Positions 1 through 26,777 of a DNA stretch of 26,777 nt are shown here, in pieces (the stretch's first letter is position 1; each line of letters opens with the position of its first letter). The stretch covers positions 1-26,777 of the IMG/VR virus record IMGVR_UViG_3300042460_000140; one strand, given 5' to 3'. This DNA comes from a virus. Made by a program: the position numbers and the translations under genes. The notes beneath the pieces were generated by a model. The model was not told the DNA's origin and ran no database searches. It was given only the letters and a program-made list of their open reading frames with translations.

Positions 1-2
1 AA

Positions 3-872
3 CAGGACGTTGAGTTGCAGGAAGAGTTGACGCAAGTTGACTCAGCGGCTCCAGAGGAGGAATTGCAAGACTCCGATGGGGAACAGCCTGATGAGGATGA
101 GGCCGAGGAGGAGGAGGACAAGCCACCAGTATTCACCGTCAAAGTTGACGGCAAGAATGTCGAGGTCACGCTTGAAGAACTCCAAAAGGGCTACAGCCGA
201 GAAGCAGACTACACCCGCAAGACTCAGCAAGTGTCCGAGGAACGAAGGGCGTTCCAGGCAGAGGCTGAACTTGTGCGGACGGAGCGCCAGCAGTATTCCC
301 AGTTATTGGGGTCACTCCAGGCGCAACTTCAGCAAAACGCTGCACCTAAACTTGATATGGATCGTCTTTACAGTGAAGACCCAATCGAGTGGGTGAGGCA
401 AAAGGAACTTGCAAGAGATGCCGAGAAAGTACACGCAGCTATTCAGTCTGAAAGGCAGCGACTCTCTCACATCCAAGCGCAAGAGCAATACCAGTCTATG
501 CAGGCACACCTCGCACAACAGCAAGATGCCATGCTAAAAGCCATCCCTGAGTGGAGCAATCCAGACAAGGCCAAGGCTGAAAAGACGTTGCTGATTGAGT
601 GGGGGCAAAAGCTAGGCTTTTCCTCTGACGAGCTGAAGAATATTTTTGACCACCGTGCTGTCGTTGCGCTGCGTAAGGCTGCGCTGTACGACCAGATGAT
701 GACCAAGAGGGGCAACATCAGGCCAGCGGTCAACAATGGGCCTAAACCCGCCAAGCCAGGTGCAGCGGGGAGAATGGACAACGTAACTGATGCTAGAAGG
801 TCTCAACAACGTCTTGCTAAAACTGGTCGCGTCAACGATGCGGCTTCCGCAATTGAACATCTTTTGAGGTAA
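3..872 (+). CDS. Phage scaffold / head-assembly protein, 5'-truncated
   Basis: The reading frame is open to the left edge, so the true start lies outside the window; a TTG at 15 is only the first possible start visible. The protein begins with a very acidic Glu/Asp-rich tail. A short segment around VTLEELQKGYSREADYTRKTQ follows, a motif that recurs in phage scaffold proteins. Then comes a long Gln/Glu/Arg-rich helical, coiled-coil-like stretch, and a basic C-terminus ending in EHLLR. Acidic start, central coiled coil and basic helical end fit an internal scaffold that guides procapsid assembly through its C-terminus. The position 6 bp before the major capsid gene is the usual place for a scaffold. 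Role is inferred from composition, motif and position; no catalytic residues are visible. Confidence 0.8.
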   Translation, partial: QDVELQEELTQVDSAAPEEELQDSDGEQPDEDEAEEEEDKPPVFTVKVDGKNVEVTLEELQKGYSREADYTRKTQQVSEERRAFQAEAELVRTERQQYSQLLGSLQAQLQQNAAPKLDMDRLYSEDPIEWVRQKELARDAEKVHAAIQSERQRLSHIQAQEQYQSMQAHLAQQQDAMLKAIPEWSNPDKAKAEKTLLIEWGQKLGFSSDELKNIFDHRAVVALRKAALYDQMMTKRGNIRPAVNNGPKPAKPGAAGRMDNVTDARRSQQRLAKTGRVNDAASAIEHLLR

Positions 873-878
873 TTCAAA

Positions 879-1835
879 ATGGCTATCGTAAGCAACACAT
901 TCACCACATACTCTGCCAAGGGTATCCGTGAAAATCTCAGCAACATCATCTACAACATCTCACCAGAGGAGACGCCTTTCCAATCCAACATTGGAAAAGA
1001 CAGTGTGCAAAACACGCTGTACGAGTGGCAGACCGATGCACTCCAAGCTGCGGCAACCAATGCCCAGCTTGAGGGTGATGACATTGGAACCTACGACCCT
1101 GTAACCGCAACGGTGCGGATGCAGAACTACTGCCAGATCAGCCGCAAAACGGTTGTGCTGTCCAACACCGAGGAAGTTGTCAACAAGGCTGGACGTAAGT
1201 CTGAGTTGGCCTACCAGTTGGCTAAGAAGGGCGCTGAGTTGAAGCGTGATATGGAATTGGTGATGGTCCAGAGCCAAGTCGCAAGTGCAGGTAGCACCAG
1301 TGCTGCCCGTACTACCGGCTCTGTCCTGGCCTTCATCAAGACCAACACTGATACAACTGGCACTGACCCGTCTTACACAACGCTGCCAAACAGCTTGCGT
1401 ACCGATGGTACTGTTCGGACCTTTACTGAAACCATTCTCAAGAATGTGATTCAAAAGACCTGGACCTCTGGCGGTACACCGAAAATCCTGATGACAGGCC
1501 CGGTCAACAAGCAGCGCGTTAGCGGATTTGCAGGTATTGCTGCAACCCGCTACAACATCGAAGGCGGCGCTAAACCCGCCACCATCGTTGGTGCTGCTGA
1601 TGTCTACGTCAGCGACTTTGGCAATGTGACGGTGGTGGCGAATCGGTTCCAACGCGAGCGTGATGCGCTGGTGCTGGACCCTGAGTACGCCTCTGTTGCC
1701 TACCTGCGTCCTTTCCAGCAGATGGAACTGGCAAAGACGGGTGACGCTGAGAAGCGGCTGCTGATTGTTGAGTACGGCCTGAAGATCACCAGTGAGAATG
1801 CTCACGGTCTTGCTGCCGACTTGGTAACGTCCTAA
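879..1835 (+). CDS. Major capsid protein, SU10 type (DUF5309-like)
   Basis: A 318-residue protein of the size expected for an HK97-fold capsid subunit. The N-terminus (TFTTYSAKGIRENLSNIIYNISPEETPF) and the following TLYEWQTDAL, then GDD and the RMQNYCQISRKTV segment, match the pattern I know from the phage SU10 major capsid family (DUF5309). The C-terminal part carries VYVSDFGNVTVVANRF and the LDPEYASVAYLRPF segment, also typical. It assembles the icosahedral shell. The ATG lies 6 bp after the scaffold stop, with little spacer and a weak ribosome binding site, so translation is probably coupled to the scaffold. Downstream genes are also virion genes. Identification is by recognisable sequence pattern, not by a search. 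Confidence 0.9.
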   Translation: MAIVSNTFTTYSAKGIRENLSNIIYNISPEETPFQSNIGKDSVQNTLYEWQTDALQAAATNAQLEGDDIGTYDPVTATVRMQNYCQISRKTVVLSNTEEVVNKAGRKSELAYQLAKKGAELKRDMELVMVQSQVASAGSTSAARTTGSVLAFIKTNTDTTGTDPSYTTLPNSLRTDGTVRTFTETILKNVIQKTWTSGGTPKILMTGPVNKQRVSGFAGIAATRYNIEGGAKPATIVGAADVYVSDFGNVTVVANRFQRERDALVLDPEYASVAYLRPFQQMELAKTGDAEKRLLIVEYGLKITSENAHGLAADLVTS

Positions 1836-1876
1836 ACGGAGGGGTGGGCCAGGGAAACTTGGTCCACCTTCAAAAT

Positions 1877-2191
1877 ATGGAAACACGAATCTTTGATAAA
1901 GACGAGACAACAGGCATCACCAGGCTCTGGCACTACAACCCATTGACTGATGAGGCAACCATTGAGACTCAGCAGGATGTCTCCAATGTGGTGGAAGAGA
2001 ACAAGGACCAGTTCAACGCCACAGACAACAAGGCCAACTGGACAGGCGAGTGGCACAAGGTGGCAAGCATTCCACTAAACATTTACTACGAGCTGCAGGC
2101 CAGCGGCAAGATTACAGATCAAGCCTACATGAAACGCTGGCTCAATGACCCCGACAACAGATTCTTCAGAACACGACCAGGACAAGTATGA
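1877..2191 (+). CDS. Small head-associated protein of unknown function
   Basis: A 104-residue soluble protein starting METRIFDKDETTG and ending in a WLNDPDNRFFRTRPG motif. Proteins with this beginning and ending are common immediately after SU10-type capsid genes. I therefore treat it as a head or head-completion protein, but no function is established. An in-frame GTG at 1844 would add 11 residues, but it lies only one base after the GGAGG at 1838-1842, too close to act with it. The ATG at 1877 begins the part that looks conserved, although its own ribosome binding site is weak. The stop overlaps the next start as ATGA, so the glycosyltransferase is probably translated by re-initiation. Confidence 0.75.
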   Translation: METRIFDKDETTGITRLWHYNPLTDEATIETQQDVSNVVEENKDQFNATDNKANWTGEWHKVASIPLNIYYELQASGKITDQAYMKRWLNDPDNRFFRTRPGQV

Positions 2192-2823
2192 CAATTATTG
2201 CGGTTTGCACTCCAGCGCGTGACATGGTTCACACCCAGTACGCCTATTGCTTGGTCAATATGGTGGCCTATCACGCCTGCAACACCGATGACCGCATTGA
2301 CCTGAAAATCATGCAAGGTACGCTGATTCAGAATCAACGCGCAGAGCTGGCGCTGGACGCGATGCGCGAGGGTTGCAGCCACATCCTGTTTATTGACTCT
2401 GACATGACCTTCCCGCAGGACATGATTCAGCGGCTGATGGCGCATGACCTTGACATCGTGGCAACCAACTGCGCCAGACGCAGGATGCCGACAGGCCCAA
2501 CTGCCAAGGTTGGCAACAAGCTAATCTACAGCACCTTGGATGACCACGGTCTGCAGGAGGTGGACACCATTGGCATGGGCGTTATGCTGATCAAGGCAGA
2601 CGTCTTCAAGAAGATGTCCGAGCCTTGGTTTGAGACTCCCTGGCGCAATGACAAGCGTGGCTACGTTGGTGAGGATGTCTTCTTCTGCCTGAAGGCTAAA
2701 GAGATTGGGTATAAAATCTACATTGATCACGATGTCTCCCGCGAAATAGGCCACATTGGCACCTTTGAATTTCGGCATGAGCACACATGGGTGGTCAAGG
2801 ATTTGCAGGACAAGGAGGCGTAA
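2188..2823 (+). CDS. Glycosyltransferase (GT-A fold, family 2-like)
   Basis: This 211-residue protein has the hallmarks of a GT-A glycosyltransferase, which moves a sugar from a nucleotide-sugar donor. A beta-strand leads into the metal-binding DSD motif (ILFIDSDMTF, Asp70-Ser71-Asp72). A conserved VATNCARR segment follows. GYVGEDVFFCLKAKEIGYKIYID (Glu162-Asp163) is the usual acidic catalytic region, and HDVSREIGHIG supplies late histidines. No membrane segment or signal peptide is seen. The gene sits between two head genes and overlaps the previous one by four bases, so it is expressed with the virion proteins. It could glycosylate capsid proteins or host surface sugars, or decorate hydroxylated DNA bases; the sequence does not say which. 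The fold assignment is good, the substrate is unknown. Confidence 0.82.
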   Translation: MTIIAVCTPARDMVHTQYAYCLVNMVAYHACNTDDRIDLKIMQGTLIQNQRAELALDAMREGCSHILFIDSDMTFPQDMIQRLMAHDLDIVATNCARRRMPTGPTAKVGNKLIYSTLDDHGLQEVDTIGMGVMLIKADVFKKMSEPWFETPWRNDKRGYVGEDVFFCLKAKEIGYKIYIDHDVSREIGHIGTFEFRHEHTWVVKDLQDKEA

Positions 2824-3447
2824 ATGGCTCTCACGACCTACACCGAGCTAAAAGCATCAGTTGCGGATTGGCTCAATAGATCAGACCTGACAGCGGCAAT
2901 TGCCGACTTCATCAGCCTCGCCGAGGCTCAGATGGAGCGTGTCCTACGCACCCGGCAGATGATTGTTCGCTCCAATGCATCCTTCAATGTAGAGTTTGGG
3001 GCAACGCCAAACGACTTTCTTGAAGTCAGGACATTCAAACTCTCAGGCACCAACCCACCCACTCCATTGACATTCTTGACCATTGACGCAATGGACCAGG
3101 AGTCTTTTAGGCTCAGTGCAAGTGGTAAGCCAAGATTCTTCACTGTGGTCGGTGGTCAGTTTAGGCTGGCTCCTACACCTGATACAAACTACGCAACTGA
3201 GCTGACTTACTACGCAAAACTTAGCAAGTTGTCTAGCTCAGTTGCCACCAACTTTATCCTAGACTCTAGCCCAGACGCCTACCTCTACGGCAGTCTGCTG
3301 CAGGCCGCACCGTACCTGCAGGACGACAACAGAATTCCTGTGTGGGCTGGTCTATACGAACGTGCATTGACTGATTTACAAGCATCTGATGACCGCGCGT
3401 CAACCTCTGGCGGCGCACTGTTAACCCGTGCCAGAACTTTGGGATAG
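2824..3447 (+). CDS. Head adaptor / connector protein, SU10 adaptor-like
   Basis: A 207-residue protein starting TTYTELKASVADWLNRSDLT with a helix containing ISLAEAQMERVLRTRQM, followed by a beta-rich middle (FLEVRTFKL, PRFFTVVGGQFRLAPTPD, ELTYYAKL) and a C-terminal helical part (AYLYGSLLQAAPYL). This order matches the phage SU10-type adaptor, which forms the ring below the portal that joins head to tail and serves as the base for the nozzle. An adaptor of the same lineage as the capsid protein strengthens both assignments. The ATG follows the glycosyltransferase stop directly (TAA then ATG), with AAGGAGG just upstream inside that gene. No oddities. Confidence 0.8.
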   Translation: MALTTYTELKASVADWLNRSDLTAAIADFISLAEAQMERVLRTRQMIVRSNASFNVEFGATPNDFLEVRTFKLSGTNPPTPLTFLTIDAMDQESFRLSASGKPRFFTVVGGQFRLAPTPDTNYATELTYYAKLSKLSSSVATNFILDSSPDAYLYGSLLQAAPYLQDDNRIPVWAGLYERALTDLQASDDRASTSGGALLTRARTLG

Positions 3448-3450
3448 AAC

Positions 3451-3639
3451 ATGATTGTGACAACAACAAAGGGCGATATGGATGACTCCTTGCTGGACAA
3501 GCGCGAGGGGTCTTTGGACAACAGCAATGAGTCAACCAACTGGGTTGAGTATTGGCATGATGGCGAGTTGGTGCATCGTTCTGTCAACATGGTGCTGAAG
3601 CAGGGCATTTTTGCCCAAGGCGAAACGCAACAAATTTAA
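3451..3639 (+). CDS. Small conserved phage protein of unknown function
   Basis: A 62-residue protein, IVTTTKGDMDDSLLDKREG then WVEYWHDGELVHRSVNMVLKQG. The segment WVEYW.DGELVHRSV recurs in small proteins found after head adaptors in other podoviruses, which supports it being real and conserved. There is no signal peptide, membrane segment or catalytic motif. It starts three bases after the adaptor stop with a weak ribosome binding site, so coupling is likely. It ends in a stretch that carries the strong ribosome binding site of the next gene. Function unknown. Confidence 0.7.
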   Translation: MIVTTTKGDMDDSLLDKREGSLDNSNESTNWVEYWHDGELVHRSVNMVLKQGIFAQGETQQI

Positions 3640-3650
3640 GGAGAAATCAA

Positions 3651-4106
3651 TTGGCTAACACTCAAGCAATGACTACCAGTTTTAAGGGCGAATTGCTGGT
3701 CGGGCATCACAACTTTGGCACTGGCGTAACCCGTGGCTCGACTGCTGCCGACACATTCAAGGCTGCGCTGTACCTGGCCTCTGCTACTGTCAATGCAAGC
3801 ACCACAGCCTACAGTGCCACCAACGAGGTGTCAGGCACTAACTACACTGCAGGTGGTGTGACTGTGACCTTTGGCACTGCGCCAAGCACCAGCGGGACAA
3901 CTGCTTTTGTTACCCCAAGCGCCAGCATTTCATACACGACTGTAACCTTGTCCACAGCGTTTGATGCGGTCCTGATTTACAACAGCACCCAGAGTAACAA
4001 GGCAGTCAGCGTCCACACCTTTGGCAGTCAGACAGTAACCGCTGGGACGTTCACTCTGACCATGCCCACCAATGATGCAAGCACTGGCCTGATCAGGCTG
4101 GCATAA
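3651..4106 (+). CDS. Beta-rich virion protein of unknown role (TTG start)
   Basis: A 151-residue Thr/Ser/Ala/Val-rich protein with alternating beta-prone segments and almost no charged residues after the first 30 positions, as in phage head-decoration, tail or Ig-like virion proteins. The start is set by the ribosome binding site: AAGGAGA at 3638-3644 is placed correctly for the TTG at 3651, while the ATG at 3669 lacks one. The N-terminus (NTQAMTTSFKGELLVGHHNFG) looks like a recurring phage family whose members start at this point. It lies between head-adaptor and fibre genes, so a structural role is likely. The exact location in the virion is not known. Confidence 0.7.
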   Translation: MANTQAMTTSFKGELLVGHHNFGTGVTRGSTAADTFKAALYLASATVNASTTAYSATNEVSGTNYTAGGVTVTFGTAPSTSGTTAFVTPSASISYTTVTLSTAFDAVLIYNSTQSNKAVSVHTFGSQTVTAGTFTLTMPTNDASTGLIRLA

Positions 4107-4117
4107 CAGGGGGCAGC

Positions 4118-4759
4118 ATGGCTGCTTATGGAACAGGCTACTACGGGCTTGGCGTCTATGGCATTGGCAATGTTGTCATCAGCGGCAACACGGCTACTGG
4201 TAATGTTGGTACGTTGCTGGCAAACATATCTGTCCAAGAGGACGGGACTTTTGCCACAGGCAATGTTGGTACAGTAACACCCGCATTTCCGGTTGCCATA
4301 ACGGGCAACTCGACTGCAGGTGCGCTGGGGTTAATAACGCCATCAGCGGCCCAGGCTGTGACAGGCAATGCGGCAACCCTGGCGGTTGGCAGTGTTGGTC
4401 ACAGCAAGACGTTTGCGATTAGTGGTAACCAGGCTGCGGGTGCGGTTGGCTCTACTGGTGCTGGGGTGAGCAGTGCTGTGACAGGCAATGCGGCAACGGG
4501 TGCTGTGCAGGCAATGCCAACTTCAGTTCTGGTGTTCCAAGCCATCACGGGCAACGGCGCAACAGGCAGTGTTGGAAGTGTTGGCCCTAGCAAAGCGTTT
4601 GCAATTAGTGGGAATGAAGCCACTGGGTCAGTTGGCATCATCTTTGGATTTGGTTGGGGTGCTATTCCCAACACGGCAGAAACGTACACCGCAATTAGCG
4701 ACACCGCAGAGACTTGGACTGCAATCGTAGATAATTCCGAAACTTGGACACCTGTTTGA
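4118..4759 (+). CDS. Glycine-rich repetitive virion protein, fibre-like
   Basis: A 213-residue protein built from degenerate repeats around GN.A.GAVG/ITGN (for example AVTGNAATLAVGSVG, AISGNQAAGAVGSTG, AVTGNAATGAVQ, AISGNEATGSVG). The repetition is visible in the DNA: a 23-bp segment at 4355-4377 recurs exactly at 4475-4497. The C-terminus changes to three tandem units ending TAETYTA, TAETWTA and SETWTPV, aromatic repeats of a kind seen at the ends of small phage tail proteins. Such low-complexity glycine-rich repeats form extended beta structures, so a fibre or fibre-attachment role is plausible because the tail fibre gene follows 14 bp later. GGGGG at 4109-4113 serves as the ribosome binding site. 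Function inferred. Confidence 0.72.
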   Translation: MAAYGTGYYGLGVYGIGNVVISGNTATGNVGTLLANISVQEDGTFATGNVGTVTPAFPVAITGNSTAGALGLITPSAAQAVTGNAATLAVGSVGHSKTFAISGNQAAGAVGSTGAGVSSAVTGNAATGAVQAMPTSVLVFQAITGNGATGSVGSVGPSKAFAISGNEATGSVGIIFGFGWGAIPNTAETYTAISDTAETWTAIVDNSETWTPV

Positions 4760-4772
4760 TAGGAGCAAAAAA

Positions 4773-6362
4773 ATGGCTGATACCACCACAACAAATCTAC
4801 TGCTGACAAAGCCAGAGGTAGGTGCCTCAACCGACACCTGGGGCACCAAGGTCAATACGGATTTAGACTTGATTGATGCACTGTTCGATGCAGGCCCAGT
4901 TCTCAAAGTAGCCAAGGGAGGCACTGGTCTGACCACGCTTACAGCCAACAATGTCATCTTGGGCAACGGCACATCATCACCCACCTTTGTGGCCCCCGGA
5001 ACAAATGGCAACGTGCTGAAGAGCAACGGTACAACTTGGACAAGTGCTGCTGCTGGTGGTGCTTCATTATCTGGTGTCACTGATTCAGCCTCGCCTTTTG
5101 AGACTGCCTTGGGTTACCAAGCGGGTAACGTCACCACGGGTATAAACAATACTTGGATTGGTTATCAGGCTGGTTTGCTTACAACGTCAGGCGTAAACAA
5201 CACTGCTGTTGGCAATATCGCATTAACTTCAAACACCACAGGTGAAAGCAACACAGCAATTGGTAATCGTGCTTTATTTGCGAACACTACTGGCCAGTCC
5301 AACACAGCTATCGGCGATTTTACTCTTAACGCCAACACTACAGGAGGTTTTAACACTGGTGTTGGTCAAGACGCTCTTAATGGTAACACTACAGGTGGAA
5401 GTAATACTGCTACTGGGTATAAAGCGTTGCGCGTAAATACTACTGGCACTAATAACGTAGCATTTGGTTGGTCAGCGTTGGTCGCCAACACCACCGCCTC
5501 AGACAACACAGCAGTGGGTTATAAAGCATTAACGGCAAATACTACTGGTAGTAGTAATGTGGCTATGGGAGTTGAATCAATTAATGCAAATACAACAGGT
5601 ACAAATAACGTAGGCATAGGGGTTCGTGCTTTAAAGTCAAACACAACATTTGCAAGCAATACTGCGGTAGGTTATGAAGCACTAAGAGATAATGATGCCC
5701 CTAGAAATTCAGCTTTTGGAAAACAGTGTTTACCTTCAAGCACTACTGGAATTAATCAAACTGGATTTGGCGATAGTGCTTTATTTAGCTGCACAACTGG
5801 TACTTTAAATTCTGGTTTTGGTAGGCAAGCTCTTGTATTTGTAACTACTGGAAGTTGTAATACTGCGCTTGGCACTGATTCTTTATATGGTGTAACTACT
5901 GGTTCGGGAAATTTGGGATTGGGTGCGCTTACTGCCGCAGAAGCTAGGTCTCCAGTTTTTGTTATAACTACTGAAGACAACAGAATTTCTATGGGTAGCA
6001 CAGCAGTCACTAATGCGTATGTGCAAGTTGCTTGGACAGTAGTGTCTGATGCAAGAGATAAGATGAATTTTGCTTCAGTGCCGCATGGGTTGAATTTTGT
6101 TAAACAACTTAATCCAATTCAATATCAATTCAGAGAATCTCGTGAGTCTAATGTGCCACATGGCCCTGTTAGATATGGATTTAAAGCCCAAGATATTCAG
6201 GCTTTAGAGGGAAGTAGTCCTGTCATCATTGATGCAGAAAACAGCGAGAAACTCCGATATAACGGAGAGTCACTTGTGCCTGTTTTAGTCAAAGCCATCC
6301 AAGAATTGTCTGCAAAGGTTGATGCTTTGCAGGCGGAACTTAACCAACTTAAAGGAGCTTAA
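4773..6362 (+). CDS. Tail fibre with YadA-head-like repeats and S74 self-cleaving chaperone
   Basis: A 529-residue trimeric-fibre protein with three parts. Residues 1-110 hold a phage fibre head (TTTNLLLTKPEVGASTDTWGTKVNTDLDLID, then KGGTGLTTLTANNVILGNG), typical of virion attachment. Residues 113 to about 388 are roughly 16 copies of a 17-residue unit NTTGxSNTAIGxxALxA, expected to form a beta-roll shaft as in YadA heads. The C-terminus is an intramolecular chaperone of peptidase family S74: Ser425-Asp426 is the expected self-cleavage site and Lys430 lies five residues after the serine, as in the phage K1F dyad. Downstream are the conserved QLNPIQYQFRE and YGFKAQDIQAL segments and a coiled coil (ELSAKVDALQAELNQLK). 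It should bind the host receptor. AGGAG upstream fixes the ATG. Confidence 0.92.
   Translation: MADTTTTNLLLTKPEVGASTDTWGTKVNTDLDLIDALFDAGPVLKVAKGGTGLTTLTANNVILGNGTSSPTFVAPGTNGNVLKSNGTTWTSAAAGGASLSGVTDSASPFETALGYQAGNVTTGINNTWIGYQAGLLTTSGVNNTAVGNIALTSNTTGESNTAIGNRALFANTTGQSNTAIGDFTLNANTTGGFNTGVGQDALNGNTTGGSNTATGYKALRVNTTGTNNVAFGWSALVANTTASDNTAVGYKALTANTTGSSNVAMGVESINANTTGTNNVGIGVRALKSNTTFASNTAVGYEALRDNDAPRNSAFGKQCLPSSTTGINQTGFGDSALFSCTTGTLNSGFGRQALVFVTTGSCNTALGTDSLYGVTTGSGNLGLGALTAAEARSPVFVITTEDNRISMGSTAVTNAYVQVAWTVVSDARDKMNFASVPHGLNFVKQLNPIQYQFRESRESNVPHGPVRYGFKAQDIQALEGSSPVIIDAENSEKLRYNGESLVPVLVKAIQELSAKVDALQAELNQLKGA
5109..5936 (+). repeat. Tandem 51-bp coding repeats of the tail fibre shaft
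   Basis: About 16 diverged 51-bp units, each encoding NTTGxSNTAIGxxALxA. Units share the GGN AAC AC(T) ... AAT AC(T) GC pattern but differ in sequence, and the later units are visibly richer in A and T. Repeats of this kind can change copy number by recombination and so adjust shaft length. Confidence 0.85.
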
Positions 6363-6364
6363 CC

Positions 6365-6577
6365 ATGATGGATACCCAAACCCCAGAGCAAATTGCTCAA
6401 CACTACAAAGCCGCTATGGACAGCGTGAACCTCATCAACGGCGGCAAGCCTTCTTACATGAGCGACACCGCTTGGACGGACTGCTTAAATCGTAATAAAG
6501 AGCATCTGAACATCATGCTGGCTAAAGACTTCTGGACAACTGAAGACTTGACGCCTTTGCGTAATGCCGCCGCATAA
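6365..6577 (+). CDS. Small soluble phage protein of unknown function
   Basis: A 70-residue helical protein (TPEQIAQHYKAAMDSVNLINGGKP, then WTDCLNRNKEHLNIMLAKDFW, ending TPLRNAAA). I do not know a function; proteins with this pattern occur after tail fibre genes in other phages. The ribosome binding site AAGGAG lies inside the end of the tail fibre gene and the ATG is two bases after its stop, so the two are co-translated. ATG codons at 6365 and 6368 are both usable. No membrane segment. It could be a fibre chaperone by position, but nothing in the sequence proves this. Confidence 0.7.
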   Translation: MMDTQTPEQIAQHYKAAMDSVNLINGGKPSYMSDTAWTDCLNRNKEHLNIMLAKDFWTTEDLTPLRNAAA

Positions 6578-6582
6578 AAACC

Positions 6583-6753
6583 ATGACCGAGCTAGACATC
6601 CGGTTTACGAGCCATGAGGCCGTTTGTGCTGAGAGGTATGCACAGATCAATGCGCGGCTCAAGCGGCTGGAAGGCGTGATTATGAAGACTACGGGTGTCT
6701 TGATCGTCTCCATGTCTGCCATCGTCTACGCATCTCTGACCTTTGGACGATGA
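6583..6753 (+). CDS. Small one-pass membrane protein of the lysis block
   Basis: A 56-residue protein: MTELDIRFTSHEAVCAERYA, a basic amphipathic helix (AQINARLKRLEG), then one membrane-spanning segment around residues 37-54 (TGVLIVSMSAIVYASLTFG) and a final Arg. The pattern ERY..I..RL.RLE followed by a single membrane helix is common in small phage membrane proteins next to holins. It starts five bases after the previous stop without a clear ribosome binding site. It is the first of five consecutive membrane-protein genes ending in a 3TM holin. It may be an antiholin, pinholin-like or accessory protein; which one cannot be decided from sequence. Confidence 0.68.
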   Translation: MTELDIRFTSHEAVCAERYAQINARLKRLEGVIMKTTGVLIVSMSAIVYASLTFGR

Positions 6754-6754
6754 A

Positions 6755-6907
6755 GTGGACTTATTTGAAGTCCTGTCCAAGTCATGGCCCATCCTGCTGG
6801 CGATCATCACGCTGATCATCGTGCTGGCAAAACTCGACTTGCGGGTAGCTGTTCTGGAAGAGAAGATCAAAACGCTGTTTGAGATGTGGAACAGGCGGGA
6901 CAAATGA
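6755..6907 (+). CDS. Small one-pass membrane protein (GTG start), lysis block
   Basis: A 50-residue protein, MDLFEVLSKSW, a strongly hydrophobic segment at residues 12-25 (PILLAIITLIIVLA), then a charged helix (KLDLRVAVLEEKIKTLFEMW) ending RRDK. A short N-terminus, one membrane helix and a coiled-coil-prone tail fit phage holin accessory or inner-membrane spanin-like proteins. The GTG start comes one base after the previous stop. Its own stop overlaps the next ATG (ATGA at 6904-6907). It is too short to be found with a 60-codon threshold but fits the gene chain exactly. Function inferred from location. Confidence 0.66.
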   Translation: MDLFEVLSKSWPILLAIITLIIVLAKLDLRVAVLEEKIKTLFEMWNRRDK

Positions 6908-7380
6908 TTGATCCGCTAACCGCCTTCGCTGTAGCCCAGGGAGCCATCAAAGGGATACAAGCTGCCATCAAGATGGGTAAGGACATCAATGGCATCAGTG
7001 GCGACTTAATGAAGTTCTTCGAGGCGAAGGACGTTATCGCCAAGGAGTCAGTCAAGAAAAAGCCAAAGGGCTTTGGCAAGAGCGATACGGCAGTGGCGTT
7101 TGAGACGGTGATGCAACTCAAGCAGCTCCAAGACGCAGAGAACGAGCTGAAGCAGATGCTGATATGGTCAGGCAACGACGATGTTTGGAACGCACTGATG
7201 CTGGAGCGCAACCGCATGGTGGCTGAACGCAAGAAGGCAGAAGCAGAGAAGGCTCAGGCCAAGGCACTGAGGGCAGCAGAGATTAACGACATCCTGACCT
7301 TTGGCCTGTGGGCTGCATTGGTGGCTGTAGTGATTGGTTTAACTGCCTGGTTCACCTGGCAACTTGTGGGGGACACATGA
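6904..7380 (+). CDS. C-terminally membrane-anchored phage protein, lysis block
   Basis: A 158-residue protein. The N-terminal MIDPLTAFAVAQGAIKGIQAAIKMGKDI and GDLMKFFEAKD form helices that recur in a family of phage proteins of unknown function. The middle (residues 70-125) is a charged Lys/Glu/Ala coiled coil. A single membrane helix at about 131-151 (LTFGLWAALVAVVIGLTAWF) lies at the C-terminus. The ATG at 6904 overlaps the previous stop; an upstream GTG at 6886 would add six residues but loses the overlap. A large cytoplasmic coiled coil with a C-terminal anchor is consistent with a membrane-tethered lysis regulator or a virion protein. No catalytic motif is visible. Confidence 0.72.
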   Translation: MIDPLTAFAVAQGAIKGIQAAIKMGKDINGISGDLMKFFEAKDVIAKESVKKKPKGFGKSDTAVAFETVMQLKQLQDAENELKQMLIWSGNDDVWNALMLERNRMVAERKKAEAEKAQAKALRAAEINDILTFGLWAALVAVVIGLTAWFTWQLVGDT

Positions 7381-7679
7381 CGGACGATAAAGGCGCATTG
7401 ATTGAAAAGGCCACATTTGCAATACTGCCACTGCTGTTTAGCTGCGTTGTGTATCTGATGTCGGCTCTGTCAAATCTCAGCCATGAGGTGACTATTCTCA
7501 ATAGCAAGATCAGCTTGGTGGTAACCAGTGACAACAAGCAAGCCAGCAACTCAGGCGCTGAGTTGGCAAGGGAAAAGCTGAGACAAGACTTGGAAAAAGA
7601 AATCCAAAAGAACCGAGATGACATCATGCACAACAGACAAGAGATTGCCGTGATCAATACCAAGCTGGAGAAGAAGTAA
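7377..7679 (+). CDS. Membrane protein with coiled coil, holin- or spanin-like
   Basis: A 100-residue protein with a membrane segment at about residues 12-32 (ATFAILPLLFSCVVYLMSAL) followed by a long charged coiled coil (residues 40-98) ending KLEKK. One N-terminal membrane helix followed by a coiled coil is the layout of an inner-membrane spanin, which links to the outer membrane in Gram-negative lysis. No partner outer-membrane lipoprotein was found in the window, so this is only a suggestion. The ATG overlaps the previous stop (ATGA), and the stop overlaps the next gene as TAATG. A longer in-frame start at 7308 would lie entirely in the previous gene and is not needed. Confidence 0.7.
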   Translation: MTDDKGALIEKATFAILPLLFSCVVYLMSALSNLSHEVTILNSKISLVVTSDNKQASNSGAELAREKLRQDLEKEIQKNRDDIMHNRQEIAVINTKLEKK

Positions 7680-8164
7680 TGGACTGGCTCAAACAAATTG
7701 CACCGACTATCGCCACTGCTCTTGGCGGTCCCCTGGCAGGCATGGCGGTAAGCGCCATCTCCAAGGCCATTGGCGTGGACCCCGAGAAGGTTGGCGACAT
7801 GATCAGCAGCAACAAGCTGACGGCAGATCAGATTGCAATGGTGAAGATTGCTGAGATTGAGTTGCAGAAGCAAGCGCAGGAGCTTGGCCTCAACTTTGAG
7901 AAGCTGGAGGTGGAGGATAGGAAATCCGCAAGGGATATGCAGTCAGCCACTAGGTCCAAGATGCCGCCAATACTTGCTGGTGCCGTGACACTTGGATTCT
8001 TCAGCATCATGGTGATGATGTTCTTCAACCAGATTGACTCCAACAACCCCGCCATCCTGATGATGCTGGGGTCACTCGGTACAGCCTGGACTGGCATCAT
8101 TGCTTACTATTTCGGCAGTTCTGCTGGAAGTCAAGCCAAGACAGATTTACTTTCAAAGAGGTGA
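7679..8164 (+). CDS. Holin, 3TM (gene-transfer-agent holin) type
   Basis: A 161-residue protein. The N-terminus (IAPTIATALGGPLAGMAVSAISKAIG) is a Gly/Ala-rich amphipathic segment. A helical linker contains the family hallmark VEDRKSARDMQ (near residues 79-89). Two membrane helices follow, at about 96-118 (PILAGAVTLGFFSIMVMMFF) and 125-147 (AILMMLGSLGTAWTGIIAYYFG). This arrangement matches the GTA_holin_3TM family, whose members make lesions in the inner membrane so that the endolysin can reach the peptidoglycan. The endolysin is encoded three genes downstream in the same operon. The ATG shares bases with the preceding TAA, implying coupled translation. Family recognition is by pattern. Confidence 0.8.
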   Translation: MDWLKQIAPTIATALGGPLAGMAVSAISKAIGVDPEKVGDMISSNKLTADQIAMVKIAEIELQKQAQELGLNFEKLEVEDRKSARDMQSATRSKMPPILAGAVTLGFFSIMVMMFFNQIDSNNPAILMMLGSLGTAWTGIIAYYFGSSAGSQAKTDLLSKR

Positions 8165-8166
8165 CT

Positions 8167-8313
8167 ATGAAACCAGGACTCTACGCAAACATCAACGCCA
8201 AGCAAGAACGAATCAAGGCTGGCTCCAAGGAAAAGATGAACAAGGTCGGCAGCAAGGCAGCGCCTAGCGCCAAGGACTTCAAGCAAGCCGCCAAGACAGC
8301 CAAGAAGAAATGA
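8167..8313 (+). CDS. Small lysine-rich protein of unknown function
   Basis: A 48-residue, very basic protein (KPGLYANINAKQERIKAGSKEKM, then SKAAPSAKDFKQAAKTAKKK). GLYANI.AK..RI.AGS.EKM and AP.A.DF..AAKTAKK are recurring features of tiny basic phage proteins, suggesting a nucleic-acid or capsid-lumen role. It begins two bases after the holin stop, and its stop overlaps the next start (ATGA). It is below the usual length cut-off but is supported by the overlaps and conserved-looking motif. Function unknown. Confidence 0.68.
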   Translation: MKPGLYANINAKQERIKAGSKEKMNKVGSKAAPSAKDFKQAAKTAKKK

Positions 8314-8597
8314 AGACTCCAGCTTGGCAGCGCAAGGAAGGACAAAACCCCAAGGGTGGGTTGAATGCTGCTGGACGGGCGAGTCTCAAGGCGGCTGGGC
8401 AAAACATCAAGCCACCCGTCAAGTCTGGTGACAATCCTAGACGAGCCAGTTTCCTCGCACGGATGGGCGGCAACGATGGACCAGAGTACAAGGACGGTAA
8501 ACCCACCCGGCTGCTGCTGAGTCTCAATGCTTGGGGTGCCAGCTCCAAGGCAGACGCCAAGGCCAAGGCCAAAGAAATATCAGCGAGGAACAAATGA
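8310..8597 (+). CDS. Small basic conserved phage protein
   Basis: A 95-residue basic protein starting MKTPAWQRKEGQNPKGGLNAAGRASLKAAGQNIKPP, then RRASFLARMGGNDGP and LLLSLNAWGASSKADAKAKAKEI. The opening TPAWQRKEGQNP.GGLN..GR recurs in small phage and giant-virus proteins of unknown function, always paired with a small basic protein like the one before it. No catalytic residues or membrane helices are seen. ATGA overlaps link it to both neighbours. Co-transcription with the holin and endolysin does not prove a lysis role; DNA binding or head packaging is equally possible given its charge. Confidence 0.75.
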   Translation: MKTPAWQRKEGQNPKGGLNAAGRASLKAAGQNIKPPVKSGDNPRRASFLARMGGNDGPEYKDGKPTRLLLSLNAWGASSKADAKAKAKEISARNK

Positions 8598-9004
8598 CAC
8601 CTCACTTCACACTTGCTGAGTTGACCTGCACTGACCACCGCAGCTTGGACAACACGCCTAACGCACAGGAGTTGCTCAACCTCAAGAAGCTGGCTGAGTT
8701 CTTGGAGACAATGAAGACAGCACTTGGCGGCAAGCCTGTGATGATTAACTCAGCCTTCCGCAGCAAGGCAGTCAATGATGCCGTAGGCAGCAAGGACACC
8801 TCGCAGCATAGGCAAGGCTTGGCCTGTGACTTTAGGGTGCCTGGGATGACGCCAGACGCTGTGGTGAGGGCGCTGATTTCGGCTAAACTTCCCTTTGACC
8901 AAATCATCCGTGAATATGATTCTTGGACTCACATCAGCATTGCTGAAAAGCCAAGGGGTCAGGCTTTAATTATCGACAAGCAAGGTACTAGACAGTTTGT
9001 CTGA
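8594..9004 (+). CDS. Endolysin: M15 family D,D-carboxypeptidase / L-Ala-D-Glu peptidase
   Basis: A 136-residue zinc peptidase of the M15A family, which cuts peptide stems of peptidoglycan. The fold markers appear in order: FTLAELTCTDH near the start, INSAFRS (Ser53, Arg56), SQHRQGLACDF giving the zinc ligands His72 and Asp79, and SWTHIS giving the third ligand His113, with acidic Glu107/Asp109 just before as the likely catalytic base region. The length is normal for the single-domain type. No signal peptide is present, so export depends on the holin encoded upstream. The true start is the ATG at 8594, overlapping the preceding stop (ATGA) and preceded by GAGGA; a longer frame beginning at 8531 is only the shadow of the upstream gene. 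Confidence 0.9.
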   Translation: MTPHFTLAELTCTDHRSLDNTPNAQELLNLKKLAEFLETMKTALGGKPVMINSAFRSKAVNDAVGSKDTSQHRQGLACDFRVPGMTPDAVVRALISAKLPFDQIIREYDSWTHISIAEKPRGQALIIDKQGTRQFV

Positions 9005-9013
9005 AAGATCAAT

Positions 9014-10492
9014 ATGCTGATGCCACTCAAGATACCAGCAGGCGTGTACCGCAACGGCACCGAGTACCAATCAATGGGTCGGTGGTTTGACGCTAACCTG
9101 GTGCGTTGGTTTGAGGGTACTCTTAGACCAGTTGGGGGTTGGCGCAAAAGGTCATCTAGCCAGGTTACAGGCAAGTGCAGGGGCATCATTAACTGGCGAG
9201 ATGATGCAAACGAGCGATGGATTGTGGCTGGCACCAACACCAAGCTGTTTGTGATGGACCAGGGCGGGACGCTCAAGGACATCACCCCAACCACATTCAC
9301 ACCTGGAAATGCCGATGCGTCACTGCTAGTTGGCTATGGCTACAACAAATATGGCAACTTTGCCTATGGTGTAGCTAGGCCAGACACTGGCGAAATCATT
9401 AACGCTGCAACATGGTCAATGGACACTTGGGGCGAGTATTGGGTTGGCTGCTGCACTAGCGATGGTCAATTGCTTGAGTGGCAGCTAGGATTCACAACGC
9501 CAACGAAGGCCGTTGCATTAGTTAATGCACCCACAAGCTGCGCGGCGGTGATGACCACCTCTGAGCGTTTTGTCTTTGCTCTTGGTGCCAGCGGTAATCC
9601 TCGCCTAGTGGCATGGTCAGACCAGGAGGACAACACCACCTGGTCACCAGCCGCTAACAACCAAGCAGGCAGCTTTGAGCTGACAACTGTTGGCTCCATC
9701 TTGGCGGGTAAGCGGGTGCGAGGCGTCAATTTGATATTTACTGACGTTGATGTCCACACCAGCAGCTACATTGGTCAGCCGTTCGTCTTCTCATTTGAGA
9801 AGGCTGGCTCTGGCTGCGGCTTGATTGGACCCCAAGCTGTAGCGGCAATCGACACTGCCGCAATCTGGATGAGCAGGTCAGGCTTCTGGATTTACGATGG
9901 CTACGTCAAGCCACTGCCGAGTGACATTGGTGATTTCGTGTTCAGCAATATGAACTTTGAGCAGGCAAGTAAGGTGTACGCTGTCCACAACAGCAAGTTT
10001 GGTGAAATCTGGTGGTTCTACACCAGTTCAGCCAGCACAGAAAATGACTCCTACTGCATCTACAACTACCGCGAAAATCACTGGAGCCTGGGCACATTGT
10101 CTAGGTTGGCTGGTGTTGACAAGGGCGTCTTCAACAACCCGCTGATGGTCAGCTCTGATGGTTTTATCTACGAGCATGAGGTGGGCTTTGCCTATGACTC
10201 ACAGACTATCTTTGCTGAGTCAGGTCCAGTGGAGATTGGCACTGGTGAGCAGATTATGCAAGTTCGCAAGGTGATACCTGACGAAAGCAACCTAGGTGAT
10301 GTCAGCATCAGCTTTAGCAGCCGCCTCTACCCAACAGGGACAGAGACTAGCTTTGGCCCATTCACCAGTGCCAACCCGACAGACGCCAGGTTCTCAGGAC
10401 GCCAGGTAAAGATGAAGGTGACAGCCGATACCCTGAGTGATTGGCGGGTGGGGGTGATGCGCCTAGATGCAGTGCCAGCCGGAAAACGCTGA
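9014..10492 (+). CDS. Tail nozzle / DNA stabilisation protein, P22 gp10-like
   Basis: A 492-residue beta-rich protein starting PLKIPAGVYRNGTEYQSMGRWFDANLVRWFEG and PVGGW, the usual opening of the P22 gp10-like tail hub or nozzle family. The middle holds beta-propeller-like repeats with aromatic and Gly-rich turns (RFVFALGASGNPRLVAWSDQEDNTTW, GLIGPQAVAAIDTAAIWMSRSGFWIYDG, WWFYTSSASTENDSYCIYNYRENHWS). It should form a hexameric ring below the adaptor, closing the tail and holding the packaged DNA. An adaptor of the SU10 type upstream is consistent with this. The ATG at 9014 has a second ATG six bases later; neither has a strong ribosome binding site. Its TGA overlaps the next ATG. Confidence 0.75.
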   Translation: MLMPLKIPAGVYRNGTEYQSMGRWFDANLVRWFEGTLRPVGGWRKRSSSQVTGKCRGIINWRDDANERWIVAGTNTKLFVMDQGGTLKDITPTTFTPGNADASLLVGYGYNKYGNFAYGVARPDTGEIINAATWSMDTWGEYWVGCCTSDGQLLEWQLGFTTPTKAVALVNAPTSCAAVMTTSERFVFALGASGNPRLVAWSDQEDNTTWSPAANNQAGSFELTTVGSILAGKRVRGVNLIFTDVDVHTSSYIGQPFVFSFEKAGSGCGLIGPQAVAAIDTAAIWMSRSGFWIYDGYVKPLPSDIGDFVFSNMNFEQASKVYAVHNSKFGEIWWFYTSSASTENDSYCIYNYRENHWSLGTLSRLAGVDKGVFNNPLMVSSDGFIYEHEVGFAYDSQTIFAESGPVEIGTGEQIMQVRKVIPDESNLGDVSISFSSRLYPTGTETSFGPFTSANPTDARFSGRQVKMKVTADTLSDWRVGVMRLDAVPAGKR

Positions 10493-10698
10493 TGAAGGTT
10501 CCAACCCCACCGCAAACCTACACGCCAGTGGCAGAGGCTCAACGCAACCTTTTGCTGGAAAATGCTGACCGGCAAAACCGAAAGATCAATGCGGACGTTG
10601 AGATCAGTTCCAGCAGATTGATATTGACCTCACCAAATGGGACTAGATACAGTGTGGTGGTGAGTAACGCAGGAGCGTTATCGGCAACGGCACTATGA
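10492..10698 (+). CDS. Small virion-associated protein of unknown function
   Basis: A 68-residue protein, MKVPTPPQTYTPVAEAQRNLLLENADRQNRKINADVEI followed by RLILTSPNGTRYSVVVSNAGAL. A proline-rich start, a helical segment and a beta hairpin-like end suggest a small tail component. The start at 10492 shares one base with the nozzle stop (TGATG); a longer frame from 10441 lies inside the nozzle gene and is unnecessary. The stop overlaps the next gene (ATGA). Similar small proteins occur after nozzle genes in other podoviruses. Function not known. Confidence 0.72.
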   Translation: MKVPTPPQTYTPVAEAQRNLLLENADRQNRKINADVEISSSRLILTSPNGTRYSVVVSNAGALSATAL

Positions 10699-11054
10699 CA
10701 GATATTGAGAGATTGAGGCCAGAGATTGAAAAAGCCTTAAAATATTCGTTGAACACTCACACATTTGAGGATGTCGTTGAGCTGGTCCAGCAAGCCAAGA
10801 TGCAATTCTGGCCTGGACGGAATTCGGTGGTGGTTACGGAGATTGTTCTCCACCCACAGCAAAAATGCCTAAACTATTTTCTAGCAGCAGGCGTGATGGA
10901 AGAACTAGAACTGATGTCACCAATGATCGAGGCTTGGGGTAAGAGCCTTGGATGCACTCGCGTCACTTTAGCTGGACGTAAGGGATGGCAGAAGACTTTT
11001 CTGGCGAAGACAGGTTACACACCACAGTGGTGGATTATGAGCAAGGAGTTATAG
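10695..11054 (+). CDS. GNAT-like acyltransferase-fold protein
   Basis: A 119-residue protein whose C-terminal half resembles the GNAT fold: a strand with VVTEIVLHP, a helix with MEELELMSPMIEAWGKSLGCTRVTLAGRKGWQKTFLAKTGYTP and a final WWIMSKEL. The pattern GC..V.L.GR.GW...L...GY......KEL is the usual end of phage-encoded GNAT-like proteins in virion operons. A clear acetyl-CoA pyrophosphate-binding loop (Q/R-x-x-G-x-G/A) is not evident, so the enzyme may be degenerate or structural. ATGA overlaps the previous stop. It may modify a virion or host protein, or only use the fold. Substrate unknown. Confidence 0.6.
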   Translation: MTDIERLRPEIEKALKYSLNTHTFEDVVELVQQAKMQFWPGRNSVVVTEIVLHPQQKCLNYFLAAGVMEELELMSPMIEAWGKSLGCTRVTLAGRKGWQKTFLAKTGYTPQWWIMSKEL

Positions 11055-11055
11055 C

Positions 11056-12888
11056 ATGGCTGATATGTCAATCCAGAGCGCCTACGAGCGAGTCTTAGGC
11101 CGCACACCAAGTGCCGATGAAGTTGCCTACTGGCAGTCTACGTTTGGTAACAGCGTGGACCCTGTTGAACTGTCAACCTTCAGTGTGGCGGCTCAACCTG
11201 AACTCGCAGCGGCAGCGCCAACCAATACAGCCGTGCGGGATATGTACCAGCAAGTGCTGGGCAGAGCGCCTGACGCCTCTGGCTTGCAATACTTTGCGGA
11301 GCGTTTTGGAACGTCCATTGACCCCACTGAGTTGGGTATTTTCCAGAGCATGGCGGCTGAAGAAGTTGCTGCCAATGCAGCTAGGAATGCCGCACAACAA
11401 GCAGCAGCACAACAACAAGCAGCAGCGTTAGCAGCACAACAAGCAGCAGTAGAGACACAAGCACCAACGCAAGCTCAACTCCAAGCGGCAGCACAACAGG
11501 CAGAGGCAGCTAGAGCCGCAGCCACCACTACAACTGCTGCTACTGGGATGTCCATTGCAGACGCCTACCAACGAGTCTTAGGACGAGCGCCATCTGCCTC
11601 TGAAATTGCTTACTGGACATCTCAGTTTGGGTCTGACGTTGACCCTGTTGAACTGTCAACCTTCAGCGTAGCGGCTCAACCTGAACGAGCTGCTGTGCCA
11701 ACAACGAATGATGCTATTCGGCAGATGTACCTATCAGTCTTGGGGCGTGAACCTGACGCATCGGGGCTTCAATACTTTGCTGACCGTTTCGGCACTGAAG
11801 TTGACGCCTCTGAACTCGGCATATTCAGAGGGATGGCAACGCAAGAAATCAACGCCAATGCAGCCAGAAACGCTGGCACTACGACAGGTACAGGCACTAC
11901 TGCTGGCACTACGACAGGCACTACTGCTGGCACTACGACAGGTACAGGCACTACTGCTGGCACTACGACAGGTACAACCACCACTGGTACTGTCCAGCCC
12001 ATCACCAGGCCAACAACACCAAGGCAAGTGACAGGCACCCAGCTTGCACCAGCGCGGGTAACCAACACAGCCATTACGGGTACGCCTTTCCGCAACATTT
12101 ACACGCCATCGACGATGCAGCAGAATGCGCCTACTCTGGCGCAAATCAACGCTGCATCTCAGTCGGCTAACCCGTACCAGTCCCTGATGGCGCTGACGCC
12201 TCAACGAACCTTGTCACCAGCGTATGCAGCCCAGGCTGGACTGACAACCGCCAACACCAACCTTGGTGGCTTCAATTCAGCCGTGTACAACCCGGCAGCG
12301 ACAACGACAACGACAGGGTTACTTGGCGGCGGGGCAACAGTAGAGCAACCGGGTAGTGCTGATATGTCAACTGGCACTGGTATGGCGGGGATCAACAACC
12401 AAGCAGCTTTGTCAGCAGCCCTATCCAATCTTGGGTTAGCAGGCTTGGGTCAAGGGTTAGCAACAAGTGTCGGAAACCAACTTGGTAGTTTGACAATGGC
12501 TGACATTTTGGGCGGGAACATTGCTGGTGTTAATACTGGTGGTTTTCCAGAAGGGTATATTGACCCAGGTGCCTACGAAGGCGGTCTTGGGTCTTCAGCG
12601 GGTATGGGTGGACTTACCGGACCTAATTATTCAGATTATGGTGGCATGGCTGGCGAAACTGGCGGCGGCGACACAATGGGTTTTGGTGGAGAGTATGCCA
12701 AGGGCGGCATGGTCAAAATGAAACCGCAAAAGTACAACCCACCTGGGCCAGACGATGGCTACGCAGCACTGGACAATGGCGAGTACGTCATCCGCAAGAG
12801 TGCAGTCAAGAAGTATGGCGCGAACATTTTCGAACAAATTAACGCAGGCAAGATTCCCGCCAAGCGTTTGAAATCTCTGTTGGAGTAA
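11056..12888 (+). CDS. Large virion protein with four DUF4214-like repeats
   Basis: A 610-residue protein. Two pairs of helical repeats like DUF4214 (AYxRVLGRxPSxxEIAYW...F) lie at residues 5-49 and 59-110, then 166-210 and 219-272, separated by an Ala/Gln-rich linker (110-160). A Gly/Thr low-complexity tract follows at 274-312, then a long Ala/Gly/Thr/Asn-rich middle. The C-terminus is YAKGGMVKM, then GPDDGYAALDNGEYVIRKSAVKKYGANIFEQINAGKIP, a domain that recurs at the ends of phage virion proteins. The duplication is recent: 11158-11203 and 11641-11686 differ at two bases. It precedes three ejection-type proteins and probably belongs to the injected or tail-associated set. The start ATG is two bases after the preceding stop. 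Confidence 0.75.
   Translation: MADMSIQSAYERVLGRTPSADEVAYWQSTFGNSVDPVELSTFSVAAQPELAAAAPTNTAVRDMYQQVLGRAPDASGLQYFAERFGTSIDPTELGIFQSMAAEEVAANAARNAAQQAAAQQQAAALAAQQAAVETQAPTQAQLQAAAQQAEAARAAATTTTAATGMSIADAYQRVLGRAPSASEIAYWTSQFGSDVDPVELSTFSVAAQPERAAVPTTNDAIRQMYLSVLGREPDASGLQYFADRFGTEVDASELGIFRGMATQEINANAARNAGTTTGTGTTAGTTTGTTAGTTTGTGTTAGTTTGTTTTGTVQPITRPTTPRQVTGTQLAPARVTNTAITGTPFRNIYTPSTMQQNAPTLAQINAASQSANPYQSLMALTPQRTLSPAYAAQAGLTTANTNLGGFNSAVYNPAATTTTTGLLGGGATVEQPGSADMSTGTGMAGINNQAALSAALSNLGLAGLGQGLATSVGNQLGSLTMADILGGNIAGVNTGGFPEGYIDPGAYEGGLGSSAGMGGLTGPNYSDYGGMAGETGGGDTMGFGGEYAKGGMVKMKPQKYNPPGPDDGYAALDNGEYVIRKSAVKKYGANIFEQINAGKIPAKRLKSLLE
11875..11991 (+). repeat. Short tandem repeat coding a Gly/Thr tract
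   Basis: Direct repeats of a 30-bp unit beginning GGCACTACGACAGG, present as 30-, 24- and 30-bp copies followed by a diverged partial copy. The 24-bp copy lacks one 6-bp block, so the reading frame is kept. It encodes GTTTGTGTTA-type residues in the DUF4214-like protein and is a likely site of slipped-strand length change. Confidence 0.85.
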
Positions 12889-12892
12889 CACC

Positions 12893-14038
12893 ATGAGCAA
12901 AAGCGGCGGAAGCCAGACAGTCACCACACAAATTGATCCCACAATTAAAGCTGCCTACCTGCAGAACTTGCAGCAGGCGCAGGGCGTAGCCTCGGCGTTA
13001 CCTGTCAGGGAGTTTGCTGACTTCAACCCCATCTACCGAGCTGGTGAGCAGCAGATGGTGAACACTGGTTTGGCGGGTCAAGGTCTTGGAACCACCAACC
13101 TTGCAGCCGAGTACGCCAACCAAGCGGCGCAGTTCAACCCTTACTACACAGGCGGCGTCAACGCTGGTCTGTCCAACCAGATTGGTGCTGTTGGCTACAC
13201 GCCCACCGCTGTTACTGCTGCTCAAGCTCAGATGAGCAACATCAGCAACTACATGAACCCGTATACCAACCAAGTCATCACCAACAACCTGGCTGACATT
13301 GAGGGCGCACGGCAGGCGGCTGTACAGCAGATGGGTGAAGCTGCAACTAGGGCAAAAGCCTACGGCGGTACTCGCCAAGGTGTGGCTGAAGCTGCCACCA
13401 ACAAGGCATACGCTGACAAGGCGGCTCAGATGTCAGCACAGCTACGCCAGCAAGGGTTTGACACCAGCGCCAACCTGATGCAGCAAGACCTGGCACGACA
13501 GCAGCAGGCTAACCTCCAAACAGCAGCACAAGGTACTGGTGCGGCTCAGTATGGTGCTGGTGCCATCAACGCTGCGATGGGCGGTAATGCAGCAGCGCAG
13601 AATGCTATGGCTCAGTTCAACGCTCAGTTGGCCCAGCAGTCTGACCTAGCTAACCAACAGGCTTACGCTGCCGCCAATGCACAGCGTCTTGGTGCGGCTG
13701 GACAGCTAGGCGCACTCGGAGCGCAGCAGCAGAACCTTGGTCTTGGTGGCGCACAGGCTGTCATGGGCGTAGGGTCAGCGCAACAACAAATGACCCAGCA
13801 GCAGTTGGATGCACTGCGCGGTATTGGATTAGAGAAGCTGGGCATTACTCAGCAGGCAATGTCCACTGCTTTGCCTAATGCTGGCGGTAGCCAAACAACA
13901 CCAACCTACAAGAATCCATTGGCAAGCGCACTTGGTGCTGCCGGGTATGGTTACCAGCTTGGTGCTTTACCAGGCATGGCTGCAATTGGTGGTCCTGCTG
14001 GTGCTGCAATTGGTGGTCTTCTTGGACTTTTGAGCTAG
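12893..14038 (+). CDS. Putative ejection / internal virion protein 1
   Basis: A 381-residue Ala/Gln/Gly/Asn-rich helical protein, low in aromatic residues. It contains YMNPYTNQVITNNLADIEGARQAAVQQMGEAATRAKAYGGTRQGVAEAATNKAYADKAAQM, a segment seen again and again in phage internal or ejection proteins, then a long Q/A-rich coiled region. A Gly/Ala hydrophobic C-terminus (ALGAAGYGYQLGALPGMAAIGGPAGAAIGGLLGLLS) could insert into a membrane. It is the first of three consecutive large proteins of this style, resembling the podovirus sets (P22 gp7/gp20/gp16, T7 gp14/15/16) that are injected ahead of DNA and form a channel across the envelope. GGAG precedes the ATG. Role inferred from composition, order and count. 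Confidence 0.7.
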   Translation: MSKSGGSQTVTTQIDPTIKAAYLQNLQQAQGVASALPVREFADFNPIYRAGEQQMVNTGLAGQGLGTTNLAAEYANQAAQFNPYYTGGVNAGLSNQIGAVGYTPTAVTAAQAQMSNISNYMNPYTNQVITNNLADIEGARQAAVQQMGEAATRAKAYGGTRQGVAEAATNKAYADKAAQMSAQLRQQGFDTSANLMQQDLARQQQANLQTAAQGTGAAQYGAGAINAAMGGNAAAQNAMAQFNAQLAQQSDLANQQAYAAANAQRLGAAGQLGALGAQQQNLGLGGAQAVMGVGSAQQQMTQQQLDALRGIGLEKLGITQQAMSTALPNAGGSQTTPTYKNPLASALGAAGYGYQLGALPGMAAIGGPAGAAIGGLLGLLS

Positions 14039-14047
14039 GAGATAGAC

Positions 14048-15388
14048 ATGGCTGAATTCAATTTAGAGGGACTGCTTGGCAGCGCCTTTGGCGGTGGTGG
14101 CGGTAACGCATTGGACGAGTACCTGACGCCAGAGCAACGTGCTGCTATGCAGCGCAATGCCATGCTGGCAGCGTCTGCAGCCTTACTGAAGGCTGGTGGT
14201 GAAAGCACCCGGCGCATTGGCATTGGCGAGGCTCTAGGTGGCGCGTTTGAGGCAGGCCAAGCCGGGTACGAGAAAGCGCAGACGGGTGCCTTGACGCAGA
14301 TGGGCATGAAGCAGAAGTTGGACGAGGCAAAGAAGGCAGCAGAGTTGAGAAAAATGATTTCAGGTGTATTTGCACCTCAAGCAGCTGGTGCAGAAATGCC
14401 ACCAGCGCAAGCTGCCGCAAGGCCAATGAACCCCAATGCTGCTAAAGCTAACCAATACCGCCAAGCAGCACAAATGCTGAATATGGCTGGTCAGGGTGAG
14501 CAGGCCATGAAGTATGAAGACCTGGCCCTAAAACTTGATCCGACTAGTGCGCCATCAGACAAAGCCAAACTGTTGGCTGAACTTGGCTTGCCAATGACAA
14601 GGGAAAATCTCGAGTTGTTAGAGTCTGCGCCGAACGAGGTAAGGCTGCTAAAAGCTACCGGAACGCCAGTCACACTGCAAAATGTCATGCGGCTCAAGGC
14701 GTCTGGAGCGGCGTCAACAACCGTGAATATGCCACCGCAAGAAAAATCATTTGAGACAGGACTTGGAGCGGGGCAGTCCAAACAAGCTATCGACAGTAAG
14801 ATAGCAGCACAAGGTGCAGCGGCAATTATAGAAACTAACCAAACTGGGCGCAATATTCTTAACTCGGGCGCAATCACAGGGACGGGGGCTAACTTTCTTG
14901 TTGGGTTTAACAACGCCCTTAAACAGGCTGGTATTGATGCTGGCTATGCAGACGCAGCAGCTAACTCTCAAGCCTATGCTGCCGCAATGGGCGCTAACGT
15001 GGGCCAGCTCATTAAGCAGTTTGGCGCGGGTACGGGCCTGTCCGATGCAGACCGTGAATTTGCTATGCAAATGGCCGGTGGAAAAATTACGCTTACTGAA
15101 CAGGCGCTCCGAAAGATTCTTGACATCAACGATAAGGCGGCGGGTAAAGTTATCGACACCCACAACAAAACGTATGCCAACATAAAAACTAACATCCCAC
15201 TCGCAGTAGAGAAGCCTGTTGGTGCAGCGCCGCCGCCCCCTCCGCCAGCGGCAAGTCAAATACCGGGAGGCGCACCAGCCGCAAACCTCAACCAGCAACG
15301 CCAAGAGGCAAATGCAGCGATTGCCAGAGGAGCGCCTGCTGCTGCGGTTCGTCAACGCTTCAAACAAAACACGGGTCAGGAGTTGTAA
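14048..15388 (+). CDS. Putative ejection / internal virion protein 2
   Basis: A 446-residue protein with a glycine-rich opening (LLGSAFGGGGGNALDEYLTPEQRAAMQRNAML) followed by helices and a conserved-looking GGESTRRIGIGEALGGAFEAGQAGYEKAQ segment. A long helical middle holds AFGVA-like repeats of Ala/Gln, and the C-terminus carries a six-proline run followed by PGGAPAANLNQQRQEANAAIARGAP. No enzymatic motif is visible. It lies between two other ejection-type genes, ten bases after the previous stop, with GGAG at 14038-14041 as ribosome binding site, and its stop is adjacent to the next ATG. By position and composition it is probably carried in the capsid and injected with the DNA. Confidence 0.68.
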   Translation: MAEFNLEGLLGSAFGGGGGNALDEYLTPEQRAAMQRNAMLAASAALLKAGGESTRRIGIGEALGGAFEAGQAGYEKAQTGALTQMGMKQKLDEAKKAAELRKMISGVFAPQAAGAEMPPAQAAARPMNPNAAKANQYRQAAQMLNMAGQGEQAMKYEDLALKLDPTSAPSDKAKLLAELGLPMTRENLELLESAPNEVRLLKATGTPVTLQNVMRLKASGAASTTVNMPPQEKSFETGLGAGQSKQAIDSKIAAQGAAAIIETNQTGRNILNSGAITGTGANFLVGFNNALKQAGIDAGYADAAANSQAYAAAMGANVGQLIKQFGAGTGLSDADREFAMQMAGGKITLTEQALRKILDINDKAAGKVIDTHNKTYANIKTNIPLAVEKPVGAAPPPPPPAASQIPGGAPAANLNQQRQEANAAIARGAPAAAVRQRFKQNTGQEL

Positions 15389-16984
15389 ATGGCTACCGGA
15401 TACGAAGACCTAATCCCTGTTTCTGGGTATGAAGACCTCATACCTAAAACGCCTGGTTTTATGACGCAGCTAGGCCGAGGCGCAGCGTCCTTGGCTGACG
15501 TTACGCTTGGCAGCGTAATCCCTGGCGCAGTGCAGTTTGGAGCTTATCCATTAGCCCGAATGGGCCGGTCGCCAGAAGAAGCACAGGCAGCGGCAAAGAG
15601 AATTGCCGCGCCTTTTGAACAGCCGTTTGGTAAGGCATTTGGTGTTACTGAAACGCCGCAGTACCAACAGGAAAGTAGCCGTCAACTGATGGACTTCATT
15701 GGGCAAAATTTTCAGAAGGGCGCTAAATTTATTTCTGAAAAAACAGGCTTGCCCCAGGCTGACATCGAAAATATGCTGGGCAGCGCCACTGTTGCAGCGC
15801 CTAAAGTTGTTCAAGCTGCGCGGCCCTATGTTGCGCCGGTCATGCAGCAAGCCGCCATTGGCGCAAGACTACCCTTTGCCGACCGACTCCAAGCAAGAGC
15901 AGAAGCGGCCTCACTAAAAGACTACGCCCGTGGCCCTCAGATTGATGCTGCAGCTAACGCGCAGCGGCTCAAGATCGCCATCAACCCAACTGAAATTGAG
16001 CCGTCTGCCTCTTCTAGGCTTTACTCGGCTATGGCCGGGCCGCGAGGTCCAGAAGCATTAGCTAACGCTAACCGAAATCAAGTCAGAAACGTGGCGCTTA
16101 ATGAGATGGATTTGCCGCCCACAACGCAACTTGATGGCCCAGCGGCTTTTAATGTGGCGCGCGCCAATGTGTCTAAACCCTATGACCAGGTTAAAGAACT
16201 CCCAATACAGCAGGCCAATGACGCAATGATCCAGCGTCTGGAAGGTATGCGCGCGGACCTAGATGTTATTGGCGCTAAAGACTTTGCACCTGCCATCAAC
16301 AAGATTGTCGATGATGCAATTGCAAAAACTCAAACCGGCTTGACTGGCGAATCGCTGCTAAAAAATATCCGTGTGTTGCGCGAACGCGCAAGAAAAACGT
16401 ACAACAATAAATCCTCAAGCATTGAGTCGTTAGACATTGCAGACACCAACCTTAAAGTAGCGACTGAGCTGGAGTCGATGATTGAAAACAGCATCACGAA
16501 TCCAAAACTTTTAGGTGAGTTTCGTGACGCACGTCAAAAGATGGCGCGCACGTATGCGTATGAGGGCGCTACTGATTTCAATACGGGCATGGTAGATGTT
16601 GGGAAGCTGGCGCGCATTACGGCCAAAGACAGCAACTTAACTGGCGACATCGCCGCGCTTGGAAAAATTGCCGGTAACTTCCCTGACGTTTTTACAACGC
16701 AAGCCGCATCAAAATTTTATGACCTGCCTCGACTCAGTAGGTCTGGTTTAGGGGGCGGCGCAGGCGCGCTACTTGGCTCAAACTTTGGCTTAACTGGGTC
16801 TATTGTTGGCGGTTTGTTGGGCGGCGCCGCAGGCGAACTCGGTGGGAAAATGGCCGCTAGTCGCATGACAAACCCAAGCTACCAAGCTGGGCTAAAACTA
16901 AACGATATGCGTATACCCGTCAACCAAAAAATTCTTTCGCCAGAGCAAGAGGAGCTTTTGAGGCTGGGAAGACTTAACCGATAA
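15389..16984 (+). CDS. Putative ejection / internal virion protein 3
   Basis: A 531-residue protein. The N-terminus has two close copies of a heptad GYEDLIP (residues 4-10 and 13-19), followed by GFMTQLGRGAASLADVTLGSVIPGAVQFGAYPLARMG, a hydrophobic stretch. Helical regions with Ala and Gln and a segment like DARQKMARTYAYEGATDFNTGMVDVGKLARITAK follow. Near the end is an Ala/Gly-rich potential membrane-active segment (GGGAGALLGSNFGLTGSIVGGLLGGAAGELGG). This is the last and longest of the three ejection-type proteins, the usual position for the protein that spans the envelope channel. The ATG follows directly on the previous TAA with no separate ribosome binding site, so it is coupled. No peptidase or transglycosylase motif was found. 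Function inferred. Confidence 0.7.
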   Translation: MATGYEDLIPVSGYEDLIPKTPGFMTQLGRGAASLADVTLGSVIPGAVQFGAYPLARMGRSPEEAQAAAKRIAAPFEQPFGKAFGVTETPQYQQESSRQLMDFIGQNFQKGAKFISEKTGLPQADIENMLGSATVAAPKVVQAARPYVAPVMQQAAIGARLPFADRLQARAEAASLKDYARGPQIDAAANAQRLKIAINPTEIEPSASSRLYSAMAGPRGPEALANANRNQVRNVALNEMDLPPTTQLDGPAAFNVARANVSKPYDQVKELPIQQANDAMIQRLEGMRADLDVIGAKDFAPAINKIVDDAIAKTQTGLTGESLLKNIRVLRERARKTYNNKSSSIESLDIADTNLKVATELESMIENSITNPKLLGEFRDARQKMARTYAYEGATDFNTGMVDVGKLARITAKDSNLTGDIAALGKIAGNFPDVFTTQAASKFYDLPRLSRSGLGGGAGALLGSNFGLTGSIVGGLLGGAAGELGGKMAASRMTNPSYQAGLKLNDMRIPVNQKILSPEQEELLRLGRLNR

Positions 16985-17001
16985 CTTTTAAAGGAACCAC
17001 A

Positions 17002-17319
17002 ATGAGCAAGCTATTTCGAGACGACAACGGGCAACTGACTACCTTTGGTGCGCTTGGCACCACCCAAGTGATGACGGTCACAACTAGCAGTGTGCAGTCC
17101 ACAGCAGTAGGTGCTGGAGTCACCATGCTGCGCCTGGTAAACAGCGGGGGTGTGCATTTACACTTTGCCATTGGAGCCAACCCAACAGCCAGCCTGACCA
17201 CCTCTCCCATGCTGCCAACCAACGCTGTTGAGTACGTTGCCTGCGCGGGTGGTGACAAGGTGGCTGTCATTCGCAGCGGTGTCACTGGCACCGATATCTC
17301 AATCACGCAGATTTCGTAA
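17002..17319 (+). CDS. Small virion-type protein at the end of the structural operon
   Basis: A 105-residue Thr/Val/Gly-rich beta-type protein, KLFRDDNGQLTTFGALGTTQVMTVTTSSVQSTAVG then RLVNSGGVHLHFAIGANPTA and a C-terminal VAVIRSGVTGTDISITQIS. The segment with NSGGVHLHFAIGANPTAT is a common small phage protein pattern that resembles a cement or head-surface protein. AAAGGA upstream of ATG 17002 is a good ribosome binding site. It is the last gene of the rightward structural block and overlaps the leftward 17299-17463 gene by 21 bp at the 3' ends. Role unknown. Confidence 0.75.
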   Translation: MSKLFRDDNGQLTTFGALGTTQVMTVTTSSVQSTAVGAGVTMLRLVNSGGVHLHFAIGANPTASLTTSPMLPTNAVEYVACAGGDKVAVIRSGVTGTDISITQIS

Positions 17320-17463
17320 TCGGTATGCTGCTATGGCGTCCTTGAGGTCGCCGCGCAGTTGCTCAAGCTGGTCCTGCTGCTGCTGCAACTTTAGGTAGAC
17401 CTCAAGCGCAAATTTATCGAGCGTCTGGCGATCCCAGGCTGCGAAATTCGGTAGATCGTTCAA
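17299..17463 (-). CDS. Small coiled-coil protein, TTG start, end of leftward operon
   Basis: A 54-residue helical protein, MNDLPNFAAWDRQTLDKFALEV then a Gln-rich coiled coil (YLKLQQQQDQLEQLRGDLKDAI) ending RLRNLRD. The TTG at 17463 is preceded by AAGGA at a good distance, which decides this start. The gene overlaps the end of its upstream neighbour by 50 bp and the end of the rightward structural gene by 21 bp. It is too short for most gene finders. The coiled coil suggests a small dimeric accessory or regulatory protein; nothing more can be said from sequence. Confidence 0.6.
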   Translation of the reverse strand: MNDLPNFAAWDRQTLDKFALEVYLKLQQQQDQLEQLRGDLKDAIAAYRLRNLRD

Positions 17464-17593
17464 CTTGGTTCCTTATCCACTGTGGGCCTAAACGTATCAG
17501 TGCAATACGCTGGCGCTGGGTTAGCTTGATTGAGTAGACCACAGACAGTGGCTCACCTACACGCTTGGCTTTGTCGATGCGTTTGTCTCTCAT
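17414..17593 (-). CDS. Small basic protein of unknown function
   Basis: A 59-residue basic protein (MRDKRIDKAKRVGEPLSVVYSIKLTQRQRIALIRLGPQWIRNQVE...). A segment of the type LTQRQRIALIRLGPQWIRNQVE suggests a short helix-turn-helix or nucleic-acid-binding piece, but this is not strong. The ATG at 17593 overlaps the stop of the gene before (ATGA), with AGGAAG inside the preceding gene as ribosome binding site. A longer start at 17620 is possible but gives no overlap. It lies within the leftward accessory chain. Function unknown. Confidence 0.6.
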   Translation of the reverse strand: MRDKRIDKAKRVGEPLSVVYSIKLTQRQRIALIRLGPQWIRNQVERSTEFRSLGSPDAR

Positions 17594-17835
17594 AGCCGCT
17601 TCCTGGGCAGCGGCGCCCAATACTGCCAGAACTGCGTCTCGCCCACCTTGTAGATGTAGTGTCCCATTGTGGCAACACCAGACCGTCCTAATAACAGCAC
17701 CTTGACACCTTGCGGTGTCTGATCGTCAATAGGCATCCAGAAGTAGTCTTGTGCCACTGCTGCCGTGAAGGTGCTGTCCAGCCGGAACTTCTGCTCATGC
17801 TTGAAACGCTCAAACTCTTCGTCTTCAGTAACCAT
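17590..17835 (-). CDS. DUF551-like small phage protein
   Basis: An 81-residue protein with the layout of DUF551 proteins found in phages: YFWMPIDDQTPQGVKVLLLGRSG (the W-x-P..D..P..G..VL motif), a central GHYIYKVGETQFW, and the closing WAPLPRKRL (the family often ends W.PLP). Function is not known, although such proteins are very common in phage accessory regions. AAGGAG lies upstream of ATG 17835. It overlaps the previous gene by 11 bp and the following one by four. Confidence 0.72.
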   Translation of the reverse strand: MVTEDEEFERFKHEQKFRLDSTFTAAVAQDYFWMPIDDQTPQGVKVLLLGRSGVATMGHYIYKVGETQFWQYWAPLPRKRL

Positions 17836-18160
17836 TGCGCTCCTTCAGTTGAGCTTCCACGGATTTTGCATATCTCACATAGTTGCCATCTCGATAATTC
17901 AAATCTTTTCCATAAAGTTCACGAATCTCGTCCTCATCCAGTCCCTGCCACGGGCGCTGTGCTGCGGGTGGGCTTCTGTGCATTAACGGTTCTCCGTCTT
18001 CATCAAAATACACTTCCCGCAAAATCCATGCGCTAATCACCGACTCATGCTCTGGCTGTGCCAATGCGGTGTTCAACGCATCAATTACAGCTTCCGCACC
18101 TAAGCGCCGGGTCATCAAAAACTCCAGCGCCTGCTGCGCAACTTGTCTTAGTTCAGTCAT
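17825..18160 (-). CDS. Small conserved phage accessory protein
   Basis: A 111-residue protein with a helical first half (MTELRQVAQQALEFLMTRRLGAEAVIDALNTAL), a short strand region (SAWILREVYFDEDGEPLMHRSPP) and RPWQGLDEDEIRELYGKDLNYRDGNYVRYAKSVEAQLKERN. The WQGLDEDEI segment occurs in many small phage proteins of unknown function. AAAGGAGGGG is a strong ribosome binding site for ATG 18160, and the start overlaps the previous stop (ATGA). No catalytic or membrane features. Function unknown. Confidence 0.78.
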   Translation of the reverse strand: MTELRQVAQQALEFLMTRRLGAEAVIDALNTALAQPEHESVISAWILREVYFDEDGEPLMHRSPPAAQRPWQGLDEDEIRELYGKDLNYRDGNYVRYAKSVEAQLKERNGY

Positions 18161-18399
18161 GTCCCCTCCTTTATGTTGTGTGCGGCTTCGACGCCTCGGG
18201 CAAACTCCATCAATGCGCCATCATGTTCCATCGGTATGGTGCTTGGCATCATGTTGCCGATTGTGGTTGCGGTCAGCGGCTTGCGCTGTGCTGCCTTCTT
18301 GCCGTCTGCAAACCCTCGCTGGTACACAATCGACAGCGTGTCTGCCTCATCGGTCAGCTTGTCCTGCGTTGCTTGGCGCTTTGATTCAAATCCTGTCAT
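18157..18399 (-). CDS. Small accessory protein of unknown function
   Basis: An 80-residue protein, MTGFESKRQATQDKLTDEADTLSIVYQRGFADGKKAAQRK and a C-terminal HDGALMEFARGVEAAHNIKEG. Polar and helical, with the pattern YQRGFADGKKA common in small phage proteins. ATG 18399 is chosen over an in-frame GTG at 18402 because GAGGGG is five bases upstream of the ATG but only two bases from the GTG. The ATG shares one base with the previous stop (TGATG), and its stop overlaps the next start (ATGA). Function unknown. Confidence 0.72.
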   Translation of the reverse strand: MTGFESKRQATQDKLTDEADTLSIVYQRGFADGKKAAQRKPLTATTIGNMMPSTIPMEHDGALMEFARGVEAAHNIKEGT

Positions 18400-18713
18400 C
18401 ACATCCCCTCATCGGCCAGTGCTTCGGCCACAAGCAACAAAAACACATAGCGATCATTTGGCGACAGCGCGTGTAAATCTCCGTCACTGTGCAGCGCCAA
18501 ACGAGCAAACCAGCAAGTTCCGGTCAGAGGCAGGCCAAGTGCATAGTTCCGTACCTCCGTGCTGATCGGGCCATATTGAAGGTGGGCGTCTGCCGGGTGG
18601 ATGCGGTAGTTGAACTTTGGAACAAAATGGATACCAGCAACGCCGCTCCATACTCCTTTCCATTCCGCTTCAATCCTCGCCCCACGGGCGGCAGCAAATA
18701 ACAGGCGGCTCAT
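18399..18713 (-). CDS. Small conserved phage protein of unknown function
   Basis: A 104-residue protein containing ARIEAEWKGVWSGVAGIHFVPKFNYRIHPADAHLQYGPISTEVRNYALG, an aromatic and His-rich stretch that recurs in small phage accessory proteins, then a short helical C-terminus (DRYVFLLLVAEALADEGM). No known catalytic motif is recognised. It overlaps the previous gene by four bases (ATGA) and ends with a stop that feeds the next start. The ribosome binding site is weak, so coupling probably drives translation. Role unknown. Confidence 0.75.
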   Translation of the reverse strand: MSRLLFAAARGARIEAEWKGVWSGVAGIHFVPKFNYRIHPADAHLQYGPISTEVRNYALGLPLTGTCWFARLALHSDGDLHALSPNDRYVFLLLVAEALADEGM

Positions 18714-18829
18714 GTCAAATACCCCGCAAAAAAGGACAGCGCCACTAGCGCCACCAGCGCGAGGACAATCGCCAAGGCGGTGTCGAGCCAGCCGTAGGCA
18801 AATAAATCTTCAACATCGTCGTCTTTCAT
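18710..18829 (-). CDS. Tiny one-pass membrane protein
   Basis: A 39-residue protein, MKDDDVEDLFAYGWLDTA followed by a single membrane-spanning segment (LAIVLALVALVALSFFAGYL) and a final Thr. It has an excellent ribosome binding site (AAAGGAG, eight bases before ATG 18829) and four-base overlaps with both neighbours, which strongly supports translation despite its small size. An acidic, presumably cytoplasmic start followed by a membrane anchor fits a small phage inner-membrane effector, for example of superinfection exclusion or host takeover. Function is only inferred. Confidence 0.72.
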   Translation of the reverse strand: MKDDDVEDLFAYGWLDTALAIVLALVALVALSFFAGYLT

Positions 18830-19053
18830 TTCAGTTCTCCTTTAGCTATAGCGGCACGGGCAATCATGTTCCCGTCGCTGTTGCCGTAGTGTTCGCCGTT
18901 CCCCAGTCGTGCCAGCTTCTCCAACGCCGCTACCAACTCCTGATTCACCTCATGCAACCGACGCAGTTCTGCAGCGGCTTTGCACATTCCTGTGTAGCTG
19001 ATTTCTCCGCAATCAAGTCGATCAGCCAGCCGCAGGGCTTCTGGATGTGTCAT
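18826..19053 (-). CDS. Small conserved phage accessory protein
   Basis: A 75-residue helical protein, MTHPEALRLADRLDCGEISYTGMCKAAAELRRLHEVNQELVAALEKLARL then a GNSDGNMIARAAIAKGELK tail. The layout MT.PEALRLAD.L ... AAAELRRLHEVNQELV.AL is a well-known recurrent small phage protein of unknown function. GAGGGAAGC precedes ATG 19053 and both ends overlap neighbours by four bases. It may act as a coiled-coil dimer. No catalytic residues. Confidence 0.8.
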   Translation of the reverse strand: MTHPEALRLADRLDCGEISYTGMCKAAAELRRLHEVNQELVAALEKLARLGNGEHYGNSDGNMIARAAIAKGELK

Positions 19054-19271
19054 GCTTCCCTCGCTTTCAGCATGGCGTCTGCCATTTCGTATGCGCGTTT
19101 AGCCGTCACATCAAAATTGTCGGAATGTACGCCTCCAACCAATTCCGACTGCATAGCCTTCGCCGCGAAGTAATCCCTCAAGGTCATGCCTTCGCTGTAG
19201 CCCGTGGACATTGGCACAATCGCGCCGTAATTGGAAGTGGGATAAGCTGGGCCTCCTGTGTTTGTTGTCAT
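19050..19271 (-). CDS. Small conserved phage accessory protein (GMTLRDYFAAKAM type)
   Basis: A 73-residue protein, TTNTGGPAYPTSNYG, then GYSEGMTLRDYFAAKAMQSELVGGVHSD, then AKRAYEMADAMLKAREA. The GGPA.P ... GMTLRDYFAAKAM ... AY..ADAMLKARE pattern is one of the commonest small phage proteins with no known function. GGGGGA is a good ribosome binding site for ATG 19271. Overlaps of four bases link it to the genes on both sides, indicating coupled translation. Confidence 0.85.
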   Translation of the reverse strand: MTTNTGGPAYPTSNYGAIVPMSTGYSEGMTLRDYFAAKAMQSELVGGVHSDNFDVTAKRAYEMADAMLKAREA

Positions 19272-19531
19272 GTCCGATTCCCCCTGCTAGGCAGACTAAA
19301 CGCTTTCAGACTTCCTGCCCGTGGAACCTGCCGCATACTGTCGCCGTCACCCGAACGGTACACTGGTCGCTGCCACAAGTCGTTCTCAGCCTGTTTAACT
19401 TCGCCGGGTTGCTTCTGCCTCTCCACGTACTCGCCCATGATTACCTTGGTCTTCTTCTGCAACTCTATGCTTGCGGGGCGCACCATGTGGGTTGGTGTGC
19501 GGTTTACTTTGATTTCGTCCAATATGCTCAT
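19268..19531 (-). CDS. Small accessory protein of unknown function
   Basis: An 87-residue polar, basic protein, SILDEIKVNRTPTHMVRPASIELQKKTKVIMGEYVERQKQPGEVKQAENDLWQRPVYRSGD then a proline/Gly/Ser-rich tail with PSRGNRT. I do not recognise the family. GGAGAAAC precedes ATG 19531, and four-base overlaps tie it into the leftward gene chain, which is the main support that it is real. No membrane segments or motifs are seen. Confidence 0.68.
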   Translation of the reverse strand: MSILDEIKVNRTPTHMVRPASIELQKKTKVIMGEYVERQKQPGEVKQAENDLWQRPVYRSGDGDSMRQVPRAGSLKAFSLPSRGNRT

Positions 19532-19728
19532 GTTTGTTTCTCCGCGTCTGCTAAAAATTTACGTAACCGTTTGATTCGGGCGTCCTCATAAGACACCACG
19601 CTGTTGGCGTACTCCACAGCACTCTGGGCCTCCAGGCGGTGCAGCTCAGCATCAGCCAGTTCAGCAGCCGCCATCTCCACAGGCGTCAGGCGCCTGATGA
19701 TTCGTTTTAGTTGTTGCGTAATGCTCAC
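19528..19728 (-). CDS. Small helical protein, GTG start
   Basis: A 66-residue helical protein (SITQQLKRIIRRLTPVEMAAAELADAELHRLEAQSAVEYANSVVSYEDARIKRLRKFLAD). The stretch PVEMAAAELADAELHRLEAQSAVEYA recurs in many small phage proteins of unknown function and forms a long coiled-coil-prone helix. The start is a GTG at 19728 with AAGGA at a correct distance, and it overlaps the stop of the gene before. The stop overlaps the next start. Role unknown. Confidence 0.75.
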   Translation of the reverse strand: MSITQQLKRIIRRLTPVEMAAAELADAELHRLEAQSAVEYANSVVSYEDARIKRLRKFLADAEKQT

Positions 19729-19913
19729 GGTCTTTTTCCTTCTTTCATTATTTCCATCCGCTCTCGGTTAGTCCGCAGTGTGCAGTAGCGTTGGTGAATT
19801 CGCTCCAGCATGGACACCCTACGGTGTTGGGTGCGCTCCTCATCCAGCAGGGCCAACAGGTCGGCCTCGCTATAAGAGTTCAGCTCAATTTGAAATTTGC
19901 GCCAGCTCAGCAA
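19725..19913 (-). CDS. Small helical protein, probably TTG start
   Basis: A 62-residue protein, MLSWRKFQIELNSYSEADLLALLDEERTQHRRVSMLERIHQRYCTLRTNRERMEIMKEGKRP. The RVSMLERIHQRYCTLRTNRERMEIMK segment is a basic helix seen in small phage proteins. The frame stays open to 19997, but a start there would overlap the 19885-20049 gene by 113 bp. The TTG at 19913 has GGAG seven bases upstream and limits the overlap to 29 bp, so it is preferred. Function unknown. Confidence 0.62.
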   Translation of the reverse strand: MLSWRKFQIELNSYSEADLLALLDEERTQHRRVSMLERIHQRYCTLRTNRERMEIMKEGKRP

Positions 19914-20049
19914 TTCGTCTCTCCAGATCAGCAATGTGTGCTGTAACTTTGTTGTAGGCCCGAGCCGCGCTGTTGTGCGTCCGGGTGCGTATCGCAAGCT
20001 CAGCCTGGGCTGCTCTAAGTCTTGCTCTAAGTTGTGTGATTCGATTCAC
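19885..20049 (-). CDS. Small coiled-coil protein after the helicase, GTG start
   Basis: A 54-residue all-helical protein, MNRITQLRARLRAAQAELAIRTRTHNSAARAY then NKVTAHIADLERRIAELAQISN: two amphipathic helices with heptad-like leucine and isoleucine spacing. The GTG at 20049 overlaps the helicase TGA (GTGA), so it is probably translated only after the helicase. Below the 60-residue cut-off, but fits the gapless chain precisely. It may be a helicase partner or unrelated; no evidence favours either. Confidence 0.65.
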   Translation of the reverse strand: MNRITQLRARLRAAQAELAIRTRTHNSAARAYNKVTAHIADLERRIAELAQISN

Positions 20050-21326
20050 TTTAATGCCTCCAGTGCAATGTCAGAAATAGCGCGTTTATCATGGAGCGCC
20101 GTCCATATCTTTTCGTCTACCGTTTTGTTCGCCACCATGACGTAACACCACACATCGTGCCGCTGGCCGCTGCGGTGCAGGCGCCCAATAGTCTGTTCGT
20201 ACAGTTCCAGCGACCAGGGCAGCGACAAGAAGATGATCTTGCTGCCGCCATGCTGAAGGTTCAGGCCGTGGCCTGCTGACTTAGGGTGCGCCAGCAGCAG
20301 CTCGACCTTGCCTGCGTTCCATCGTTCGATGGCGTTTGGTTCGTCCAGCGTCACGGCGCGGGGATACCGCCGCTTCAGTTCAGCCAGCTCCTCCCGGTAG
20401 GTGTAGGCGATGATGGTGTTGGCGTGTTGGTTTTCGGCCAGTAGGTCGTCTAGGGCGTCGAACTTGGAAGTGTCAAACCAGACGGTCGAGTCGCCGTACA
20501 CGAACCCGGACGCCATCTGTTGCAGTTTGGCCGTGACTACGCCAGCGTTGACGGCCACCGCCTGGGCGTCGGGGAACTGCGCCACAAACTCCTTTTTCAT
20601 CTGGTCGTAGGGTTTGCGGTCAACAAGGTCAAACCGCACCGGCACAGTGTGCAACTCAGGCAGCTTGTCCTTGTACTCGCCCGGCTCCAGCACGAACGTG
20701 GCTGGCTTGATACGCTCCATGACCTTCTCAAGCGCGCCTGGGCGCGGCTCCCATTGGTTGAACTCTTTGTTGACCAGGTAGAAGTACTGCTGCTGGAACG
20801 CGCCCTTGGCCCGGCCCAGCAGCGACTGATCGACAATCTTGCACTGGCCGAACACGTCCTCCAGGCCGTTGCTGGTGAACGAACCTGTCAGCCCCCACCG
20901 TACTTGGCAGGTCAGCATCTTGTTGAGCGCCTTGAACCTGGCGCCGCTAGGGTTCTTGAGCCGGGTCAGTTCGTCAAATACGATTCCGTCAAAGCTCAGA
21001 GAGGGCAGGGACTGCAAATTGTCGTAGTTGGTCACTACCACATCACAGTCAGATTTAAACGCAGCCTCGCGCTGTTTAGGCGTCCCTACGGCCACACTAA
21101 TACGCAGCCCCGGCGCCCACAGCCGGGCCTCGGTCGGCCAGACGCTGACGGCCACCCGTTTAGGGGCCAGCACTAGGAACCGGCTGACATGACCCGCGCT
21201 CAGCATGGCCTGCATAGCCGTCAGGGCGATGGCGGTCTTGCCTGCGCCGACCGGCGCCAGTATCATGGCGCGGTCGTTCTCGTACAGGAAGTCAACTGCC
21301 TGTTCTTGATAGGGGCGAAGGTTCAT
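20046..21326 (-). CDS. SNF2-like DEAD/DEAH-box helicase
   Basis: A 426-residue superfamily 2 helicase of the SNF2 type that uses ATP to translocate on or unwind DNA. Motifs appear in order: the Q-like start LRPYQEQAVDFL, Walker A APVGAGKTAIA (Gly27-Thr31), LVLAPKRVA (Ia), VVVTNYDNL, Walker B VFDELTRLKN (Asp118-Glu119), motif III GLTGSF (145-150), a second RecA-like domain with IIAYTYREEL, motif V SAGHGLNLQHGG (350-361) and motif VI QTIGRLHRSGQ (378-388). It is single-domain sized and lacks chromatin-type extensions. Phage SNF2 helicases are often paired with VRR-NUC nucleases; here the VRR-NUC gene lies about 1.4 kb upstream with a cassette between. The start overlaps the transporter stop (ATGA), with AAGG five bases upstream. 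Confidence 0.93.
   Translation of the reverse strand: MNLRPYQEQAVDFLYENDRAMILAPVGAGKTAIALTAMQAMLSAGHVSRFLVLAPKRVAVSVWPTEARLWAPGLRISVAVGTPKQREAAFKSDCDVVVTNYDNLQSLPSLSFDGIVFDELTRLKNPSGARFKALNKMLTCQVRWGLTGSFTSNGLEDVFGQCKIVDQSLLGRAKGAFQQQYFYLVNKEFNQWEPRPGALEKVMERIKPATFVLEPGEYKDKLPELHTVPVRFDLVDRKPYDQMKKEFVAQFPDAQAVAVNAGVVTAKLQQMASGFVYGDSTVWFDTSKFDALDDLLAENQHANTIIAYTYREELAELKRRYPRAVTLDEPNAIERWNAGKVELLLAHPKSAGHGLNLQHGGSKIIFLSLPWSLELYEQTIGRLHRSGQRHDVWCYVMVANKTVDEKIWTALHDKRAISDIALEALK
21284..21308. repeat. Direct repeat copy B: helicase 5' end
   Basis: A 25-bp segment within codons 6-14 of the intact helicase gene, identical to copy A at 22755-22779. Similarity extends to the start codon at 21326 with only synonymous differences. 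With copy A it flanks the DpdA/T-fold-like/YhhQ cassette. Confidence 0.9.
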
Positions 21327-21799
21327 GCTGCCTTACGCCCAATCAACCACGCCCACAAAGCGCCGCCAGCAACCTTGGCCACAAATTGCATGACAACGAT
21401 GTGAGGCATCAGCGCGCCAAACGCGATGGTTGGAAATAGCAGGCTATCAACGGCAGCGCCGGTCATGTTGCTGCCATTGGCGCGAAACATCCACGACCCA
21501 CGCAAACGCGCAAATGTGCCCCAGTCTACAAGCGCTGCTGCGGTAAACGCACACGCTGATGCAACGGCAATCTGACCTGCGGCGGGGTTAAAAATGTACG
21601 TTAGCGCGCCTGTCGCGGAAATAAGCGCGCCCATTTGCCAAATGCGAAGGCGAACATGTAGCCAGTCACGTAGGGCTAGGTCTAAGCCGATCAAAAAGAA
21701 CGCGTTGATTGGGCTTATAGCGGGTCCAAACGCAGTCACGCTAAGGTTGGCAAGCGTCATTGCTATGGCGTAAGCGGAAATTGCGATAGTGAGGTTCAT
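21323..21799 (-). CDS. yhhQ: YhhQ/VUT-family 7-deazaguanine precursor transporter
   Basis: A 158-residue integral membrane protein of the VUT family, whose E. coli member YhhQ imports preQ0. About six membrane segments are visible, beginning IAISAYAIAMTLANLSVTAFG. Family marks are the paired aspartates in FLIGLDLALRDWLH (Asp40, Asp45), the amphipathic FARLRGSWMFRANGSN segment, and NMTGAAVDSLLFPTIAFG (111-128), the usual motif before the last helices. It is shorter than the 221-residue E. coli protein, as phage versions often are. It overlaps the 79-residue gene upstream and the helicase downstream by four bases each. Next to a DpdA-like gene, this suggests uptake of preQ0 or preQ1 for DNA modification. 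Family call is good; substrate is inferred. Confidence 0.8.
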   Translation of the reverse strand: MNLTIAISAYAIAMTLANLSVTAFGPAISPINAFFLIGLDLALRDWLHVRLRIWQMGALISATGALTYIFNPAAGQIAVASACAFTAAALVDWGTFARLRGSWMFRANGSNMTGAAVDSLLFPTIAFGALMPHIVVMQFVAKVAGGALWAWLIGRKAA

Positions 21800-22035
21800 G
21801 GTCTTGTCGTTTCTATAGTGACGCCGTGGTGGTCAGCGATGAGGGTTTGTTTTCCACCAAATCTTTCATGCAGCTCTTCAGCGATCAACTCATGGAAGCC
21901 ACTGTCGTATCGTTTGAATTGCTCAAGAATTTGTTCTACAGGGATTATTTCTTCAGTGGTGATTTGCAATTGGTACTTGACGCGTACGTTGTTGATGGGA
22001 CATGTGCAGAAAAATTCAGCCTTGTATGTGTTCAT
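21796..22035 (-). CDS. Small T-fold-like protein, possibly QueF-related
   Basis: A 79-residue protein lying between the DpdA-like and YhhQ-like genes. YKAEFFCTCPINNVRVKYQLQI has the CP dipeptide (Cys12-Pro13) in the position of the QueF catalytic cysteine. PVEQILEQFKRYDSGFHE resembles the QueF VESKSLK...FR...FHE segment, ending in Glu49, the equivalent of the 7-deazaguanine-binding glutamate. GKQTLIADHHGVTIETTRP could close the T-fold. The Cys-to-Glu spacing (37) is near that of B. subtilis QueF (42), but the catalytic aspartate seven residues after the cysteine is missing. It may therefore be a degenerate or binding-only T-fold protein rather than a reductase. ATG 22035 overlaps the DpdA end by 20 bp; a longer frame to 22179 is a shadow of it. 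Function is a hypothesis. Confidence 0.62.
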   Translation of the reverse strand: MNTYKAEFFCTCPINNVRVKYQLQITTEEIIPVEQILEQFKRYDSGFHELIAEELHERFGGKQTLIADHHGVTIETTRP

Positions 22036-22735
22036 AAGTTGATGGTGCGTTGTGTGACTCAATGCGTGACCGCATGACTTGCGCTCGCGCTTCCTTGGTT
22101 GGTGGCAGGTAGTTCCCCTTCGCCCAGTTCTTGTCAATGCCGACGTTGCGGCCAATGTTGGTCGAGTCGGCGCTTGCAAACGGGAGCCGCGTAAACACTT
22201 TGGGGTTCAGCATTCGAAGACCGTGCATTTTGACCAACGGGCGCCCTTGCTGGTCACAGACCACGCGCATTGCTTGATCAATTCGCGCCCACCACGCGTC
22301 GTTTCCTACTGTGGCGTATTGCCCGCTGCTACCAAGGCAAACCCGTAAGTAGGTTGCGGCCATTCGCTCTAGCCTATCTAATGATTCGTGCATGTGCCAC
22401 ACCGGCGCGCCAAAAGCGGCGCCCAGCGGCCACTCGTCCAACAGCGCGTCATTGGCATCCTCATCGCCGTCAATAACGTCCGGGATGACAGCGAAGTCAC
22501 AAGACGGGATGCGTCTGCACGACTCGGCCCACTCATAGAACGGGCGCCAGTCGGTAACGGGTCGGCCAGCTTTCCACGCGGAAAAAGCGCCGTTGTCAAC
22601 CGCAAATGATTGGCACACTTCTACAGCTATGCCTAGTTGGTCTGAATGGGCAAAACTAACAAACGCGTGTCCTGCATCAACAGCTTTTGCCGCAGCAGTT
22701 GCTGGCGTTATGGGTAGCCCGTGGTAATGAATCAT
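22016..22735 (-). CDS. dpdA: DpdA-like 7-deazaguanine DNA transglycosylase
   Basis: A 239-residue protein with a tRNA-guanine-transglycosylase-like series of motifs along a probable TIM barrel. FAVDNGAFSAW (44-54, Asp47) stands for the TGT DSGGF motif. CDFAVIPDVIDGD (79-91) carries the substrate-binding aspartate. PVWHMHE follows, then VCLGSSG (132-138) in place of the GGLAVGE loop and VKMHGLRMLNP (168-178). PFASADSTNIGRN (185-197) has Asp190 where TGT has its nucleophile, followed by an RN as in TGT. DpdA proteins swap guanine in DNA for 7-deazaguanines. The neighbouring transporter supports this. ATG 22735 overlaps the stop of the helicase remnant (ATGA). No TGT zinc-binding domain is visible, as expected for DpdA. 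Activity is inferred from the family. Confidence 0.76.
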   Translation of the reverse strand: MIHYHGLPITPATAAAKAVDAGHAFVSFAHSDQLGIAVEVCQSFAVDNGAFSAWKAGRPVTDWRPFYEWAESCRRIPSCDFAVIPDVIDGDEDANDALLDEWPLGAAFGAPVWHMHESLDRLERMAATYLRVCLGSSGQYATVGNDAWWARIDQAMRVVCDQQGRPLVKMHGLRMLNPKVFTRLPFASADSTNIGRNVGIDKNWAKGNYLPPTKEARAQVMRSRIESHNAPSTYEHIQG

Positions 22736-22797
22736 TTTTTAGATTCCAACTCAAACAGGAAGTCAACTGCCTGTTCTTGGTAGGGTCGTAAATTCAT
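22732..22797 (-). pseudogene. Helicase 5'-end remnant, now a leader peptide into dpdA
   Basis: An open frame of 21 codons reading MNLRPYQEQAVDFLFELESKK. Its first 14 residues are identical to the start of the SNF2 helicase encoded at 20046-21326, after which it diverges and stops. It keeps a helicase-like ribosome binding site (AAGGA eight bases upstream of ATG 22797) and its TGA overlaps the dpdA ATG (ATGA). Codons 2, 3, 4 and 6 differ synonymously from the intact copy. In another frame the same DNA encodes the C-terminal RTGS of the VRR-NUC protein, explaining why it has survived. It is best read as the left-over start of an ancestral helicase, now serving to couple translation into dpdA. 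Confidence 0.85.
22755..22779. repeat. Direct repeat copy A: helicase 5' remnant
   Basis: A 25-bp segment identical to 21284-21308. It lies in the overlap region of the VRR-NUC end and the helicase remnant. With copy B it brackets the modification cassette as an apparent insertion footprint. Confidence 0.9.
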
Positions 22798-23038
22798 CTA
22801 CTTGTTCCTTTGTCCACAGCACACAGTACCGTTGGTTCAGCCGCGCCATGTCGGCGGCAAAGACTTTCTGTAGCGCGGACAGCCGACCGCCGACGGTCTT
22901 AACTTCCACGAACCACACCACGCCGCCGGGCAGCACCACGATGCGGTCAGCTACGCCGCCGTGGCCGCGCCACTTGTAGGCTATGCCGCCGAGTGCTTTG
23001 ACGCGCTTGACAAGGTAGGCTTCAATGTGTTTTTCCAT
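22763..23038 (-). CDS. VRR-NUC domain nuclease
   Basis: A 91-residue stand-alone VRR-NUC protein, a PD-(D/E)XK-type nuclease usually linked with Holliday-junction or flap processing in phages. Motifs: MEKHIEAYLVKRVKALGGIAYKW, GVADRIV (Asp31), PGGVVWFVEVKT (Glu45, Lys47), then GGRLSALQKVFA (Gln57). It is full-length for the family. It is the first gene of the leftward operon, 10 bp from a possible -10 element and without an obvious ribosome binding site. Its last 35 bp overlap the helicase 5' remnant, which suggests that in an ancestor VRR-NUC and helicase genes overlapped directly. Partner function with the helicase is inferred. Confidence 0.9.
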   Translation of the reverse strand: MEKHIEAYLVKRVKALGGIAYKWRGHGGVADRIVVLPGGVVWFVEVKTVGGRLSALQKVFAADMARLNQRYCVLWTKEQVDEFTTLPRTGS

Positions 23039-23047
23039 GTATTGAAC

Positions 23048-23075
23048 TTTATCACAGAAAAAAAGTTTTGCACAA
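23048..23075 (-). promoter_or_regulatory. Possible leftward promoter for the VRR-NUC operon
   Basis: On the minus strand, TTGTGC at 23075-23070 and GATAAA at 23053-23048 are separated by 16 bases, a weak sigma70-like pair. Transcription would start only a few bases before the VRR-NUC ATG, in line with its missing ribosome binding site. The -35 overlaps the palindrome at 23070-23089. Weak evidence. Confidence 0.3.
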
Positions 23076-23095
23076 AATTATTTTTGTGCTACTAT
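23068..23095 (+). promoter_or_regulatory. Rightward early promoter (sigma70-like)
   Basis: TTGCAC (23068-23073) and TACTAT (23090-23095) with a 16-base spacer, in a local A/T-rich stretch. It stands in the only clear intergenic region between divergent gene blocks, upstream of the rightward replication genes. It is a fair match to sigma70 consensus and the best promoter seen in the window. Confidence 0.6.
23070..23089. promoter_or_regulatory. Perfect 8-bp-arm palindrome over the promoter, likely operator
   Basis: GCACAAAA, four bases (TTAT), then TTTTGTGC: perfect inverted repeat covering the -35 and the spacer of the rightward promoter and also the -35 of the possible leftward one. This is the usual geometry of a dimeric repressor or activator site. 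No repressor gene is visible in the window. Confidence 0.6.
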
Positions 23096-23133
23096 TCGTT
23101 CACCCAATCCGGGTAACAACGAAAGTAGAGTCC

Positions 23134-23424
23134 ATGAAAACAGCTATTAAGATGTATGTGTACTTCTCAAAGTACTCATTTGACAAGGTGGGGACGTTTG
23201 CCGCCTACAGTTTTCGCACACCAGACACGGCTAACCTGACCTTGGTTTGCGAACAAGACATTGAGTTCGACGTGCCCGAAAACTACGACCCCACCGCCCA
23301 GAAGATCGCCGCGCTGCAAGCCCAAAAAGCAAAGGTGCAAGAAGACTTCGACAAGTCCGTGTTCCAAATCAACGAACTCATCAGCAAACTGCAAGCCTTG
23401 GAGTACACCAGTGAACCACAGTAA
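23134..23424 (+). CDS. Small early protein of unknown function
   Basis: A 96-residue protein, MKTAIKMYVYFSKYSFDKVGTFAAYSFRTPDTANLTLVCEQDIEFDVPENYDPTAQKIAALQAQKAKVQEDFDKSVFQINELISKLQALEY. The first half is beta-prone; the second is a charged coiled coil beginning near residue 55. I do not recognise a defined family. ATG 23134 lies downstream of the promoter and palindrome; an in-frame upstream start at 23068 would place coding sequence over the promoter and is rejected. The 3' end overlaps the nuclease start by 14 bp. By position it may assist the RecB-like nuclease or replication. Confidence 0.75.
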   Translation: MKTAIKMYVYFSKYSFDKVGTFAAYSFRTPDTANLTLVCEQDIEFDVPENYDPTAQKIAALQAQKAKVQEDFDKSVFQINELISKLQALEYTSEPQ

Positions 23425-24535
23425 GATCGTCGGCGGCTCGACCGCCAAGCGCGTGATAGCCTGCCCCGGCAGTGTGGCCCTAGTGGCGCAGATGCCGCCG
23501 CAGGTGGAGAACAAGTACATGGCCGAGGGTACGGCCCTGCACTCAGCCATCGACTACCTGGTCAACGACGGTGACGCCAGCCCCTACAGCCTGCTCGACA
23601 AGAACTTCAACGGTGTGGCGCTGAGCGAAGACCATTGCGAGAAGCTGAAGTCGGCACTGGCGCTGCTGAACGAAGTTGACCCTGCGGAGGAGATGAACTT
23701 CGCCACAGAGACGCGCGTCGGCTTTGGCGACTTGCTGCCGGGCGTGTTCGGCTCGACCGACCTGATTGGCCGCATAGGCAACCGGGCCATCGTGCTGGAC
23801 TGGAAGTTTGGCGACGGTGTGATCGTGGACGCCGAGGAGAACGCGCAGCTTATGTTCTACGCTGCTGCCGCCATGCGGACGCAAGAGTCGGCATGGGCGT
23901 TTGATGGCGCCACTGAGGTGGAGTGCGTCATCATCCAGCCGCCGATGGTGCGGCGTTGGGTGACCACACCCGAGCGCATCAGGCAGTTCGAGCGTGAGCT
24001 GGTGCAGGCCGTCAAGCAGTCGGCCCTGCCTGACGCGCAGCTAATGGTGGGCGACCACTGCCGGTTCTGCCCAGCCAAGCCCATCTGCCCAAATATGACC
24101 GGCGCCGTTGACCGGGCTATCGCCGTCAAGATAGACAAGCTCGACAAGAACTTGATCAGCGACTACCTCAAGAACGCCGACCTGCTGGAGACGTGGATAT
24201 CCAGCCTGCGCGAGCTGGCGCTGTCCATGATGGAGTCGGGTGCTAAACTGCCAGATTACAAACTGGTCGCCAAACGCGCGATCAGACAGTGGACCGACGA
24301 GGACAAGGCCAAGGTAGCCTTGTTCGCGTTGGGCCTTGAAGAATCTGAAGTGATGGAGACATCTATCATGTCGCCAGCGAAGGTTGAGAAGGTGCTGAAA
24401 AAGCGCAAGCTCGCCCTGCCTGTCGATGTGGTCGTCGCCATCAGTTCGGGTAACACCTTGGCAAGCGAGGATGACCCTCGCCCCGAGGTGCTTTTGCTGG
24501 GCAAACAACTTGCCCGTCTCTCTAAACTAGTCTAA
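23411..24535 (+). CDS. DUF2800-type Cas4/RecB-like PD-(D/E)XK nuclease
   Basis: A 374-residue nuclease with RecB/Cas4 family landmarks: KRVIACPGS (Cys18), AEGTALHSAIDYL (His44), GVFGSTDLIG (Asp117), VLDWKFGDG (Asp130, Lys132), ENAQLMFYA (Gln146), and a C-terminal DHCRFCPAKPICP (Cys217, Cys220, Cys226). The three C-terminal cysteines with the early Cys18 would bind a [4Fe-4S] cluster as in Cas4 and AddB. Phage proteins of this type act as 5'-3' exonucleases in recombination or replication. GTG 23411 is chosen for its TTGGAG site and the small overlap with the previous gene; the frame is open to 23261 but that part reads as a shadow. The next gene is a likely ssDNA-binding protein. A strong family call. 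Confidence 0.9.
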   Translation: MNHSKIVGGSTAKRVIACPGSVALVAQMPPQVENKYMAEGTALHSAIDYLVNDGDASPYSLLDKNFNGVALSEDHCEKLKSALALLNEVDPAEEMNFATETRVGFGDLLPGVFGSTDLIGRIGNRAIVLDWKFGDGVIVDAEENAQLMFYAAAAMRTQESAWAFDGATEVECVIIQPPMVRRWVTTPERIRQFERELVQAVKQSALPDAQLMVGDHCRFCPAKPICPNMTGAVDRAIAVKIDKLDKNLISDYLKNADLLETWISSLRELALSMMESGAKLPDYKLVAKRAIRQWTDEDKAKVALFALGLEESEVMETSIMSPAKVEKVLKKRKLALPVDVVVAISSGNTLASEDDPRPEVLLLGKQLARLSKLV

Positions 24536-24544
24536 AGGAAAATC

Positions 24545-25159
24545 GTGAGTAATATTTCAGTGTTCTCCAAAGCTGGTCTGCCAGCTATCAGTACCTTATC
24601 CTCCGCTCTTAAAAGCATGGCCGTTTCGGCGTCCGGTGCTGTCATCCTCAAGATGGACAAGACCGGCCATTGGGTGTTTGGTGCCGACCAGACCGAGGTC
24701 GAGGATGACTCGACTTGGGCCGTCAACCCCTTCTCTTTCGTCCACGGCTTCATCGCCTGGGGCGACGGTGAGGTGTTGGGCGAGAAGATGGTAGCGGTCA
24801 GCCAGCCGCTGCCAGAGATTGAAGATGCGCCGCCATCAGCCAAGCGTGGCTGGGAGCAGCAGATTGGCATGAGCCTGAAGTGCGTGTCGGGCGACGATAA
24901 GGGTATGGAAGTGCGCTACACCACCACCTCGGTGGGCGGTAAGCGTGGCGTCCAGGCTATCGCCGCTGCGCTGGCCGAGCAGGTCGATGTAGATCAGACT
25001 AAGCCAGTTGCTGTCGTGAAGTTGAAGAAGGATCACTACCAGCACAAGTCCTACGGCAAGATTTACACCCCGGTGTTTGAGATTGTCGAGTGGATAAGTA
25101 TGGAGGGTGAACCCGAGGTGGAGGCGCCTGCTGGCCGTCGCCGTCGCGTAGCAGCTTAG
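24545..25159 (+). CDS. Probable ssDNA-binding protein (DUF2815-like position)
   Basis: A 204-residue protein. Central WAVNPFSFVHGFIAWGDGEVLGEKMV and GWEQQIGMSLKCVSGDDKGMEVRYTTTSVGGKRGVQAIAAALAEQV, then VAVVKLKKDHYQHKSYGKIYTPVFEIVEW, look like an OB-type, beta-rich fold; the C-terminus is basic (GRRRRVAA) instead of the usual acidic SSB tail. Proteins of this type follow DUF2800 nucleases and precede DNA polymerases in many phages, consistent with coating ssDNA during replication and recombination. The start is a GTG at 24545 with AAAGGAA upstream. Function is inferred from position and predicted fold; no defining residues can be pointed to. Confidence 0.65.
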   Translation: MSNISVFSKAGLPAISTLSSALKSMAVSASGAVILKMDKTGHWVFGADQTEVEDDSTWAVNPFSFVHGFIAWGDGEVLGEKMVAVSQPLPEIEDAPPSAKRGWEQQIGMSLKCVSGDDKGMEVRYTTTSVGGKRGVQAIAAALAEQVDVDQTKPVAVVKLKKDHYQHKSYGKIYTPVFEIVEWISMEGEPEVEAPAGRRRRVAA

Positions 25160-25164
25160 TTTTT

Positions 25165-25187
25165 GAAGCCCCGTGACAGGGGGCTTT
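25165..25187. promoter_or_regulatory. Hairpin upstream of the DNA polymerase gene
   Basis: AAGCCCC (25166-25172), a seven-base loop and GGGGCTT (25180-25186) form a strong stem just before the polymerase ATG at 25193. The G-run that could pair with 16S rRNA lies inside the 3' arm, so the stem may mask ribosome binding. The following sequence lacks a T-run, so it is not a clear terminator. Confidence 0.55.
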
Positions 25188-25192
25188 GAAAA

Positions 25193-26777
25193 ATGATCTG
25201 GCTCGACTTTGAAACACGCTCTGCCTGCGACCTAAAAAGTCGCGGCGTCTACAACTACGCGCAAGACCTCACGACCGAGGTGCTGTGTATGTCCTACGCC
25301 GTCGATGACGGCGAGGTGCTGACCTGGCTCCCCGGCCAGCCACTGCCCGACCTGACCGGCCACCGCATCATGGCGCACAACGCTGCCTTTGAGCGGCTGA
25401 TCTGCTGGTACGTCTTGCAGGTCAACATCCCGCTAGAGCAGTTCTACTGCACCGCAGCACAGGCCCGTGCCAATTGTGCGCCAGGGTCGCTGGAGGACGT
25501 GGGCCGGTTCATGGGTGCGTCCATGAAGAAGGACCACCGAGGCGCTGCCCTCATCCGCAAGATGTGCGTCCCGCCCTTCCAAGAGTCGGCTGAGCTGACC
25601 GCCGAGATGGTGGCCTATTGTGAGCAGGATGTCCGGGCCATGAGGGCCATCAGCCAGGCCATGCGCCCACTGTCCGAGGAGGAGCTACTGGACTACCATG
25701 TCAACGAGCGCATCAACGACCGTGGCGTCCTGGTCGATGTGCCGCTCTGCCGTGCAGCCGTGTCCTACGCCGCCACAGAGGCCGCTGAGATTGCCCAGAT
25801 TGTCAAGGAGGTGTCAGAGGGTGAGCTGACCTCGGTACGCTCACCTAAGATGCGCCAGTGGGTCTGGGACAGAGTTGGCCCCGAGGCCCGTGCGCTGATG
25901 CAGAAGGACGATAAGGTCAGCATCGACAAGACCGTCCGCGCCAACCTTCTTAACTGTGATGGAGTACCACCTGATGTCCAAGAAATCATCCAGTGCGCCG
26001 ACGACCTGTGGGCCTCATCAGTCGCCAAGTTCGCCCGACTCGCGCAGCTTGCAGATGAGGAGGACAGTCGAGTTAGGGGTGCTTTTGTTTTCGCTGGAGG
26101 CTCAGCTACTGGCCGCGCATCTAGCTATGGGGCGCAGGTCCATAACTTCACACGCAAGTGCGCCAAAGCACCCGAGGATGTCCGGGCTGCAATGTGCCGG
26201 GGTCACGCCATCGTCCCCAAGTTCGGCAAACGAGTTACCGATGTCCTCCGGGGGATGCTACGGCCTGCACTGATACCAGCCAAGGGTAAACACCTAGTTG
26301 TTGCCGACTGGTCATCCATCGAAGCTAGGGTAAACCCTTGGTTGTCTGGGACGGGCCAGGCCAAGTTGGACATTTTCGAGTCGGGCCTTGACCCCTACAT
26401 CGTCAATGCCGCCGGTACTTTCCAGCGCACCTATGACGACATCAAGGCCGACTACGACCGAGACGGCGAGTCCGCCCAGCGTCAGATCGGCAAGGTGCAG
26501 GAGCTGGCCTGCGGGTTCGCGGGTGGCGTGGGCGCCTTCGCGTCGATGGCCAGAATCTACAGTGTGCGCCTGTCCGAGGCCGACTCCAAGCGCATGGTGG
26601 ACGCCTGGCGCCGCAACAATCAGTGGGCCGTCGGCTTCTGGTCGCAGCTCGAGCAGCAGTACACCAGGGCCATGCGAAATAAAAATAATGAGTTTGCTGC
26701 CGGGCGGGTTACCTACCTGTTCGACGGTCTGCATCTCTGGTACGCTCTACCTTCAGGCCGGGTGCTTTGCTACCCGT
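25193..26777 (+). CDS. Family A DNA polymerase with 3'-5' exonuclease, 3'-truncated
   Basis: The frame is open from ATG 25193 to the right edge (528 codons seen), so the C-terminus is missing. A proofreading domain comes first: MIWLDFETRS (Asp5, Glu7), AHNAAFE (61-67), and YCEQDV (142-147, Asp146). The polymerase part has SATGRASSYGAQVHNFTR, motif A VVADWSSIEAR (Asp372), and motif B RQIGKVQELACGFAGG (Arg430, Lys434). The final motif C (HDE) would be outside the window. This is the replicative polymerase of the phage. It follows the nuclease and ssDNA-binding genes; no primase is seen here. No frameshift is seen. The G-run hairpin just upstream may limit its translation. Confidence 0.95.
   Translation, partial: MIWLDFETRSACDLKSRGVYNYAQDLTTEVLCMSYAVDDGEVLTWLPGQPLPDLTGHRIMAHNAAFERLICWYVLQVNIPLEQFYCTAAQARANCAPGSLEDVGRFMGASMKKDHRGAALIRKMCVPPFQESAELTAEMVAYCEQDVRAMRAISQAMRPLSEEELLDYHVNERINDRGVLVDVPLCRAAVSYAATEAAEIAQIVKEVSEGELTSVRSPKMRQWVWDRVGPEARALMQKDDKVSIDKTVRANLLNCDGVPPDVQEIIQCADDLWASSVAKFARLAQLADEEDSRVRGAFVFAGGSATGRASSYGAQVHNFTRKCAKAPEDVRAAMCRGHAIVPKFGKRVTDVLRGMLRPALIPAKGKHLVVADWSSIEARVNPWLSGTGQAKLDIFESGLDPYIVNAAGTFQRTYDDIKADYDRDGESAQRQIGKVQELACGFAGGVGAFASMARIYSVRLSEADSKRMVDAWRRNNQWAVGFWSQLEQQYTRAMRNKNNEFAAGRVTYLFDGLHLWYALPSGRVLCYP

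Follow-up and report, generated by a model that had tools for sequence, protein, structure and literature searches.

A perfect palindrome lies in the 95-bp gap (positions 23039-23133) between two divergent operons of a freshwater phage. Does it act as an operator through which a single regulator switches both operons, as a sequence-only reading of the same DNA had proposed, or does it owe its existence to something else in the gap? We approached this question in the window, that is, the whole 26,777-nt stretch of DNA that was analysed, and in its relatives. A literature search returned no paper recognisable as treating this locus.

Gene content and relatives

The genes on either side of the gap are the following.

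20046-21326, minus strand: SNF2-type helicase (PF00176, E 4.9e-15; phrog_62, E 1.5e-125)
21323-21799, minus strand: PF02592 transporter-like gene (E 3.4e-13)
22016-22735, minus strand: queuine tRNA-ribosyltransferase-like gene (phrog_887, E 6.8e-71; no Pfam family)
22763-23038, minus strand: VRR-NUC-type nuclease, the first leftward gene (PF08774, E 0.0053, below the Pfam cut-off; phrog_93 endonuclease, E 4.5e-23)
23134-23424, plus strand: first rightward gene, small and exchangeable (phrog_2479, E 9.9e-5)
23411-24535, plus strand: DUF2800 exonuclease-like gene (PF10926, E 8.1e-56)
25193-26776, plus strand: DNA polymerase A-like gene, running off the window end (phrog_17, E 1.9e-65; PF00476, E 8.2e-6, below cut-off)

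A phrog_9528 gene stands between the DUF2800 and DNA polymerase A-like genes. The queuine tRNA-ribosyltransferase-like and transporter-like genes form a pair at 21323-22735 that suggests 7-deazaguanine DNA modification. No Rfam family reached its gathering score in the window, and no tRNA was detected there. Among named phages, the best match to the window DNA is MW202483.1, a podovirus with 64.8% identity across 20% of the query sequence and the same divergent layout. A long relative of about 39 kb, G012, has the same genes at both ends, and a GC-rich short-repeat tract (L189:11800-12000) lies upstream of its small rightward genes. A search of genome bins with the helicase gave eight loci. 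Seven have 67-74% identity: two lie on contigs of a single Rhodoferax bin, two are beta-proteobacterial, two come from unclassified proteobacteria and one is from Mucilaginibacter. The eighth, from a Bacilli bin, has 24%. Judging from these binned contigs, the host is probably a betaproteobacterium.

Relatives of the nuclease gene were represented by the best 80 of 212 confirmed VRR-NUC loci, of which three (L053, L092 and L096) were dropped from the comparisons below because their upstreams were not long enough. The stretches compared differed in length between analyses, and the distinct upstream sequences numbered 52 for 100 nt plus the first start-codon bases (77 loci and the window), 47 for the Shine-Dalgarno and -10 counts, and 49 for the palindrome, inverted repeats and joint promoter score.

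The palindrome in the window

The elements within the gap, in order, are these.

23046-23051, minus strand: leftward -10, TAAAGT, ending 7 nt short of the VRR-NUC ATG and with TG one base upstream
23068-23073, plus strand: rightward -35, TTGCAC
23070-23075, minus strand: leftward -35, TTGTGC (TTGTCA in the L054 clade), with an 18-bp spacer to its -10
23070-23089, no strand: 20-bp palindrome, arms GCACAAAA and TTTTGTGC, loop TTAT
23090-23095, plus strand: rightward extended -10, TGC-TACTAT

The palindrome exists as the sequence-only reading had described it, a 20-bp element with perfect 8-bp arms (GCACAAAA-TTAT-TTTTGTGC) placed over the rightward -35 and spacer and over a possible leftward -35. 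It overlies the whole of the leftward -35 (GCACAA on the plus strand), takes in four of the six bases of TTGCAC, if this is the rightward -35, and also spans the rightward spacer and the TGC that precedes TACTAT. Window-wide it is no commoner than chance: perfect inverted repeats with arms of at least 8 and a loop of at most 10 number five, against a mean of 5.0 in 20 shuffles, and the palindrome has a single match at up to three mismatches, a match of that kind occurring one or more times in 25 of 100 shuffles. Locally it is mildly unusual, a perfect 8-bp repeat being contained in 74 of 2000 shuffles of the 95-bp gap and in 86 of 2000 of the core, 23041-23105.

Could the inverted repeat work as an RNA hairpin, either a terminator or an attenuator? 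Its folds are strong on both strands (minus, -8.9 kcal/mol, z -3.0; plus, -9.3 kcal/mol, z -6.5) and a T-rich stretch follows the stem on the minus strand, yet the stem holds just three G-C pairs, is not well conserved, and sits upstream of both predicted starts, so that neither main transcript would include it. Terminator-like sites in the region number eight against a shuffle mean of 6.8. We consider a role as a hairpin most improbable.

Predicted overlapping divergent promoters

The rightward -35 was assigned as TTGCAC by position with the TTGACA of the L054 clade, both standing 16 bp before the -10, and it shares four base pairs (23070-23073) with the leftward -35. An alternative register, TTTGCA (23067-23072; 17-bp spacer, 3-bp overlap), was scored slightly higher by our script, and the overlap ranges from 3 to 5 bp depending on the register. 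Core elements of the opposed promoters thus overlap, as far as sequence can tell. Their predicted -10 elements are separate (23046-23051 and 23090-23095), which is not the arrangement of a bidirectional promoter with a shared -10. Transcription is predicted to start at about 23038 leftward (23038/23039) and at 23102 rightward, close to the 23041 and 23101 put forward in the sequence-only reading, and the divergent promoters that it claimed are present as sequence elements, both of them conserved in relatives.

We scored as full architecture a promoter score of at least 8 in both directions, a -35 overlap of at least 3 bp and a gap of 6 or 7 nt between the leftward -10 and the start codon. This combination occurs in 30 of 49 distinct upstreams, compared with 0.09 in dinucleotide shuffles, although the rows share ancestry and are not 30 independent events; the -35 overlap of at least 3 bp taken alone is likewise found in 30 of 49, against 2.8 in shuffles. 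The 30 include the clade of the window, the L054 clade and the L073/L086 group. Of 52 distinct upstreams, 43 have TG one base ahead of the rightward -10 that was chosen, a count biased upward by a scoring scheme that rewarded TG. The hexamers of the L054-L069 clade come close to consensus, often as TTGTCA-17-TATGAT leftward and TTGACA-16-TACAGT rightward, and the palindrome of the window is missing. By eye, the leftward half can be followed into distant relatives: L182 (49% protein identity) has TTGTCA-17-TATGAT-6-ATG and L186 (48%) TTGTCA-17-TATATT-8-ATG, while L184 resembles the L056 type and no such promoter was seen upstream in L183, L185 and L187.

The 19 of 49 upstreams outside the full set are those of L043, L049, the L056 type (L056, L060, L070, L071, L072 and L088), L077-L080, L083, L085, L090, L091 and L093-L095. 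In at least L049 and L079-L083 the scoring had to choose between promoters of nearly equal rank, and narrower limits do bring out an overlapping pair there. A leftward -10 at 6 or 7 nt is missing from the L056-type group and from MW202483.1; the latter carries TTGCACAA but has no clear leftward -10.

Is only one direction a true promoter and the other a chance match? A generic promoter scan of 20000-26777 listed neither, both becoming clear solely through comparison with relatives, and the hexamers of the window match consensus weakly. We nevertheless judge this very unlikely, as both promoters stand at a fixed geometry in the 30 upstreams just described, some of them with different flanking genes. 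The poor match to consensus of the window's own -35 boxes could point to a requirement for an activator. A T7-type single-subunit RNA polymerase was not found in 30 related records, many of them fragments, in a search that recovers T7's own enzyme, which makes the host RNA polymerase the likely user of these promoters.

A probably leaderless nuclease message

In 39 of 47 distinct sequences a TAnnnT motif (TAAAGT, TATGAT and TAAACT, among others) leaves a gap of 6 or 7 nt to the VRR-NUC start, which mononucleotide shuffles show at a rate of 0.076. Shine-Dalgarno-like motifs were found in one of these 47 upstreams and not in the other 46, whereas the same script, which uses a loose pattern, reported one at 22 of 30 chosen gene starts of the window. 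The starts where it found none are those of VRR-NUC and seven others, the first rightward gene at 23134 among them. Given a -10 at 6-7 nt from the ATG and no Shine-Dalgarno-like motif, the VRR-NUC mRNA is probably leaderless. The window itself, with a gap of 7 nt and no such motif, has the layout expected of a leaderless gene, namely a -10 at about 6-7 nt from the start codon and no Shine-Dalgarno sequence.

Conservation of the palindrome

Among 49 distinct 75-nt VRR-NUC upstreams, the palindrome is perfect in one, the sequence common to the window and eight loci; L013, a locus found by pattern, also carries a perfect copy. A search of viral contigs with the palindrome gave 17 stretches, with an adjoining VRR-NUC match in nine and none, within the stretch examined, in eight. 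When 25 close records were chosen for comparison, 16 had a match at up to three mismatches and nine had none. The matches of G019 and G020 lie elsewhere and that of G017 is in a shifted register; read row by row, the homologous site has a palindrome with at most two mismatches in 13 of the 25, exact in four. The sequence-only reading had named absence of the palindrome from relatives as a ground for refuting its proposal, and most of the relatives examined have indeed lost or changed the element, many of them with the promoters still in place.

An alignment of 18 chosen representatives of the window's clade, forming 16 distinct rows, locates this decay. From the outermost pair inwards, with G.T taken as broken as befits DNA, pairs are broken in 0 (8 gapped), 3, 4, 5, 6, 3 (3 gapped), 9 and 10 of the 16 rows; with G-U counted as a pair, the two innermost still fail to pair in 9 and 10. 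The palindrome register pairs better than slid controls do, and the five observed pair measures were reached by 15, 22, 22, 68 and 18 of 500 shuffles, a slight excess that is not to be taken as a probability.

Inverted repeats of any sequence are more frequent in the relatives' upstreams than in shuffles, with arms of at least 6 in 30 of 49 against 12.0 and of at least 7 in 16 of 49 against 4.0; they sit at places that differ from clade to clade, and the rows are related. In the L054-L069 upstreams the interval from the leftward -35 to the leftward -10 holds a different inverted repeat, TGTCAAA-N5-TTTGACA, at -34 to -16 counted from the match start. The L095 upstream has a 9-bp inverted repeat, TTAGCACAC-N9-GTGTGCTAA, at -40 to -14 from the match start, and this contains extended -10-like motifs for both directions.

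The palindrome might still be the operator of a dimeric helix-turn-helix regulator, of phage or host, that switches both operons and whose site has diversified in sequence between lineages. Such a site would fit the perfect 8-bp arms lying over both promoters, the weak -35 boxes of the window's lineage, the slight excess in the pair statistics and the surplus of inverted repeats upstream of relatives, those of the L054 clade (7 bp) and L095 (9 bp) included. It fits less well with inner pairs that vary, with positions and spacings that differ between clades and with a palindrome that, at up to three mismatches, is not kept in register in 12 of the 25 chosen records and never occurs twice in one. 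A conserved symmetric site in related phages, as a lambda-type repressor operator would provide, was not found.

Regulator searches bear on the same point. In 30 related records, many of which are fragments, they covered two regulator families, HTH_3 and S24; neither of these, nor any integrase family, gave a match above its cut-off, and G017 had one weak, sub-threshold HTH_3 match. HTH_3 had no match in the window, in agreement with the earlier remark that neither repressor nor activator is encoded there. Two sets of 10 window ORFs against Pfam and one of 10 against PHROGs gave no regulator, the sole match of the second Pfam set being DUF2968, below cut-off, and 10 small ORFs of G012 matched no regulator family of PHROGs. 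A dedicated regulator for the promoter pair is not supported, and we regard the operator as an unlikely, though serious, candidate. Doubtful, too, is a variant in which the overlapping promoter pair, with its leaderless leftward message, is fixed and each lineage has within it an operator of its own that changes quickly; the outcome would be a switch between nuclease and polymerase in phages for which neither an integrase nor a classical repressor family was detected.

Exchange of the first rightward gene

Positions 23138-23417 of the window are unmatched in L013, L023, L028 and L036, though both flanks match, at 95.6-97.6% identity in the first three and 85-88% in L036. In L013 the promoter is identical over the 80 nt shown, and its VRR-NUC has 72% identity. 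Of the distinct upstreams found with other relatives of the first rightward gene, most lack this promoter. The promoter is a stable core among exchangeable parts, and its persistence while the first rightward gene is replaced speaks for the promoter pair. Since this gene has been exchanged in several relatives while the promoter stays, the region may serve as a cassette entry point.

Discussion

We think it fairly probable, taking all parts jointly, that the gap holds an overlapping sigma-70-like promoter pair serving mutually exclusive operons, that the VRR-NUC message is leaderless and that the palindrome is a by-product. The gap at 23039-23133 would then consist of two sigma-70-like promoters back to back, used by the host RNA polymerase. 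With -35 hexamers overlapping on opposite strands, polymerase would bind in one orientation at a time, setting the leftward operon (nuclease, queuine-transferase-like, transporter-like, helicase) against the rightward one (exonuclease-like, DNA polymerase); the antagonism would be strongest when one promoter is highly active. The proposal that one regulator switches both operons together sits poorly with this geometry, which argues for mutual exclusion instead. The leftward message would begin at the VRR-NUC start codon, or within about one base of it.

We read the palindrome as a by-product because its ends are promoter boxes, its inner pairs are poorly conserved and the L054 clade does without it. 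It would be lineage-specific, its outer bases being promoter bases: GCAC of the left arm falls where the two -35 boxes coincide (TTGCACAA, or TTGTGCAA on the opposite strand), and GTGC of the right arm is the extended -10 motif (TGTGC) ahead of TACTAT. An eye-catching palindrome can thus arise from overlapping promoter boxes.

Phage lambda offers a familiar parallel in its divergent PRM and PR promoters and its leaderless cI message. The present locus resembles it in having divergent phage promoters, one of them with a message predicted to be leaderless, and differs in that no repressor and no repeated operators were found, nor an integrase in the 30 related records. On plasmid pLS20 the overlapping divergent promoters Pc and Pr are reported to act as a switch, polymerase binding only one of them at a time (PMC4207663). 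The overlap of opposed core promoters and the exclusion of one polymerase by another would be the same here, where they are predicted; the account of pLS20 includes a regulator, RcoLS20, together with its several sites and looping of the DNA, in contrast to our locus, where no regulator was found. The bidirectional promoters described in Escherichia coli likewise allow two orientations on one DNA stretch to compete for RNA polymerase (PMC12825309). By definition their opposite starts flank a common -10 or lie inside it, and this -10 is pseudo-symmetric; at our locus each direction has its own -10, and it is the -35s that overlap. Marked competition was reported in E. coli as not apparent at basal activity and as appearing once one -35 was improved; by analogy, competition between the two promoters may be slight here (PMC12825309). 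In leaderless genes of Burkholderia cenocepacia a TA-rich motif directly upstream of the start codon is described as replacing the Shine-Dalgarno sequence (PMC4603805), as we see before VRR-NUC; those are host chromosome genes with mapped starts, whereas ours is a phage nuclease gene with predicted ones.

Overlapping divergent promoters are already a known arrangement, and in this respect the locus is mostly ordinary. It does offer a compact, conserved natural example, in uncultured and probably betaproteobacterial phages, in which polymerase competition and leaderless translation are testable together.

Where the rightward transcript is predicted to begin there is a small stem-loop, ACCC-AATCC-GGGT (23102-23114, plus strand), whose fold of -4.8 kcal/mol (z -0.16) is no better than shuffles. 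Similar leader stems occur in L024-, L056- and L060-type relatives, the stem sequence varying by clade (ACCC/GGGT, CGGGT/ACCCG).
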